From: Bifidobacterium pseudolongum subsp. pseudolongum DSM 20099
Lineage (GTDB): Bacteria > Actinomycetota > Actinomycetes > Actinomycetales > Bifidobacteriaceae
Direction of reading: 5' to 3'
Length of the DNA stretch: 64,000 nt
NCBI RefSeq assembly: GCF_000771225.1
Contig: NZ_JDTZ01000002.1
Span: 248,001-312,000 of the forward strand
In this document: positions 1 through 64,000 of the stretch, piece after piece
Layout of the letters: every line of letters begins with the position of its first letter
Position numbering within the stretch: the stretch's first letter is position 1
Made by a program: the position numbers and the translations under genes
The notes under the pieces: model-generated
Seen by the model: only the letters and a program-made list of their open reading frames with translations
Told to the model about the DNA's origin: nothing
Database searches by the model: none

Positions 1-273
1 GAAATTGCTGTTTGGATCCTGGTATGGAGTGGACATGATGTTCCCTTCCTTCCTTTGCTATTCTCACGCGCACCGCCGGCCGGAGCCGGAGCGCACGCCT
101 TTGCTGAGGCTTGCATGGATGCCTGCCTGCACTGCAGGCAACCGAACCTTCTTCAAGTCTCGCCCATTTTTGGGCGCCGAAGTGCACTTTACGCATTTTT
201 TACGGTCAGCGTATCCTTTTGACAAATCCACCGATTCATGGCCTCACGCAAGGCCTGACGCATACCCGCGCAC

Positions 274-310
274 CTGCCGCTATGTCACGAAAGCTCTATA
301 GTGTGGAGCC
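274..310 (+). promoter_or_regulatory. Putative promoter of the M13 peptidase gene
   Basis: A -10-like TATAGT lies at 297-302, with only eight bases between it and the ATG at 311. A weak -35 candidate (CTGCCG) lies at 274-279. The spacing would put the transcription start at or next to the ATG, so the mRNA may be leaderless. The GGAG just before the ATG is too close to act as a normal ribosome binding site. The rest of 1-273 shows no convincing gene, only a short imperfect hairpin near 121-140. Confidence 0.4.
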
Positions 311-2416
311 ATGACTAGCACAACCACTGCGAACACCGCACATGCCCCACTCTCTTCAGGCATCGACCCCTCCTCTTTCTCCTCGGTGATCAAGCCCGCG
401 GACGACCTGTTCCGCTACGTGAACGGCCCGTGGATCGACACGTACATCCTGCCCGACGACCGTTCGCGCTTCGGCTCGTTCGACCGACTCGCCGAAAATG
501 CCGAGCAGCAAATCCGTGACATCCTCGAGTCCAGCGGCGACGAGGCCGCCAAATCGAAGACACTGTATGCCTCGTTCCTCGACACCGACGCCGTGGAGGC
601 CGCAGGCGTAGAACCGATCCGCGCAGACCTGGACGCGATCGACAACGCCGATTCGAAGGCCGCGCTGACCGAGGCGCTCGGCGCGATGAGCCCCTACGGC
701 GGCCCGGACCTGTTCGGGTTCGACATCTTCGGCGACTTCAACAACCCCGACGTGAACATCATGCACATGAGCCAGGGCGGGCTCGGCCTGCCCGACGAGG
801 CGTACTACCGCGAGGACCACTACGCGCCGATCCGCGACGCCTATGTGCGCATGGTGGCGGCCCAGCTCAGGAACGCGGGCTGTGCGCACGACGACGAAGC
901 GCAGGAGCAGGCCCAGCGCCTGCTCGACGTGGAGACGGCCATCGCCGCGCACCACTGGGACAACGTGGCGACGCGCGACTCGCAGAAGACGAACAATCCC
1001 ACCGACTTCGCCGAACTCAAGACGATGCTCGCCGACTTCGACATCGAGGCGTGGGCGCAGGCCGTGCAGCGCGCCTATGACGGGTCCGCCACCTCCCGCA
1101 CCTACGCCGTGGACGTGCTCGGCGCGCTCGCGCATGTGAATGTGATGGAGCCGTCGTTCTTCACCGGCCTCAACGAGTTCTGGCGCGACGCCCAGCTCGA
1201 CGACCTCAAGCTGTGGGCACGCGTGCACACGATCGTGGGCCGCGCGAGCATGCTGAGCCGCGACTTCGATTCCGCGAATTTCGAGTTCTACGGCAAGACG
1301 CTTTCGGGCACCAAGGAGCAGCGCGTGCGTTGGAAGCGCGGCGTCTCGCTCGTCAACGGCATCTGCGGTGAGGACGTGGGCCGCATCTACGTGCGCAAGC
1401 ACTTCCCCGAATCGTCGAAGACGCGCATGGAAGAGCTCGTGCACAATCTGATCGAGGCCTACCACGTCTCAATCCTCAACAGCGACTGGCTCGGCGACGA
1501 GACGAAGCGCAAGGCGCTCGATAAGCTCGACCACTTCGAGGCGAAGATCGGCTACACGAACCACTGGCGCGACTACACGGCGCTCGACGTGCATGCCGAC
1601 TCCGGTCTCGTCGAGAACATGCGCGCCGCCGCCGTGTACGAATTCGGCTACCAGATGGCCAAGTGCGGCAAGCCGGTGGACAAGGACGAGTGGCTCATGA
1701 ACCCGCAAACAGTGAACGCGTATTACGAGCCGACGCTCAACATCATCGTGTTCCCCGCAGCGATCCTGCAGCCGCCGTTCTTCAACCCTGAGGCTGAGGA
1801 CGCCGTCAACTACGGCGGCATCGGCTCGGTGATCGGCCACGAGATCGGCCATGGTTTCGACGATCAGGGCGCACAGTTCAACGGCGAAGGCAAGCTCGAG
1901 GACTGGTGGACCGCCGAAGACAAGCAGCGGTTCCAGGAACTGACCAAGGCGCTCATCGCGCAGTACGACCAGTTCGTGCCGGTGCAGCTGCAGGAGAAGT
2001 ATGCGGACAATCCCGATCAGGCCCCGCATGTGAACGGCGCGCTGACGATCGGTGAGAACATCGGCGATCTGAGCGGCGTCAACATCGCGCTCAAAGCCTA
2101 CGCCTTCGCCCTCGACGAAGCAGCCGGACGCCCGATTGACGGATCGCCCGCCGGTATCGAGGCCGCGCTTGACGAGGCGCCGGTGCTCGACGGGTTCACC
2201 GGACTGCAGCGTTTCTTCCTGGGCTATGCGGCCATCTGGCGCACCAAGAACCGCGACGAACTGGCCGAACAGTACCTGCAGATCGACCCGCATTCCCCCG
2301 CCGAGAACCGCACCAACGGCATCGCGCGCAATGTGGACCTGTTCTACAAGGCCTTCGGCGTGACGCCCGAAGACCGCATGTGGCTCAAGCCCGAGGAACG
2401 CGTGCACATCTGGTAA
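311..2416 (+). CDS. pepO: M13 family zinc endopeptidase (PepO/neprilysin-like)
   Basis: This 701-residue protein matches the usual length of bacterial M13 oligopeptidases, which cleave short peptides. The zinc motif HEIGH is at residues 510-514 inside GHEIGHGFDD. The third zinc ligand and its partner are in GENIGDLSG (E582, D586). The N-terminal motif NGPWID and the C-terminal motif ending HIW are typical of the family. No signal peptide or membrane segment is visible, so it is probably cytoplasmic, as PepO is in lactic acid bacteria and bifidobacteria. It stands alone on the plus strand and converges on the SSB-like gene 15 bases downstream. The family call is secure; its natural peptides are not known from the sequence. 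Confidence 0.95.
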   Translation: MTSTTTANTAHAPLSSGIDPSSFSSVIKPADDLFRYVNGPWIDTYILPDDRSRFGSFDRLAENAEQQIRDILESSGDEAAKSKTLYASFLDTDAVEAAGVEPIRADLDAIDNADSKAALTEALGAMSPYGGPDLFGFDIFGDFNNPDVNIMHMSQGGLGLPDEAYYREDHYAPIRDAYVRMVAAQLRNAGCAHDDEAQEQAQRLLDVETAIAAHHWDNVATRDSQKTNNPTDFAELKTMLADFDIEAWAQAVQRAYDGSATSRTYAVDVLGALAHVNVMEPSFFTGLNEFWRDAQLDDLKLWARVHTIVGRASMLSRDFDSANFEFYGKTLSGTKEQRVRWKRGVSLVNGICGEDVGRIYVRKHFPESSKTRMEELVHNLIEAYHVSILNSDWLGDETKRKALDKLDHFEAKIGYTNHWRDYTALDVHADSGLVENMRAAAVYEFGYQMAKCGKPVDKDEWLMNPQTVNAYYEPTLNIIVFPAAILQPPFFNPEAEDAVNYGGIGSVIGHEIGHGFDDQGAQFNGEGKLEDWWTAEDKQRFQELTKALIAQYDQFVPVQLQEKYADNPDQAPHVNGALTIGENIGDLSGVNIALKAYAFALDEAAGRPIDGSPAGIEAALDEAPVLDGFTGLQRFFLGYAAIWRTKNRDELAEQYLQIDPHSPAENRTNGIARNVDLFYKAFGVTPEDRMWLKPEERVHIW

Positions 2417-2431
2417 TCCGGTTTGCGTGCC

Positions 2432-3031
2432 TTAGAACGACGGCTTCTCATCGGTGAATTCCTCATGGGGATGGTCCGTCCCGCCGCCTGCCGTGGATTG
2501 TGCGGGTGGTGCGGTTTCCGGGGCACCGTCACCTTGGCTTGGTGGCATGGCGGCCGCACCGACCAATTCGACCGGTGCGGCCGCTTCTGTATCTGCGGGC
2601 GTCGGCGGCGTGGTCTGCGCCGCGGGCGCCTGCACGCGTTCGTCGTTGCCCTCACCTGTGGACTCCTTCGCCATCCTGCGGCAGATTGTGGTGACGTAAT
2701 TGAGGTCGTGCCCCACATTGCTCGCTTCGAGGACGAGCCGCGAATGCATCTCGCCGTCCTCGCCCGCCCATTCCTCGGTGCCGAGCACACCGCAGACGAT
2801 GACCGGATTGCCTTTGCGGATGGAGCCCATGATGTTGAGCGCGAGCGAACGGAACGCTTTGACGGCAATCCATGTGGTGGGCAGCTGTTGCCATGTGCCG
2901 GTTTTGTCGAGATACCGGCGCGTGCACCCCATTCTGAAAACGCACGCCGGTTTGGCGGGGTCTTTGCCATAGAGCGTGGGGTCGTTGCCCACATTGCCGG
3001 TGATGGTGACGAGAGCCTGTTGCAGTGCCAT
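2432..3031 (-). CDS. ssb: Single-stranded DNA-binding protein (SSB-like)
   Basis: The start ATG at 3031 follows a GAAAGGA ribosome binding site and gives 199 residues; an upstream in-frame ATG at 3079 has no such site. The first ~110 residues form an OB fold: ALVTITGNVGNDP, then KGNPVIVCGVLGTEEW and a following strand, as in SSB proteins. The remaining ~90 residues are low-complexity and rich in Ala, Pro and Thr. The last residues (DEKPSF) are acidic and end in Phe, resembling the SSB tip that recruits partner proteins, although the canonical DDDIPF is not present. The bifidobacterial replicative ssb normally lies beside rpsF and rpsR; this copy is isolated, so it may be a second paralogue used in recombination or repair. 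Confidence 0.8.
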   Translation of the reverse strand: MALQQALVTITGNVGNDPTLYGKDPAKPACVFRMGCTRRYLDKTGTWQQLPTTWIAVKAFRSLALNIMGSIRKGNPVIVCGVLGTEEWAGEDGEMHSRLVLEASNVGHDLNYVTTICRRMAKESTGEGNDERVQAPAAQTTPPTPADTEAAAPVELVGAAAMPPSQGDGAPETAPPAQSTAGGGTDHPHEEFTDEKPSF

Positions 3032-3149
3032 GATGGATCCTTTCGTGCAGAACCATGCGTCCGTGCATGGTGCCTGCATCCACTGTCGCCCAGCGCTCAG
3101 GCCCGAGGCAAATCAAACGATCCCCTGTGGTCGGACGCCCCATGACAAA

Positions 3150-3189
3150 GGCGGGGTGTGGATGGAGTCAGCTCCATCCACACCCCGCC
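3150..3189 (-). terminator. Strong hairpin terminator downstream of proS
   Basis: A perfect 18-bp inverted repeat (3150-3167 and 3172-3189) has a four-base loop TCAG. It lies 38 bases after the proS stop on the minus strand. The bases that follow on that strand (CTTTGTC) are only moderately T-rich. Confidence 0.8.
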
Positions 3190-3226
3190 CACAATATGTT
3201 GGCTGGCTGCCCTAGCTATGACCCGG

Positions 3227-5032
3227 TTACTTGAGCATGGCCTCAAGGCGGTCGGCGATCACCTGCGCGGCGGATTCCGCTGGCACCGCCTGGTTGTTCT
3301 CGCCGTTGCGGTCACGCACTTCGATTGTGCCGTTGTTGACGGTGTCGCGGCCCGCGACGGCGATGATCGGCACGCCGATGAGTTCGGCGTCTTTGAACTT
3401 GACGCCCGGCGAGACCTTCTTGCGGTCGTCGAAGATGACCTCGATGCCGCGGCCCTCGAGTTCGGCCACGAGTGTTTCGGCGGCCTCGAACGCCTGTGCG
3501 TCCTTGCCGGTGGCCACGATGTGCACCTGGGCGGGTGCGATATTCGCCGGCCATGCCAGGCCACGGTCGTCGTGGTGCGTCTCGGCGATGCATGCGAGCA
3601 CACGGCTCACGCCGATGCCGTAGCAGCCCATCCATACCGGCACCGTCTTGCCGTTCTGGTCGAGCACCTTGAGGCCGAGTGCCTCGGAGTACTTGAGGCC
3701 GAGCTGGAACACCTGGCCGATCTCCACGCCGCGTTCGAAGCTGAGCGGGCCCGAGCCGTCCGGGCTCATGTCGCCATCGCGCACCTCGACGGCCTCCACC
3801 ACGCCGTCGGCCTCGAAATCACGGCCGTACACCAGGTCGTAGTAATCCACATCCACTTCGTCGGCGCCGGTGAACCACGCCGAACCGCGGGCCACGTGCG
3901 CGTCGATGAAGTAGCGCAGCGCATTGTCGCCGTCGTTCTGCGGGCCGAACGCCATCGGTCCGATGTAGCCCTGCACGAGTTCGGGGTGCGCCTTGAGGTC
4001 CTCTTCGGTCGCCTCCTCGAGTTCGGCCGGGGCGAACTGCGCCTCGAGCCGCTTCATGTCGATCGTGCGGTCGCCCGGAATGCCCACAACGACCAGTTCA
4101 CGCCACGGCTCGTCATGCTCGTCGTCCTCGGCGTGCTTCACCGCCACGACGACGTTCTTCAGGATGTCCGCGGCGGCCCAGTCACGGCCGTCCTCGCGCG
4201 GGTATTCGGCGTTCGCGAACGCCACCATCTCGTCGATCGTGCGCGCGTTCGGCGTGGCGCGCTTCGTCGCGGCGGGCGTCGCGGACGCATCGATCTCCTC
4301 CACTTCGGGCGTGTGCAGCGCCTCCACATTCCATGCCTTGCCAGAGGGCGCGAGCGCGAACGTGTCTTCACCGATCGGCATTGGCGCGAGGAACTCCTCG
4401 GACGCCGAGCCGCCCATCGGGCCGCTCATGGCGAACACTGGCACATACTTCAGGTCGAGGCGCTGGAAGATGCGCTCATACGCGCCGCGCTCGTCCATGT
4501 ACGCCTGGCGCATGCCCTCTTCGTCCACGGTGAACGAATAGGCATCCTTCATGATGAACTCGCGGCCGCGGATGAGCCCCGCGCGCGGACGGAACTCGTC
4601 GCGGTACTTCGTCTGGATCTGGTACAGCGTGACGGGCAGGTCCTTGTACGACGAATACATGTCCTTCACGAGCAGCGTGAACATCTCCTCGTGCGTGGGG
4701 GCGAGCAGATAGTCGGACTCGTGGCGGTCCTTCAAACGGAAGATGTTGTCGCCGTACTCCTCCCAACGGTGGGTCGCCTCATACGGCTCGCGCGGCAGCA
4801 GCGCGGGGAAATGCACCTCCTGCGCGCCGATGCCGTTGATCTCCTCGCGGATGATCTCCTCGATCTTGTTGAGCACGGACAGGCCGAGCGGCAGCCACGT
4901 CCAGATGCCGGGCGCGGCCTTGCGGATATAGCCGGCGCGCTGGAGCAGTTTTGCGGAATCGACGTCTGCGTCTGCGGGGTCTTCGCGCAGCGTACGCAGG
5001 AACAACGTGGACATTCGAAGTGCAGTAGTCAT
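3227..5032 (-). CDS. proS: Prolyl-tRNA synthetase (bacterial type)
   Basis: This class II aminoacyl-tRNA synthetase charges tRNA-Pro. At 601 residues it has the bacterial layout: catalytic core, an inserted editing (INS) domain between class II motifs 2 and 3 (about residues 220-400), and a C-terminal anticodon-binding domain. Motif 2 is visible as [17 protein letters not shown] and motif 3 as GCYGIGVSR. The ATG at 5032 has no Shine-Dalgarno sequence; a CATAAT -10-like box lies eight bases upstream (5041-5046), consistent with a leaderless message. An alternative start at 5014 also lacks a ribosome binding site. Confidence 0.96.
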
Positions 5033-5072
5033 ACTGTCAAATTATGCGTATTCCCAGACATCTGCGGGCGGT

Positions 5073-5498
5073 TCACCTACCGTCGCCGGTGCGGCTTTCC
5101 ACATCCTCCTCGAGCATCTCGTCGTTCACCGTGTGCAGCGGGTAGATGAAGATCATGAGCATGCACACGCAGCCGATGAAATACAGCACATCGCACAATG
5201 CCACGGCGCCGAACGAGACGAAGTCGTTGGGGATGAGCAGGCCGATCACCATGACGACCATGCCCACGACCGGCAGCAGCTGCCACACCCACGGATTCGG
5301 CGCGTGTTCGCGCGTCTTAGCGCGCACCGAAAGCTGGTAGAACGGCACGATGAACATAAGCCCGCCCACAATGGTGAGCAGATCCGACAGCTTGACCCAG
5401 TTCCACACCGGCACCGGCGCCGAGTTGTACATGATGAACGCCACGAACAGCACGATCGCGCCGATCCCCGAAATGATGTATGCGTTCCTGTGCTTCAT
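5073..5498 (-). CDS. Small four-helix membrane protein of unknown function
   Basis: The 141-residue protein starts at an ATG with a good site (GAGGAGACGCC). It has four hydrophobic segments, at about residues 8-25, 38-56, 74-92 and 98-118. A polar tail rich in Asp and Glu ends the protein. No family is recognised. It sits between the helicase gene (start side upstream) and proS on the same strand; the 40-base gap to proS contains the proS promoter candidate. A compact hairpin (CGCGGG...CCCGCG) lies in its leader around 5526-5545. Confidence 0.7.
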   Translation of the reverse strand: MKHRNAYIISGIGAIVLFVAFIMYNSAPVPVWNWVKLSDLLTIVGGLMFIVPFYQLSVRAKTREHAPNPWVWQLLPVVGMVVMVIGLLIPNDFVSFGAVALCDVLYFIGCVCMLMIFIYPLHTVNDEMLEEDVESRTGDGR

Positions 5499-5646
5499 GG
5501 CGTCTCCTCTTCTTGATTGCTGCGGGCGCGGGCATCATACCCGCGTACTGGTTCACAGCAACCCATTGTAGTTACGGCCGTCTCACACACGTGCCGGCAC
5601 TTCGCAGAGCGTATTCCGCGCCGCGCGCACGCCGCCCGAAGTCCAG

Positions 5647-7053
5647 TTAGAACAGCTCGTCCTGCATGAACTCGTCTTCCTCATGCGCGCGCTGCCGCTG
5701 CACGAACGACTCGGCGCCATCGTGCGCCAATTGCCGCACCGCTTCCGCCGACTTGGCGCGCAGGTCGCCATCAAGCCGGATTGCGTCGTCGCTCACGAGG
5801 AACATGCGCTCGTTCACCCCGGTCAGGTACAGCCCGTTGAGCCGCTCCACGCGCGACAGCGCCACGTACCCCATACCGGGCGCGAATGTGCGCTTGAGGT
5901 CCATCACCGCGGAGTCGAGCGTCATGCCCTGCGACTTGTGGATCGTGATCGCCCATGCACACCGCAGCGGCACTTGCGAAACCGCGGCGAGCACGGTCTC
6001 GCCGTCCATCATCTGCCAATCGCTTGGTTTCATCGTCACCGTGTTGCCGTTCTCGAACTCGACGATCGGCCAGCCGCCCTTGTTCTCGTTCGCGAATCCG
6101 CGCACAGTGCCGAGCGAGCCGTTGACGTACTGGTGATCCTGGTCGTTGCGCACGGCCATCACCTCCGCCCCGGCTTTGAGCACGAGCAGTTTCGGCGCGA
6201 GCATGTTGCGTTCGAGCCGTTCCACGAGGTTCGCCGGCCCCGCCGTCTGCGCCGCGAACGTGTGCTCTTCGGCGTCGATCTGCCGCAGGCGTTGGTCGTT
6301 GAGTTGGTCCGCCTGCCTGTTCACCGGGAACAGGCTCACCGCCTGCCGTCCCGGCTCGGGCAGCACACCGAGGCGCGTGACGAGCATATCGCGGTCCCGC
6401 TGGCTCACACAGCCCTGACGGATGTCAGTGAGCACGCGCAGCAGTTGGCCGTCGTCCTGACGGTGCTGTTCGTCGAGATAACAGATCACCGGATCAAGCT
6501 CGCTCCACGCGAACGATTCGGTGATGAACCCCTCCGGATTGCGGCCGGCGCGCGCATACCGCTCACGCGAGGCCAGGTATTCCGGACTCGGTGTGATCAC
6601 GTCGTGGTTGCGGGAGGAGACACTGACCGGAGGCAGTTGGAAGAAATCACCCGAAAGCACCACCTGCAGCCCGCCGAACGGACGGCTGTCGTGGCGCACG
6701 ATGCGGCAGATCTGGTCGACCATGTCGAACAGCCACGCATGCATCATCGAGACCTCGTCGATGACGAGCACGTCCGCCGCGTTGAGCTTGGTGCGCCGGC
6801 GGCTGCGGATGAGCTTGATGAGCTGCTCGGTGAGCGCGGTCGCCACGCCCGCACCGCTCCATGAATGGATCGTCTGGCCATTGATGTGTGTGGCTGCGAT
6901 GCCGGTGGACGCAGTGACGGCGACCGACGCGCCATGCGCGCGGGCGTGGTGGATGAACTCGTTGAGTGTATAGGTCTTGCCCGCGCCCGGCGCGCCGGTG
7001 AGGAACACATTGGCGCCGGCCTCCATGATGCTCAGCGCTTCGGATTGCCGCAT
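5647..7053 (-). CDS. Pif1/RecD-like superfamily 1 DNA helicase
   Basis: This 468-residue protein is an ATP-dependent 5'-3' helicase of the Pif1 type by motif content. Walker A is GAPGAGKT near residue 20, followed by TASTGIAATHINGQTIHSW (motif Ia region) and Walker B VLVIDEVSMMH. The C-terminal third carries WAITIHKSQGMTLD (motif V) and GYVALSRVERLNGL (motif VI), typical of Pif1 and Dda. It is at the minimum size for the family, with no extra N- or C-terminal domain. Its ATG lies one base after the stop of the HAD gene, so the two are co-transcribed and probably translationally coupled. Likely roles are G-quadruplex or D-loop unwinding, inferred from the family. Confidence 0.88.
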   Translation of the reverse strand: MRQSEALSIMEAGANVFLTGAPGAGKTYTLNEFIHHARAHGASVAVTASTGIAATHINGQTIHSWSGAGVATALTEQLIKLIRSRRRTKLNAADVLVIDEVSMMHAWLFDMVDQICRIVRHDSRPFGGLQVVLSGDFFQLPPVSVSSRNHDVITPSPEYLASRERYARAGRNPEGFITESFAWSELDPVICYLDEQHRQDDGQLLRVLTDIRQGCVSQRDRDMLVTRLGVLPEPGRQAVSLFPVNRQADQLNDQRLRQIDAEEHTFAAQTAGPANLVERLERNMLAPKLLVLKAGAEVMAVRNDQDHQYVNGSLGTVRGFANENKGGWPIVEFENGNTVTMKPSDWQMMDGETVLAAVSQVPLRCAWAITIHKSQGMTLDSAVMDLKRTFAPGMGYVALSRVERLNGLYLTGVNERMFLVSDDAIRLDGDLRAKSAEAVRQLAHDGAESFVQRQRAHEEDEFMQDELF

Positions 7054-7054
7054 G

Positions 7055-7903
7055 TCAGCCGACCATCCGGTCCACGACGCGGATCACACCTTCTTCGGTG
7101 TTCGCCGGCGCAAGGTAGCGCGCCGCCTTCTTGACGCCGTCGTGCGCATTGGCCATGGCGAACGAGAACCCCGCTTCGTTGAGCATGCCGATGTCGTTGA
7201 GGTAATCGCCGAACGCGGCAGTCTGCGCGCTGGTCACGCCAAGGGCGCGCTGGATGGCCTTGACGCCTTCGCCCTTGTCCACATGCTTGTCCATGATGTC
7301 GACCCAATGCGCGCCCGAAACCACATACTCGTACGGGTCCTGCACGAACCCGAGCTCCTTGCGCGCCATGGCTTCGGCGTCGCCGAAGTCGAAGATGGCG
7401 AGCTTGAGGATCTTCTCATCGGGGTACCGCAGCACCTCGCGCAGATCCTTGACTTCGGTGAGCACCTTGTAGTATTTGCTCGCCTCGGTCACGAACGGTG
7501 TATCGGTGCGCTGGATGTACGCGCTGTTGAGCCCGCATATGACGAGCCCCAGGTTTTCGCTCGTGGATTCGACCATGCTGATTGTCTCGTCGGTGATCTC
7601 GTGGTTCACACCGTGCGTCTCCACGACCTGGCCGTCGACCGCCACCACGTTGCCGTTTTCCGCGATGACCGACATCGGCCGGCCCGCGCGCGCGAACATC
7701 TGCTGCAGCGTCTGGTATTGGCGGCCGCTCGCGGGCACGAATGTGATGCCACGCTGTTCAAGGCGGTCCAGCAGCGGCCAGAAACCCACTGGCAGCTCGC
7801 TGTCGCCGTCGAGCAGTGTGCCATCCATATCCGCCACCACGAGGCGAATGTCCTGCGGTGTGTCGATTGAGGTCCAATCCTTCAGTTCATCGGTCATGCC
7901 CAT
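7055..7903 (-). CDS. HAD superfamily phosphatase, Cof-type
   Basis: The 282-residue protein is a Cof/IIB-type haloacid dehalogenase hydrolase, which removes phosphate from sugar phosphates, flavin nucleotides or other small molecules. Motif I is DMDGTLLD near residue 30, motif II is the Ser/Thr in FVPASGRQ, and motifs III and IV appear as the Lys in HVDKGEGVKAIQ and the Asp in AAFGDYLNDIGML. The cap domain sits between motifs II and III. It is the middle gene of orn-HAD-helicase: 12 bases after orn and one base before the helicase. Start may be 7903 or the second ATG at 7897. The exact substrate cannot be read from the sequence. Confidence 0.88.
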   Translation of the reverse strand: MGMTDELKDWTSIDTPQDIRLVVADMDGTLLDGDSELPVGFWPLLDRLEQRGITFVPASGRQYQTLQQMFARAGRPMSVIAENGNVVAVDGQVVETHGVNHEITDETISMVESTSENLGLVICGLNSAYIQRTDTPFVTEASKYYKVLTEVKDLREVLRYPDEKILKLAIFDFGDAEAMARKELGFVQDPYEYVVSGAHWVDIMDKHVDKGEGVKAIQRALGVTSAQTAAFGDYLNDIGMLNEAGFSFAMANAHDGVKKAARYLAPANTEEGVIRVVDRMVG

Positions 7904-7915
7904 GCCAGCTTTCGG

Positions 7916-8563
7916 TCACTTGTTCAGGATGCTTGACTGTTCCACCGCCGTGGCGATCTGCTGCGCCTGGGCGTCACTGGGCCCCGGTTCTGGTGCCATG
8001 ACCGCGGCACGGTAGTAGCGCAGTTCGTCAAGCGATTCGATGATGTCGGCGAGCGCGCGGTGGCCGCCATTCTTGGCAGGGCGGTTGCGGTAGACGGCCG
8101 GGTACCAGCGGCGGGCGAGCTCCTTGATCGTGCTCACATCGATCACGCGGTAGTGTAGGTGTTCCATCAGACCGGGCATGTACCGGTCGAGGAACTTCTT
8201 GTCGGAGCCCACGGAGTTGCCGGCGAGCAGCGGCTTGACGCCTTCCGGGGTGAACTGCTTCACGTACTCGATCACACGGCGTTCGGCCTCGGCCACGTCA
8301 AGGCCGTCGGCCCATTCGTCGATGAGTCCGGAACGGGTGTGCATGGCGCGCACGAAGTCGTTCATATGTGCCACGGCCGCGTCGGACGGCTTGATCACGA
8401 AGTCGATGCCCTCGTCGAGCACGTTGAGTTCGAAATCGGTCGGCACCACGGAGATCTCGCACAGCTCGTCGTGGAAGATGTCGAGCCCGGTCATCTCGCA
8501 GTCGATCCAGATGAGCCGGGAGTTCTTTGCCGAATACACTTCGTCGTCGTGTGCGTCCACCAT
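7916..8563 (-). CDS. orn: Oligoribonuclease (DEDDh 3'-5' exoribonuclease)
   Basis: Orn degrades the short RNA oligomers and pGpG left by other RNases. The DEDDh residues are visible: WIDCEMTGL (D, E), [16 protein letters not shown] (D) and GGHRALADI (H, D). The reading frame stays open far upstream, but the ATG at 8563 has a proper site (AGAGGAACCAC) and begins just before the conserved core, giving 215 residues against a usual 180-215. A C-terminal tail of about 30 residues is extra. It is the first gene of the orn-HAD-helicase unit. Confidence 0.93.
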
Positions 8564-8726
8564 GTGGTTCCTCTTTTCCTCGTTGGGTGCGGCAGGTGCG
8601 TTCCGTGCTGCGCATGCGTCGCGTTTGTGAACATTCGAGACTACCTCACGCTGCCGTAGTGCGCCAAGTTCTATCCTGACCGCAGAACAACTGCCCACTA
8701 TACGCGTGGGGGCGGTGCCTTGATAC

Positions 8727-8831
8727 TCATAGCGCCATGCCAGTGAACCCCTTGCTGTCGAGCCCCACCGCCAGCAATGCCGCAATGGCCTTGCCTCCAA
8801 CCATATGCCTATGCGTTTCCTTCTGTGTCAT
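8727..8831 (-). CDS. Possible 34-residue small protein
   Basis: A short ORF between guaB and orn starts at an ATG (8831, or 8834 immediately before it) preceded by AGAAGGGGACA, a good ribosome binding site. The product begins [20 protein letters not shown], with a polar N-terminus and a Gly/Ala/Leu-rich second half that could form an amphipathic or membrane helix. No family is recognised. The 8564-8939 gap otherwise holds the orn leader and the guaB terminator. Evidence is limited to the binding site and composition. Confidence 0.3.
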
Positions 8832-8880
8832 CATTGTCCCCTTCTTTTTGTATGTGCATGCCGGTATCGGCATATGGCAA

Positions 8881-8916
8881 GGGCCGCGCACATGCATGGC
8901 AGCATGCGCGCGGCCC
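8881..8916 (-). terminator. Terminator hairpin after guaB
   Basis: Fifteen-base arms (8881-8895 and 8902-8916) surround a six-base loop. One position is mismatched on the plus strand but becomes a G-U wobble in minus-strand RNA, which fits a guaB terminator 23 bases after the stop. Confidence 0.65.
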
Positions 8917-8939
8917 CTATCCATTGGTTCTTCTCGCCG

Positions 8940-11705
<2,766 letters not shown>

Positions 11706-11709
<4 letters not shown>

Positions 11710-12365
11710 GCGCCCAGACCACCACCGTTGAGGTGGATCGCGCGGCGGATCACCGCGGCCGGGATCACGCCTTCGCGCAGGATCTCGATGCCGTCGAGCC
11801 CATATGGGTCGGCCGCCACAACAGTGCTTGCCACATGCCCGGCCGTCGCGCCGCCGTCGATGTACAAGTCGATGGCATCTCCAAGCGACTCCACCGCCTC
11901 CTGCACGCAATGCGCGCTCTGTTCGCCCGAACGGTTCGCGCTCGACGCGGCGACCGGGCCGGTCACGCGCAGCATGGCGAGCGCCGTGACGCTGTTCGGC
12001 ACGCGGATGCCCTGCGTGCGCGCGCCGTTCGGGGCCACACGCACAGTCGCCAACGGGCTGCTGTCGCGCGCCACAGCGATCGGCGAGAACGCGCCCGGCA
12101 GGAATTGCGCGGCGAGCCGGTTGAGCGGCGACGGCAGGTCGAGCCCGAGCGCGTCCAGATCGTCCACCGAAGCCATGATCACTTGGAGCGCCTTGTATTG
12201 CGGGCGCCCTTTCGCTTTGTAGATGCGCGCGATCGCCTCTGGATTGCATGGGTCGCACACAATGCCGTACACGGTGTCGGTGGGCATCACCACGAGTCCG
12301 CCGCGCGCCAAGATCTGCTTCGCCTGTGCGAACGACTCTTCATCTGCTTTGCGTATCTGGCTCAT
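11706..12365 (-). CDS. tsaC: L-threonylcarbamoyladenylate synthase (TsaC/Sua5/YwlC)
   Basis: This enzyme makes threonylcarbamoyl-AMP for the t6A37 modification of tRNAs that read ANN codons. The 219-residue protein is a single YrdC domain without the Sua5 C-terminal domain. Conserved elements are GGLVVMPTDTVYGIVCDP, IYKAKGRPQYKALQV and GPVAASSANRSGE. The start at 12365 is preferred to an upstream ATG because it begins at the conserved domain. It follows prmC by about 80 bases and overlaps wecA by four bases. Confidence 0.93.
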
Positions 12366-12448
12366 ACTGCCTCCTTCATCACACCGTGCGCACGCGCGTC
12401 TCATTCCAACCTAGTACGGCAATCAGCCAACGCGCCAGCTGCCGAACG

Positions 12449-13438
12449 CTACCGCGTGGCGACGAGGTAGCGCGGCCGTCCGGTCAGATCCGTGTGCGTG
12501 CGTGCTTCCGTGAACCCGCTCGCGCGCGCGAACGCGACGGTGCGGTCGCCCTGCGTGATGTCATGCTCCATGACGAACAGGCCGCCTGCACGCACAAGTG
12601 CGGCGGCGCGCACGATGATGCGCTCGGGGATCATCATGCCGTCGGCCGAGCCGCCATAGAGCGCGGTGTCGGGGTCGAAGTCGCGCACTTCGGGCTGTTG
12701 CGGCACGTTCGTGAGCGGAATGTACGGCGGATTGCTGATCACCACGTCGGCGGTGCCGTCGAGTGTGGCGAGCGTGACCGGGCACGTCGCGTCGGCCACT
12801 TCGAGATGGTAGTTCGCCACGAGGTCGGGGAAGCGCTCGCCGACTTTGTGCATGTTGCGGCGCGTCCACTGCGCAGCCTGCGTGTCGAGTTCGACGGCCC
12901 ACACCTGCGCGCCGGGGACCTCGGTGGCGATCGCCAGTCCGATCGCACCGCTTCCCGCGCACAGGTCGACGACGCGCGGCGAGTACAGGCCGTGTGCGGT
13001 GATCCAGTCGATTGCCTCCTGCACCACGAGCTCGGTTTCGGGGCGCGGCACGAATACGCCGGGGCCCACTTCCAGCTCAAGATAGCGGAACGGCGCATGG
13101 CCCACGATGTGCTGCAACGGTTCGCGTGCCTCGCGCCGGGCGAGCATGGATTCGAATTCGGCGAGCGGCGCGGGGCGGTTGCCATGCTCGCCGTCCTCCG
13201 CGGCGGACGTGAGCTGGTCGACCGTGTCGTCCATCAGCGCGGCCTTGTCCACGTCGGACGGCGTGCTTCCGGTCGCCTCCGCGAGCAATAGCTTCGCGTC
13301 GTGGCGCGCGGTGTCGACGCCCGCCTTCGTGAGACGCGCGGCGGCGGCGTCGAGCAGCGTCGCCACACGCGGGGCGACCGCGGTCGATTCCGCAGGAGAT
13401 ACGCTGATACCCTCGGTGGGGCGCGTCTGTTCGTTCAT
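12449..13438 (-). CDS. prmC: Release factor glutamine methyltransferase
   Basis: PrmC methylates the Gln of the GGQ motif in release factors RF1 and RF2, and here it lies directly after its substrate gene prfA. The SAM-binding loop VVDLCAGSGAIGLA is at about residues 157-170 and the catalytic NPPY at 236-239. The protein is 329 residues, somewhat longer than E. coli PrmC (277), because of an N-terminal extension of about 25 residues and an acidic insertion near 80-90. The ATG at 13438 has a GAGGAGAC site. Confidence 0.94.
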   Translation of the reverse strand: MNEQTRPTEGISVSPAESTAVAPRVATLLDAAAARLTKAGVDTARHDAKLLLAEATGSTPSDVDKAALMDDTVDQLTSAAEDGEHGNRPAPLAEFESMLARREAREPLQHIVGHAPFRYLELEVGPGVFVPRPETELVVQEAIDWITAHGLYSPRVVDLCAGSGAIGLAIATEVPGAQVWAVELDTQAAQWTRRNMHKVGERFPDLVANYHLEVADATCPVTLATLDGTADVVISNPPYIPLTNVPQQPEVRDFDPDTALYGGSADGMMIPERIIVRAAALVRAGGLFVMEHDITQGDRTVAFARASGFTEARTHTDLTGRPRYLVATR

Positions 13439-13487
13439 CGTGGTCTGTCTCCTCACAGGTGGTTGGCACAGGCGTGCGCGCGGTGTG

Positions 13488-14582
13488 TCACTGGTCGCTC
13501 TGCTGCGCCAAGCGCTGCTGTTCGTCGGCCTGTACATCGCTGTCGATGACCGCCTGCAGGTCGCCGTCGAGCACGGCGTCGAGATTGTAGGCCTTGTAGT
13601 TCGTGCGGTGGTCCACGATGCGGTTCTCGGGGAAGTTGTAGGTGCGGATGCGCTCGGAACGGTCCAGCGAGCGCACCTGCGAATGGCGCATGTCGGCGGC
13701 TTCGGCGGCCTCCTGCTCGTGCTTCATCGCGAGCAGACGGCTCTTGAGCACGCGCAGCGCGGCCGCACGGTTCTGGATCTGCGATTTCTCATCCTGCATG
13801 CTCACGACGATGCCGGTCGGGATGTGCGTCATGCGCACGGCGGAATATGTCGTGTTCACGGACTGTCCGCCGGGGCCGGAGCTCATGAAGATGTCGATCT
13901 TGAGGTCCTTGGGATCGATCTCGATCTCGTCGTCGTCCTCGTCCGCTTCCGGGAACACGAGCACGCCCGCCGCGGACGTCTGGATGCGCCCCTGCGATTC
14001 GGTCACGGGGATGCGCTGCACGCGGTGCACGCCGCCTTCGTATTTGAGCGACGCCCACACGCCGTCTTCCGGTGCGGGCGTGCCTTTGGCCCGGATGGCG
14101 AGCTGCACGTCTTTGACACCGCCGAGCTCGGTCGCGTTCTCGCTTTGCACAGTCACGCTCCACCCGCGCTTTTCGGCGTAGCGCGTGTACATGCGCAGCA
14201 AATCGCCGGCGAACAACGCGGCCTCTTCGCCGCCGGTGCCGGCCTTGATCTCCATGATCACGTCGCGCGCGTCATCCGGATCGCGTGGGATGAGCGCCGT
14301 GCGCAGGCGCTCCTGCGCGGCGGGCAGCTTGTCTTCGAGACGCTTGGCCTCGGCGGCGAAGTCGGCGTCGTCCGCGGCCATCTCGCGCGCGGCCTCAAGG
14401 TCGTCCGCAAGCGCGCGGTACTGCTGGTATGCGGTCACGATGCCGGAGAGCTGCGCGTGGCGGCGTCCGAGCTTGCGCATGGTGTCTGGGTTCGACGCGG
14501 CCTCGGGCTGTGCCATCTGCTGTTCGATGTTGCGGTACTCCTCGAGCGCGGTGAGTGCGGCGGGGAATTGTTCGTCTGCCAT
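13488..14582 (-). CDS. prfA: Peptide chain release factor 1
   Basis: RF1 ends translation at UAA and UAG. The 364-residue protein carries the codon-reading tripeptide PVT (about residues 192-194, the RF1 version) and the catalytic GGQ at 238-240 within SGPGGQSVN. It starts at the ATG at 14582, preceded by a modest AAAAGGC site; the open frame further upstream has no conserved residues. It is followed after 49 bases by prmC and preceded by a tRNA gene. Confidence 0.96.
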
Positions 14583-14784
14583 ATGGTCTTGTGTGCCTTT
14601 TCTCTGTGCGCCGTGCGAATCGGCCTTATGCCCGCATTCGTCATGCGTGTGCGCGGTGCGTTCATAACCAAACTGCTTCATCCTATCCAAGTGGGTAGTC
14701 TGTACCGCTTGCACCGGCGTGACGGTTGCGTCCATTCCCCGCGGGTGCCGGTGCATGCAGATGCGATATTGGCGAACAAAGAAG

Positions 14785-14858
14785 TGGGGCCTCAGGGGCT
14801 TGAACCCTGGACCGGCGGATTATGAGTCCGATGCTCTAACCGACTGAGCTAAGGCCCC
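14785..14858 (-). tRNA. tRNA with CAU anticodon (tRNA-Met or lysidine-type tRNA-Ile2)
   Basis: A complete 74-base cloverleaf is readable on the minus strand: a perfect seven-pair acceptor stem (GGGGCCT with AGGCCCC), D arm with GCTCAGTCGGTTAGAGC, anticodon loop CTCATAA, and T arm with GGTTCAAGC. CCA is not encoded. The CAU anticodon could be elongator Met or Ile2. The GGGGCC-type acceptor and CTTAGCTCAGT resemble Ile2 tRNAs that TilS modifies, but I cannot decide from sequence alone. It lies between rpmE and prfA. Confidence 0.93.
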
Positions 14859-14944
14859 ACGCTGTGCCGCGCCGTGCGGAGGTCCCGCGACCGATGCGAC
14901 CAACGGCATAAGTCTAGCAGCACGACCGACAACCGGCCCTGTCC

Positions 14945-14979
14945 GTCCGAAAAAACGGTGGCGTTCCGTGTTTTCGGAC
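14945..14979. repeat. Inverted repeat in the tRNA-rpmE gap
   Basis: Nine-base arms GTCCGAAAA and TTTTCGGAC (14945-14953, 14971-14979) enclose a second, inner ACGG/CCGT stem. It lies 86 bases upstream of the tRNA gene. No function is clear; it could be a bidirectional terminator or a protein-binding site. Confidence 0.55.
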
Positions 14980-15017
14980 AGTTGCAGCCCGTAACTGTCT
15001 CAAATCACGTGGCGTGT

Positions 15018-15062
15018 GCGGGATTTCGGTCGCAAACGGATGCCAAACGACCGAAATCCCGC
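15018..15062. repeat. 15-bp perfect inverted repeat with 15-base loop
   Basis: The arms 15018-15032 (GCGGGATTTCGGTCG) and 15048-15062 are perfect reverse complements. It is not needed as a terminator, because rpmE already has its own hairpin at 15145-15182. With the repeat at 14945-14979 it fills most of the 290-base gap between the tRNA and rpmE, in which no ORF is convincing. Confidence 0.6.
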
Positions 15063-15144
15063 GCGCTGCAAGATTTTTGCGACAATTGGCAGCTCGACCG
15101 CATAGGGCCATGGGGCATGCGGCATGGAGGCATATGCCACCAGA

Positions 15145-15182
15145 TATGAACAACGCCAGCCCTGAGGCTGGCGTTGTTCATA
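15145..15182 (-). terminator. Terminator of rpmE
   Basis: A perfect 17-bp stem (15145-15161 with 15166-15182) has a CTGA loop, beginning 13 bases after the rpmE stop on the minus strand. The bases beyond are TCTGGTGGC, so there is little T tract. Confidence 0.75.
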
Positions 15183-15195
15183 CCACACAGAAGAA

Positions 15196-15408
15196 TCAGT
15201 TGCTCTTCTTGCCGTAGCGCTTCTCGAAGCGAGCCACGCGGCCACCGGTGTCGAGAATCTTCTGCTTGCCGGTGTAGAACGGATGGCACTTCGAGCACAC
15301 GTCAACAGTCATGTGATCGCCCTTGGCGGTCGACTTGGTGACGAAGGTGTTGCCGCACGAGCAAGTGACCTGCACGGCGTGATAATCAGGATGGATACCC
15401 TGCTGCAT
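15196..15408 (-). CDS. rpmE: 50S ribosomal protein L31 (zinc-binding, C+ form)
   Basis: The 70-residue protein starts at the ATG at 15408 after AGGAGACAAATT. It is the zinc-binding type of L31: Cys residues occur as CSCG near residue 16 and CSKC near residue 37, and the C-terminus is basic ([10 protein letters not shown]). Many bacteria switch between C+ and C- L31 under zinc starvation; this is the zinc-containing form. The longer open frame upstream is not conserved. It heads the block that continues with tRNA, prfA, prmC, tsaC and wecA. Confidence 0.95.
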
Positions 15409-15637
15409 AATTTGTCTCCTAAAGATACGGGGGACCCGGGTCGCCATGCCCCAATGGCAGGCGTGAACCGGATACATGCCATTGTACGACCCCGTTGGAC
15501 GGGGATCGCAGGCCGAAACTGCCTCACACGCCCTGTTGGGCATGCTTGCCAGCCTCGCCATTACTACCCAACAGCTCGGCGGCCGTGGTATTCCCGGACT
15601 GTTGCGAGCCGGTGAGGAGCGATCGCGACGTAGTGGC

Positions 15638-16546
15638 TCAGTCCTTCTTCTGCTGGCTCTGCCGCCTCTGCTTGTCCTGTTCGGCGCGTTGCTGCTCCTG
15701 CTTCGTCTTCTCCTCGGCGGCGCGGCGCTGCTGTTCGGTGGCCTTCCGTTCGTCGTCGGCGATTTTCTGGTCGCGCGAGGCGTTCACGCGTTCGACGGCG
15801 GCGCTCAGTTCGCGTTCAAGTGCCTCCATGCGCCCCATGTCCCCCGCGTCATGCGCCTGCTGCGCCGAGGCGAGCAGCTTCGACAGATCGTCCCATGTCG
15901 CATTGTCGGCCACGTTGCCGCGCGTCAGGTCGAGCGTCGTCTGCACTTCGCGCAGCGTCGCGCTGAATGTCTCACGGCGGTCCGCCAGGTCTTTGCTCTG
16001 CTTCGACGCGGTGACGCCATCCACCGCGGACTGCAGCGATGCGGTGTGCGTGTCGAACCATTCGCTGTGCTCGTCAATCAGCTGCAGACGGTCGTGGTAT
16101 TGCGCGGCGCTGGCCACATCGCAGGTGATCCGCTCGGGCATCGTGGCGCTGAGCTGTTCGTCGAGCGCACTGATGGTGGCGGTGTCGTCCACCTGGATGT
16201 CGGAAATGGTGCCTGCCTGCGCGCCGTCGCCTTCACGCAGCTGGGTGTAGGCGGTGCGCTTGTTTTCGAGTCCGCTCATCGCCTGTTCGCATTGCGTGCG
16301 GTAGAGCGCGACCTGCTGTTCGCGGCGCTGGTTGGCGACCATGATGCCGACCACGATCAGCGCGAAGACCGCGAGCACAGCGAGCGACCCGAGGACCATG
16401 CGCACATACATCGGATGGTCGTCCTCGTGGTCAGGTTTGCGTGGGGCCGGCTTCTTTGCCATGGCCGCGATTTCATTGGGATTGATCAGCTCGGTCTGCG
16501 TACCCGGTTCGGGCGATGCGTACAGGATTGTGCGATCGTCAAGCAT
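15638..16546 (-). CDS. Membrane-anchored coiled-coil protein of unknown function
   Basis: The 302-residue protein starts after AAGGAAGGCTC. A cytoplasmic N-terminus of about 48 residues is followed by one membrane segment (about 50-72, [20 protein letters not shown]), placing the rest outside the cell. The C-terminal third is a long Gln/Arg/Glu/Lys helix with heptad character, likely a coiled coil. No enzyme motif is visible. The start ([17 protein letters not shown]) is acidic and Pro/Lys-rich. It may be an envelope scaffold; no function is assigned. It stands between the ykoE terminator and rpmE. Confidence 0.75.
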
Positions 16547-16680
16547 GAGCCTTCCTTACTTCTTCTCCGCTCATTCTCAGGCGCGCGCCCAGACACTGGG
16601 CCATGGGCACGATCAACTCCAGTGTATGCCGTGGGCGTACTTTCCGTGCACAATCCATCTTGCGTAGTGATACGCGCGTA

Positions 16681-16715
16681 TGCATGACGCCCACCTCAGG
16701 GGCGGGCGTCATGCA
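16681..16715 (-). terminator. Hairpin after the ykoE-like gene
   Basis: Twelve-base perfect arms (16681-16692 and 16704-16715, TGCATGACGCCC) flank an 11-base loop, 25 bases beyond the stop of the upstream gene on the minus strand. No T tract follows. Confidence 0.55.
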
Positions 16716-16740
16716 TGCACAATATGGAACGGAACGCAGC

Positions 16741-17400
16741 TCAGTCGAGCGGTTGCGCGGCCTTCTGACGGTCGGCGAAACGAACCGCACGCCCCGAGGC
16801 GAAGCGGTCGAGCACGCCCGTCTTGGCGATGGCGATATACAGGAACCACGAGAACACGCCGGCGATCAACACACCGCCCACCACTTCGCTAATCATATGG
16901 ATGATGCCGCGCGGGCTGAACCATGCCACCCCTTGGTAACGGAACAGCATCAGGTACACGCCGTATTCGATGCCCGTACACAGGCCTGAAAGCATGGCCA
17001 TCGGCAGATTGAACACGCGGTAGCGCGTGACGGCGAACGGCAATTCGGAGAACAGGCCCTGCAGCGCCGCCGAAAGGAAGATGAACCCGAACGAGAAGCT
17101 GTTGCCGAGCACCATCTCAGCCGCGCAGCCCACCAGGTTGACGAAGATCGCGGATCCGGGCTTGCGCAGGATGAGCACGGCGAGCGTGCCGGAGAAATAC
17201 CAGACGCCGTGCAGGATACTCGCGAATCCCGGCAGCAGGCCTCCCAGGACCGGCGAAATCGAACTGTATGCGAAATTGAATCCCCAGAAGATGATGCCGG
17301 CGGCCACGCCGAGAGCGGCGGCCACGGCGATGTCGGCGGGCGTCCAGCGCAGGCGGACGCGGGAACGGACAGGGGTTGGTTGTTGGGTATGGTCGACCAT
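16741..17400 (-). CDS. ykoE: ECF transporter S component, YkoE type (thiamine precursor)
   Basis: This 219-residue integral membrane protein resembles YkoE, the substrate-binding subunit of an energy-coupling-factor transporter for hydroxymethylpyrimidine or thiamine. About five to six hydrophobic helices are present. Family-like stretches are GVWYFSGTLAVLILRKPGSA, VECLLGN-like AAEMVLGNSF and the C-terminal AKTGVLDRFASGRAV. The ATP-binding and EcfT subunits normally encoded beside it (ykoD, ykoC) are absent from this window, and no TPP riboswitch can be recognised upstream. The ATG at 17400 follows GAGGAAGAGGGAC. The substrate is inferred from the family. Confidence 0.78.
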   Translation of the reverse strand: MVDHTQQPTPVRSRVRLRWTPADIAVAAALGVAAGIIFWGFNFAYSSISPVLGGLLPGFASILHGVWYFSGTLAVLILRKPGSAIFVNLVGCAAEMVLGNSFSFGFIFLSAALQGLFSELPFAVTRYRVFNLPMAMLSGLCTGIEYGVYLMLFRYQGVAWFSPRGIIHMISEVVGGVLIAGVFSWFLYIAIAKTGVLDRFASGRAVRFADRQKAAQPLD

Positions 17401-17563
17401 GGAAGTCCCTCTTCCTCACAGCACTGCGCACAGCATGACTTTGGCGATCTGCCGACGTCCCTTGACCTGCGCAGCTCGGGCGGGGACGCCGCAAGACAGC
17501 GTAGCACCGCACCGCGAGACGGCCACTATGCGAACTGCATATTGAGATGGAGTGCGTGCGCGC

Positions 17564-18784
17564 TCATCCGAGGTAGCGCAGCGGGTCGTCGATGAAATTG
17601 CGCAATCCGGTCTGCGCGGCGCCGAACAGCGCCGGGCGCGAAATGCCCGAAGCGCGCAGCAGGCGCACATTGAGCGTGCCGCGCGAGAGGATGCGCTCCT
17701 GGATGCGCGCCGCCATGCGCGCCAGCACATCCGCGGGCACACGCGACCAACTGCCACCGATGATCACGGTGTCGAGATCGGCCAGATTGATGACCGACGT
17801 GAGCATCGACGTCATGGCATGCCCGGCGTCGGCGAACACCGCCGTGGCGACCGGATCGCCTTCCTGCACGCGCCTGCCGAATTCGTCGAGCGCCTCCTGC
17901 GAGACAGCGGCATTGCCTTCGGCCACGCCGGCGGCCTCTACCATGGACCGGCGGCCGGCGTAGGCTTCGACGCAGCCGCGGCGGCCACAACGACAGACGG
18001 GCCCATCCATCTGCACCGAAAGATGGCCGATCTCGCCGGCGAAGCCACGGTCGCCGGTGACCACGCGTCCCCCGCGCACAATGGCGCCGCCGATGCCGAT
18101 GTCGGTCGACACATACAGGAACGATCCGTTCGGCCCCACGATCCCCTCGTCGGTGCGCTGCGTGGCATACCCCGGCAGCTGCGCCACGGCAGCCATGTTC
18201 GATTCGTTCGCCACCACCACGTCGAACCGGCGGATCAGGTCGAAACGGCTCAGGTCGAGGTCTTCCCACCCCAGGTTGCGCGCCATGAGCAGATGGCCGT
18301 CCTCGGTCACCAGACCGGGCAACGCAAGGCCGACGCCGGCGATCATATAGTTCTGCGCGCGCAGTGTCTTCTCCTGTTCGATGAGCATGGTGTCAAGCTC
18401 GTCGAACAGTGCATCGGCGTCGGCGTCGTGCAGGTCACGCGCAATCCAGCGTTCGGCCACGACACTGCCATCGAGGTCAAGCACCATATAGCCATAGCCA
18501 TCGGTATTGATCTGGATGCCGATGCCGCACACACTGCCGCCCGCGATGCTTAGCGGCGTGCTGGGGCGCCCGTACACCGACTGGACAAGCGGCGCGCCCT
18601 CCTTGACGATGTGGTGCGAGAGGAGCATGGAGACGAGTAGCGACATCGTGGCTTTCGTGAGGCCGGTCTCCTTGGCAAGGTCGGCACGGCTGAAGGCGCT
18701 TGTGGAACGGAGCATCGTATTGAGCACCACGGATAGGTTGTGGTTGCGTAGGTCGTCCTGATTGATACGCTTGAGAACCGTCAT
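17564..18784 (-). CDS. ROK family transcriptional repressor (XylR/NagC type)
   Basis: The 406-residue protein begins at an ATG with AAGGAG. An N-terminal winged helix-turn-helix (about 10-75, with FSRADLAKETGLTKATMSLL) is joined to a ROK sugar-kinase-like domain. The ROK zinc motif CRCGRRGCVEAYAG and the GIGGAIVRGG phosphate loop are present. It is divergent from xylB, and a palindrome lies between the two, so it is probably the xylose repressor. Similar boxes upstream of xylA suggest one small regulon. A minus-strand TATAAT at 18877-18882 overlaps the palindrome, so autorepression is likely. The effector (xylose or a phosphorylated form) is inference. Confidence 0.9.
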   Translation of the reverse strand: MTVLKRINQDDLRNHNLSVVLNTMLRSTSAFSRADLAKETGLTKATMSLLVSMLLSHHIVKEGAPLVQSVYGRPSTPLSIAGGSVCGIGIQINTDGYGYMVLDLDGSVVAERWIARDLHDADADALFDELDTMLIEQEKTLRAQNYMIAGVGLALPGLVTEDGHLLMARNLGWEDLDLSRFDLIRRFDVVVANESNMAAVAQLPGYATQRTDEGIVGPNGSFLYVSTDIGIGGAIVRGGRVVTGDRGFAGEIGHLSVQMDGPVCRCGRRGCVEAYAGRRSMVEAAGVAEGNAAVSQEALDEFGRRVQEGDPVATAVFADAGHAMTSMLTSVINLADLDTVIIGGSWSRVPADVLARMAARIQERILSRGTLNVRLLRASGISRPALFGAAQTGLRNFIDDPLRYLG

Positions 18785-18842
18785 AAGACACTCCTTGTTT
18801 GCTCCGGCCCGACAGTGCAGCCACTCTCCGACCCGCGTGGCG

Positions 18843-18901
18843 TTGCCCCGCCAACACATCGTATGCTACACTACCCATTATAGTTTATTCATCTAACTAT
18901 A
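18843..18901 (+). promoter_or_regulatory. xylB promoter and ROK operator (18879-18901)
   Basis: For xylB, TTGCCC (18843-18848) and TACACT (18867-18872) are spaced by 18 bases. Directly downstream is the palindrome TATAGTT-N9-AACTATA at 18879-18901. On the other strand TATAAT (18877-18882) can serve as the -10 of the ROK gene. A bound repressor would block both. Two sites upstream of xylA each match this element at 16 of 23 positions. Confidence 0.7.
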
Positions 18902-18976
18902 TAGGCTGTCCGCACGCTGCGCACGCACGCCGCAGTGCCCCGCACACGGCGGACGGACGAACAAAGGAGTCATCTC

Positions 18977-20506
18977 ATGAGCAGAGTTCTTGTGGCCGGG
19001 GTCGACACTTCGACCCAATCCTGCAAGGTGCGCGTCACCGACGCTGCGACCGGCGAACTGGTGCGTTTCGGACAGGCGAAACACCCCGACGGATCCACCG
19101 TCAACCCCGAGCACTGGTGGCGCGCGTTCCAGGAAGCCGCCTCACAGGCCGGCGGCCTGGACGATGTGTCCGCGATCGCCGTGGGCGGCCAACAGCACGG
19201 CATGGTGGCGCTCGACGAACAGGGCCGGGTGATCCGCGACGCGATGCTGTGGAACGACACGAGCTCGGCGCCGCAGGCCGAAGCGCTCATCGATGAGCTC
19301 GGCGCCGCGCCGGCGGCCGACGGCGAGCCGGAGGACCCGCACCAGCGCGGCATCGAACGTTGGGTGAAGGCCGTGGGCTCCTCCCCTGTCGCCTCGTACA
19401 CACTCACCAAAATCAAGTGGGTGGCGCAGCACGAACCGGCGAATGCGGCACGCATCGCCGCCGTCTGCCTGCCGCACGACTGGCTGAGCTGGCGCATCGC
19501 CGGCTTCGGCCCCGTGCAGCCGGGCGAAAACGCGCATCTCGACGCCCTGTTCACCGACCGTTCCGACGCCTCGGGCACACTGTACTTCGACGCCGCCTCC
19601 AACACCTACCGGCGCGACCTGCTCGCGCTGGGCCTGCAGCCCGACGACGCCACCACACCGGGCGCCGCCGCCACCGAACATGCCGAACGCATCGTGCTGC
19701 CCCGCGTGCTTGGGCCGAACCAAGTGGCGCCGGTCAACGCGGACCCATCCATCGCCGGCGCGCAAGTGCCCGGCGGATGCATCATCGCGCCCGGCGGCGG
19801 CGACAACGCCATGGCCTCGCTCGGCTTGGGCATGGCCGTGGGCGACGTGTCTGTTTCGCTCGGCACATCGGGCGTGGCGGCCGCGATCAGTGAGCAGCCC
19901 GTCTACGACTTGAGCGGCTCGGTCTCCGGATTCGCCGACTGCACCGGGCATTTCCTGCCCCTCGCATGCACAATCAACGCCTCGCGCATCCTGGACGCGG
20001 CGCGCGCGATGCTCGACGTGGACTACGACGAGCTCACCACGCTCGCGCTCGATTCGCATCCGGGCGCCGGTGGCATGACGCTCGTGCCGTATTTCGACGG
20101 CGAGCGCACACCGAACCGCCCGGACGCCACCGCCACATTGAGCGGCATGACGCTGCGCAACACCGAGCGCCGCAACGTGGCGCGCGCCTTCGTGGAGGGA
20201 CTGTTGTGCTCGCAGCGCGACTGCATGGAGCTCATCCGTTCGCTCGGCGCACAAATCGACCGGATTCTGCTCATCGGCGGCGGCGCCAAGTCGATGGCGA
20301 TCCGAACGCTCGCACCGTGCATCCTGGGCATGGATGTCTCGTGCCCGGCGACCGACGAATATGTGGCGATCGGCGCGGCAAGGCAGGCTGCCTGGGTGCT
20401 CAGCGGCGTGGATGACGCGCCCGACTGGCCGATTTCGATCGACGCGGTGCAGACCGGTACCCCCACCCCGCAGGTCTACGAGGCCTACGTGCAGGCCCGC
20501 GGCTGA
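18977..20506 (+). CDS. xylB: Xylulokinase
   Basis: XylB phosphorylates D-xylulose to xylulose 5-phosphate, which enters the bifid shunt at phosphoketolase. The 509-residue protein has the two FGGY actin-like domains: N-terminal GVDTSTQSCKV (phosphate 1), GGQQHGMVALD (substrate loop, as in E. coli XylB), and C-terminal LIGGGAKSMAIRTLAPCILG (adenosine). The start at 18977 follows AAAGGAG. It is divergent from the ROK repressor. A hairpin and a GH43 gene follow on the same strand. Confidence 0.95.
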   Translation: MSRVLVAGVDTSTQSCKVRVTDAATGELVRFGQAKHPDGSTVNPEHWWRAFQEAASQAGGLDDVSAIAVGGQQHGMVALDEQGRVIRDAMLWNDTSSAPQAEALIDELGAAPAADGEPEDPHQRGIERWVKAVGSSPVASYTLTKIKWVAQHEPANAARIAAVCLPHDWLSWRIAGFGPVQPGENAHLDALFTDRSDASGTLYFDAASNTYRRDLLALGLQPDDATTPGAAATEHAERIVLPRVLGPNQVAPVNADPSIAGAQVPGGCIIAPGGGDNAMASLGLGMAVGDVSVSLGTSGVAAAISEQPVYDLSGSVSGFADCTGHFLPLACTINASRILDAARAMLDVDYDELTTLALDSHPGAGGMTLVPYFDGERTPNRPDATATLSGMTLRNTERRNVARAFVEGLLCSQRDCMELIRSLGAQIDRILLIGGGAKSMAIRTLAPCILGMDVSCPATDEYVAIGAARQAAWVLSGVDDAPDWPISIDAVQTGTPTPQVYEAYVQARG

Positions 20507-20522
20507 TTCTTGCCGTGTCCAA

Positions 20523-20566
20523 GCCGGGTGGTGGGCACCATCCTCATATTGGGCCCACCACTCGGC
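20523..20566 (+). terminator. Intercistronic hairpin between xylB and GH43
   Basis: Arms 20523-20536 (GCCGGGTGGTGGGC) and 20553-20566 pair over 14 positions with one mismatch (a G-U wobble in RNA); the loop is 16 bases. There is no T tract, so partial termination or RNA processing is more likely than full stop. Confidence 0.55.
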
Positions 20567-20605
20567 ATCCCCTATTGTCGATTCCTACCCCCCCCGGAGG
20601 CCTCT

Positions 20606-22165
20606 ATGAGCGTTATCCAGAATCCAATACTCAATTCGGATTTTCCCGATCCCGACATCATCAGGGTCGGCCATACCTATTACATGGCGAGCACCACGAT
20701 GCATTTCATGCCCGGATGCGACATATTGAGGTCGTTCGACCTGACACATTGGGAACCGTATGGCCATGTCTACCACACACTTGGGCACACGGGCGCCTAT
20801 ATGCTGGACGACGATCAGGACCTGTATGGGCAGGGAATGTGGGCGCCGTCCCTGCGATGGCACAACGGCCGATTCCATGTGTTATTCTCCGCGAATGACA
20901 CCCATACGACCCATCTGTTCACCGCTGAGGACGCCCGCGGTCCATGGCGTCATCATATCGTCCAGGGCTTCTACCACGATCCTTCGCTGCTCTTTGACGA
21001 TGGGCGTGTGTTCATCGTTCACGGCAACACCGCACTGCGGCTGACCGAGATGGAGGTGGATCTGTCCGGACCGAAGGCCGGTGGACTCGACCGTGTGCTC
21101 GTGCAGGATTTGCCGAATCAGGATCTGGGATACGAGGGATCCCATCTGCAACGGCATGATGGGCGGTATTACCTGTTCACCTGTCATTTCGCCCGTGGCC
21201 ACCGCAAAACCGAGGATTGTTTCATCGCGGATTCGCTTGACGGTGAGTTCCGGGGCCGCTGCATTCTGGATGACGACTTGGGATACCATGACCAAGGTGT
21301 GGCGCAAGGTGGCATGGTGGACACGCCCGATGGCCAATGGTACGCGTTCATGTTCCAGGACCGCGGGGCATTGGGCAGGACACCCGTGCTCATGCCGATG
21401 CATTTCGATACAGACGGCATGCCCGTATTGGGCGTGAACGGGCGAGTTCCGGCATACGTCGAAAGCGCGCCTTCCGCCGAACCGCACCATCATTATGCGC
21501 CGCTCAACGGCAATGACGATTTCCGCTACACGCCCGATAGCAGGGGAACCATCCATCTGGCCCCCTATTGGCAGTTCAACCACACACCACATGACGAGAC
21601 ATGGTCGGTGACCGCGCGCCCCGGCGCATTCCGCATCACCACAAGCCGCGTATCGGCCACCATGCTGCGGGCGACCAATACGCTTACGCAACGCACGACC
21701 GGCCCACGGTGCGCCGCGGAAGTGACCATCGACGCCAGCGGACTCATGGAAGGCGACATCGCCGGGCTCTGCGCATTCCAAGGCTGCTACGCATACGCCG
21801 CCATAACACGCAGACAGGGATCTTGGCATGCGATCATGGCGGAACGCAATGCGTTGCACCCGGACAACACCGCCGAGCGCCATTACGACGAGATCCCGGT
21901 TGAAGTGGAGTCCCTGCCATTGCCGTCACCGCAGGTCACGTTCCGTTTGGAGATCGACTACACCGACATGCGCGATACCGCGCGCTTCCTTGTGCGGACA
22001 GACGCCGGGTGGATACCGATCGGACATCCCCACCGCCTGTGGTTCAAACTGGATCATTTCACAGGATGCCGGTTCGCACTGTTCACCCAAGCGACCCAGC
22101 ATGTTGGAGGACATGCCGACTTCATGCGCTTCCGTTATCACGATGCCTCGGATATGGGAGCTTGA
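20606..22165 (+). CDS. Glycoside hydrolase family 43 (beta-xylosidase / arabinofuranosidase)
   Basis: The 519-residue intracellular enzyme has no signal peptide. It is a five-bladed GH43 propeller (about 1-310) followed by a concanavalin-like C-terminal domain (about 325-519), the layout of XynB-type enzymes. The inverting catalytic set is placed as D15 (DFPDPD, base), D125 (YHDPSLLFDD, pKa modulator) and E177 (YEGSHL, acid). It starts at 20606 after CGGAGG; the longer frame covers the xylB hairpin and is not coding. It is the only hydrolase gene on the plus strand of the island, in line with xylB. Whether it prefers xylosyl or arabinosyl substrates cannot be told from the sequence. Confidence 0.9.
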   Translation: MSVIQNPILNSDFPDPDIIRVGHTYYMASTTMHFMPGCDILRSFDLTHWEPYGHVYHTLGHTGAYMLDDDQDLYGQGMWAPSLRWHNGRFHVLFSANDTHTTHLFTAEDARGPWRHHIVQGFYHDPSLLFDDGRVFIVHGNTALRLTEMEVDLSGPKAGGLDRVLVQDLPNQDLGYEGSHLQRHDGRYYLFTCHFARGHRKTEDCFIADSLDGEFRGRCILDDDLGYHDQGVAQGGMVDTPDGQWYAFMFQDRGALGRTPVLMPMHFDTDGMPVLGVNGRVPAYVESAPSAEPHHHYAPLNGNDDFRYTPDSRGTIHLAPYWQFNHTPHDETWSVTARPGAFRITTSRVSATMLRATNTLTQRTTGPRCAAEVTIDASGLMEGDIAGLCAFQGCYAYAAITRRQGSWHAIMAERNALHPDNTAERHYDEIPVEVESLPLPSPQVTFRLEIDYTDMRDTARFLVRTDAGWIPIGHPHRLWFKLDHFTGCRFALFTQATQHVGGHADFMRFRYHDASDMGA

Positions 22166-22177
22166 CCCAAGGTGTAG

Positions 22178-23578
22178 TCATGCGCCGCGATGCCCACTGC
22201 GCATTTCCACAGGGAAACCCAGATGCAGGAAGCGGTCGCCATGCATGTCGGTGCGGTCCCAGTGTACAAGACCCGGTCCACTGGGATCGCCCATCGCCGC
22301 AAAACGCGTCCAATACCGTGACATGCATTGGGAGAGCTCAACATGGCATCCACGCATGGGTCGCCAGCATGAGCCCAAGGTCCCGAACACGAACCAGAGG
22401 TCGGAAGAATGGAAGGAGCCCGCGTCATCGCCGGGCATCGGCACATCGAAATGGTAATAATACGGTGCGCGACCGCCACCATGCTGCCATGCTGCGATCA
22501 GCCGGCGGTTGCCTTCGCGGCCAGCCCGCACCTGATGGCCTTGTCCGTCGGACACCATGAATTCGTCTTGCGTATCGCCCACCACCAAATCGATGTTCTT
22601 GGTTTGGCCGTCAAGTATCAAATCGCGCTCCTGCCGTGGCATGAAGACGCCATCGACACATGGCACCCAATTGACCATCATCGGCCATGCAGCATCATCC
22701 ACACCTTCAGGCGCCTCAAGCCTAGACGCTCCATCGAACAGGGTCTGCGCATCGACAGCCCGTGCCTCATCGAGGTTCTCCACCCCCAGACGCCGCATCA
22801 ACCTTGCGCCCGTCGACTGTGCGGATTCCAGTGAGCACAGTGTTGCATTGAAGTAGCCAAGGCCCGCGCCTGATTGCATGATCGCCCGGGAGAACAGTCC
22901 GGCATTACCCGGCGCGCAGCATTGCGCCAATACCGAAGCCGCACCCGCGGACTGCCCGAAGACGCATATGCGCGTGGGGTCGCCACCGAAAACGGTGATG
23001 TTGCGGCGCACCCACCGAAGGGCGGCCTGTTGGTCCAACCATCCGAAATTCGCATACGGGGCGCCTTCCTCCGCTTCCTCCTGCAGCCAGCGGTGTGAGA
23101 AAAATCCGAACACGTTCAGCCGATACGCCACCGACACAACCACAACGCCCTGACGCGCGAGCGCGGTGCCGTCGAACTCCTTCTCCATCGCGCACCCGCA
23201 CTGGTAGGCGCCTCCATGGATCCACACCATGACCGGCAGGGGTTCGCTGGTGAGGCGCGCATCGGCGCCGCTCCCCCGCAATGCCGGCGTCCAGATGTTC
23301 AGATACAGGCAATCCTCATCGAGCGGGATGGCGGGATCCATGCCCCATTCCTTGTCATAGAACGGGTTTGACGCTCCCGGAATGGGTTGCAGGCAGGCCG
23401 GGGCATCGTCGAACGCGCACCGTACACCTTGCCAAGGCGCCGGCGGCTGGGGTGGTCGCCAACGCAGCGGCCCCACTGGTGGAGCGGCGAACGGCACTCC
23501 ACGAAAAGCTGTGATGGAGGGATCGCCCACCGCCAATCCCTCCAGTGTTCCCTGCTCGCATGTGACTTGCCTGCGCAT
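22178..23578 (-). CDS. Type B carboxylesterase
   Basis: The 466-residue protein is an alpha/beta-hydrolase of the carboxylesterase type B (para-nitrobenzyl esterase) family. The nucleophile is S210 in FGQSAGAAS, the oxyanion hole is HGGAY (121-125), EDCLYLNIW is the family signature, and the catalytic His is in GSFHSSDLWFVFG. It lacks a signal peptide. Its ATG shares the A of the TGA stop of the acetylesterase gene (TGATG), so translation is coupled; a GTG one codon earlier is an alternative start. In this cluster a likely job is removing acyl or hydroxycinnamoyl groups from xylo-oligosaccharides; that is inference. Confidence 0.88.
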   Translation of the reverse strand: MRRQVTCEQGTLEGLAVGDPSITAFRGVPFAAPPVGPLRWRPPQPPAPWQGVRCAFDDAPACLQPIPGASNPFYDKEWGMDPAIPLDEDCLYLNIWTPALRGSGADARLTSEPLPVMVWIHGGAYQCGCAMEKEFDGTALARQGVVVVSVAYRLNVFGFFSHRWLQEEAEEGAPYANFGWLDQQAALRWVRRNITVFGGDPTRICVFGQSAGAASVLAQCCAPGNAGLFSRAIMQSGAGLGYFNATLCSLESAQSTGARLMRRLGVENLDEARAVDAQTLFDGASRLEAPEGVDDAAWPMMVNWVPCVDGVFMPRQERDLILDGQTKNIDLVVGDTQDEFMVSDGQGHQVRAGREGNRRLIAAWQHGGGRAPYYYHFDVPMPGDDAGSFHSSDLWFVFGTLGSCWRPMRGCHVELSQCMSRYWTRFAAMGDPSGPGLVHWDRTDMHGDRFLHLGFPVEMRSGHRGA

Positions 23579-25503
23579 CACGCACGTCCCGTCCCGGCAT
23601 CGACGTCTCCGCCAGCGCGCACCGATGGCGCGATCATGGCACCACGCTTCAAATCATAGGCAAATGGAGGCATCGGAGTGCCCCGGCCATCCACAAGCAG
23701 ACCACGTGACGGGTTGTTCCGCCATGCATACCGCAGTATGTCGGGACGCCGCTCAGGCAGCGGAATGCACACTTCCGCCCCCTCAACCATCGCAGGTGCA
23801 GGCACCGCGCACATGGCATCGCGCCAGACGAACTCGAATTCGCCCGGATCACCGCCATCGAGCGTCAACGGCGTGCAAGGGACCGGATTGGCCCCTTGGC
23901 GGGCAACAGTGGCATAGGAGACGCACAGCATCCCATCGCGTTCCTCGATCCTCTCCACCATCGGCTGCACATTGTCGCCTCCATAGAGCAGCGCACATGC
24001 CGCGTCGAACAGACGTGACGCGACGAGCTTCTTGTCATGCGGATGCAAGTCGTTGGGTTCACCGGCATCCAGCGTCACGACCGTCTTCACGTCGGGCACT
24101 TGCTTCCCGACGGCCCACTGCCCGGCGCGTACGAGCGGCCAACCGCCGTCCTCGATGCAATCGATGCTGATGCCGGGCAATTGCACGATGAGGAAGGGCA
24201 TATGCGGATCATGCCAACGCTCCCGCCACAAATCGATCATCGTGGCGAGCAGTTTGCCGTATTGCGCCGCCCTGGTCCCGGTGTTCGATTCCCCTTGGTA
24301 CCACAGCGCGGCGCGTACCGGGAAACGGAAGCAAGGCGCGAGCATGGCGTTATACAACCCGGTGGGGCGCCAACGCACGAAATCCTCACTCGGACATGGC
24401 CTGTCCATGCTCGCCACGACGGCAAGCCTCCAGATGCCGCTCACATCATGGACCTCATCGCCGACCTGCAAGGTCATCGCCTTGCCTTCGGTCACCCGGC
24501 CGGATCCCGCGTTGCAGACAAGGCGCACAACAATCTCGTTGGCCCCCGCGCGCAGCATACCGGCAGGAATCCGGTAGTCACGGGGCTCATATTGGTTGGG
24601 GCGGCCCCCTATGTTGATTCCATTGATGTAGGTCTCATCGATGTCAGCCCATGCCCCCAACCGCAGCGTGCCTTCAGCACCCTCGCAATAGGGCGGCAGC
24701 ACCACTGTCCGCCGCAATTCGAGCATTCCCTGGAATCCCGGCAACCCGCAATCCTCAAAACGTGCCGGCAGGTCGACATGGCGCCAATGCAGCTTGTCGG
24801 CAGGAATCCGCCGCGCTTGCAGCTCCTCCATCCATCCAGCGACCGCGGACAGACTCTCTTCGCTCCGCGCCTCGGCCACGCCATCACCCAGATAGGGATC
24901 CAGCTCCTCCAACGCTTCAGGACAATCATCGAGTGAAGCGGCGTCCATCCATGCTTCGATGGGGGAACCGCCCAACGATACATTGAGCAGTCCGACGGGG
25001 ACCTGCAACCACTGGCGCACCATTCGCCCAAAGAAATACGCGACTGCGGAGAATTGACCCAGCGTCTCGGGTGCACACCCCAGCCATGAGGCCTCCTCAT
25101 GGTCACGCACCGGCCCGGAGAAATCGTATCGGTCCACGACCTTGAACTGGCGCAGCAAGGGGTCATCCTGCCGCTGGAACTCGCTGGGATAGTACGGATG
25201 CACCCATTGCATGGAAAGCTCCATATTGGATTGCCCCGAACACAGGAACACCTCACCCGCATAGCATGAGCGCCGTACCGTCGTGCCATCGCCAATCACT
25301 TCGAAGGCATACGGGCCGCCAGAATCCAACGCGTCCAACCGCACCTGCCAGCCGCCATCCGCGGCGCTTATGGTTTCCCCTGTACATTCGCCGATACGTA
25401 CGGAGACGCGCTCCCCCGGTGTGCACCATCCCCAGATGTTCACGGGTCTGCCGGATTGCAGCACACATCCATCATCCAGCAGCTTTGGCATTGTCAATGT
25501 CAT
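23578..25503 (-). CDS. SGNH-type acetylesterase (sialate O-acetylesterase / acetyl-xylan esterase family)
   Basis: The 641-residue protein belongs to the SASA (sialate O-acetylesterase) family, which also contains carbohydrate acetylesterases acting on xylan. The nucleophile motif CSGQSNMEL contains S92; WYQGESN near residue 400 is block III; and DLHPHDK carries the Asp/His pair. A central jelly-roll (about 260-350) interrupts the SGNH domain, as is usual in this family. No signal peptide is seen, so it acts on imported oligosaccharides. It starts after AAGGGACGCAT and is coupled to the carboxylesterase. The genomic context favours xylan acetyl groups over sialic acid. Confidence 0.88.
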   Translation of the reverse strand: MTLTMPKLLDDGCVLQSGRPVNIWGWCTPGERVSVRIGECTGETISAADGGWQVRLDALDSGGPYAFEVIGDGTTVRRSCYAGEVFLCSGQSNMELSMQWVHPYYPSEFQRQDDPLLRQFKVVDRYDFSGPVRDHEEASWLGCAPETLGQFSAVAYFFGRMVRQWLQVPVGLLNVSLGGSPIEAWMDAASLDDCPEALEELDPYLGDGVAEARSEESLSAVAGWMEELQARRIPADKLHWRHVDLPARFEDCGLPGFQGMLELRRTVVLPPYCEGAEGTLRLGAWADIDETYINGINIGGRPNQYEPRDYRIPAGMLRAGANEIVVRLVCNAGSGRVTEGKAMTLQVGDEVHDVSGIWRLAVVASMDRPCPSEDFVRWRPTGLYNAMLAPCFRFPVRAALWYQGESNTGTRAAQYGKLLATMIDLWRERWHDPHMPFLIVQLPGISIDCIEDGGWPLVRAGQWAVGKQVPDVKTVVTLDAGEPNDLHPHDKKLVASRLFDAACALLYGGDNVQPMVERIEERDGMLCVSYATVARQGANPVPCTPLTLDGGDPGEFEFVWRDAMCAVPAPAMVEGAEVCIPLPERRPDILRYAWRNNPSRGLLVDGRGTPMPPFAYDLKRGAMIAPSVRAGGDVDAGTGRA

Positions 25504-25554
25504 ATGCGTCCCTTGCCTTCCATGCGGTCATGTCATCTGCACCGCAGATATGGA

Positions 25555-25603
25555 GATGCACGCTGGGCGGGCCGTCCCGGAGACGGCCCGCCCAGCGTGC
25601 ATC
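25555..25603 (-). terminator. 22-bp hairpin between GH43 and the acetylesterase gene
   Basis: A perfect 22-bp stem (25555-25576 with 25582-25603) has a five-base loop and begins six bases after the GH43 stop. It is the most stable hairpin of the sugar island. No T tract follows on the minus strand, so it may protect the 3' end of the upstream message as well as reduce read-through to the esterases. Confidence 0.7.
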
Positions 25604-25608
25604 CATGG

Positions 25609-27234
25609 TCATTCACTCAATTCGCAGTAATCGAAGTCCACGAACTCAGCCGTTGCGGCATACCCCGACAGATCCACTGCCGCAAGACCGACGAACGCAC
25701 CGGTGAAGAACCCGCCATACCGTTGGTTCACATAGTCGTCCGACAGGATCTTCGCGTCCAGCTCGACACCGAGGTCATGCCACTGCTCACCGTCGAACGA
25801 ATAGTCGTAACCATAGGTCTGCGTGCGCACACGCGTGCGCAGCCATACAGTCTCCACATCATCGGGAACCGGCACCGCCCGGTCCCGCAGGAACGAGGTG
25901 TAGGAGTTGAAATCGTTCTGGGCGACTTCGATCACACGGCACTGCCGCTTCTCATCCCAAGTGACGAAAGCCCACGACCAGCACAGGTCGTTGTAGTAGT
26001 TCGTCAGGCCGGCCATCTGCCGGTAGTTGGTGGGGTCGAAGCGCACACCGACAGACGCGTCGAAATCGAACGCCTGCCAACGGCGGGCGACGAGGGACAG
26101 GTCGAAGAGGTTGCACAGCGATCCCTGCCCACGCAAGGTCAGCGTACCGCCTCCGACGGAACCCATCGATTCGTCGAAGGGCACACGCAGCGTGTTCCAA
26201 TCCAAGGCGAGCTGCGACGCCTCGAAATCGTCATGCTGGCTGTGATCGGCCGGTGCCTCGGTCTCGATGGCGTCTTGCGGCGCCTCGACGACGCGTTGTC
26301 CGCCATGACCGCCGACGACGACAGGCCAGCCGTCATCGGTCCATTCGACTTTCTGGATGGACGTCTCACGGCCCAGGGTGCACCATCCACGCGGATCGGT
26401 CACCGATTCGTTCTCATGGTGCCAGGGCCGGGCGCACAGCGACGCGTAGTACCATTCGCCGGATGGCGTATCCACGAGTGCGCCATGCCCCTGCTTCTGC
26501 AGATAGCTGCGCGGGGTGTCGAAGTTGCTGATGAACGGGTTGTACGGGCTCCCCTCGAACGACATCGCATCGAGCGTCGAGGAACGCGCGACGACCTCCT
26601 GATGCGTCCAGACAGTGCCGCCCTCGGCGCAGAACAGGTAGTACATGCCGTTGATTTTGTACAGGTGCGGGCCTTCGACGAGTTTGACATCGGTGCCACG
26701 CCAAATCGTGCGTTCAGTCTCAGGGAGCAGGCGCATGGTCTCGACGTCGAACTCGGTAAGCGTGATGCCATCGAAGGGATGGTTGTATTCACGGAAATCC
26801 CAAGTCTGCTGGACGAGGTACTTGCGCCCGTCATCGTCATGGAACAGGCTTGCATCGAAGCCAACGCCGTTGATCCGGATCGGTTCGCTCCACGGGCCAC
26901 GGATGTCCTCGGCGGTCACGAGGTAGTTCGTGCAGTCCTTGAACGCGCCGTTGACGATTTTGACATCGGAGTACACGAGCCAGAACTTGCCGTCCGCATA
27001 GGACAGGTCGGGAGCCCACACACCGCCGGAGGACGGGTTGCCGCGCATATCGATCTGCGAACGACGGTTCAGCGGGCTCGGCAACAGACGCCAGTGCACC
27101 ATGTCCTTCGACTCATGCAGACGTACGCCAGGCCACCATTCGAATGTGGAATTCGCGATGTAGTAGGTGTCTCCGACCCTGATCATCGACGGATCGGCGT
27201 TGAATCCGGGCAGTACCGGGTTTTCGATCTTCAT
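25609..27234 (-). CDS. Glycoside hydrolase family 43, XynB-type beta-xylosidase
   Basis: At 541 residues this is a typical intracellular GH43 beta-xylosidase. Catalytic residues are D14 (GFNADPS), D127 (GFDASLF) and E187 (VEGPHLY), nearly identical in numbering to Geobacillus XynB3 (D15, D128, E187; established knowledge). The C-terminal beta-sandwich (about 340-541) should close the active site into a pocket, giving exo-activity on short xylo-oligosaccharides. It starts after AAGGAGATCGTT and lies downstream of the two permease genes, separated by a hairpin. Confidence 0.93.
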   Translation of the reverse strand: MKIENPVLPGFNADPSMIRVGDTYYIANSTFEWWPGVRLHESKDMVHWRLLPSPLNRRSQIDMRGNPSSGGVWAPDLSYADGKFWLVYSDVKIVNGAFKDCTNYLVTAEDIRGPWSEPIRINGVGFDASLFHDDDGRKYLVQQTWDFREYNHPFDGITLTEFDVETMRLLPETERTIWRGTDVKLVEGPHLYKINGMYYLFCAEGGTVWTHQEVVARSSTLDAMSFEGSPYNPFISNFDTPRSYLQKQGHGALVDTPSGEWYYASLCARPWHHENESVTDPRGWCTLGRETSIQKVEWTDDGWPVVVGGHGGQRVVEAPQDAIETEAPADHSQHDDFEASQLALDWNTLRVPFDESMGSVGGGTLTLRGQGSLCNLFDLSLVARRWQAFDFDASVGVRFDPTNYRQMAGLTNYYNDLCWSWAFVTWDEKRQCRVIEVAQNDFNSYTSFLRDRAVPVPDDVETVWLRTRVRTQTYGYDYSFDGEQWHDLGVELDAKILSDDYVNQRYGGFFTGAFVGLAAVDLSGYAATAEFVDFDYCELSE

Positions 27235-27253
27235 AACGATCTCCTTAAGGGAA

Positions 27254-27283
27254 ACGGCGGCCCGGTTGTGCCCGGGCCGCCGT
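27254..27283 (-). terminator. Hairpin between permease and GH43 genes
   Basis: Twelve-base perfect arms ACGGCGGCCCGG (27254-27265) and its complement (27272-27283) flank TTGTGC. Short A-rich sequence on the plus side gives TTTCC on the minus strand, a weak T tract. It lies 30 bases after the permease stop. Confidence 0.6.
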
Positions 27284-27312
27284 GCTTCATGTGTTGCAGG
27301 CGGCGGGTCGGA

Positions 27313-28182
27313 TCATCCCTTGACCGCGCCTGTCAGGCCACCCACGATCTTCTTCTGGAAGATCGTGAAGCAGATGAGGGCCGGAAGCATGGCGAGCGAG
27401 GTGAACGCGAGGACTCTGGCCGTATCCACCGAGTGCTGGGAGCTGAACATCTGCACACCAAGCGGAAGCGTGTACTTGCTTTCATCACTCAGGACGAAGA
27501 GCGGAAGCATATAGCCGTTCCAGCTTCCCACGAAGGTGAGGATACCGGTCGTGGCAACGCCGGGCATCGACAGCGGGATGACCATGCGCCAGAAGAAGCC
27601 AAGGCGAGAGCAACCGTCCAGCAGGCACGCCTCCTCCAATTCCATCGGGATGGATTGCAGGAAGGGGACCAGGATGATGATGGTCTGCGGCAGACCGAAT
27701 GCGATCTGTGGAAGGATGATGCCCGCAAGGGAATTCGACAGACCTAGGTTCCTGATCATCAGGTACAGCGGAGTGATGCCGACGGTCATCGGGAACATGA
27801 GGCCCGCTGAGAACAGCGCATACATCAGTGTCGAGTACCGGAACTTGTAGCGGGCGATGACGTAGCTGACCATGATGCCGAGGACGACGACGCCGATCAT
27901 CGTGCAGATGCCCACAATCAGTGAGTTGACCAGCTCGGTCCAGAAGATGTCACTGGTGATGACTTCCTTGTAGTTGCTGATCACCCAGGGATTCGGCAGA
28001 CCGGCAGGGTTGCTGGTGATCTGCGCGTTGGTGCGGAATCCGCCAAAGATGATGTAGAGCACCGGGACAACGCAGATCGCCACGAGCACAAGCGAGAAGA
28101 AATAGACTATCGGGTTGCCCCATGGGGTCTTTGACGACTTATGGAAACCGTTTTTCTTGGAATATGCCGTTGCAGCACTCAT
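27313..28182 (-). CDS. Carbohydrate ABC transporter permease, MalG type
   Basis: The 289-residue protein is the second inner-membrane subunit of a CUT1 sugar importer. Six membrane helices are visible. The EAA loop that contacts the ATPase is EEACLLDGCSRLGFFWRMVIP (about 200-220). It starts one base after the stop of the other permease, with GGAGTG inside that gene. No ATPase gene is present here, as is usual for CUT1 importers that share an MsmK-like ATPase encoded elsewhere. Confidence 0.93.
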   Translation of the reverse strand: MSAATAYSKKNGFHKSSKTPWGNPIVYFFSLVLVAICVVPVLYIIFGGFRTNAQITSNPAGLPNPWVISNYKEVITSDIFWTELVNSLIVGICTMIGVVVLGIMVSYVIARYKFRYSTLMYALFSAGLMFPMTVGITPLYLMIRNLGLSNSLAGIILPQIAFGLPQTIIILVPFLQSIPMELEEACLLDGCSRLGFFWRMVIPLSMPGVATTGILTFVGSWNGYMLPLFVLSDESKYTLPLGVQMFSSQHSVDTARVLAFTSLAMLPALICFTIFQKKIVGGLTGAVKG

Positions 28183-28183
28183 C

Positions 28184-29242
28184 TCACTTCACTCCTTCCA
28201 TGGCGACCGCCAGGGCCTCATCCTCTGCGGTCTGCCTCTTCTTGCGCTTATTGGACGCCTTCTTATCGGTCAAGGCGCCATCGAGATCACGGTTGAGCAC
28301 AAAGTGCTGGTAGGTCAGCGCCACAATCAGCGAGATGACGAAAATGATGAGGGCGACGGCGGAGCCATATCCGTAGTTGCCTGCACCGCGTCCCTCACGG
28401 ACCATGTAGGTGGCCATCGTGGAGACGCCGGCCGTCGTGGAAACGTACTGGCCCCAGATGATGTAGACCAAATCGAACAGCTGCAGCGAACCGATCATCG
28501 ACAGGAAGACCCAGATGCGCAGCGTCGGGGCGAGCAACGGCAGTGTGATGCTCTTCTGGATCTGCCAGAACCCTGCACCGTCCACCTTTGCCGCTTCGTA
28601 CAGTTCCTCAGGAATCGACTGCATGCCTGCAAGCATGAGGATGACGGCAAATCCGATGTATTTCCAGCTGATGAGCAGCAGCAGCGTCCAGATCGCGACC
28701 TTGGGGTTGGCTAGCCAATCGACGCCATGCATGCCGAGTGATTCAAGGATCTGGTTGACCGCGCCCTTCTTCTGGAGCAGCAGGCTCCAGCCGGTGCCGA
28801 CAATGACTTCCGAAACGACATACGGCACGAAGATGAGCGTACGGATCAGACCACGTCCCTTGAACTTCTGGTTGAGCAGGAGAGCGAAGAGGATGGCCAA
28901 CGGACCCTGGATAACGAGGGATCCGATGACGATTTCAAAGGTGTGCAGGATCGCCTGCTGGAAGTTCGGATCCTTCAATGCCACAATGTAGTTCTGCAGT
29001 CCGACGAACTTGCCGTTCTCGGACGGGGTACCAAAGCCCTTCCATTGGTAGAAACCGTAGTAGGCGCCCAAAATGATCGGAAGAATCACAAAGCAGCAGA
29101 AGAGGATGATCGCGGGTGCGGAAAGGATGAAAATTTCGAGATTTCTGCGCCCCTTGCCGTTAGAGGGTTTGCGTTCTCCGCCCCGCTTCTTCGTTTCGGC
29201 AACCGGTCGCCCGACTGCCACGGCATCATTCATTTCAGTCAT
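28184..29242 (-). CDS. Carbohydrate ABC transporter permease, MalF type
   Basis: The 352-residue subunit has a 30-residue basic, Lys/Arg/Gly-rich cytoplasmic N-terminus, then six membrane helices. The EAA loop reads EELYEAAKVDGAGFWQIQKS. The C-terminus is a charged tail (SNKRKKRQTAEDE). It partners the MalG-type subunit and the lipoprotein binding protein encoded upstream. Only a weak GGGATTG lies before the ATG, so expression may depend on read-through past the terminator at 29288-29327. Confidence 0.93.
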   Translation of the reverse strand: MTEMNDAVAVGRPVAETKKRGGERKPSNGKGRRNLEIFILSAPAIILFCCFVILPIILGAYYGFYQWKGFGTPSENGKFVGLQNYIVALKDPNFQQAILHTFEIVIGSLVIQGPLAILFALLLNQKFKGRGLIRTLIFVPYVVSEVIVGTGWSLLLQKKGAVNQILESLGMHGVDWLANPKVAIWTLLLLISWKYIGFAVILMLAGMQSIPEELYEAAKVDGAGFWQIQKSITLPLLAPTLRIWVFLSMIGSLQLFDLVYIIWGQYVSTTAGVSTMATYMVREGRGAGNYGYGSAVALIIFVISLIVALTYQHFVLNRDLDGALTDKKASNKRKKRQTAEDEALAVAMEGVK

Positions 29243-29287
29243 GTCATCAATCCCATGTATCTAAGTTTCGTTGTACGTCATCCAGGG

Positions 29288-29327
29288 AAAAAGGATGGCT
29301 GGACCATGTGGAACAGCCCAGCCATCC
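29288..29327 (-). terminator. Intrinsic terminator between binding-protein and permease genes
   Basis: Ten-base arms GGATGGCTGG (29293-29302) and complement (29318-29327), loop 15, are followed on the minus strand by TTTTTCCC (A run at 29288-29292). This is a classical hairpin plus T tract. It would give more binding protein than permease, a common arrangement in sugar importers. Confidence 0.75.
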
Positions 29328-29347
29328 CGGACCTTGCTCAGACGCGA

Positions 29348-30754
<1,407 letters not shown>

Positions 30755-30761
30755 TTACGTT

Positions 30762-30806
30762 GTTTTCGTTAGAAACTATCGTAAACGTACTTTGTCAATT
30801 AGTCAA
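30762..30806 (-). promoter_or_regulatory. Promoter of the importer gene with overlapping operator
   Basis: On the minus strand TTGACT (plus 30801-30806) and TACGAT (plus 30778-30783) are separated by exactly 17 bases. A 25-base imperfect palindrome, GTTTTCGTTA-N5-TATCGTAAAC (30762-30786), covers the -10, as expected for LacI-family repression. The leader to the ATG at 30625 is about 145 bases. Confidence 0.65.
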
Positions 30807-30893
30807 ACAAAGTGTGTTTTCGGCGTTTCGCGCAATTCTGTATACATTTGCTCGCCATTTTCACAACAAGCGTCTCATTTCGTTTGCGAAGAC

Positions 30894-30906
30894 ACGAAAC
30901 TTTCGT
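30894..30906. promoter_or_regulatory. Second candidate operator near the lacI-type gene
   Basis: The perfect palindrome ACGAAACTTTCGT lies 51 bases before the regulator ATG. It shares CGAAA and TTNCGTT elements with the site at 30762-30786 region. It could serve autoregulation. Confidence 0.4.
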
Positions 30907-30957
30907 TATCATGGCAGATAGTATCACACCCATTCATTGGCGGCAAAGGAGCCCCAT

Positions 30958-31974
30958 ATGTCGGAATCCAAAGTCAGATTGGCGGACATCGCAAAGCACA
31001 CCGGCTACTCGTTGGCAACCGTCTCCAAGGCGCTCAACGGAAGGTCCGACATCTCCGACGAAGCCCGCACAGCCATCGATCAGGCACTCAAGGCCTCGGG
31101 CTACCAGCGCCGCGGCCAGAAAGCGGCCGGCCAAAGGTACATCGAAGTGGTCTTTCAGGACCTCGACACAATCTGGGCTCTCGAAGTGCTGCGCGGCGTG
31201 CTGCATGAGACAAGGCACTCCCCCGACATCAGCGTCATTACAACGGAAAGTGGCACACGCCAACACCCCGACGACGACTGGATCACCGGGATGTTGCGGC
31301 GCAGGCCATTCGGCGTCATTTTCATCTTCGCCAATCTCACCGAAAGCGAAAAAGCCAAATTACAGGCCAATGGCATCCCCTACGTCATCTTCGACCCTTC
31401 GGGCGAACCATCGAACGATGACTTCTCCGTGCAGGCGGACAACTGGGCCGGCGGCGTGCTCGCGACACGCCACTTGCTCGCGCTGGGCCACACGCGCATC
31501 GGCATCATCACCGGCCCCGAAGAGATGATGTGTTCGCGCGCAAGGCTCGGCGGCTACACGTCGGCGCTCGCCGAGCAGGGCATCGCGCTGGACCCCGAAC
31601 TGGTGACGGAAGGCGATTTCACGACCGAAGGCGGCTATGCGCAGGCGATGGCGCTGCTGGAGAATCCGAACCGCCCCACCGCGATCTTCGCCGGCAGCGA
31701 CCTGCAGGCGATGGGCGTTTATGAGGCCGCCCGGCAGAACCGTCTGCGCATCCCCGAAGACCTTTCGGTTGTCGGTTTCGACGACGTGCAGACATCCGCC
31801 TTCCTGGGGCCGGCGCTCACCACGGTGCGCCAGCCGTTGCACGACATGGCGGCGGTCTCGACGCGCATGCTCATCGACACGGCGGAGGGGCGCCCCACGC
31901 AACACCATGTGATCCTCCCGACAACGCTCGTCGTGCGCGGCAGCACGGACCGCTTGGCGTCGGAGGCGCGCTGA
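30958..31974 (+). CDS. LacI family transcriptional regulator
   Basis: The 338-residue protein starts at an ATG behind AAAGGAGCCCCAT. The N-terminal helix-turn-helix is VRLADIAKHTGYSLATVSKA (about 5-25) with hinge helix near 50-60, followed by a periplasmic-binding-protein-like effector domain (GARLGGYTSAL-type and SDLQAMGVYEAA motifs present). It is divergent from the importer genes and most likely represses them in the absence of a xylo-oligosaccharide or xylose signal. Its TGA stop overlaps the ATG of the small ORF that follows. Confidence 0.92.
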   Translation: MSESKVRLADIAKHTGYSLATVSKALNGRSDISDEARTAIDQALKASGYQRRGQKAAGQRYIEVVFQDLDTIWALEVLRGVLHETRHSPDISVITTESGTRQHPDDDWITGMLRRRPFGVIFIFANLTESEKAKLQANGIPYVIFDPSGEPSNDDFSVQADNWAGGVLATRHLLALGHTRIGIITGPEEMMCSRARLGGYTSALAEQGIALDPELVTEGDFTTEGGYAQAMALLENPNRPTAIFAGSDLQAMGVYEAARQNRLRIPEDLSVVGFDDVQTSAFLGPALTTVRQPLHDMAAVSTRMLIDTAEGRPTQHHVILPTTLVVRGSTDRLASEAR

Positions 31975-32126
31975 TGGCGGCCCAGCGCGCCTCCGACATC
32001 GGCATGGTATGCGGACTGCTCATACCGGTGCTCGGCAATTTCGCGATGCTGCTGCGCAAACAGCAGCGGCTGGTGCACGGCGAGACGGCCAAGGCCGCCG
32101 CAACAGCGGCCCAGCCATCCACTTAA
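31974..32126 (+). CDS. 50-residue putative membrane peptide coupled to the LacI gene
   Basis: The ATG at 31974 shares its A with the regulator's TGA (TGATG). The product begins MAAQRASDIG and has one hydrophobic segment at about residues 10-26 (GMVCGLLIPVLGNFAMLL), then a basic RKQQR stretch and an Ala-rich tail ending at TAA 32124-32126. The positive residues after the helix suggest the C-terminus is inside. No family is recognised. Coupling and codon use resemble a real gene, but homology cannot be checked. It ends eight bases before the convergent GH43 stop. Confidence 0.5.
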   Translation: MAAQRASDIGMVCGLLIPVLGNFAMLLRKQQRLVHGETAKAAATAAQPST

Positions 32127-32134
32127 GTCGCCGC

Positions 32135-33817
32135 CTACGCCTCACAACCGACGAGGCACCCCACAAAGCCGCCGGACCATTCGGTGCTCAGCGGCGCCAC
32201 GTCGATCACCTCGACGGCCGGCGCCTCCCATGCCTGTTCCGCGGACTGCGCCACGACCACACGCGCCATGCCTTTGTCGAAGACGAGCATAACCGATCCC
32301 GGCTCCCCCTCGGAGATCGGCACCATGCCCTCCCTGCGCTCCGTCCCCTCGCCGAGCGCCCACTGCACCGACACCCCATCGGTCGCCACGCTCAGTGTAT
32401 GGCGACCGTCCTGCCGGATGCGCACCGTACCACGCGGTGGGCACAGCACGACGCATCTGTCTTCAGGCATACGCCGGTACACCACACCATCCGCGCGCAC
32501 GGCCGCGGCTTCGCCCTCGCCGACGGTAAAAGGCACGCGCGCATCGACGACAGCCTGCGATTCGCACGGCCCGATGCACATGTCGAGCAGGGTCCCGTCC
32601 GCTGCATCGATGCGCAATGTCTGTGCCAAGCGCCCCGCTCCCCCGGCGAGCACCGGCCAGCCCGGGTCATCGGTCCGCCTTTGCGCGGGCCCATTGGATT
32701 CCAGTGACCATTGCGCCGGATCGCGCTGCCAGTCGACAGGCGCCACAAAGGTCTCCCTGCCCAGGAAACTGAGCGCCCCATGGTCCGCGGTGGGGGTCTC
32801 GCGCGAACCCAGGCACGCGACCCACCAGCCGAGCCGTGGATGATGCAACAGATCGGCGTGGCCCACGCACTGCACGCGCTCCTCCAAACCCAGATGCCGG
32901 TGTGTCAGGAACGGGTTCTTCTTGCACGGATGGAACAGGCGCGCATACCGCCCCACAACCGACCGTTCGTCAGCACGCGGCGCGCGCGGCTCGGCCCCGT
33001 CCGCGTGCGCTTGGCCCTGCAGGGATTCGATCGCCGAACCGAGCCCGTCGGGTGCCCACGTGCGCATGGTCATCTCGCTGTGGTCGAAGCTTGTGCCGCC
33101 TTCCGCGGTCATCAGATACACCCAATCGCCGATGCGGTACAAGTGCGGCCCTTCGGCCCACACCGCCTCCACGCCGTATCCCGTCCAGAGGACCGTTTTA
33201 CCATAATCGCCGTCCGTGTCGCGCGACGCGCGCAACCGCCACGTCTCCGGATCGATCCGCTGGGCCCATACCTCGGTCTGCCCTTCCCAGCGCGGGCGTA
33301 CGGCCGGCCTTGTCTGCGTCCAGTACACGGAGCCGTCAAGGTCCTCGAAGATGTCTGGATCGATACCCTCGGCGCCCTCGATCCAGTACGGGCCGCGCCA
33401 TGGCCCCTCAAGCGCATCGGCTTCGATGATGAAGTTGCCTTGGCTTGCACGGGCCTCCTCGATCGACTCTGGATCGACCCCAGCTGCGGCGGCCGCATCC
33501 AGATCGATGCGGGCGACCGTGCATGCGATCACGTACTTCCCGCGGATCATGCGCAATGTCGGCGCATACAATCCCCCGGAATCAAGCACGAAGGGGATCA
33601 GCAGCCGTTGCGCCATTGCCTCGTCGACGGCGTTCCCCGCAAGCTCCCAGTTCGCGATATCGTCCGAGACATGGATCGGCAGTCCCGGCACCAGTTCGAA
33701 CGAGGAATTCACCAGGGCCACGCGCTCCCCGCGCTCGTCCCACATCCAGCTTGGGTCGGGGTACATGCCCCGCAGTACGGGATTGGTGATGTCCATGGTC
33801 GCAGTCGTTGCGGTCAT
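32135..33817 (-). CDS. Glycoside hydrolase family 43, divergent XynB-like enzyme
   Basis: This 560-residue protein starts after GGAGGACCACG. GH43 catalytic positions are D21 (GMYPDPS), D153 (GIDPDIF) and E222 (AEGPHLY). Compared with the XynB-type paralogue it has an Ala/Glu-rich insertion at about residues 104-127, and a C-terminal beta-sandwich that is highly diverged. No signal peptide is visible. It lies downstream of xylA on the same strand, beyond the xylA terminator. It is a plausible arabinofuranosidase or exo-xylosidase; specificity is unknown. Confidence 0.85.
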   Translation of the reverse strand: MTATTATMDITNPVLRGMYPDPSWMWDERGERVALVNSSFELVPGLPIHVSDDIANWELAGNAVDEAMAQRLLIPFVLDSGGLYAPTLRMIRGKYVIACTVARIDLDAAAAAGVDPESIEEARASQGNFIIEADALEGPWRGPYWIEGAEGIDPDIFEDLDGSVYWTQTRPAVRPRWEGQTEVWAQRIDPETWRLRASRDTDGDYGKTVLWTGYGVEAVWAEGPHLYRIGDWVYLMTAEGGTSFDHSEMTMRTWAPDGLGSAIESLQGQAHADGAEPRAPRADERSVVGRYARLFHPCKKNPFLTHRHLGLEERVQCVGHADLLHHPRLGWWVACLGSRETPTADHGALSFLGRETFVAPVDWQRDPAQWSLESNGPAQRRTDDPGWPVLAGGAGRLAQTLRIDAADGTLLDMCIGPCESQAVVDARVPFTVGEGEAAAVRADGVVYRRMPEDRCVVLCPPRGTVRIRQDGRHTLSVATDGVSVQWALGEGTERREGMVPISEGEPGSVMLVFDKGMARVVVAQSAEQAWEAPAVEVIDVAPLSTEWSGGFVGCLVGCEA

Positions 33818-34221
33818 CGTGGTCCTCCATATCGGTAGTGGTCGGTCATATCAGTACATTCGGTTCGGCAGTGCACCATGTGCCTCGCGTCTTGCGCAAG
33901 CAAAAGGGCGAACACACCGTCGTGCCGCCCGTATGGAAAAAGCCCATGGGCCTCCGGGAACCGCCGTGCTCCCCCGCGCGCGGTGTGTTTGATGGGAAGG
34001 ATGCGCGCGGAGCGTATGGGTGCACGGTGTGGTCCGATGGCCCTGGGCCTGCATCGCGCCTGCAGAGGAAAGGAAAGAACAGGCGGCGATTCATTGGAAG
34101 GAAGGAAAGGAAGAATACTGGCGGCATATGCCATACGGCGGTGCACTGCATATGCCGCGCACCGCAGAGGTTGGATGGACGATCCGGCCGTCCATGCGGC
34201 AGACGGCCGGACCGTGTGACG
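33818..34221. other. 404-base gap between xylA and GH43
   Basis: No convincing ORF is present; long frames here are GC artefacts. It holds the xylA terminator (34181-34213), an 11-bp perfect inverted repeat GCGGCATATGC (34121-34131 with 34148-34158), a purine-rich GGAAGGAAAG tract near 34097-34112, and presumably the leader of the GH43 gene. I could not find a convincing -35/-10 pair for that gene. Confidence 0.5.
34181..34213 (-). terminator. Terminator of xylA
   Basis: Twelve-base arms 34181-34192 and 34202-34213 (GACGGCCGGACC) pair with one G-U wobble in minus-strand RNA around a nine-base loop. The hairpin begins nine bases after the xylA stop. Confidence 0.65.
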
Positions 34222-35571
34222 TCAGGCGTTGGCCAGGGCGTCGATGATGTAGTTGTTGATGGTCGCCTTCACGTCCTCGAGGTGATCGGGGTGCGTGGAT
34301 GCGATGATCTCGGACTGCGGCATGTCGATGGCGTAGTCGTTGAGCGATTCGAGGGTCGCGGTGCCGTCGTCGATCGACTTGCCGATGCCCGAATCGTAGG
34401 AGCCGTAACGGTTGGCCACGAGGTCCTCGATGTACTTGTCCTGATGCATCTTGTCTGCCACGAGCAGGCCGGCGGCGAACGAGTCCATGCCGGCGATGTG
34501 CGCGCGGAACAGGTCTTCGGCGCTGAACGAGGTGCGGCGCGGCTTGGCATCGAAGTTGAGGCCGCCGTGAGGGCCGATCTGGCCTTCGTCGAGCACTTCC
34601 CACATCACGGAGGTGGTCTCGTACAGGTTGGTCGGGAACTCGTCGAGATCCCAGCCAAGCAGCATGTCGCCCTGGTTGGCGTCGAGCGAACCGAGCACGC
34701 CGTTGTCACGCGCGACACGGATCTCGTGCTGGTAGGTGTGGCCGGCGAGGTTCGCGTGGTTGCCTTCGAGGTTGAGCTTGAAGACGTCGATCAGGTCATA
34801 GGCGCGCAGGAAGTTGCATGCCGTGGCCGCGTCGAAGTCATACTGGTGCGTCGTCGGTTCCTTGGCCTTCGGCTCGATGAGGAACTGGGCGTCCATGCCG
34901 ATCTGCTTGGCGTAGTCGGCGCACATGTGGAAGAACTTCGCCATGTGCTCCTGCTCACGCTTCATGTCGGTGACCCACAGGTTCTCGTAGCCTTCGCGGC
35001 CGCCCCAGAACACGTAGTTCTCGGCGCCCAGGCGCTTGCCGATCTCGAGGGAGTGCTTGAGCTGCGCCGCGGCATAGGCGTAGACGTCGGCGAACGGCGA
35101 GGTGGAGGCGCCCGCCACGAAGCGCGGGTTGGTGAAGAGCGACGAGGTGTTCCACAGCAGCTTCACGCCGGTGGACTGCATGTTCTCTTCGATCTTGTCG
35201 ACCACGCGGTCGAGGTTGGCGTTCGTCTCGCGCAGCGTATCGCCTTCCGGGGCGATGTCGCGGTCATGGAAGCAGAAGTACTCGGCGCCGAGCTTGGTGA
35301 AGAACTCGAACGCGTAGTCCACCTTGGCGAGCGCGTTGTCCATCGGGTCGGAGTACTTGCCGTCCCACGGGCGCTGGGCGGTGCCGTCACCGAAGGGGTC
35401 GGTGAGCGGCGCGTCGAAGGTGTGCCACCATGCGACACCGAAGCGCAGCCAGTCCTTCATCTTCTTGCCGGCGACGACTTTGTCGGCGTCATAATACTGG
35501 AAGCCGAGTCCCTCGACCGGGCCGTTGCCGCGGCCGACGTACTCGATCTTGTCGATATCCCACAGTCCCAT
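34222..35571 (-). CDS. xylA: Xylose isomerase
   Basis: XylA converts D-xylose to D-xylulose, the substrate of XylB. The 449-residue protein is a class II-length TIM-barrel enzyme. Visible active-site regions are [13 protein letters not shown] (H102 base), [29 protein letters not shown] (metal-binding Glu and Lys), [17 protein letters not shown] and GSLDANQGD. It begins after AAAGGAGTGATCC. Its promoter carries two boxes like the xylB operator, so the ROK repressor likely controls it. Confidence 0.97.
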
Positions 35572-35607
35572 GGATCACTCCTTTGTTGATCGTGCGTTGC
35601 GACGAAC

Positions 35608-35676
35608 TATTGTTCATTCGTCTTACAAAGAGAGTGTAAACGAAGTCCAGGCGCTTTGTCAAATCGTCTAACTATA
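35608..35676 (-). promoter_or_regulatory. xylA promoter with two ROK-type operators
   Basis: On the minus strand TTGACA (plus 35657-35662) and TACACT (plus 35633-35638) are 18 bases apart. One operator-like box (35654-35676) overlaps the -35 and keeps the full half-site TCTAACTATA; another (35608-35630) lies just after the -10. Each matches the xylB palindrome at 16 of 23 positions. Confidence 0.65.
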
Positions 35677-35769
35677 AAACCGAAGATGGCGTGTCGCCTT
35701 GCAATCATTGGGTTTTCACTGCGCCACGACGCGCCGGGCGCAGAAAACAATACCGGGGAAACGCATCAA

Positions 35770-36294
35770 TCAACGCAGACGAGCAACATACTCCCGTGAT
35801 ACGGCGGCGAGCGCGCTGTCGTCGAGTTCGGGCGCATAGGAACCGTGCACGATGAACGGTTCCTCGAACTCCAGTCCCAGATACTGCGCGATGATGCGGT
35901 ACGGCAACAGCAGTTCGCCCATCGTGGCGCGGTGCTTGCCGTCCGCCGCATAGGTGTCTTCCAGTCCGCCCGTGCTGACCGCGAGCATCATGCGCTTGCC
36001 GGCGATGCGCGCGTCCGGCCCATACGCCCAGCCCGAACTGAGCACCTCGTCCTCCCACTGCTTCATCAACGCGGGCGCGCTGTACCAGTAGAACGGGAAC
36101 TGGAATACGAGGCGGTCCGCGCCGTTGGCCACCCGCTGTTCCTCCTCCACATTGATATGGAAATCCGGGTAGAGCGCGTACATGTCACGCACCACCAAGT
36201 CGAGCTCAGGCTCGTTCTGGGCACGCTCCATGAGCGCCGCATTGACGCGCGAGCGCGCGATGTTCGGATGGAACACCATCACCGATGTCTTCAT
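35770..36294 (-). CDS. NAD(P)H-dependent flavodoxin-fold oxidoreductase
   Basis: The 174-residue protein is of the KefF/YwrO/MdaB quinone-reductase-like family (flavodoxin_2), FMN- or FAD-dependent and cytoplasmic. Features are the N-terminal phosphate loop FHPNIARSRVN, QFPFYWYSAPALMKQWEDEV (about 68-87) and AVSTGGLEDTYA. It starts after CAGGAGTGATTC. It lies upstream of xylA on the same strand but is separated by the xylA promoter and a small GGCGCAG hairpin at 35719-35743. The electron acceptor is unknown. Confidence 0.9.
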   Translation of the reverse strand: MKTSVMVFHPNIARSRVNAALMERAQNEPELDLVVRDMYALYPDFHINVEEEQRVANGADRLVFQFPFYWYSAPALMKQWEDEVLSSGWAYGPDARIAGKRMMLAVSTGGLEDTYAADGKHRATMGELLLPYRIIAQYLGLEFEEPFIVHGSYAPELDDSALAAVSREYVARLR

Positions 36295-36520
36295 GAATCA
36301 CTCCTGTTCAGACTGGTGCGAGACGTGGATGGTCCGCACCACTACTGTTCACACTACCGCCTCGTCACCGCGCCATGTCCGGCCATGCTACGCGTATCGC
36401 TGAAACCGGTAAAAAACCGCGCTCAAGCACATGATGGCGCATCACGACTTTGTTACGATATGGCACCAATCGCCAATCACACGAGCGACTGATTGGCCTA
36501 CCACAGGCAAAGGGGGTTCG

Positions 36521-37903
36521 ATGAGCGGGCCAGACACCAACTCACCGCAGAGGTACCAACAGTTTCCACAACCGCAGACACCAGCGCAGGCAGTGCGGCG
36601 GCAGTCCGCGCGACCCGCTCAGGCGCCGGCCGTGGGCCCGATTCCCGCTGGCGGCTCCCGCCCCATGCCAGGCGGCGCACCGCCCTACCGCACACCAATG
36701 GGGCCGCCCAGCGTGAACAGCCCATTCCCTTCCAGCGCTCCGTCTGTTGCACGACGCTCCAACAGCCATGTGATGATTGGCGTCATCGCCAGCGCGGTGT
36801 TCCTGCTGCTCCTCATCTGCGTCGGCGTCGGGACGCTCATGTCCGAGGTGGGCCGTACAGCCATGTCCGTTGCGCAATCCTCCGCGAACTCGCAAACGCT
36901 GGACCCGGGAGGCTACGACCAAAGCGCGCTCGAGGACCTGCGCGCACGCGGGTACGACCCGGACAATTACCTCAATGACGACGGCACGGTGAACAACCAG
37001 AAGTCCTACCGGTTCGCCGATTCCGAAGGATACGCGAAATACAAGGAGCTTCTGGAAAGCAAAGTCAACAAATACACCAACAAGTCCCCGACGACGTGAT
37101 TGCGCTGCTGCCCGAGTTGAGCCGCAAAGGCGCGGAGTACTATGTCGCATGGAACAATTACCTCCTCAACGCCAAAGACGACATGGAAGCCGCCGGGGAA
37201 CACACCACGACCGATCCGGACGAGATCGAGACCTAATTACAATACGCAAATCGCCTCGCTCAACGAATTGGAGCAGAAGTTCCTCCATGGTCAGGACCTT
37301 GGCTTCCACTCCACACTCAGGGATGCCGAGGGCAATGTGCTCGACCTGTACACCGGAGCCTTCGACCTCAAATCCTCCCAGCCGGACATCCCCGCACTCA
37401 CCGCGGACTGGGAGAAGAAAATCAAGGCGGTGCCGATCCAGATGGGGGCCGACGGTACCTACCTCGCGAGCGGCGAACAACTCATCGCCTCCGTGGGGCT
37501 GAACGTGACATACGACTACAGGTCCATCTACGACCATTGCACGATGACGCGCCTTTCCGAGGAAAGGACACTGGGCGCATTCTGCACCGCGACGCCGAAC
37601 CTCATCTACATCAACCAGAATTCGAGTAACTGGGGCAACGATGTGACCACCACCCACTACCCCAACACCATCAAGCACGGGCTGGCGCACGCGATGATCC
37701 ACCGCATATGCGGCGCCCTCCAGCCGGCGCTGCGCGTGGACTATGAGGCGCTCACCAGCAGCTACGCCGTCCTGTACTTCGACGCGGACCGCGGCATGTT
37801 GAACTCCAACGTGCAGAACGCCCCTTGGTACGAGATGACCGAAGCCTCCGACACCGCCGCGCAACTCGTGCACGACGGCCATTGCAGCATCTCGACGGAT
37901 TGA
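36521..37903 (+). pseudogene. Frameshifted membrane protein with degenerate HExxH-like motif
   Basis: Three segments in two frames join into one protein. Segment 1 (36521-37099, after AAAGGGGG) has a Pro/Gln-rich N-terminus, a membrane helix near residues 86-108, and an extracellular start, then stops at TGA. Segment 2 (37087-37236, -1 frame) reads on as DDVIALLPELSRKGAEYYVA and stops at TAA. Segment 3 returns to the first frame near 37232 and continues to 37903. The changes behave as a lost C in a C run near 37085-37089 and an extra base near 37231-37233, so the net frame is kept over 460 codons. Segment 3 contains IKHGLAHAMIHRICG, where a zinc protease would have HExxH; the Glu is Gly. No family is named. 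It may be a pseudogene, a sequencing artefact or, less likely, recoded. Confidence 0.7.
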
Positions 37904-37942
37904 CGCGCCCTGCGGCACTATACGGACATGCGCGCCGACGCC

Positions 37943-37978
37943 ATGTCTGTGTGTGGTGTAATAACCACACACAGACAT
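37943..37978 (+). terminator. 15-bp hairpin upstream of metY
   Basis: Perfect arms 37943-37957 and 37964-37978 (ATGTCTGTGTGTGGT) flank GTAATA. It lies 40 bases after the preceding gene and 50 before metY. No T tract follows, so it may be a terminator or a regulatory hairpin of metY. Confidence 0.5.
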
Positions 37979-38027
37979 CCACACCGCCCGCGCTTGGGCG
38001 GCCGACCGTTGAGGAGACAGACGACTC

Positions 38028-39320
38028 ATGAGCGAACATGTTGACACCATCTGCGTGCAGGGCGGCTACCAGCCGGACAACGGCGAATCGCGCACACCGC
38101 CGATCATCCAGGCGACGACGTTCAAATACACGTCGAGCGAGCAGATGAGCCGACTCTTCGACCTTTCCGAGGCGGGGTATTTCTACACGCGCCTGCAGAA
38201 CCCCACGAACGACACCGTGGCCGCCAAGATCTGCGAAATGGAAGGCGGCGCCGCTGCCATGCTCACCTCCTCCGGTCAGGCAGCCAACTTCTTCGCGCTG
38301 TTCAACATCTGCAACGAAGGCGACCACATCGTCGCCTCAAGCGCCATCTACGGCGGCACGTTCAACCTCATCAACGTGACGATGCGCAAGATGGGCATCA
38401 CCTGCACCTTCGTGAGCCCCGACTGTTCGAGCGAGGAACTCGAAGCGGCGTTCCAGCCCAACACGAAGGCCGTGTTCGGCGAGTCGATCGCCAATCCCGC
38501 GCTCATCGTGCTCGACTTTGAGAAATTCGCCGACGCCGCGCACCGCCACGGCGTGCCGCTCATCGTCGACAACACCTTCCCCACGCCGATCAACTGCCGC
38601 CCGATCGAATTCGGCGTGGACATCGTGACGCACGCGACGACGAAATACATGGACGGCCACGGCTCATGCGTCGGCGGCGCGATCGTCGACTCTGGCAATT
38701 TCGATTGGCTGGCGCACGCCGAGAAATTCCCGGGACTGACGACCCCCGACGATTCGTACCACGGCGTGGTGTACGCGAAGGACTTCGGCAAGGCCGCGTT
38801 CATCACCAAGGCGACCGCGCAGCTCATGCGCGACTTCGGGTCCACCCCCGCGCCGATCAACTCATGGATCATGGGCATGCACTTGGAGTCCCTGGGCGTG
38901 CGCATGGAACGCCACTGCGCGAACGCGCTCGCCGTGGCCGAATTCCTGCAAGACGACCCGCGCATCTCGTGGGTCAATTTCCCGGGCCTGCCCGACGACC
39001 GGTACCATGCGCTCGCTGAGAAGTACATGCCCAGCGGCACATGCGGCGTGATCGCGTTCGGCGTGCCCGGCGGCCGTGAGAAGGTCTCGGCGTTCCTCGA
39101 CCATCTCAAGATGATCTCGATCGCCACGCATGTGGCCGACGCGCGCAGCTGTGTGCTGTACCCGGCGGGCACGACGCACCGCCAGCTGACCGAGCAGCAG
39201 CTCGAGGAGGCCGGCGTCGGCATCGACCTGGTGCGCCTGAGCTGCGGCATCGAAAACGCCGAGGACATCATCGCGGACGTCAAGCAGGCACTCGACGCAG
39301 TGTTCCCCTCCAACGATTAG
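38028..39320 (+). CDS. metY: O-acetylhomoserine sulfhydrylase (Cys/Met metabolism PLP enzyme)
   Basis: This 430-residue PLP enzyme joins O-acetylhomoserine with sulfide (or methanethiol) to give homocysteine or methionine. It has the long form typical of MetY rather than the ~380-residue MetB/MetC form. The PLP lysine is K206 in THATTKYMDGHG; SSGQAA and YTRLQNPTN bind cofactor and substrate; the C-terminal RLSCGIENAEDI is conserved. It starts after GAGGAGAC, preceded by a 15-bp hairpin. It stands alone. Confidence 0.93.
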   Translation: MSEHVDTICVQGGYQPDNGESRTPPIIQATTFKYTSSEQMSRLFDLSEAGYFYTRLQNPTNDTVAAKICEMEGGAAAMLTSSGQAANFFALFNICNEGDHIVASSAIYGGTFNLINVTMRKMGITCTFVSPDCSSEELEAAFQPNTKAVFGESIANPALIVLDFEKFADAAHRHGVPLIVDNTFPTPINCRPIEFGVDIVTHATTKYMDGHGSCVGGAIVDSGNFDWLAHAEKFPGLTTPDDSYHGVVYAKDFGKAAFITKATAQLMRDFGSTPAPINSWIMGMHLESLGVRMERHCANALAVAEFLQDDPRISWVNFPGLPDDRYHALAEKYMPSGTCGVIAFGVPGGREKVSAFLDHLKMISIATHVADARSCVLYPAGTTHRQLTEQQLEEAGVGIDLVRLSCGIENAEDIIADVKQALDAVFPSND

Positions 39321-39385
39321 TCCCTATCCGGAAGATGGATGGCCTCTGTGATAATCCCCATCGCAAGGGCCATCCAGCTCCGCCC

Positions 39386-40062
39386 CTATCCGAATGGCCT
39401 CCATTCAGGCGGCTTGTATTCCTGGATATCCATGGCCTCATGATTGTTCGCCAGATTGTTGCGATGCAGGCAATCCACCCCCTCCGATGGATTTCGATAT
39501 AGGTTCGGATTCGAATGCTGGCGCTGGTATACCTCGTTCACGTTCAGCATCTCCGATTTGCCACACGCCATGTCATCCTCACGCAGTTTTTCCTCCCGCG
39601 CTTCCTGCCCTTCAACGGATGCCATTGACCACTGTGCTTGGTAGAACTCACCGACCTTCATAACCGGCGGCGCAGCATACCCTTTGTCGACAATGCATTG
39701 ACGGTAGCTCGCCCATGCCTGCTCGTAGTCGGCCCGGCTAACCCTTCCCCCGGCTGCCAGTGCTCGTTTCAGGATGGCCACCTGATGCTCACTCATGGGC
39801 GTACCGTCCATCTGCCCGTCAAGGTTCTTCTGATTCAGGTCCAGTAACAACTGCACATGGTCCGACATGGACGATGCAATGCGCTGTCCTTCCACGCCGT
39901 TGTCCGAATCCATCCCACTGGAGCACACCCAGCAAGCAGTCCGCAGGCAAGACAAACAACCATGCCTATTGCGCCTAACCGAGCAAGAAATACACGAGCC
40001 AATCCCACACCTTCCGTGCTCCGATAATCATCGTAAGTATTCCGAATCTGAAGCATATCCAT
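39386..40062 (-). pseudogene. Frameshifted lipoprotein gene
   Basis: Frame 1 (from an ATG at 40062, 40056 or 39963) encodes a lipoprotein signal ARLGAIGMVVCLACGLLAGC and then runs into unrelated sequence. The body of the protein lies in another frame, starting SSGMDSDNGVEGQ and continuing to 39386. The two join exactly at the lipobox cysteine if one TG of the TGTG near 39923-39927 is removed (LLAGC then SSGMDSD). The body is about 180 residues, polar, with no known motif; it contains short tracts such as GKSEMLNVNEVYQRQ. It looks recently inactivated, or is a sequencing error. No function is assigned. Confidence 0.65.
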
Positions 40063-40262
40063 GTTACCGCTGAGACATTGGCATAAACAACACCATCGGG
40101 CCACAGCGGCGCGCTGATTCGACTCGACGTCAGACTGCGCTTATGTCCGGGATACGTCTTTGAGTGCGATGGTGGACGCTGTAGACCTCTTTTGGAATAA
40201 TGGGCGATGCATGTATGCCCGCTTCCATGTAGGAAGCAATCCAACAGAGAACGGAACCAACT

Positions 40263-41939
40263 TTGGCTGAGTTTATCTATCAGATGATCAACGCCCGCAA
40301 GGCCTACGGCGACCGTGTCATCCTCGACAACGTCACGCTGAGCTTCCTGCCGGGCGCGAAAATCGGTGTGGTCGGCCCCAACGGCATGGGCAAGTCCACA
40401 CTGCTCAAAATCATGGCGGGGCTCGACACCGTCAGCAACGGCGAGGCGACGCTGACCCCGGGCTTCTCCGTCGGCATCCTGCAGCAGGAGCCGCCGCTCG
40501 ATGAAGACAAGACCGTGGGCGAGAACATCAAGATGGCGTTCGGCGATGTGGCCGCCAAAGTCGCGCGTTTCAACGAGATCGGCGAGGAGATGGCGAATCC
40601 CGACGCCGACTTCGACGCACTGATGGACGAGATGGGCAAGCTGCAGACCGAAATCGACGCCGCCAACGGCTGGGACCTCGACTCGCAGCTCGAACAGGCG
40701 ATGGACGCACTGCAGTGCCCCGACCCCGACACCCCGGTTTCCGTGTGCTCCGGTGGCGAGCGCCGCCGCGTGGCGCTGTGCAAACTGCTGCTTGAGGCCC
40801 CCGATCTGTTGCTGCTCGACGAGCCCACCAACCACTTGGACGCCGAGTCGATCCTGTGGCTCGAAAAGTTCCTGCACCAGTATCCCGGCGCTGTGATCGC
40901 CGTGACCCATGACCGCTACTTCATGGACAACGTGGCGGAGTGGATCTGCGAGGTGGACCGCGGCCAGCTCTACCCATACAAGGGCAACTACACCACGTAC
41001 TTGGAGACGAAGGCGAAGCGTATGGAGATCCAGGGCGCCAAGGACGCCAAGCTCGCCAAGCGCCTCAAGAACGAACTCGACTGGGTGCGCTCTTCGCCGA
41101 AGGCCCGCCAGGCCAAGAACAAGGCACGTCTGGAACGCTACGACCAGATGGAGCAGGAGGCACGCAACTCCAAGAAGCTTGACTTCTCCGAAATCCAGAT
41201 CCCGCCGGGGCCACGCCTTGGCTCGACGGTGCTCGAGGCCGAGCACATCCACAAGGCCTTCGGCGACCGCGTACTGATCGACGACCTGAGCTTCACGCTG
41301 CCGCGCAACGGCATCGTCGGTGTGATCGGCCCCAACGGCGTGGGCAAGTCCACGCTGTTCAAGACGATTGTGGGCCTCGAACCGCTCACAAGCGGCGACC
41401 TCAAGATCGGCGAAACGGTCAAGATCAGCTATGTGGACCAGAACCGCGCCGGGCTTGACCCCAACAAGAACCTGTGGGAGGCGGTCTCCGACGGCAACGA
41501 CTTCATCGAGGTCGGCGGTGTGGAGGTGCCGACACGCGCCTATGTGGCGAGCTTCGGGTTCAAGGGCTCCGACCAGCAGAAGCTCACCGGTGTGCTTTCC
41601 GGTGGCGAGCGCAACCGCCTCAACCTGGCGCTGACGCTCAAGCAGGGTGGCAATCTGCTGCTGCTCGACGAACCGACGAACGATCTGGACGTGGAGACGC
41701 TCGAATCGCTCGAGAACGCACTGATCGAGTTCCCCGGCTGCGCTGTAGTGATCTCGCACGACCGTTGGTTCCTCGACCGCATCGCCACGCATATCCTCGC
41801 GTGGGAGGGCGATGACGAGAACCCGGCGCGCTGGTACTGGTTCGAAGGCAACTTCCAGTCGTATCAGGAGAACAAGATCGCGCGCTTGGGTGAGGACGCG
41901 GCGCGCCCGCACCGCCTGCACCGCAAGCTCACGCGCTGA
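40263..41939 (+). CDS. ettA: ABC-F translational throttle ATPase EttA
   Basis: The 558-residue ABC-F protein binds the ribosomal E site and regulates the first elongation step according to ATP/ADP. Two ABC domains carry Walker A GPNGMGKST and GPNGVGKST, signatures SGGERRRVALC and SGGERNRLNLA, and Walker B with DEPTNHLD and DEPTNDLD. The linker (PtIM) includes the basic WVRSSPKARQAKNKARLERY. The start is TTG (40263), chosen because MAEFIYQM precedes the first beta strand. A small hairpin GCTTCC/GGAAGC is in the leader (40221-40237). Confidence 0.94.
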   Translation: MAEFIYQMINARKAYGDRVILDNVTLSFLPGAKIGVVGPNGMGKSTLLKIMAGLDTVSNGEATLTPGFSVGILQQEPPLDEDKTVGENIKMAFGDVAAKVARFNEIGEEMANPDADFDALMDEMGKLQTEIDAANGWDLDSQLEQAMDALQCPDPDTPVSVCSGGERRRVALCKLLLEAPDLLLLDEPTNHLDAESILWLEKFLHQYPGAVIAVTHDRYFMDNVAEWICEVDRGQLYPYKGNYTTYLETKAKRMEIQGAKDAKLAKRLKNELDWVRSSPKARQAKNKARLERYDQMEQEARNSKKLDFSEIQIPPGPRLGSTVLEAEHIHKAFGDRVLIDDLSFTLPRNGIVGVIGPNGVGKSTLFKTIVGLEPLTSGDLKIGETVKISYVDQNRAGLDPNKNLWEAVSDGNDFIEVGGVEVPTRAYVASFGFKGSDQQKLTGVLSGGERNRLNLALTLKQGGNLLLLDEPTNDLDVETLESLENALIEFPGCAVVISHDRWFLDRIATHILAWEGDDENPARWYWFEGNFQSYQENKIARLGEDAARPHRLHRKLTR

Positions 41940-41970
41940 TCGCACACGGAAGACACGCCAACACCTTGAT

Positions 41971-42000
41971 GTGGCGCACCACTGCACGGTGGTGCGCCAC
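41971..42000 (+). terminator. Terminator of ettA
   Basis: Twelve-base perfect arms GTGGCGCACCAC (41971-41982) and complement (41989-42000), loop TGCACG, lie 32 bases after the stop, followed by TCGCGTATTT. Confidence 0.7.
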
Positions 42001-42118
42001 TCGCGTATTTCAGCTGAGCGTAACATTCCGCGCATCGTTCTTAACGCCAACACATTAGACTGCCAAGCAGCAACCCACACGACGGCTTTTTGTTTGGACT
42101 CGAAAGGACCTGCCCGCC

Positions 42119-43036
42119 ATGACCACTGAGAACGGAACCCCGCTGCAACGCCTGATCAGCGTGCTGAGCCTTGGTTCGCCTTCCGTATACCGCGACCACA
42201 CCTACATCAACGGCGAAAGCATGTACTTCCCCACCGGCCGTGTCTATGGCGGCCAAGTGATCGCGCAATCGCTGATCGCCGCGTCGAAGACGGTGAGCCC
42301 CGACCGCGAACCGCATTCGATCCACGGCTATTTCATCGCCCCCGGCGACATCCACCAGGACCTGCTGTTCGACGTGGAGACACTGCGCGATGGTCATTCG
42401 TTCTCGTCCCGCCGCGTCAATGTGACGCAATCGCAGGGGTCCATCCTCACCGCGATCGCGAGTTTCCAGACCAAGGGCCAGCAAGGCGTGGAATACGCCG
42501 ACCCGATGCCTGCGGATGTGCCTGAACCCGAATCGCTCAAGAGCTCGAAGGAGCTGATGGAGCCGTTTGCCGACAAGTCGAGCTTCGCGAAATACTACGC
42601 TTACAACTCGCCGTTTGACATCCGTTACGTGTCGCAGCCGATCCTGCTCGGGCCCGACAAGTCCAGTCACGAGGGGGACAGCGGCAAGCAGCTTGTGTGG
42701 ATGCGTGCCGATGGCTCCTGCGACGTTTCACAGACGATGCACCGCGCCATGCTGGCCTTGGGTTGCGACCAAATCATGCTCGAACCGATCCTGCGGCGCA
42801 CAGGGCTAACGGTGATGACGCCGGGCATCTCGTTCGCGTCGATCGACCATTCGATGTGGTGGTACCGCGACCTGGATGTGACGCAATGGCACCTGTATGT
42901 GCAGGACACGCCGACAGCGGGCCATGGCCGCGGGCTTTCGACCGCTAAGGTCTACCGTCAGGACGGCACGCTCGTGGCCGCGATTGTGCAGGAGGCGATG
43001 GTGCGCGTGCCGGATCCCGAATCCAGCGACGACTGA
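42119..43036 (+). CDS. tesB: Acyl-CoA thioesterase II (TesB)
   Basis: The 305-residue double hot-dog protein hydrolyses acyl-CoAs. TesB features are VYGGQVIAQSLIAA near residue 42, the first-half HSIHGYFIAPGD, and the second-half PGISFASIDHSMWWYRD followed by WHLYVQDTPTAGHGRGL with the conserved Asp/Ser/Gln environment. The ATG at 42119 lies after GGACCTGCCCGCC. It follows ettA with its own leader of about 115 bases. The length is normal for the family. Confidence 0.93.
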   Translation: MTTENGTPLQRLISVLSLGSPSVYRDHTYINGESMYFPTGRVYGGQVIAQSLIAASKTVSPDREPHSIHGYFIAPGDIHQDLLFDVETLRDGHSFSSRRVNVTQSQGSILTAIASFQTKGQQGVEYADPMPADVPEPESLKSSKELMEPFADKSSFAKYYAYNSPFDIRYVSQPILLGPDKSSHEGDSGKQLVWMRADGSCDVSQTMHRAMLALGCDQIMLEPILRRTGLTVMTPGISFASIDHSMWWYRDLDVTQWHLYVQDTPTAGHGRGLSTAKVYRQDGTLVAAIVQEAMVRVPDPESSDD

Positions 43037-43058
43037 CATACACTCCCTATGTTCTCGT

Positions 43059-43098
43059 AACGGCGCCGACTATGCAATCCCCTGCTGTTGGCGCCGTT
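43059..43098 (+). terminator. Hairpin between convergent tesB and DUF3180 genes
   Basis: Nine-base arms AACGGCGCC (43059-43067) and complement (43090-43098) flank 22 bases, followed on the plus strand by CTTTCATCTT. The right arm lies inside the last codons of the minus-strand gene. Confidence 0.5.
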
Positions 43099-43585
43099 CT
43101 TTCATCTTGGGGTGCTCCGGCCCTTCGGTTGGCGGCAGTTGGCACAGGCCCTCACTCACGATGCCGATGATCATGTCGAACAGGCTCACCGCCGCCGCGA
43201 ACGCGCATTGGATGGCGATCGAACGGTAGTACGTGGCGTCGAGATGCCCGAGCGTCATGAGGATCTCGCCGCCATACCATCCGAGCAGCAGCGCACCGGC
43301 GATCGCCAATGTCTTCGCGAAGACGAGCGTATAGACGGCCCGCTGCGGGTCGATGCGCTTCATGCCGACGCGTTTGCGCGGTTCGGTCGTGGCATAGAGG
43401 TGCACCTGCCATGCGCAATACAGCACGATGAGCGCGATGATGATCATGATGACCGGCACGGGCCATGGGGCCCCGGTCAGCGAGACCGTCAGGTGCGATT
43501 CGATGGTGGCGATGCCGATACCGGCGAGCAATCCCACAAAGATCGCCAATGCGTATTCCCACCAGCGTGTGCGTTGTGCGTTCAT
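43070..43585 (-). CDS. DUF3180-like membrane protein
   Basis: The 171-residue protein starts at an ATG that shares its A with the TAA of the folB-folK remnant (TAATG), preceded by GGAGGCG. It has four membrane helices in two pairs (about 15-33, 44-62, 87-106, 117-140) and a polar, basic C-terminus. The N-terminal RTRWWEYA and the place next to folK and ftsH match actinobacterial DUF3180 proteins. The function of that family is unknown. Confidence 0.75.
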   Translation of the reverse strand: MNAQRTRWWEYALAIFVGLLAGIGIATIESHLTVSLTGAPWPVPVIMIIIALIVLYCAWQVHLYATTEPRKRVGMKRIDPQRAVYTLVFAKTLAIAGALLLGWYGGEILMTLGHLDATYYRSIAIQCAFAAAVSLFDMIIGIVSEGLCQLPPTEGPEHPKMKERRQQQGIA

Positions 43586-44418
43586 TATTCGCCTCCGATA
43601 ATCCAATGGTCGGACTCCATGCCGACGAACGGGGCGTCGGGCGCCGAAGCCAGCAGGAACGCGAGCGGGTCGCCCTGCAGCGTGGCCTGCGGATCCATGT
43701 CCATCCAGGGGGCGAGCACGGCGGCGCGGTGCTGTGCGTCACCCGTGTCCAGCGCCGCGCGTTCCTCGTCGCCGATGCCGCCCATCTGCACAATGTGACA
43801 GGTGACGGCGCCCTCATGCGCGGCGTGCAGCGCGGTGAGCGCTCGCTCGAGTTGCGCGGCGCTCATCGTGGTCTGCAGCGCGACGACGGCGCTGCGGCCG
43901 GCGGTGCCATCGGCGTGGTTCACGGCGTAGAGCGGCGAAATGCCTTCGACTTGGTTGCCGGGTATGCCGTCGAGCGCCACAATCATCGTGCGGAACACGT
44001 CGGCGGCGTTTGGCACGCGGCTTTCGAGCGAGATGACCGCCGCATGGCTCGCGGTACATACGGGGAGCGTGGCGTCGTCGGTCGGCTGCACGTCGGCGTC
44101 GGTCATGTGCACGCTCCACTCCGCTGCGGCGTATGCAGGCGTCCCGCCCTCCCCCGCCACACGCAGTGTCACATGCACGTCCGCGCTTTCGGCGATCTGC
44201 GCCACGCGCACCGCCACCGCATGCGCGATATGCGCGGCGGGCTCGCCCGACTCCTGCTGTACGCATGCCTCAACGGCGCCGAGCAGCTCATCAATCGGGG
44301 TCGCACGCTGCGGTTGCGTGCAGCTTACGTCCACATGCACCGTCCGCTCCCCCGGCATCTGCGCCACGCGCGTATGCTCCACACGCACGCCGCGCAACGC
44401 CAGCGAATTCGTCTCCAT
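43585..44418 (-). CDS. Degenerate dihydroneopterin aldolase - HPPK fusion remnant
   Basis: The 277-residue protein starts after AGGAAGTGTGAAT. Residues ~5-100 (LALRGVRVEHTRV...) keep the outline of FolB, including the first strand, but lack the usual FolB catalytic context. Residues ~120-277 resemble FolK: AAVISLESRVPNAADVF corresponds to the SLGSNLGDR strand, GISPLYAVNHADG to SPLYET, and VLAPWMDMDP to the C-terminal LAPW region. The HPPK active-site block (RxWGPRxIDLDIL) cannot be found. It is intact as an ORF and coupled to the DUF3180 gene, so it may still be translated and have a new role, but folate catalysis looks lost. Confidence 0.65.
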   Translation of the reverse strand: METNSLALRGVRVEHTRVAQMPGERTVHVDVSCTQPQRATPIDELLGAVEACVQQESGEPAAHIAHAVAVRVAQIAESADVHVTLRVAGEGGTPAYAAAEWSVHMTDADVQPTDDATLPVCTASHAAVISLESRVPNAADVFRTMIVALDGIPGNQVEGISPLYAVNHADGTAGRSAVVALQTTMSAAQLERALTALHAAHEGAVTCHIVQMGGIGDEERAALDTGDAQHRAAVLAPWMDMDPQATLQGDPLAFLLASAPDAPFVGMESDHWIIGGE

Positions 44419-44467
44419 ATTCACACTTCCTGTATCCATGTATGTCTTGCCTGCCTTGGGTCCCGCT

Positions 44468-44524
44468 CCGTATTGTTCGACGGGCCCGGCCGCATGATGC
44501 GGCCGGGCCCGTCGAACAATACGG
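44468..44524 (-). terminator. 57-base near-perfect palindrome after ftsH
   Basis: Arms of 28 bases (44468-44495 and 44497-44524) are exactly complementary around one G. It starts 20 bases after the ftsH stop. In RNA it would form a very long stem with a tiny loop. No T tract follows. It can stop or process the ftsH message, and separates it from the folB-folK remnant. Confidence 0.7.
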
Positions 44525-44543
44525 TTGCGGCTCTGCATGCCGC

Positions 44544-46628
44544 CTACTGCTGCGGCAGACCCGCCGACCGCTTCAATGAATCGGGGATCGGCACCGGCGG
44601 CTTGTCCGAATCGGGTCGGTTCGGATTGCTCAGCCAGACCTCGCGCTGCGGGGCCTTCTTGATGTTCGCGAAGAGCTCTTTGAGTTCCTTTTCGTTGAGC
44701 GTCTGCTTCACGAGCAACTGGCGCACCAGCTCGTCGAGGATCTCACGGTTGTCCATGATGATCTGCCACGCCTCGGTGTGCGCGGTCTCTACGAACTTCA
44801 TGACCTGCTCGTCGATCATCTGGGCGGTGGCATCGGAATACTCGCGCGGACGCAGGCCGTCGAGGCCCTGCTCGTCGTCGCCGTCGATCCACTTGATCGC
44901 ACCCAGCTGGTCGGTGAAGCCGAACTCGCCGACCATGCGGCGCGCGATCTTGGTGGCCTTCTCGATGTCGTTCGACGCACCGGTGGACGGGTCGTGGAAC
45001 ACGATCTCCTCGGCGGTGCGGCCGCCCATCGCGTAGGCCATCTGGTCAAGCAGCTCGTTGCGGGACTGCGAATACCGGTCTTCGGTCGGCATGACCGCCG
45101 TGTAGCCGAGCGCGCGGCCACGAGGCAGGATCGTGACCTTCGTCACCGGGTCGGTGTTGTTGAGGGCCGCGGCCACAAGCGCGTGGCCACCTTCGTGGTA
45201 TGCGGTGTTGCGCAGCTCGTCGAGCGCCATGCCCTTCGAACGGCGGCGCGGACCGGACATCACGCGGTCGATCGCCTCGTCGATCGCACGGTTGTCGATG
45301 AGCTGGGCGCCAACGCGGGCACACAGCAACGCCGCTTCGTTGAGCACGTTTGCCAAATCGGCACCGGTGAAGCCCGGCGTGCGCACGGCGATCGCGTGCA
45401 GGTCGATGTCGGGCACGAACGGCTTGCCTTTCGCATGCACCTTGAGGATTTCCTCACGGCCTTCCAGATCGGGGGCCTCCACCGCCACCTGGCGGTCGAA
45501 GCGGCCCGGGCGCAGCAGCGCGGGGTCGAGCACGTCGGGGCGGTTCGTGGCGGCGATGATGATCAGGTTCGTGTCGTTGTTGAAGCCGTCCATCTCCACG
45601 AGCAGCTGGTTGAGCGTCTGCTCGCGCTCGTCGTGGCCACCGCCCATGCCGGAGCCACGCTTGCGGCCCACGGCGTCGATCTCGTCGATGAAGATGATCG
45701 CGGGGGCGTTCTTCTTCGCCTCGTCGAACAGGTCGCGCACACGCGATGCGCCGAGGCCGACGAACATTTCGACGAAGTCGGAGCCGGCCATCGAATAGAA
45801 CGGCACACCCGCCTCGCCGGCGATGGCGCGCGCAAGCAGCGTCTTGCCGGTGCCTGGAGGGCCGTAGAGCAGTACGCCGCGCGGGATGCGTGCGCCGAGC
45901 GCCTTGTATTTCGAGGGATCCTGCAGGAAGTCCTTGATTTCCTCGACCTCCTGCACCGCGGCTTCCTCGCCGGCCACGTCGGAGAACTTCGTCTTGGGGA
46001 TCTGGCCGTCGGACAGCTTGCCCGCGTTCTTCTTGCCGCCCATGCCGAGCATGCCGCTGCCACTGCCCATGCGGCTCATGAGGAACCAGAAGAGCGCGAG
46101 GATGATGATGAACGGCAGGATCGAGGTGAGCATGTAGGTCCACATGCTCGTCTCTTTCATCGAGGCGGTCCACCCGTTCTTCGGGTTCGCCTTCTCCACG
46201 GCCTTGACCACCTGCGCGCTTTGGGCGTACGTGTAGTAGAACTGCACGTTGGTGCCGTAGTTGCGTTCCTTGCCGGTCTCGGGGTCGGTCTTCTTGTAGT
46301 CGCTGTTCAGTTCAAGCTGTACTTGGCGCGTGTTGTCGACGATGTTGGCGAACTTCACGTCGGAGGCCTGGCTCGTGAGGATGTCCATGCCGTCTTTGGT
46401 GTCGATCGTCTGCGGGCCCCTGCCGCTGAGCATCTGGAACAGTAGCACGACGATGAGCACGATGATGATGCCCCACAGCCACGGCGAGCGCATCACGCCC
46501 TTGGGACCGCCGGGTCCGGTGCTCTGGTTGCGCCGGTTGTTCTGGTCGGGGTTGTTCCCGTTGCCGCGCGGGCTGAATGGGTTGCCCCCGTTGCCACGCG
46601 GCTGTTGTGGTCCTTGCGGAACGCTCAT
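44544..46628 (-). CDS. ftsH: ATP-dependent zinc metalloprotease FtsH
   Basis: FtsH degrades damaged membrane and short-lived cytoplasmic proteins. The 694-residue protein has a Gly/Asn/Pro-rich N-terminal tail (residues 1-45), a first membrane helix near 50-68, an extracytoplasmic domain, and a second helix near 160-180. Walker A GPPGTGKT is at about 256-263, followed by the [13 protein letters not shown] pore region and SRH. The zinc site HEGGH is at about 478-482. Its ATG overlaps the hpt stop by four bases, so the two are coupled. Confidence 0.97.
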
Positions 46629-47188
46629 GCAAGCTCTCCTTCATACACTTCGGGTTTGAGGACTGCGATGGAATCCAGGTTCCGGTATTCCTCGTCAAAA
46701 TCGAGTCCGAATCCCACTACAAACTCGTCGGGAATCACAAATCCCTTATACTTCACATCCAATTGCACCTGATGGCGAGCGGGTTTCTCCAGCAGCGCGA
46801 AAATCTCCACAGAAGCTGCACCTCGGCGCTTCAATTCGTTCACGAGCCACGACAGCGTGACGCCGGAATCGACGATGTCTTCGACGATGAGCACGTCGCG
46901 TCCACGCACGTCGGTCGACAGGTCCTGCCGCACGGTGACCTTGCCGCTCGTGGAGGTTCCGGAACCGTAGCTCGACAAGCTCATGAAGTCCATCTCGAGT
47001 GGGATGGACATGGCCTGCGAGAATGCGGTGAGGGTGTTCACCGCGCCTTTGAGCACGCAGACGAGCAGGGGCACCCGGCCCGCATAATCCTCACTTGCCT
47101 GTTGTGCCGCCTCACTGATCTTCTCCATAATCTGATCATGGCTCAGCAGCTCATGATCAATCTTGTCTTGAATGTCGACGATTCGCAT
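46625..47188 (-). CDS. hpt: Hypoxanthine-guanine phosphoribosyltransferase
   Basis: HPRT salvages hypoxanthine and guanine with PRPP. The 187-residue protein has the PRPP loop VLIVEDIVDSGVTL (about 98-111), the MSLSSYGSG loop and FVVGFGLDFDEEYRNL. It overlaps tilS by 32 bases upstream and ftsH by four downstream, the classical actinobacterial tilS-hpt-ftsH order. Confidence 0.96.
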   Translation of the reverse strand: MRIVDIQDKIDHELLSHDQIMEKISEAAQQASEDYAGRVPLLVCVLKGAVNTLTAFSQAMSIPLEMDFMSLSSYGSGTSTSGKVTVRQDLSTDVRGRDVLIVEDIVDSGVTLSWLVNELKRRGAASVEIFALLEKPARHQVQLDVKYKGFVIPDEFVVGFGLDFDEEYRNLDSIAVLKPEVYEGELA

Positions 47189-48275
47189 GGGTTACATCTT
47201 CGCACACCCGAATGACGTGTTTCTTGCGGTTTGCTGTGTGTTTGCTGGGAAGTTGTACCGGTCCTTGGCCGTGCCATTGCGAGACGAGCGCCTCGACCGC
47301 ATCCACATGCGCGGCACCGCTGCCGGGCGCGCAGATGGTGAGCACGCGCGCTATCACCCGGAAACGCAATGCCTGCGGTTGCGCGGCGAGACGCGTGGCA
47401 TCGATGCGCGCCTCACACGGGTCGCCCCCCGGCTCAAGCTGCACACACTCGGTGAATACGCGGTCCGTGCATGCGTCGAGCCACTCCAGATCCCGCCGGG
47501 CGACGCGCGCGCCTTGCGCGAGGCGCTCCGTCATATCGCGCCCAGCGAATTCGTTGAGGAATGGCAGCAGTGTGTGCCGCACACGCGAACGGAGCGGGTA
47601 ATCCGCAGGCAACGGCTCATCGGGTGCGAAGGCGTCACCGTTCGTCGGGTCGTCCCACCACTCAATTCCCAGATCCGTGCAGATCGCGGTCGTCTGCGCG
47701 CGTGAGACGGTGAGCAACGGGCGTACAAACCGCACACCGTGCACCGTCTGCTGTGCGGGCATGCCGGCGACGGCGTCGACGCCACCAGTGCGGATCAGTC
47801 CGATCAACACGCCTTCGGCCTGGTCGTCGCGCGTGTGACCGAGCAGCACAGCAGCCGTGTCGGTTTCGCGGGCCGCTGCGGCGAGCGCCTCATACCGCGC
47901 GTCGCGTGCCGCAGCTTCGGCCCCCTCACCGCCGACGCGCACGTGCACGGTCCTCACGAGCACTGGGGCGAGTCCTAGTCGCTCGCATTGTGCGGCTGCG
48001 CGCTGTGCCACGAGCGCGGAGCCGGGCTGCATGCCGTGGTCGACGATCGCCGCACCGCACCGCATGCCCCATGCCGAAGCCACGGTGTGTGTCACAGCGG
48101 CGAGCGCGAGCGAATCCCGGCCGCCGGAACACGCGACGAGCAGAAGCGGCGCGTGCGGGTCCGCGCGGTGCACGCCGTGGTGGGCGAAGCGGCTGTCCGC
48201 CATGCCGAACCCGGCGCTGGCGAGCTGTGCGCGCACGGCGCCGATCGCCTGTTTCATCGTTGCGGAATACGCCAT
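47157..48275 (-). CDS. tilS: tRNA(Ile)-lysidine synthetase
   Basis: TilS converts C34 of the CAU anticodon of tRNA-Ile2 to lysidine so it reads AUA. The 372-residue protein has the PP-loop VACSGGRDSLALAA (about 47-60), an HTRDDQAE motif (about 137-145) and RPLLTVSR. The C-terminal domain is short. The start at 48275 follows TGAGGTTCCC, seven bases after the dacB stop. A possible substrate tRNA is encoded at 14785-14858. Confidence 0.94.
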   Translation of the reverse strand: MAYSATMKQAIGAVRAQLASAGFGMADSRFAHHGVHRADPHAPLLLVACSGGRDSLALAAVTHTVASAWGMRCGAAIVDHGMQPGSALVAQRAAAQCERLGLAPVLVRTVHVRVGGEGAEAAARDARYEALAAAARETDTAAVLLGHTRDDQAEGVLIGLIRTGGVDAVAGMPAQQTVHGVRFVRPLLTVSRAQTTAICTDLGIEWWDDPTNGDAFAPDEPLPADYPLRSRVRHTLLPFLNEFAGRDMTERLAQGARVARRDLEWLDACTDRVFTECVQLEPGGDPCEARIDATRLAAQPQALRFRVIARVLTICAPGSGAAHVDAVEALVSQWHGQGPVQLPSKHTANRKKHVIRVCEDVTHANRRHSRQD

Positions 48276-48282
48276 GGGAACC

Positions 48283-49737
48283 TCACAGTGCGGCGAGCGC
48301 GGCGATGAACGTGTCGATCGCCTCGCGCGCCTTGCCGATGTCGGTGGGGTTGTTGACGATGACGGCGAACGCGAGCGCACCGCCGTCAATACGCGAGATG
48401 TTGCCGGCCATGGAGGTGACTTCGCCGAGCGACCCCGTTTTGACGCGCATCAGGCCGGCAGCATCGTCGTCGGCGAGGCGCCCGGCGGCAGTGCCGACGA
48501 GCCCGGGCACGGAGAGTCCTTCGGCGGCAGCCACTGCCCCACCGACGGTGAAGTTGCGCTGCTGTACATCCACGAGCGTCGTCACCGTGACGCGCGATCC
48601 GGGCGAGAGCCCCGAGCAATCGGCCATATGCAGCCCGTCGGTTGGCACGCCGAGTTCGCGCAGTTCGGCGGTGACCGCATCGATCGCACCCTGCGGCGAG
48701 TTCTGCGCGTGCGTGTGCAATGCGAGCAGACGGCCGAATTCCTCGGCGAGCGTGTTGTCTGAATGCTGCAGCATGAATCCCATGACCGCGCTCAGTGGCG
48801 CGGAGTGCACGGCGGCGAGCGCGGTGCGGTCAGTCGGCGCCTGCACGGCTTTTGGCGTTTTGTTGGTCACGGTGATGCCGTGCCCAGTGAGCAACGCGGC
48901 GAAGCGCGCCGCCACGTCTTGCGCGGTGGTCTGCGAAAGCTCCGGGTAGTCCGCGAAACGGTCGGGGTCCACGGTCGTGGCGCGCAGACGGCCGCCGTCG
49001 ATCGCCATCGACGAGACAGGCGTGTAGTAGAGATTGCCGGGGTTGTTCTGCGCGATGTTCGGCGGCGTGCGGTCGGTGCCGAAGAGCGAATCGTCGTAGG
49101 CGAGCGTGACCGATGAGATGCCGCGCTGTTCGAGCGCGCGCGCAGTCTCGTTGGCGAGCGTGACCAGTCCGGCACGGCCGTTGACGTGGTGCGGGTCACT
49201 TTCACCGGCGCCGAGCAGCATGTCGCCGCCGCCTTTGAGGATCACCGTGTCGGCGCCGTTGGATTGTTGCACAAACAACGTCTGCGTGGTGAATGTGGCG
49301 CCCATGTCGAGTGCGGAGGCCGCGGCGAGCGCAGTCAGTGTTTTGAGTGTGGAAGCGGGTTCGCGCGGCGTCGACTCGCCATGTGCGGCCACTACGGTGC
49401 CGTTGGGGTCGGTCACGACGGCGGAGATGTCGCGTCCCACGCCCGGCGCGCGCCGCAACGCGTCGACGAGCGCGGTCGCGCGCTTGGCGTCCACGGTGCG
49501 CGTCAGGTCGGCGGCCGGTGTGATTGTGCCACCTTCGAGCACGGTGGCGCTTGCCCGCGCATCGGGCTCGGCGACGTCCTGCAACGTGAGCGGTCCGGGA
49601 ATCACATCGGTCAGGTCGCCGGCCACGGCACCGGCGGCCAAGGTGAACGAGACGAGCGCGGCAAGAGCCACGGTGAGGGCCCGACGTGCGCGTGCGCGCT
49701 TCCACTGGTGCCGCTCATCGTCTGTCCACTGCTCCAC
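48283..49737 (-). CDS. dacB: D-Ala-D-Ala carboxypeptidase/endopeptidase (PBP4, peptidase S13)
   Basis: This class C penicillin-binding protein trims peptidoglycan peptides. The SxxK motif is in PASTLKTLTAL, SxN in LQHSDNTLAEE, and KTG in RVKTGSLGE. A GTG start at 49737 is preferred, because AAGGAAGG lies seven bases before it; this gives 484 residues and a membrane anchor or signal helix (about 22-42, ALTVALAALVSFTLAAGAVAG). The frame upstream of it has no site. Being extracytoplasmic, it acts at the wall. It follows the ABC permease gene and leads into tilS. Confidence 0.93.
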   Translation of the reverse strand: MEQWTDDERHQWKRARARRALTVALAALVSFTLAAGAVAGDLTDVIPGPLTLQDVAEPDARASATVLEGGTITPAADLTRTVDAKRATALVDALRRAPGVGRDISAVVTDPNGTVVAAHGESTPREPASTLKTLTALAAASALDMGATFTTQTLFVQQSNGADTVILKGGGDMLLGAGESDPHHVNGRAGLVTLANETARALEQRGISSVTLAYDDSLFGTDRTPPNIAQNNPGNLYYTPVSSMAIDGGRLRATTVDPDRFADYPELSQTTAQDVAARFAALLTGHGITVTNKTPKAVQAPTDRTALAAVHSAPLSAVMGFMLQHSDNTLAEEFGRLLALHTHAQNSPQGAIDAVTAELRELGVPTDGLHMADCSGLSPGSRVTVTTLVDVQQRNFTVGGAVAAAEGLSVPGLVGTAAGRLADDDAAGLMRVKTGSLGEVTSMAGNISRIDGGALAFAVIVNNPTDIGKAREAIDTFIAALAAL

Positions 49738-49795
49738 GGCGCGGCCTTCCTTCCACACGTCCACCTGCCTGGCCTGGTCATGCGCCCAAGGCCTA

Positions 49796-51451
49796 CTATT
49801 GCTGCAATGCCGCAAAGGAATCCAGTGTCTGGACCACTTTGAGCATACGGGTACGCAACAGCTTAGCGCCCAGCCATGTACCAAGGCACAGGAAGACTAC
49901 GCCATTGGCGAGTGCCACGGGGATGATCCACAGGTAGGCGTCGCCGTGGCCGGTCGCGGCGAGGATGATTGCGACGATGGCCGTGGGCAGCATGCACGCG
50001 ATCTCCGCGAGCATGTACAGCAACGGCAGGAACGCCTGCGCGGCGCCGCGGCCCTGCGGGTTGGTGAACGGCTTGGCCATCGACGGCACCGGGTAGAGGA
50101 TCGAGCAGTTGAACAGCTCCGCGACGCCGAGCGACGCCACGGCCCAGCCCCAGCTGGCGGCGATGAACGTGAAGGCGGTCGCCAATCCGCTTGGGTTCGA
50201 CCAGTCGCCCGTGATGATGAATGCGACTACGGAAAGCAGGGCGATGTACACCGTGTCGATGATCAGATAGACGCGTACACGCCCCGTGCGGTCGTCGATC
50301 GCGCGCGTGCCGGCGATGACCTCCATGACGAACCCCTGGCCGTCGTATGCCAGGCCGTTCGATTCGGTCAGTGACATGAACATGCCGCCCATGAGCACGC
50401 CCATCCACACGAACCACGAGCCGGTGTCCTTGCTTTCGAGCGCGAAGATCACCACGAAGAACAGCGGCATGATGAACATCATCGACTGTCGCGCGTCGCG
50501 GCGCAACAGGCTGCCCAGACGCGCGGAGACGGCGCCGGAGGGACTGTCGGGCATGCGCGAGAACAGACCGAGGCCCTTGGCCGCCTTGGCGCGCACCGCG
50601 TCGCTGCTGTGCGTGCGCTGCCAGTGCAGGCACCATTGCGAGATGAGGAAGCACACAGCGCACAACGCCAACGCGCACAGCACATGCAACAGCCAGAAGA
50701 GCCACTGGCCGTTGGCGGCGTCGAACGGCAGCATGAACGGCGCGCCCAACGGCAGCCAGCCGAACACGCGCGCAATGGGGGCGAGCGTGGCCGCGTCGAG
50801 CGAGACCTCGTTGATCATGAGGATGTTCGGCATCTGCGCCACCACCACGAACAACATGATGACCACGACGTAGAAGATGTTCTTGCCGGTCTGCGAATCG
50901 GTGATGATGTCCGCCACCGCCAGCAGCGCTTTCGACACGCACATCGCGGTGAGCACGATGAGCGGGGCGGCCACCAGCTGGCTGATTACGGCCGCAGCGC
51001 CAAGCCCGCGGTACGCCATCGCCCACAGCATGAAGCCCACAAGCGCTGTGATGGCGGGGATGCCGGTCAGGCCGGCGAGCAGCAGGCCGAGCTGCAGCGT
51101 GCGGTCGGGAATGCCGTACGGGGCGAACTTGTCCATGCTCATCGTGGAGTTCTCACCGATGAACATGGCCTGCATGAGCGCCACGAACAGGATGCCGGCG
51201 GTGCCTGCGAGCGGCATGACCGCCGGCAGATACTCCCACATGTCGTGCGCCATGCCATGCCCTACGGCGAAAGCGAGTATGCCTGTGCCGACCACGGTGC
51301 CAAGCGCGAGCAGATACGCCAGCACATAGGCCACGACCTGCCACGGCGACGTCTTGAGCGCGGCGTTCGTGAGGGTCCAACGCAGACGCACAAGCGTCCA
51401 CGGCATGTTGGGGGCCGCCGTGCCGGCCGATCGCGTCACGGGCGCGCTCAT
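49796..51451 (-). CDS. ABC transporter permease, exporter type
   Basis: The 551-residue protein has about twelve to fourteen hydrophobic segments and no periplasmic domain, resembling ABC-2-type export permeases. It overlaps the ATPase gene by an ATGA. The substrate is unknown; with dacB and glycosyltransferases nearby an envelope role is possible. It ends near LDSFAALQQ. Confidence 0.85.
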   Translation of the reverse strand: MSAPVTRSAGTAAPNMPWTLVRLRWTLTNAALKTSPWQVVAYVLAYLLALGTVVGTGILAFAVGHGMAHDMWEYLPAVMPLAGTAGILFVALMQAMFIGENSTMSMDKFAPYGIPDRTLQLGLLLAGLTGIPAITALVGFMLWAMAYRGLGAAAVISQLVAAPLIVLTAMCVSKALLAVADIITDSQTGKNIFYVVVIMLFVVVAQMPNILMINEVSLDAATLAPIARVFGWLPLGAPFMLPFDAANGQWLFWLLHVLCALALCAVCFLISQWCLHWQRTHSSDAVRAKAAKGLGLFSRMPDSPSGAVSARLGSLLRRDARQSMMFIMPLFFVVIFALESKDTGSWFVWMGVLMGGMFMSLTESNGLAYDGQGFVMEVIAGTRAIDDRTGRVRVYLIIDTVYIALLSVVAFIITGDWSNPSGLATAFTFIAASWGWAVASLGVAELFNCSILYPVPSMAKPFTNPQGRGAAQAFLPLLYMLAEIACMLPTAIVAIILAATGHGDAYLWIIPVALANGVVFLCLGTWLGAKLLRTRMLKVVQTLDSFAALQQ

Positions 51452-52359
51452 CGGCGCACCTCCCCCGCCGGCGCCTGCGGTGAGGCAGCCGCGGAGGGCG
51501 GGGCCTGCCCGTCCGCGCCGCCGTCAAGCCATGCGATGTGCGCGGCGCCATGGCGGCCGCCCACAAGCTGCAGGAAGCGCTCCTCGAGGTCTTCTCCGGC
51601 GGCAACCTGCCCCACTGTGCCCGCAGCCACGACCTGGCCATGGTTGACCACGGCCACATGGGTGCACATGCGCTCCACGAGCGCCATCACATGCGAGGAG
51701 ATGACCACCGTGCCGCCGGTGCGCACGTAATCGACGAGGATGTCCTTGATGTTCGCGCTCGACACGGGGTCGACCGATTCGAAGGGCTCGTCGAGCACGA
51801 GGATGCGCGGGCTGTGGATCATCGCGGTCGCCAGGCAGATCTTCTTGGTCATGCCGGCGGAATAGTCGCGCACCATGATGTTCGCGGCGGACGAGAGGTC
51901 GAATGCGGCGATCAGGTCCTTCGCGCGGGCCGCGGCCTCGGTGCGCGGCATGCCGCGCAGCATGCCGGCGTAGACAATCAGCTGCATGCCGGTGAGCGTG
52001 GGGAAAATCTGTTCGGGCTGCGGCATCAGGCCAATCAGGCGTTTGGCGGCATTCACGTCCTGCCACACATTGTGGCCCAGGATCATCGCCACGCCGCCGT
52101 CCGGCACAAGCAGGCCCGTGAGCATGTTGATCGTGGTGGTCTTGCCCGCGCCATTGGGACCGACCAGACCGTAGAACGATCCGGTGGGGATGTCGAGGGA
52201 AAGGCCGTTCACGGCGACTTTGTCGCCGAAGCGCTTGAACAGTCCCCGGATCGACACGGCCATGGCTGGGTCGGGTTGCATGGCCGGGGGCATGGCCATG
52301 GGGGCACCCCCAGTGGGAACTGTGGCATGTGTCGGAGTGCTCTGTGTTGGAGTGCTCAT
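51448..52359 (-). CDS. ABC transporter ATP-binding protein, exporter type
   Basis: The 303-residue ATPase has a 30-residue Thr/Pro/Met-rich N-terminal tail followed by a complete ABC domain: Walker A GPNGAGKTT, Q loop LMPQPEQIFP, signature YSAGMTKKICLA (YSAGM, a common exporter variant), Walker B RILVLDEPFESVD and H loop ISSH. The C-terminus is Gly/Ala/Pro-rich. The start ATG at 52359 is preceded by GGAAGAGAC. It pairs with the permease downstream. Confidence 0.92.
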   Translation of the reverse strand: MSTPTQSTPTHATVPTGGAPMAMPPAMQPDPAMAVSIRGLFKRFGDKVAVNGLSLDIPTGSFYGLVGPNGAGKTTTINMLTGLLVPDGGVAMILGHNVWQDVNAAKRLIGLMPQPEQIFPTLTGMQLIVYAGMLRGMPRTEAAARAKDLIAAFDLSSAANIMVRDYSAGMTKKICLATAMIHSPRILVLDEPFESVDPVSSANIKDILVDYVRTGGTVVISSHVMALVERMCTHVAVVNHGQVVAAGTVGQVAAGEDLEERFLQLVGGRHGAAHIAWLDGGADGQAPPSAAASPQAPAGEVRR

Positions 52360-52471
52360 GGTGTCTCTTCCGGTCTGTCCGGTTGCAAGGTCATACGCCA
52401 CCTTAGCAAAGGCCGGCAAAGGCGCGCCAATCCCTGTTCATGCGGCAGACAGAACCTCCGATACCGTCCGG

Positions 52472-53710
52472 TTACGCCGTCGTGGACCCGCCTTTGTGCT
52501 CGATGGGCTTCCATTCCGCCTTGGCGAACACCGCCTGGAACGAGATCGGCACATAGCTGAGCATGTAGATCGGGAAGCTCAGCACATAAGCGAACAGTTC
52601 CTTGTTGGTGGCGCCGATCTGCTTGCGTTCCACCACGATCGTGAGCGCCGCCAAAGCCATCATGAAGATGATCGAGTAGACAATGCCATTGACCCAGTTG
52701 AAGAGCGAACCGAGTTGGCTCTGCCATGTCACGAACCCGAACGCGGCGTAGATGATGCCCAATGCGATGCGGATCATCGTCAACACGGTGAACGGGCACA
52801 GCAGCAGTGTGAAGTCGATGGCCGCGAAATCGCGTTCCTTGATCGCACGGCGCACCAGGGCGGGGCCATAGTAGCGGAACACCTGTAGGAACCCCTTGCT
52901 CCAACGCAGGCGCTGACGCCAGCTCTGTGCGAAGGTGACCGGCTGCTCGTCGTAAAGGATCGCCGTGCCCACATACCCGATGCGGTCTCCGTGCAGCAGC
53001 GAGTCCATCGTGAACTCGAGGTCTTCGGTGAGCAGGTGGAACTTCCAGCCCTTGTTGCGGCGCATCACACTCTGCGAGAACATGAACCCCGTGCCACCCA
53101 CATGGCAGCTGTTGCCGAGCCACATGCGCGAGGCGCTCAGGAAGCGCGATTCACGGATGAACCACAGCGCGGAACCCGACGAAACCCAGTTTTCGGAAAG
53201 GTTCACCGAATTGCGGTAGCTCGTGAGAATGCGGAAGCCGGCCTGGAAGCCCTTGTTCATCTCCTCGAAGTAATGCTCGTCGAGCCGGTTGTCGGCGTCG
53301 AACACGAAGAACGCGTCGTAGGCGTCGGCCGCACGCGATTCGATCATCGTGTTGAGCAAATAGGTGAGCGCGTAGCCTTTGCCGATCTGCGTCGTGTCGA
53401 ACCGCTCGACGACATTGCCGCCCAGGTCACGCACCACTTGCGCGGTGGAGTCGGTGCAGTTGTCGGCCACGACCCAGACGTCGATGAGGTGGCTCGGGTA
53501 GGACTGCAGCTGGATGTCGCGGATCAGATTGCCAATCACCGCCTCCTCGTTGCGCGCCGAGATCAGCACGGCGTAGCGTTTGTCCATCGGGACTGCCGGG
53601 AAGACGACCGGTTTGGCGAACAGCGAGATCAGGATGCACAGGGCCTGGTAGCCCATGCCCACGCCTCCCACCACGATGAGCAGGATGTCAAGAATCGTCA
53701 ATAACAGCAT
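52472..53710 (-). CDS. Membrane glycosyltransferase, family 2 (processive type)
   Basis: The 412-residue protein has an N-terminal membrane helix, a GT-A domain with DXD-like FVFDADNRLDE (about 140-150), TEDLEF and the QRLRW (QxxRW) signature of processive polysaccharide synthases, then four C-terminal membrane helices. That architecture is like hyaluronan/NodC/IcaA-type enzymes, so it may build an exopolysaccharide or wall glycan. Its ATG shares the A of the AI-2E gene's TGA (TGATG). Confidence 0.9.
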   Translation of the reverse strand: MLLLTILDILLIVVGGVGMGYQALCILISLFAKPVVFPAVPMDKRYAVLISARNEEAVIGNLIRDIQLQSYPSHLIDVWVVADNCTDSTAQVVRDLGGNVVERFDTTQIGKGYALTYLLNTMIESRAADAYDAFFVFDADNRLDEHYFEEMNKGFQAGFRILTSYRNSVNLSENWVSSGSALWFIRESRFLSASRMWLGNSCHVGGTGFMFSQSVMRRNKGWKFHLLTEDLEFTMDSLLHGDRIGYVGTAILYDEQPVTFAQSWRQRLRWSKGFLQVFRYYGPALVRRAIKERDFAAIDFTLLLCPFTVLTMIRIALGIIYAAFGFVTWQSQLGSLFNWVNGIVYSIIFMMALAALTIVVERKQIGATNKELFAYVLSFPIYMLSYVPISFQAVFAKAEWKPIEHKGGSTTA

Positions 53711-55278
53711 CAGTGCCAGCGGCTCCTCGGGTTGTCGGTGCCGCCCTCACCGGTATGCGGTGCGTCGGCCGGGGAATCGTCATGAGGTTGGGGGTGCGCG
53801 GCATCGGCCGTGCCGGACGCGTCCGTTGCATCAGGGGTATCGGAAGTGCCGGCTGCCGCGGCGTCGGTCTGCGATCGCAGCGCGTCCAGCCCGCCGCTGT
53901 GCGGCGTATGTGTGGAGTCGAACACGTTCTTGGGGATCGCCACGGTCGGCAGATCCTCCCCTGTGCGTGGCGTGGTGTCGTCTGGGTAATCGTAGACCTG
54001 GCGCTGCAGTTCCTTGATCTGGTCGTCGAAGGTCACATGGGCGCTCGTGCCCTTGGCCTGGCGTGGCATGTGGTCGCTCACCGGCTTGATTACATGTTCG
54101 TTGATCGCGTCCGCCGCTTCGACCATCTTCGACTTCTTCTTTGGCTCCGGATCGTTCATCAACGGCATGTCCACAAGCGGGTACCGCTTCATCGAGACCT
54201 TGAGCAGCACCTGGATGCTCGCGGTGATCGGCAACGCTAGGAATGCGCCCAATGCGCCGAAGAGAGAGCCGAACAACAGCACGGTGAGGAAGGCGATGCA
54301 CGGGTTGAGGTCCATCGTGCGTTCGGAGATCTTCGGGGAAAGCAGCAGGTTCTCGATCTGCTGGTAGACGGTGATGAACACAACCACACCGAGGCCATAG
54401 GCCAGGCCGCGCTCGCCCCAAGCAAACATGACCGGCAGTGCGCCACCGATGTAGGTGCCGAGCGTCGGCACGAACTGCGAGACGATGCCGCAGAACAGCG
54501 CGAGCGGCAGCCAGTACGGCACTTTGATGACCATGAGGAACACCGCCGTGCATGCGGCGTTGATCGCGGCCAGGATCGAACGGGAGAACAGGAAGCCGGA
54601 GATCTGGCCCTGCACGACCGTCCATATCATCAGGAACCGGCGCTGCGAATGCGGCGCGATCCACTGGCACAGGCTGCGGCGCAGTTTGGGGCCGGCGATC
54701 GAGATGTAGAACGCCACCATGAGCGCCGTGGTGAAGTTGAGGATCTGCCCGAGCACGCCCACCGTGGTACTCATGGCCTGGCCGGCGAAGTCGGTGACCC
54801 ACGAACCCTTCACATTCTTCATGATCTCACCGCCCAGATCGTTCATCTCTGGCAGTTTGAACTGTGTTTTCTCGGCGATGAGCGCGGCGAACTGGTTGTA
54901 GAGGTCGGGCAGTCCCTTGACCATCGAGATCAGCTGCTGCACGAACATGTTGCCGAACAGGCCAAGCAGCACGGCCACAATGATGATCAGACCGACGAGG
55001 CAGGTGACTGACGCCACGGCACGCTTCCACCCGTGCTTGATCAGGCGCACCACCAGTGGTTCGACCGCAAGGGCGAGGAACAGCGCGATGATGACGTCGA
55101 AGATGATGTAGGTGATCTTGCCCCACGAGGTGAAGGCGAACCATCCCAGATACACGGCGATCACGGCATAGAAAAGCGCCCGCCCATACCATTCGGGTGG
55201 TCTGCGCGGATCGCCCTTCGACGGGAACAGCGAATTGACGTCGAGTTTCTTCTGATTGTTCGCGCTCTGTTCGGTCAT
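53710..55278 (-). CDS. AI-2E family membrane protein with long acidic tail
   Basis: The 522-residue protein is of the AI-2E/PerM superfamily: eight membrane helices and the family motif around PTLGTYIGGALPVMFAW. Members export varied substrates; AI-2 itself cannot be assumed. After the core, about 150 residues are Pro/Asp/Thr/Ala-rich and hydrophilic, presumably cytoplasmic. It starts at 55278 after TGAGGGC and is coupled to the glycosyltransferase, so a link to envelope polysaccharide is possible. Confidence 0.87.
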   Translation of the reverse strand: MTEQSANNQKKLDVNSLFPSKGDPRRPPEWYGRALFYAVIAVYLGWFAFTSWGKITYIIFDVIIALFLALAVEPLVVRLIKHGWKRAVASVTCLVGLIIIVAVLLGLFGNMFVQQLISMVKGLPDLYNQFAALIAEKTQFKLPEMNDLGGEIMKNVKGSWVTDFAGQAMSTTVGVLGQILNFTTALMVAFYISIAGPKLRRSLCQWIAPHSQRRFLMIWTVVQGQISGFLFSRSILAAINAACTAVFLMVIKVPYWLPLALFCGIVSQFVPTLGTYIGGALPVMFAWGERGLAYGLGVVVFITVYQQIENLLLSPKISERTMDLNPCIAFLTVLLFGSLFGALGAFLALPITASIQVLLKVSMKRYPLVDMPLMNDPEPKKKSKMVEAADAINEHVIKPVSDHMPRQAKGTSAHVTFDDQIKELQRQVYDYPDDTTPRTGEDLPTVAIPKNVFDSTHTPHSGGLDALRSQTDAAAAGTSDTPDATDASGTADAAHPQPHDDSPADAPHTGEGGTDNPRSRWH

Positions 55279-55398
55279 GCCCTCATTTAACCACAAACCG
55301 TCACTGGGAAAGCCGCCGCGGAGCCCGCCGGACGGCCTGGGGGCGGCGTTGCACGCGCACAGTGAACAATGCGCGCCAAGAGACCATATATATGTGCG

Positions 55399-55434
55399 TA
55401 TGCCGTGTACGGGCGCACACATATTCTAGAGCCT
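55399..55434 (+). promoter_or_regulatory. Putative promoter of the plus-strand glycosyltransferase
   Basis: TATTCT at 55422-55427 ends seven bases before the ATG at 55435, with no Shine-Dalgarno site, so the message may be leaderless. The -35 candidate (TATGCC, 55399-55404) is poor. A dyad ATATGTGCG with CGCACACATAT spans the region (about 55388-55423) and may be a regulator site. Confidence 0.4.
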
Positions 55435-56451
55435 ATGTTGAATGTATCGATTATCATCCCCACGTGGAATGAACAGGACCGCATCACCGACTGCCTCGAC
55501 AACGCGACCCGGCAGACGGTCATGCCGCATGAGGTCATCGTGGTAGACAACCGATCCACCGACAACACCGTGGCGATTGTGCAGCAGTACATGCAGGAAC
55601 ACCCCGAGGCGCCGATCCGCCTGCTCCATCAGGATGAGGAGCAGGGGCTCATTCCCACGCGCAACTACGGTCTGAACCATGCGACCGGCGATGTGCTGGG
55701 CCGTGTGGACGCGGACTGCATGCTCAAACCCGACTGGGTCGAGGTCGTGGCCGGCATTTTCACCGAGGACGCCGAGGCGATGGGCGCCACCGGCCCCGTA
55801 ACGTATTATGACATGCCCGCGCGCCGGATGGCGTTGCGCGGCGATGATTCCGTACGCCGCCACACCTACCGCGCGGACGGCGGCCAAGTGCTGCTGTTCG
55901 GATCCAACATGGCGCTGCGCGCCTCCGCATGGAAACTCATCGCGGGTGAAGTATGCCTCGACAAGGAAGACGTGATGCATGAGGACATCGACGTCTCCCT
56001 GCACCTGTTGGGCCGCGGCCTCAAAACCGTGTATTCGGAACGCATGATCTGCGGCATCTCGGCGCGCCGCATGGACACGTCGTTCAAATCGTTCCGCAAC
56101 TACATGAAGCGCTTCAAGAACACCTTCGAAGCACACCCGCAGCATTGGCGCAACCACAAGTCCGAGCGCACGCTGTATTTGATGTACCCGTGGTTGCACG
56201 CGCTGTTCCCCGTCTACCAGCAGTACCTGAAGGCGAAGGACATCAATCCGGCGGTGCGCATATGGTTCCGTGAGCAGGTGAATCTGGCCCGCCGTGAAGG
56301 CGACAATCTGGATGACCTACCGGGCATCGAGGAGTTCATCAGCGAAGTCCCCACCGACATCGACGGCATCAGCGAGGTCAACGAGGACATCCCGACCGAC
56401 GCCGAGTCCGAAGCCCCACAACCGGAGCCCGTTTCCAAGATGTCCAACTGA
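55435..56451 (+). CDS. Family 2 glycosyltransferase
   Basis: The 338-residue soluble protein has the GT-A fold: VSIIIPTWNEQDRI (nucleotide loop), VIVVDNRSTDNT, and the DXD motif LGRVDADCML (about 95-104). EDIDVSLHLLGRG is the acceptor-side ED motif. There is no C-terminal membrane domain; the last 40 residues are acidic. It is divergent from the AI-2E gene and faces the MerR gene. Sugar and acceptor are unknown. Confidence 0.9.
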   Translation: MLNVSIIIPTWNEQDRITDCLDNATRQTVMPHEVIVVDNRSTDNTVAIVQQYMQEHPEAPIRLLHQDEEQGLIPTRNYGLNHATGDVLGRVDADCMLKPDWVEVVAGIFTEDAEAMGATGPVTYYDMPARRMALRGDDSVRRHTYRADGGQVLLFGSNMALRASAWKLIAGEVCLDKEDVMHEDIDVSLHLLGRGLKTVYSERMICGISARRMDTSFKSFRNYMKRFKNTFEAHPQHWRNHKSERTLYLMYPWLHALFPVYQQYLKAKDINPAVRIWFREQVNLARREGDNLDDLPGIEEFISEVPTDIDGISEVNEDIPTDAESEAPQPEPVSKMSN

Positions 56452-56467
56452 CGGGGATTTCCCGTGC

Positions 56468-56504
56468 CGGTGCCCGCGTGGTCAGCATGATTGCGCGGGC
56501 ACCG
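56468..56504. terminator. Bidirectional hairpin between GT2 and MerR genes
   Basis: Eleven-base arms CGGTGCCCGCG (56468-56478) and complement (56494-56504) flank 15 bases between convergent genes ending at 56451 and 56517. Confidence 0.6.
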
Positions 56505-56516
56505 TTGTATGCTCCC

Positions 56517-57314
56517 TCACACGATGATCATCGGCTCAGCGGTCTCCATGTCCGTTCCGGTGTGCGCGGCTGGCACCTCGAGGCACCAGCCATCATATCG
56601 GCAATTCGGGCAGACGAGCTTGCGCGAATACGGCGTATGCGCGGACCAGAACATCCGGGAGAACTTGGGCCGGAACACCGTATGGCAATTCAGGCACAGG
56701 TACGCCACCGAACGGAAGCAATACACCGATATCCCCACGCCCAACAGCACGATGGGCACCAGACCAATCACGAATGGGACCCAATTGCCGGTCATGATCC
56801 AGATGGCAAGCAGTGTGATCTCGAGGACATCCATGACGCCGCCGACTACCAGCATCGTGCCATGAATCCGCTTGAGTCCGGTTTTCCTACGCGTCACGAA
56901 TGCCGCATCGGAGAACGCATGCAGGTCGGTGCGGTCGCAATCATCGACCCGCCCGAGGGTCTTGCGCAACGCATCGAGCGTGCGTAGACGTGACTGGTCC
57001 AGCTCGATCTGCTTGCTCAGCTGCATGCGCTGGGCGGCAATGAGCGAATCGATGTACGCGGAGGATTGGTCATCGGCTAGCAAATCAGCGATCTGGCTGA
57101 TTGAGAACCCCAATCCGCGCAGGAACGTGATCACGGAAAGACGGCGCACGTCCTGCTCGTCGTACAGGCGCCGGCCGCCGCTGCTCATCTCGCTCGGCAC
57201 GAGCACGCCGCGATTGTCGTAATACTGTACGGTGCGCACCGAGACGCCGCACCGTTTCGCCAATTCGCCGGTGGTGTATTGGGTGGAAGTGTATTCGGTT
57301 GTCGATTCGGTCAT
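56517..57314 (-). CDS. MerR-type regulator fused to membrane helices and a zinc ribbon
   Basis: The 265-residue protein starts after GGAGCAACACC. A MerR DNA-binding domain is at about 14-85 (YTTGELAKRCGVSVRTVQYY, then NRGVLVPSEMSSGGRRLY), followed by a dimerisation helix (about 88-125). Two hydrophobic helices at about 151-173 and 178-200 follow, and then a CLNC...CPNC cluster (C207, C210, C235, C238), likely a zinc ribbon. MerR proteins are normally soluble, so membrane anchoring is notable. The signal is unknown. It converges with the glycosyltransferase gene. Confidence 0.85.
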   Translation of the reverse strand: MTESTTEYTSTQYTTGELAKRCGVSVRTVQYYDNRGVLVPSEMSSGGRRLYDEQDVRRLSVITFLRGLGFSISQIADLLADDQSSAYIDSLIAAQRMQLSKQIELDQSRLRTLDALRKTLGRVDDCDRTDLHAFSDAAFVTRRKTGLKRIHGTMLVVGGVMDVLEITLLAIWIMTGNWVPFVIGLVPIVLLGVGISVYCFRSVAYLCLNCHTVFRPKFSRMFWSAHTPYSRKLVCPNCRYDGWCLEVPAAHTGTDMETAEPMIIV

Positions 57315-57475
57315 GGTGTTGCTCCATCCATGCTGTGTTGATTCGGGTTGACGAGCGGACGGAGGTGCCAATTCGACCACCCCACTGGCCCGCATGGCCC
57401 CGAATATGGCATATGACGCCGCGTCACGAGCAAAATCGACACACCGAAAAGCTAGGATGTTCTGCCGGCGGAAAC

Positions 57476-57506
57476 AAAAAACCTCCCGCCTACATGAGGC
57501 GGGAGG
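57476..57506 (-). terminator. Terminator of the tRNA operon
   Basis: Nine-base arms CCTCCCGCC (57482-57490) and complement (57498-57506) with loop TACATGA are followed on the minus strand by TTTTTT, a textbook intrinsic terminator just after tRNA-Phe. Confidence 0.88.
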
Positions 57507-57510
57507 CCGA

Positions 57511-57586
57511 TGGTGGCTCCGAGCGGCATCGATCCGCTGACCTAACGATTTTCAGTCGTTCGCTCTACCAACTGAGCTACAGAGCC
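57511..57586 (-). tRNA. tRNA-Phe (GAA), CCA encoded
   Basis: A full cloverleaf reads on the minus strand from 57586: acceptor GGCTCTG with CGGAGCC, D arm GCTCAGTTGGTAGAGC, anticodon loop with GAA within GACTGAAAATC, T arm GGATCGATGCC. The 3' CCA is encoded (57511-57513), unlike the two tRNA-Asp copies. Confidence 0.96.
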
Positions 57587-57622
57587 AGAACAATCCACAT
57601 CAACAACTGTGAGTGGACTTCG

Positions 57623-57696
57623 CGACCACGACCGGACTTGAACCGGCGACCTCCGCCGTGACAGGGCGGCGCTCTAACCAACTGAGCTACGCGGCC
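57623..57696 (-). tRNA. tRNA-Asp (GTC), copy nearer tRNA-Phe
   Basis: The 74-base cloverleaf has acceptor GGCCGCG with CGTGGTC (two G-U pairs), anticodon loop CTGTCAC (GUC), and T arm GGTTCAAGTCC. CCA is not encoded. The sequence is identical to the second copy, with a 35-base spacer between them. Confidence 0.96.
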
Positions 57697-57731
57697 TTGA
57701 ACCACTGGAGAACGAATCTCCGTGACCAAAG

Positions 57732-57805
57732 CGACCACGACCGGACTTGAACCGGCGACCTCCGCCGTGACAGGGCGGCGCTCTAACCAACTGAGCTACG
57801 CGGCC
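57732..57805 (-). tRNA. tRNA-Asp (GTC), promoter-proximal copy
   Basis: Identical in sequence to the copy at 57623-57696. It is the first gene of the Asp-Asp-Phe operon on the minus strand, about 35 bases after the likely transcription start. Confidence 0.96.
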
Positions 57806-57846
57806 GTTGCTTCCTAGTGAGAACCTCACCGGGACAACAGATGTAT

Positions 57847-57874
57847 ATAATACTCAAACGCCCCTTAAGCGCAA
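57847..57874 (-). promoter_or_regulatory. Promoter of the tRNA operon
   Basis: On the minus strand TTGCGC (plus 57869-57874) and TATTAT (plus 57847-57852) are separated by 16 bases, placing the start near 57840. The -35 abuts the hairpin that ends the upstream gene. Confidence 0.5.
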
Positions 57875-57876
57875 CT

Positions 57877-57899
57877 CACGGCGTGTCGCCCACGCCGTG
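57877..57899 (-). terminator. Hairpin after the DUF4190-like gene
   Basis: Nine-base perfect arms CACGGCGTG (57877-57885, 57891-57899) flank TCGCC, eight bases after the stop on the minus strand. Confidence 0.55.
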
Positions 57900-57906
57900 G
57901 CCGCAC

Positions 57907-58644
57907 TCAGTGCGCCAGATCCACCTGATACGTGACGACCGACGCCGGCGAAACCTGGAACGGCAACGTTGCGGCATCGGGCGATTCGACACCTTCGCGG
58001 TATGCCGAATAATCGGAGTCATAGTCGGAATCGAAGTCGAGCATGTCGCATTCGTCTTCGTCGCAGACCTGGCAATCGCCGTTGTGGCAGACCGTGCACT
58101 TGCCGTTCTTGCACACCGTGCCGTTCACATTGATCCATTCGGGGTGGTCGGAGACCGCGTTGACCGCCCAGAACACCAGCCAGATGCTCAGCACGGACAG
58201 CACGGTCATCACCGCGCCAATCACAATGCCCGCAATGGCCATGCCCTTGCTCTTCTCGTGTGATTTGTTGATCTGCACAAGCGCGATGATCGAGATGATC
58301 AGGCCGGCCGGGGCGATGAGGAACGACAGGATGAAGCCTACGATGCACATGACGTTCCACTTGCGCTGCGGTTCCACCATGCCATACATGCCCTGCGGCG
58401 GCACCTGGCCGTACGGCGGCTGCGGCACCGCCGGGGGAATCTGCGTCTGCGTGTACTGCGGCGTCTGCTGTCCACCATACTGTGGCGCGCCGTACGTCTG
58501 GCCATATGGCTGTGCGCTCGGCTGACCGTACTGCGGTTCGGCGTAGGTCGGCACAGGCGTGGGTTCGGTGTTGTAGGGTTCCTGCGCGGAGCCCTGTGGG
58601 GACTCGTTCATCGGTTCTTGTCCATAAGGGTACTGTTCTGCCAT
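57907..58644 (-). CDS. DUF4190-like membrane protein with Pro/Gln-rich N-terminus and Cys-rich tail
   Basis: The 245-residue protein begins MAEQYPYGQEPM. Residues ~1-90 are Gln/Pro/Tyr/Gly-rich and disordered, with PQYG-like repeats. Two membrane helices (about 95-122 and 132-160) form the DUF4190 core with the linker INKSHEKSKGMAIAGI. The outside tail contains the run CKNGKC, CHNGDC, CDEDEC: three C-x4-C units spaced by two residues, then an Asp/Ser-rich stretch. Actinobacterial members often have similar layouts, but the Cys triplet is unusual. Function is unknown. The ATG at 58644 has only a weak site. Confidence 0.75.
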   Translation of the reverse strand: MAEQYPYGQEPMNESPQGSAQEPYNTEPTPVPTYAEPQYGQPSAQPYGQTYGAPQYGGQQTPQYTQTQIPPAVPQPPYGQVPPQGMYGMVEPQRKWNVMCIVGFILSFLIAPAGLIISIIALVQINKSHEKSKGMAIAGIVIGAVMTVLSVLSIWLVFWAVNAVSDHPEWINVNGTVCKNGKCTVCHNGDCQVCDEDECDMLDFDSDYDSDYSAYREGVESPDAATLPFQVSPASVVTYQVDLAH

Positions 58645-58854
58645 AAATCCCACAGTGTAACAGTGCACTCTGGGTGGTTCCATACAATCGACCATACCGC
58701 GCATCACGCGCATCTCATATGCCGGAGCCAGAAAACGGCATGCGCGCACCACTGCTCGGCTGAGCGCTTTATTGCCGTAAGAGGATACCCGCCCCACGGC
58801 ATGCAAAACCCCGTACGGTGGAACGTAGCGGTCCATCAACGAAAAGAGGCAACC

Positions 58855-59256
58855 ATGGCAAGTGACGACGAGACCATCGACAGGCTCACCGACGAAGAGC
58901 TCGACGAACTGACGAGCCCTGATGACAATCTGGACGAAGCCGATGTGGAGGATTCCGAGCACAACGTGAACATCGCCGCGATCATCTGCGGCATCGCGGC
59001 CGGCATCCTGTTCATCGGCGCCGGCATCTGGCTCTACTGCTATCTGCGCGACAAGCACAACGAGTGCACGCTCTCGCGCCAGATCAAGCAGTTCAAGGGC
59101 GACGTGAAGCACATCACCAAGGAAGCTGACCCAAAGCGTCTGGCACGCAACGCCGAAGTGCGCCACGCGATGAACACCATCTCCGATTATGTGCACGACA
59201 TCCCGGGACATGTCGAGGATGCCGCCTCGCGCGTGCGTGACGCGATCACCGACTGA
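58855..59256 (+). CDS. Small single-pass membrane protein of unknown function
   Basis: The 133-residue protein starts after AAAAGAGGCAACC. Its first 38 residues are strongly acidic (DEETID..., DEADVEDSEH), one membrane helix is at about 40-63 (IAAIICGIAAGILFIGAGIW), and the remainder is a polar amphipathic helix with basic patches. It is divergent from the DUF4190 gene. No family is recognised. Confidence 0.7.
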   Translation: MASDDETIDRLTDEELDELTSPDDNLDEADVEDSEHNVNIAAIICGIAAGILFIGAGIWLYCYLRDKHNECTLSRQIKQFKGDVKHITKEADPKRLARNAEVRHAMNTISDYVHDIPGHVEDAASRVRDAITD

Positions 59257-59289
59257 CCGGCACAGCCCAATCCATATGCGATCGCACAA

Positions 59290-59349
59290 CCATTCGGGGT
59301 TTGTGAGGCTCACCGCTGTGATGCGGACAGCCGCACAAACCCCGAATGG
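59290..59349. terminator. Inverted repeat between convergent genes, one arm inside gntR
   Basis: Sixteen-base perfect arms CCATTCGGGGTTTGTG (59290-59305) and complement (59334-59349) flank 28 bases. The right arm encodes residues near the C-terminus of the GntR protein, whose stop lies inside the loop. Confidence 0.6.
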
Positions 59350-60077
59350 TGCATGGTGAACCGGATGCGGGCAGCGTCATACACATCGGTGGCGCGCTCG
59401 CACGGCCGGCTCTGCTGGTCATAAGCCACACGGTTGATCCGCAGTGTCGGTGCGCCAGCCGGCACATGCAGGCGGCGCGCCGCCGCCTCGCAAGCCGGCG
59501 CATAGTCGAGCGTCTCATCCACGCGCTGCGGTCGGATCTTGTATTCCTGTTGGAACAGCCCGTAGAACGACATGCTCAGGTCACGGTTGAGGAACCCCGG
59601 GAACAGATATGCGGGCAGATGGTTCGTCTCCACAGAGAGCGGGGCATCGCCAAGCATGCGCAGGCGTGTGACCGCATACACCGTCGGCCGGTCCGCAGGC
59701 AGCCGCAGCAACCGCATGTCAGACGCCGATGCCGGCGCCACGACGGCGCTGAGCACAATGGACTGGAGCGCCCATCCCTGCCTCTTGGCGATCTGCGTGA
59801 GTGATTCCACAGTATTGAGATTGCGTTCCAACCGGCCGTCGGAGACGACGATGCCACCGGCACGGCCGATTTTGCGCACAATCTCGTGATTTGATTCGAG
59901 TTCGGCGAGCGCCACGCGCAGATTCGAACGCGAGACGCCAAGCAGTTCGGCGAGCGCGCGCTCGGTGCCGAGTTTTTCACCCGGCATGAGTTCGCGTTGC
60001 GCAATGATCTGCCGCACAACGCGCACGACGTCTTCGACGTTCGTGCGCGTGGCGGTGGTGGAGTTGGGTTGCTCCAT
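59310..60077 (-). CDS. GntR family regulator, HutC/UTRA type
   Basis: The 255-residue protein has an N-terminal winged helix-turn-helix (about 18-80, GEKLGTERALAELLGVSRSN) and a C-terminal UTRA ligand domain (about 95-245, with VYAVTRLRML, SVETNHLP and RPCERATDVYDA). Its ATG is one base after the aminotransferase stop, so it is the last gene of the kinase-permease-PLP enzyme unit and presumably controls it, with the pathway substrate as ligand. The start at 60077 is chosen over an ATG at 60116 inside the upstream gene. Confidence 0.9.
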   Translation of the reverse strand: MEQPNSTTATRTNVEDVVRVVRQIIAQRELMPGEKLGTERALAELLGVSRSNLRVALAELESNHEIVRKIGRAGGIVVSDGRLERNLNTVESLTQIAKRQGWALQSIVLSAVVAPASASDMRLLRLPADRPTVYAVTRLRMLGDAPLSVETNHLPAYLFPGFLNRDLSMSFYGLFQQEYKIRPQRVDETLDYAPACEAAARRLHVPAGAPTLRINRVAYDQQSRPCERATDVYDAARIRFTMHHSGFVRLSASQR

Positions 60078-60078
60078 A

Positions 60079-61443
60079 TTACAGACCGAGTTCCTGCAGT
60101 GTGTCGGTGAAGGCACTCATGAACCAGTCCACGTCCTGCTCGCTGAACACGAGCGGCGGGCGCAGTTTGAGGATGTTGCCGAACCGGCCGCACACCGACG
60201 TGAGCACATGGTGCGCGCGCAATGTTTCGAGGATGTCGAGCGCGGCGGCCTGATCGGGGTCCTTGGTGCCCGGCTTGACGATTTCGCAGCCGATGTACAG
60301 GCCGGCCCCACGCACATCGCCGATGCACGGGTGGGCGGGCATGAGGTCGGTGACCGCCTGCTTGAACACCGCGCCCACGCGCTTGGCGTTGCCCATCGTG
60401 TCTTCGCTGCGCATCACGTCGAGCGTGGCCTGCGCTGCGGCCATGCACACGGGGTTGCCGCCGAAGGTGTTGAAGTACGGGATGGAGCCGGCGAATGGCT
60501 CGAGCACTTCCTGCCGTGCGGCCATGAGCGACGTGGGCAGGCCGTTGGCCATCGGCTTGCCGCTCGTGACCAGGTCGGGCACGATCCCCTGCCGTTCGAA
60601 CCCCCAGAACGCATCGCCGGTGCGGGTGAACCCCGGCTGCACTTCGTCGGCGATCCATACGCCGCCCAGTCCGTGCACGGTGTCGATGACCGGCTGCAGA
60701 TAGCCGACCGGATCGGGATAGACGCCATCCGACGAGAAGATCGAATCGGCGAGCAACGCCGCGAACCTGATGCCGTGGCGGTTCATGTCGGTCACGGCTT
60801 TTCGCACCTCGGCCGCCATCCAGCCACCGAATTCCTCCGCTGTGCAGGCGCTGGCCGGCTTGCCGTCGATGGACAGGCGGTATGTGTCGGGCGTCGGGAT
60901 CATGCGCATGGTCAGTCCCAGATCCTGCGCGGCGCCGAGGGCCGGCGAGAGTTTGGAGGTGAGCGCGGAATTGCCGTGGTAGGCCTCGGCCGTCACGATC
61001 ACACCCTCGCCACCGGTGTAGGTCTGCGCCACGCGCACGGCGAGATCGTTCGCTTCGGAGCCCGTGCATTGGAACATGATGCGGTTGAGTTCATCGGGCA
61101 TCGTGGAGAGGATATCGTCGGCGTAGTTGAGGATGTTCTCGTGCAGGTAGCGCGTATGCGTGTTGAGCAGTGAGGCTTGGCGGTCAATCGCTTCCACCAC
61201 GCGCGGGTGGGCGTGGCCGACGGAGGCGACGTTGTTGTAGACGTCCAGATACTCCGTGCCGTCGGCGTCCCACACATGCGCCCCCTCGCCTTTCACCAAG
61301 TGCACAGGCGTGCGGTAGAACAGGCGGTATGCGGGGCCGAGCACATCGCGTTCCTCGGTCAGGCGGCGTGTTTCGGGGTCGAGAGCCGCCGCCATCTCGG
61401 GGCGGAAGCTGTTGGTGTCCATGATGGTGGAGCGAGTTGCCAT
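60079..61443 (-). CDS. Class III PLP enzyme (aminotransferase or phospho-lyase)
   Basis: The 454-residue protein is a class III fold-type I PLP enzyme. The cofactor lysine is K296 in LVTSGKPMANGLP, and IADEVQPGFTRTG carries the ring Asp. Flanking motifs FQCTGSEANDLAVRVAQ and TAEAYHGNSA are typical. These resemble the AGXT2-like branch that includes ethanolamine-phosphate and phosphohydroxylysine phospho-lyases, but ordinary aminotransferases share them. The ATG at 61443 lies about eight bases from AAAGGAG; a second ATG at 61449 is too close to it. It sits between a permease and a GntR regulator, with a small-molecule kinase upstream, which favours a phospho-lyase role (inference). Confidence 0.85.
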   Translation of the reverse strand: MATRSTIMDTNSFRPEMAAALDPETRRLTEERDVLGPAYRLFYRTPVHLVKGEGAHVWDADGTEYLDVYNNVASVGHAHPRVVEAIDRQASLLNTHTRYLHENILNYADDILSTMPDELNRIMFQCTGSEANDLAVRVAQTYTGGEGVIVTAEAYHGNSALTSKLSPALGAAQDLGLTMRMIPTPDTYRLSIDGKPASACTAEEFGGWMAAEVRKAVTDMNRHGIRFAALLADSIFSSDGVYPDPVGYLQPVIDTVHGLGGVWIADEVQPGFTRTGDAFWGFERQGIVPDLVTSGKPMANGLPTSLMAARQEVLEPFAGSIPYFNTFGGNPVCMAAAQATLDVMRSEDTMGNAKRVGAVFKQAVTDLMPAHPCIGDVRGAGLYIGCEIVKPGTKDPDQAAALDILETLRAHHVLTSVCGRFGNILKLRPPLVFSEQDVDWFMSAFTDTLQELGL

Positions 61444-61492
61444 GACCATGTCTCCTTTATTGGTTCACAAGTGGTGTTGGTGGTGTGCGGCG

Positions 61493-62986
61493 TCAGTCGT
61501 GCGTCTTGTATGCCGCGGTGCCGCCGGAAGCCGCGAACTCCTCTTCGGGTGAGAGCACAAGGTGCTTGCGTCCATAGAGCGCGAAGAACACGGTGGCGGC
61601 CGCATAGATGCCCACCATCACATACACGGCGAGCCGGTAGTCGGGGTTGAGCAGCACGGCCACGAAGATCGCAAACGAGAGCAAACCGGCCACGACCGCA
61701 CCCGGCACACCGAAGCGGCTGACGAATGGGCGCTTGATGTTCGGCATGTTGCGGCGAAGCAGCACGTACGAGACCATCTGCAGCAGGTACGCGAGCACCG
61801 CGCCCCACACGGCGATGTTGAGCACCACGGAACCGGCGCCTTCACCGCCGTACGCGATGATGAACAGGGCGGCGAATCCGATCACCGCGCCGACGACGAG
61901 TCCCCAGTACGGCGTCTTCTTCTTGCCGGTGAGCGAAAGGAACGCCGGGTAGTAGCCGGCGCGGCTCAGCGAATACAGGTTGCGGCCGTACGCGAACGTG
62001 ATGCCCTGCACCGAGGCGAGCAGTCCGATGAGCGCGAACGCGGAGAGCACCGCCGCAAGATTGCTCGGCAGCACTGCGCGGAACCCGTCGAGCAACGGCT
62101 CATCGGAGCCGGAGAGCGCGGCGGCGCCCATGACCGAGGGGTTGAGGAAGACGACGACGAGCGCGCTGATGCCGAGGGTGAAGATGCACAGTCGCGACGA
62201 CTTGGGGATGTTGCGTTCGGGGTCGCGCACCTCTTCGGCGGCGAGCGGCAGCTGTTCGATGCCCAGGAAGAGCCACATGGCGAACGGCATCGCGAAGAAG
62301 ATGGCGCCTACGCCAAGGGGAAGGAACGCGTTGTTGCCGGCGGTGGGTGCGATGTCGAACAGCGAGGCGAAGTCGACCGAGCCGCTGAACACGGCGCTCA
62401 CACCGAAGAACGCGACGATGGCGAGCGCGGCAATCGACACGACCTGCGCGAAGCGGAACGATGTTTCGGCGCCGACCCAGTTGAGGGTCACGAAGATGGC
62501 GTAGATGACGAGCCACCACACCCACTGGTACCCGGCGCCGGTGAGCGAGAAGCCGGTGAGGTCGGCGAGGATCGCGTCTGCGTAGGCGGACGAGAAGTAG
62601 ACGATCGTGGCCGCGGTCATCACGTATTCCACGGTTTCCGCCAGCCCGGTGAAGAAGCCGCCCCACGGGCCCATCGCGGCTCGCGCAAACGAGTAGGCGC
62701 CGCCTGTGTGCGGCATGGCGGACGCCATTTCGCTGATCGAGTTGAGCATGAGCACGTACATGACGTAGACCACGATGGCGGCGATGAGGAAGCCGCCCCA
62801 TCCGGCTTGGGCGATGCCGCCGTTCCATCCGGAGAAATCACCGGAGATGACGGCGGAGACGCCGATGGCCCACAGGCCGAAGGCCCCCGCGGTGCGCTTG
62901 AGCTGGCGCTTCTTGAAGTAATCCTTGTCGGTGGCCACATAGGTGACCGTTCCAAGGCCGGTTCCTGAAATACTGGACGATGACAT
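61493..62986 (-). CDS. APC superfamily amino acid/amine permease
   Basis: The 497-residue protein has about twelve membrane helices. The APC signature near helix 1, GVSAVISGDFSGWNGGIAQAG, resembles ethanolamine permease-type transporters, whose GDFSGWN pattern differs from the GSGIF of ordinary amino acid permeases. EEVRDPERNIPKS is the conserved cytoplasmic loop. It is between the kinase and the PLP enzyme genes, on the same strand. Substrate assignment to ethanolamine or a related amine is inference. Confidence 0.88.
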   Translation of the reverse strand: MSSSSISGTGLGTVTYVATDKDYFKKRQLKRTAGAFGLWAIGVSAVISGDFSGWNGGIAQAGWGGFLIAAIVVYVMYVLMLNSISEMASAMPHTGGAYSFARAAMGPWGGFFTGLAETVEYVMTAATIVYFSSAYADAILADLTGFSLTGAGYQWVWWLVIYAIFVTLNWVGAETSFRFAQVVSIAALAIVAFFGVSAVFSGSVDFASLFDIAPTAGNNAFLPLGVGAIFFAMPFAMWLFLGIEQLPLAAEEVRDPERNIPKSSRLCIFTLGISALVVVFLNPSVMGAAALSGSDEPLLDGFRAVLPSNLAAVLSAFALIGLLASVQGITFAYGRNLYSLSRAGYYPAFLSLTGKKKTPYWGLVVGAVIGFAALFIIAYGGEGAGSVVLNIAVWGAVLAYLLQMVSYVLLRRNMPNIKRPFVSRFGVPGAVVAGLLSFAIFVAVLLNPDYRLAVYVMVGIYAAATVFFALYGRKHLVLSPEEEFAASGGTAAYKTHD

Positions 62987-63009
62987 GGTGATCGCCTGCC
63001 TCTCGATTG

Positions 63010-63107
63010 TCGGTATGCGTTACTGCATGGATTCCTACTGTGTTGATTGGGTTGTTGGTTGGGTTATGGGTTGGATTGGATGATGGATGGTGAGTCTTGG
63101 TTCCCGG
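63010..63107 (-). other. G-poor, C/A-rich leader before the permease
   Basis: On the minus strand this stretch reads as repeated CCAACC, CCATCC and CCCAA units with almost no G for about 50 bases (63040-63090), unlike surrounding DNA. It may be a Rho-utilisation-like or unstructured RNA segment between kinase and permease. Confidence 0.35.
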
Positions 63108-64000
63108 TCACCGCAGCAGCCATTGGGCGTCCGCGAGGTAGTTGCGCGCGCATTGCACGGTGCCGGCGGCCTGTTCGGCGGCCAATCCTTCGGGCAGCGC
63201 GTCTTCGCGGTGGTTCGTGGTCCAGCCGAGCATCTGCAGGCGGCGGATCATCGAGAGCGCCGACATGACATGCAGTTCCTCGGAGGACATCGGCCCAGCC
63301 ACGCTCACGTACCCGTCAAGCCAGGCTTTGGCGAGCTGCGGGGCGTAGGGCTTGTGTTCGACGAAGCTGAGCGACGAGGCGTAGTCGTAGAGGTACCAGC
63401 TGTAGCCGGCGTCGTCGAAGTCGATGACGGTCAGGTCGCCGTTGTCTGCGCGGATGATGTTGCTCGGGCGCAGGTCGGCGTGGATCAGACCCCATGTGTG
63501 GCTGTCGCGCGGGTAGGTGTTCATCACGGCGAGCGCGGCGTCGAGCGCGCGTTCGCACAGGTGGCGGTCGGCGTCGCTCAGGTCCGCGGTCTCCCAGCGG
63601 CCCCAGCGCGGGGACGCGCCCACCATATCGCTGATGCCCCAGTTGAACCGTTTGAAACCGAACGGGCGGTGCCAGTGGCGCGATTGTTCGTGGAACTTGG
63701 CCGACCATTCGCCGATGGTGCGGTAGTACCGCGAAGGGTCGTCGAGGTCTTCGAGCACGGCGCCTTCCACGAATTTCGTGGAGACGACCATCCAGCCCAC
63801 GCCGTTCAGGTCGCGGATCTTCGTGACAAATGTGCCACGCACGGTGGGCACCGGGTCGATGAGACGCACGCCGTCGATTTCGTGCAGGGCGGCGAGCCAT
63901 GCGATTTCGGATGCCACCGCTTCCGGGCCGCCCACATACCCGGGCTGCGAGACGCGCACGACGCCTTCGGGCCGGCCGTCGAGCAGCAGCACGAATGTCG
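63108..64000 (-). CDS. APH-family small-molecule kinase (partial, N-terminus outside window)
   Basis: At least 297 codons are present; the frame runs past base 64000 without a good start, and the first residues (TFVLLLDGRPEGVVRVSQPG) look like an inner kinase strand. The catalytic loop is WGLIHADLRPSNIIR (HxD...N) and the metal-binding motif is VIDFDDAGYSW. The family includes choline, ethanolamine, homoserine, aminoglycoside and hydroxylysine kinases. It is upstream of an APC permease and a class III PLP enzyme. The substrate is not shown by the sequence. Confidence 0.88.
   Translation of the reverse strand, partial: TFVLLLDGRPEGVVRVSQPGYVGGPEAVASEIAWLAALHEIDGVRLIDPVPTVRGTFVTKIRDLNGVGWMVVSTKFVEGAVLEDLDDPSRYYRTIGEWSAKFHEQSRHWHRPFGFKRFNWGISDMVGASPRWGRWETADLSDADRHLCERALDAALAVMNTYPRDSHTWGLIHADLRPSNIIRADNGDLTVIDFDDAGYSWYLYDYASSLSFVEHKPYAPQLAKAWLDGYVSVAGPMSSEELHVMSALSMIRRLQMLGWTTNHREDALPEGLAAEQAAGTVQCARNYLADAQWLLR

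What the first reader, a model, noticed from the sequence alone, without database searches (positions are those of the whole stretch)
59310..64000. Candidate kinase-permease-phospholyase pathway for an amino alcohol
Four genes lie on one strand: an APH-family kinase, an APC permease with the GDFSGWN pattern seen in ethanolamine permease-like proteins, a class III PLP enzyme and a GntR/UTRA regulator one base after it. Known mammalian and bacterial systems couple APH-type kinases and AGXT2-like phospho-lyases to degrade ethanolamine or hydroxylysine to aldehyde, ammonia and phosphate. A compact version in a gut bifidobacterium would be a distinct nitrogen or carbon route. The families are seen in the sequence; substrate and reaction are inference.
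Basis: partly seen in the sequence, partly recalled or inferred. Interest (0 to 1): 0.75.

Follow-up and report, generated by a model that had tools for sequence, protein, structure and literature searches.

The report
Bifidobacterial amino-alcohol kinase–phospholyase operon
A gut bifidobacterium carries a small gene set that most likely imports a simple amino alcohol such as ethanolamine, phosphorylates it and splits it into ammonia, phosphate and an aldehyde; this chemistry is known from other bacteria and mammals, so it is a well-supported new member of a known kind.

Summary
The four genes are on one strand (59310-64000). The kinase is complete 175 bases beyond the window. The PLP enzyme is not an ordinary aminotransferase: it forms one clade (100/99 support) with human ethanolamine-phosphate phospho-lyase and the bacterial phospho-lyase A1RDF1, and it lacks the two residues that GABA-type transaminases use for 2-oxoglutarate. 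The kinase is nearest to 6EF6, the Mycobacterium smegmatis aminopropanol kinase. The same kinase-permease-PLP-GntR order occurs in 23 of 112 Bifidobacterium genomes. In other phyla related kinase and PLP domains are fused in one protein. EutB is absent from all 112 genomes, and shell proteins are absent from this one. Best reading: a B12-free, shell-free route from amino alcohol to O-phosphate to aldehyde + NH3 + Pi. Ethanolamine is the likeliest substrate, 1-amino-2-propanol second; neither is proven. No aldehyde dehydrogenase is linked; AdhE elsewhere, or the lactaldehyde reductase upstream, probably handles the aldehyde. New details: the genus holds three cassette types around the same lyase, one using a choline/ethanolamine-kinase-family protein, and a conserved GlnR-like box lies upstream of the kinase. 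The kind of system is known (A1RDF1 locus, RMM microcompartment, human ETNPPL), so novelty is modest.

The parts
59310..60116 (-). GntR/UTRA regulator (ATG start at 60077 is 1 nt after the PLP stop; GTG start at 60116 would overlap it)
   Evidence: ORF; UTRA 105 bits and GntR 43 bits; 34% identical to both GntR proteins beside the R. jostii microcompartment locus
60079..61449 (-). PLP-dependent amino-alcohol-phosphate phospho-lyase (class III aminotransferase fold)
   Evidence: Best PDB matches 6TOR 331 bits and 5G4I 297 bits against GabT 187; clade and residues
61493..62986 (-). APC-superfamily permease, ethanolamine-permease-like
   Evidence: TIGR00908 331 bits, E 8e-99, but below the curated cut-off of 381.75
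63108..64000 (-). APH-family amino-alcohol kinase, cut by the window end; complete as 355 aa to window-equivalent 64175. A conserved GlnR-like box lies further upstream, at contig C12:312264-312311 (window-equivalent 64264-64311), outside the window
   Evidence: nearest PDB chain 6EF6, E 1.4e-44; box

Best explanation
A catabolic operon for a small primary amino alcohol, most likely ethanolamine. The APC permease imports it. The APH kinase phosphorylates its hydroxyl with ATP. The PLP enzyme eliminates phosphate and releases ammonia and an aldehyde (acetaldehyde from ethanolamine, propionaldehyde from 1-amino-2-propanol). The ammonia feeds nitrogen assimilation. The aldehyde leaves through enzymes encoded outside the core cassette (AdhE, or the neighbouring lactaldehyde-reductase-type alcohol dehydrogenase). 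The GntR/UTRA protein senses the substrate or its phosphate. Family assignments, clade, residues, linkage and the absence of EutB and shell genes are shown here; substrate, fluxes and regulation are inferred.
For: The PLP enzyme matches ethanolamine-phosphate phospho-lyases far better than transaminases. It shares a 100/99 clade with them that excludes GabT, ArgD and PatA. GabT Arg398 is Lys in 55 of 55 clade members and Glu211 is Ser/Cys/Thr/Val. The kinase is nearest 6EF6 (E 1.4e-44; next best, amicoumacin kinase, 2e-14) and keeps near-invariant H232, D234, N239 and D252. The locus of the experimentally named phospho-lyase A1RDF1 (identical over the printed segment) has a kinase, an APC permease and an aldehyde dehydrogenase beside it. 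Relatives in Bacteroidota, Planctomycetota and Gemmatimonadota are single APH-PLP or APH-M23-PLP proteins. In Chimaeribacter a 59%-identical PLP gene sits beside a genuine ethanolamine permease (609 bits, cut-off 382) and a related kinase. In B. thermophilum, Pseudoscardovia and an Atopobiaceae MAG, 77-89%-identical PLP genes sit instead with a choline/ethanolamine-kinase-family protein, so the lyase keeps a phosphorylated amino-alcohol supplier even when the kinase family changes.
Against: No activity, expression or growth data exist for these genes here. The permease is below the curated ethanolamine-permease cut-off. The kinase's nearest characterised relative prefers (S)-1-amino-2-propanol, which leaves substrate open. 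No aldehyde dehydrogenase is linked in any type-1 cassette examined. Some relatives of the PLP gene have no kinase nearby (Klebsiella, Lachnospira eligens).
Confidence: 0.82

Rival explanations
1. Same chemistry, but the physiological substrate is 1-amino-2-propanol (or aminoacetone after reduction), giving propionaldehyde.
For: The kinase is closest in sequence to the M. smegmatis (S)-1-amino-2-propanol kinase (title of that work in the reference list of PMC8007038). The window's GntR is 34% identical to GntR proteins beside the R. jostii RMM locus. The neighbouring dehydrogenase passes the lactaldehyde reductase cut-off.
Against: Type-1 cassettes lack the SDR that the type-2 bifidobacterial cassettes and the P. 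aurescens, A. fabrum and Moraxella loci carry. The permease leans to the ethanolamine family. The dehydrogenase neighbour is conserved in only four of the 23 type-1 loci, window's included.
Confidence: 0.25
2. The PLP enzyme is an ordinary omega-aminotransferase (GABA- or diamine-type) and the kinase is unrelated in function.
For: The fold family is the same and annotation pipelines call relatives 'aspartate aminotransferase family protein'.
Against: Bit scores (323 to 6TOR, 284 to A1RDF1, 172 and 150 to GabT proteins), clade support 100/99, loss of the Arg398 and Glu211 equivalents, and constant kinase linkage or fusion.
Confidence: 0.04
3. Hydroxylysine route: 5-hydroxylysine kinase plus 5-phosphohydroxylysine phospho-lyase.
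For: A mammalian precedent pairs an APH-like kinase with a close ETNPPL paralogue (knowledge of the literature; Veiga-da-Cunha 2012 is cited in PMC8154272).
Against: The permease resembles ethanolamine permease, not lysine permeases; the nearest solved kinase is for aminopropanol; the genus also swaps in a choline/ethanolamine-kinase-family protein. No phosphohydroxylysine lyase sequence was available to place on the tree.
Confidence: 0.05

Closest known systems
A1RDF1 phospho-lyase locus of Paenarthrobacter aurescens TC1 (PDB 5G4I/5G4J; plasmid pTC2)
   Same: Class III PLP phospho-lyase with a kinase, an APC permease and a regulator in the same cluster; same clade
   Different: 38% identity; TetR instead of GntR, plus an adjacent aldehyde dehydrogenase and an SDR; permease only 26% identical
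RMM / aminoacetone-utilisation microcompartment of Mycobacterium and Rhodococcus
   Same: GntR, APH kinase (6EF6 family) and a class III PLP enzyme 47% identical to the window's
   Different: RMM has BMC shell proteins and an aldehyde dehydrogenase in the locus; this genome has no BMC domain and none of the type-1 loci has a linked aldehyde dehydrogenase
Human ethanolamine-phosphate phospho-lyase ETNPPL (AGXT2L1, PDB 6TOR)
   Same: Best PDB match of the PLP enzyme, 41% identity, same diagnostic residues
   Different: Not in an operon; ethanolamine phosphorylation in mammals serves phospholipid synthesis (textbook knowledge)
EutBC cobalamin-dependent ethanolamine ammonia-lyase
   Same: Same overall outcome, ammonia plus acetaldehyde (knowledge)
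   Different: EutB is absent from all 112 Bifidobacterium genomes; this route uses ATP and PLP rather than B12

Membership tests
PLP-dependent amino-alcohol-phosphate phospho-lyase (EC 4.2.3.2-type) | Class III aminotransferase fold with the PLP lysine | tested here: met
   Aminotran_3 228 bits; GabT Lys268 equivalent is Lys
PLP-dependent amino-alcohol-phosphate phospho-lyase (EC 4.2.3.2-type) | Groups with characterised phospho-lyases, apart from transaminases | tested here: met
   100/99 clade with 6TOR and 5G4I
PLP-dependent amino-alcohol-phosphate phospho-lyase (EC 4.2.3.2-type) | Loss of the transaminase Arg398/Glu211 pair | tested here: met
   Lys and Ser in the window protein; Lys in 55/55 and Ser/Cys/Thr/Val in the clade
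PLP-dependent amino-alcohol-phosphate phospho-lyase (EC 4.2.3.2-type) | Releases Pi, NH3 and aldehyde from an amino-alcohol phosphate | not testable with these tools
   Needs purified enzyme
Aminopropanol/amino-alcohol kinase (6EF6 family) | APH fold with catalytic HxDLxxxN and DFD motifs, nearest to 6EF6 | tested here: met
   APH 76 bits on the full protein; 6EF6 E 1.4e-44; H232, D234, N239, D252 near-invariant
Aminopropanol/amino-alcohol kinase (6EF6 family) | ATP-dependent phosphorylation of a small amino alcohol | not testable with these tools
   Needs purified enzyme
Ethanolamine permease (TIGR00908) | Passes the curated family cut-off | tested here: not met
   331.4 bits against 381.75; the Chimaeribacter permease scores 609.5
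RMM / aminoacetone microcompartment | BMC shell proteins | tested here: not met
   No PF00936 in the genome
Cobalamin-dependent ethanolamine utilisation (Eut) | EutB | tested here: not met
   0 of 112 genomes
GlnR regulon (nitrogen control) | GTnAC-n6-GnAAC-type boxes upstream, bound by GlnR | tested here: inconclusive
   The conserved block has TTTAC-n6-GTAAC and GTAAC-n6-TTAAT; a GTTAC-n6-GTAAT element precedes amtB; but CCA in the spacer is conserved beyond the GlnR consensus, and the exact motif is almost confined to this cassette
5-phosphohydroxylysine phospho-lyase | Clade with mammalian PHYKPL | not tested
   No reference sequence was at hand

The most novel reading that the evidence does not exclude
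A nitrogen-scavenging, B12-independent ethanolamine system special to bifidobacteria. It is switched on under nitrogen limitation through the GlnR-like box. It is modular: the kinase and transporter are exchanged (6EF6-type kinase + APC, SDR + kinase + another APC, or choline-kinase family + Na+ symporter + amidase) around one conserved lyase. It is served by amidases that free the amine from N-acyl compounds: the cell-wall CN-hydrolase sharing the box in the window's genome, and the amidase-signature enzyme in the variant cassette.
Probability: 0.15. Interest if true: 0.6.

Novelty: new member of a known kind. Interest (0 to 1): 0.38.

Why it matters
Ethanolamine from host and bacterial membranes is a major gut nutrient usually discussed through the B12-dependent Eut pathway. 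A conserved phosphorylation-elimination route in about a fifth of Bifidobacterium species would let these commensals take nitrogen from it without B12 or a microcompartment, which can be tested directly by growth and knockout. Whether bifidobacteria have a nitrogen master regulator is still stated as an open possibility (PMC10448974), and the box upstream of the kinase is a concrete candidate target.

Tried and rejected
FucO-type alcohol dehydrogenase as a core cassette member: rejected, since it is linked in only four of the 23 type-1 loci, all in close relatives. Linked aldehyde dehydrogenase: none found in the type-1 loci; in the genome only AdhE and a second Aldedh-family gene, taken to be ProA-like, were found. 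Canonical four-part GlnR box in the genome with up to 2 mismatches: no match. Ordinary-transaminase reading: rejected by tree and residues. A1RDF1 and Mallette-Kimber papers: not held, so their content is cited from memory only. Structure prediction was not run because sequence matches (E 1e-98 and 1e-44) already settle the folds. Some 'FUSED' labels (L073, L075, L159) are adjacent overlapping genes, not fusions; Pfam confirmed true fusions in L126 and L114.

Full report
Observation. The families are confirmed: GntR/UTRA regulator, class III PLP enzyme, APC permease and APH kinase. The window is G000:C12:248001-312000 of a 1.90 Mb assembly, closest at this gene to Bifidobacterium pseudolongum subsp. 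globosum (98-99% identity). Past the window the kinase is complete (355 aa), and 259 nt further upstream lies a lactaldehyde-reductase-type Fe-alcohol dehydrogenase. Spacing is tight: 121 nt kinase-permease, 43 nt permease-PLP, and 1 nt PLP-GntR if GntR starts at its ATG.

Conservation. In 112 Bifidobacterium genomes, 32 hold a close PLP relative, and 23 have kinase, permease, PLP and GntR on one strand in the same order. In one of these the GntR gene is 5.6 kb away. Named carriers include B. moraviense, B. ruminantium, B. avesanii, B. pongonis, B. goeldii, B. merycicum, B. choerinum, B. cuniculi, B. apri, B. boum, B. psychraerophilum, B. minimum and B. gallicum.

What the PLP enzyme is. Against the PDB it scores 331 bits to human ethanolamine-phosphate phospho-lyase (6TOR) and 297 to the bacterial phospho-lyase 5G4I, against 187 to a GABA transaminase. 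A careful tree separates E. coli GabT, ArgD and PatA and a GabT structure from a clade with 6TOR, 5G4I, the R. jostii microcompartment enzyme and the window protein (100/99; quick tree). In the alignment, GabT Arg398 is Lys in all 55 clade members and Glu211 is Ser, Cys, Thr or Val. From general knowledge, these two residues let GABA-type transaminases handle 2-oxoglutarate. The window has Lys and Ser. This fits a lyase that does not need an amino acceptor.

What the kinase is. Its nearest solved relative is 6EF6 (155.7 bits, E 1.4e-44), and the next is far weaker (2e-14). I identify 6EF6 as the M. [quoted passage not shown] the title of that paper appears in the reference list of PMC8007038. 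Catalytic positions are near-invariant across 20 relatives.

Linkage. The gene of A1RDF1 itself sits with a kinase, APC permease, aldehyde dehydrogenase and SDR on pTC2 (sequence identity checked). Kinase and PLP genes are neighbours in Shinella, Microvirga, Burkholderia, Agrobacterium, Acinetobacter and Chimaeribacter. In Bacteroidota, Planctomycetota and Gemmatimonadota they are one protein, sometimes with an M23 domain between. Chimaeribacter adds a true ethanolamine permease beside a 59%-identical PLP gene. R. jostii has the same kinase and PLP families in a microcompartment locus.

Three cassette types in one genus and its neighbours. Type 1 (window): kinase, ethanolamine-permease-like APC, PLP, GntR, no SDR. 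Type 2 (L052-L055): PLP, an SDR of the UcpA family, kinase, a different APC permease, GntR. Variant (B. thermophilum L082, Pseudoscardovia L086, Bifidobacteriaceae MAG L102, Atopobiaceae MAG L096): a PLP gene 77-89% identical to the window's beside a Choline_kinase-family protein, a second weak kinase-like protein, a sodium:solute symporter and an amidase-signature enzyme; a GntR gene follows in the first three. Replacement of the kinase by a choline/ethanolamine-kinase-family protein around the same lyase independently supports an amino-alcohol phosphate as lyase substrate. The SDR in type 2 and its absence in type 1 favour ethanolamine for type 1 and an aminoketone/aminopropanol-like substrate for type 2; this is inference.

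Fate of the aldehyde. The genome has one AdhE-like protein (Aldedh and Fe-ADH in one 956-aa frame) and one other Aldedh-family gene, taken to be ProA-like. No EutB occurs in 112 genomes and no BMC shell protein in this one. So the aldehyde is probably reduced to the alcohol or oxidised to acyl-CoA by AdhE, or reduced by the neighbouring dehydrogenase. That dehydrogenase is linked in only four of the 23 type-1 loci, so it is not a core part.

Regulation. Upstream of the kinase a block is conserved while its flanks are not: GTAAC-n3-CCATTAAT, 16 nt, KTWAC-n6-GWAAC, then about 32 nt to CACAAT. Its 5+6+5 units and 16-bp gap resemble GlnR boxes as described in PMC10704036, and a GTTAC-n6-GTAAT element precedes amtB. 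The exact core GTAACNNNCCATTAA occurs 19 times in 112 genomes, against 5 for the reversed control. Fourteen sites were read and lie upstream of a type-1 kinase; one lies upstream of a cell-wall carbon-nitrogen hydrolase in the window's genome; four were not read. Because CCA in the spacer is conserved and the motif is nearly cassette-specific, it could equally be the operator of the cassette's own GntR protein. This is unresolved.

Comparison with what is known. The chemistry (ATP-dependent phosphorylation followed by PLP phospho-elimination) is known from human ETNPPL, from A1RDF1 and, from memory, from classical Pseudomonas amino-alcohol work and the RMM kinase paper, which I recall as reporting that the kinase is commonly linked to a candidate phospho-lyase. 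Gut genome surveys predicted the related Aut microcompartment pathway in a few genomes with a different enzyme assignment, a transaminase (PMC6620236); that text contains no mention of bifidobacteria. Hence: new member of a known kind, of moderate interest.

Noticed in passing
L082:3441-11331 (B. thermophilum); also L086, L102; L096 (Atopobiaceae MAG) has the enzymes but no GntR was seen downstream: Variant cassette: the same phospho-lyase (77-89% identical) with a Choline_kinase-family protein, a second weak kinase-like protein, an SSF symporter and an amidase-signature enzyme instead of the 6EF6-type kinase and APC permease.
   Followed up: partly
L052, L053, L054, L055: Second cassette type in bifidobacteria with a UcpA-family SDR between PLP and kinase genes and a different APC permease; genome G069 carries both types.
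   Followed up: partly
L004:12902-15709 (contig C12, about 10 kb from the cassette): Predicted secreted, possibly sortase-anchored protein with two carbon-nitrogen hydrolase stretches; the only other genome site of the GTAACNNNCCATTAA box lies about 125 nt upstream of its start.
   Followed up: partly
L183:1501-3015 (G039 contig 45): Apparently decaying type-1 cassette: box and kinase 5' part intact, then truncated kinase, PLP and GntR pieces joined by deletions, in a genome that keeps a type-2 cassette.
   Followed up: no
L070 (Klebsiella plasmid), L072 (Lachnospira eligens): Close PLP relatives (55-58%) with no kinase nearby but with ABC importers; possibly import of an already phosphorylated amine.
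   Followed up: no
L114, L115, L120, L122 and similar: APH kinase, M23 peptidase and phospho-lyase-like domain in one protein of about 1000-1150 aa; the role of the M23 domain is unclear.
   Followed up: no
L057, L058, L062, L063: More distant bifidobacterial members of the phospho-lyase clade (42-45% identity) without a detected kinase or GntR neighbour of the window type.
   Followed up: no
L059:7055-8530 (B. gallicum): PLP gene with an in-frame insertion of about 37 codons relative to orthologues.
   Followed up: no
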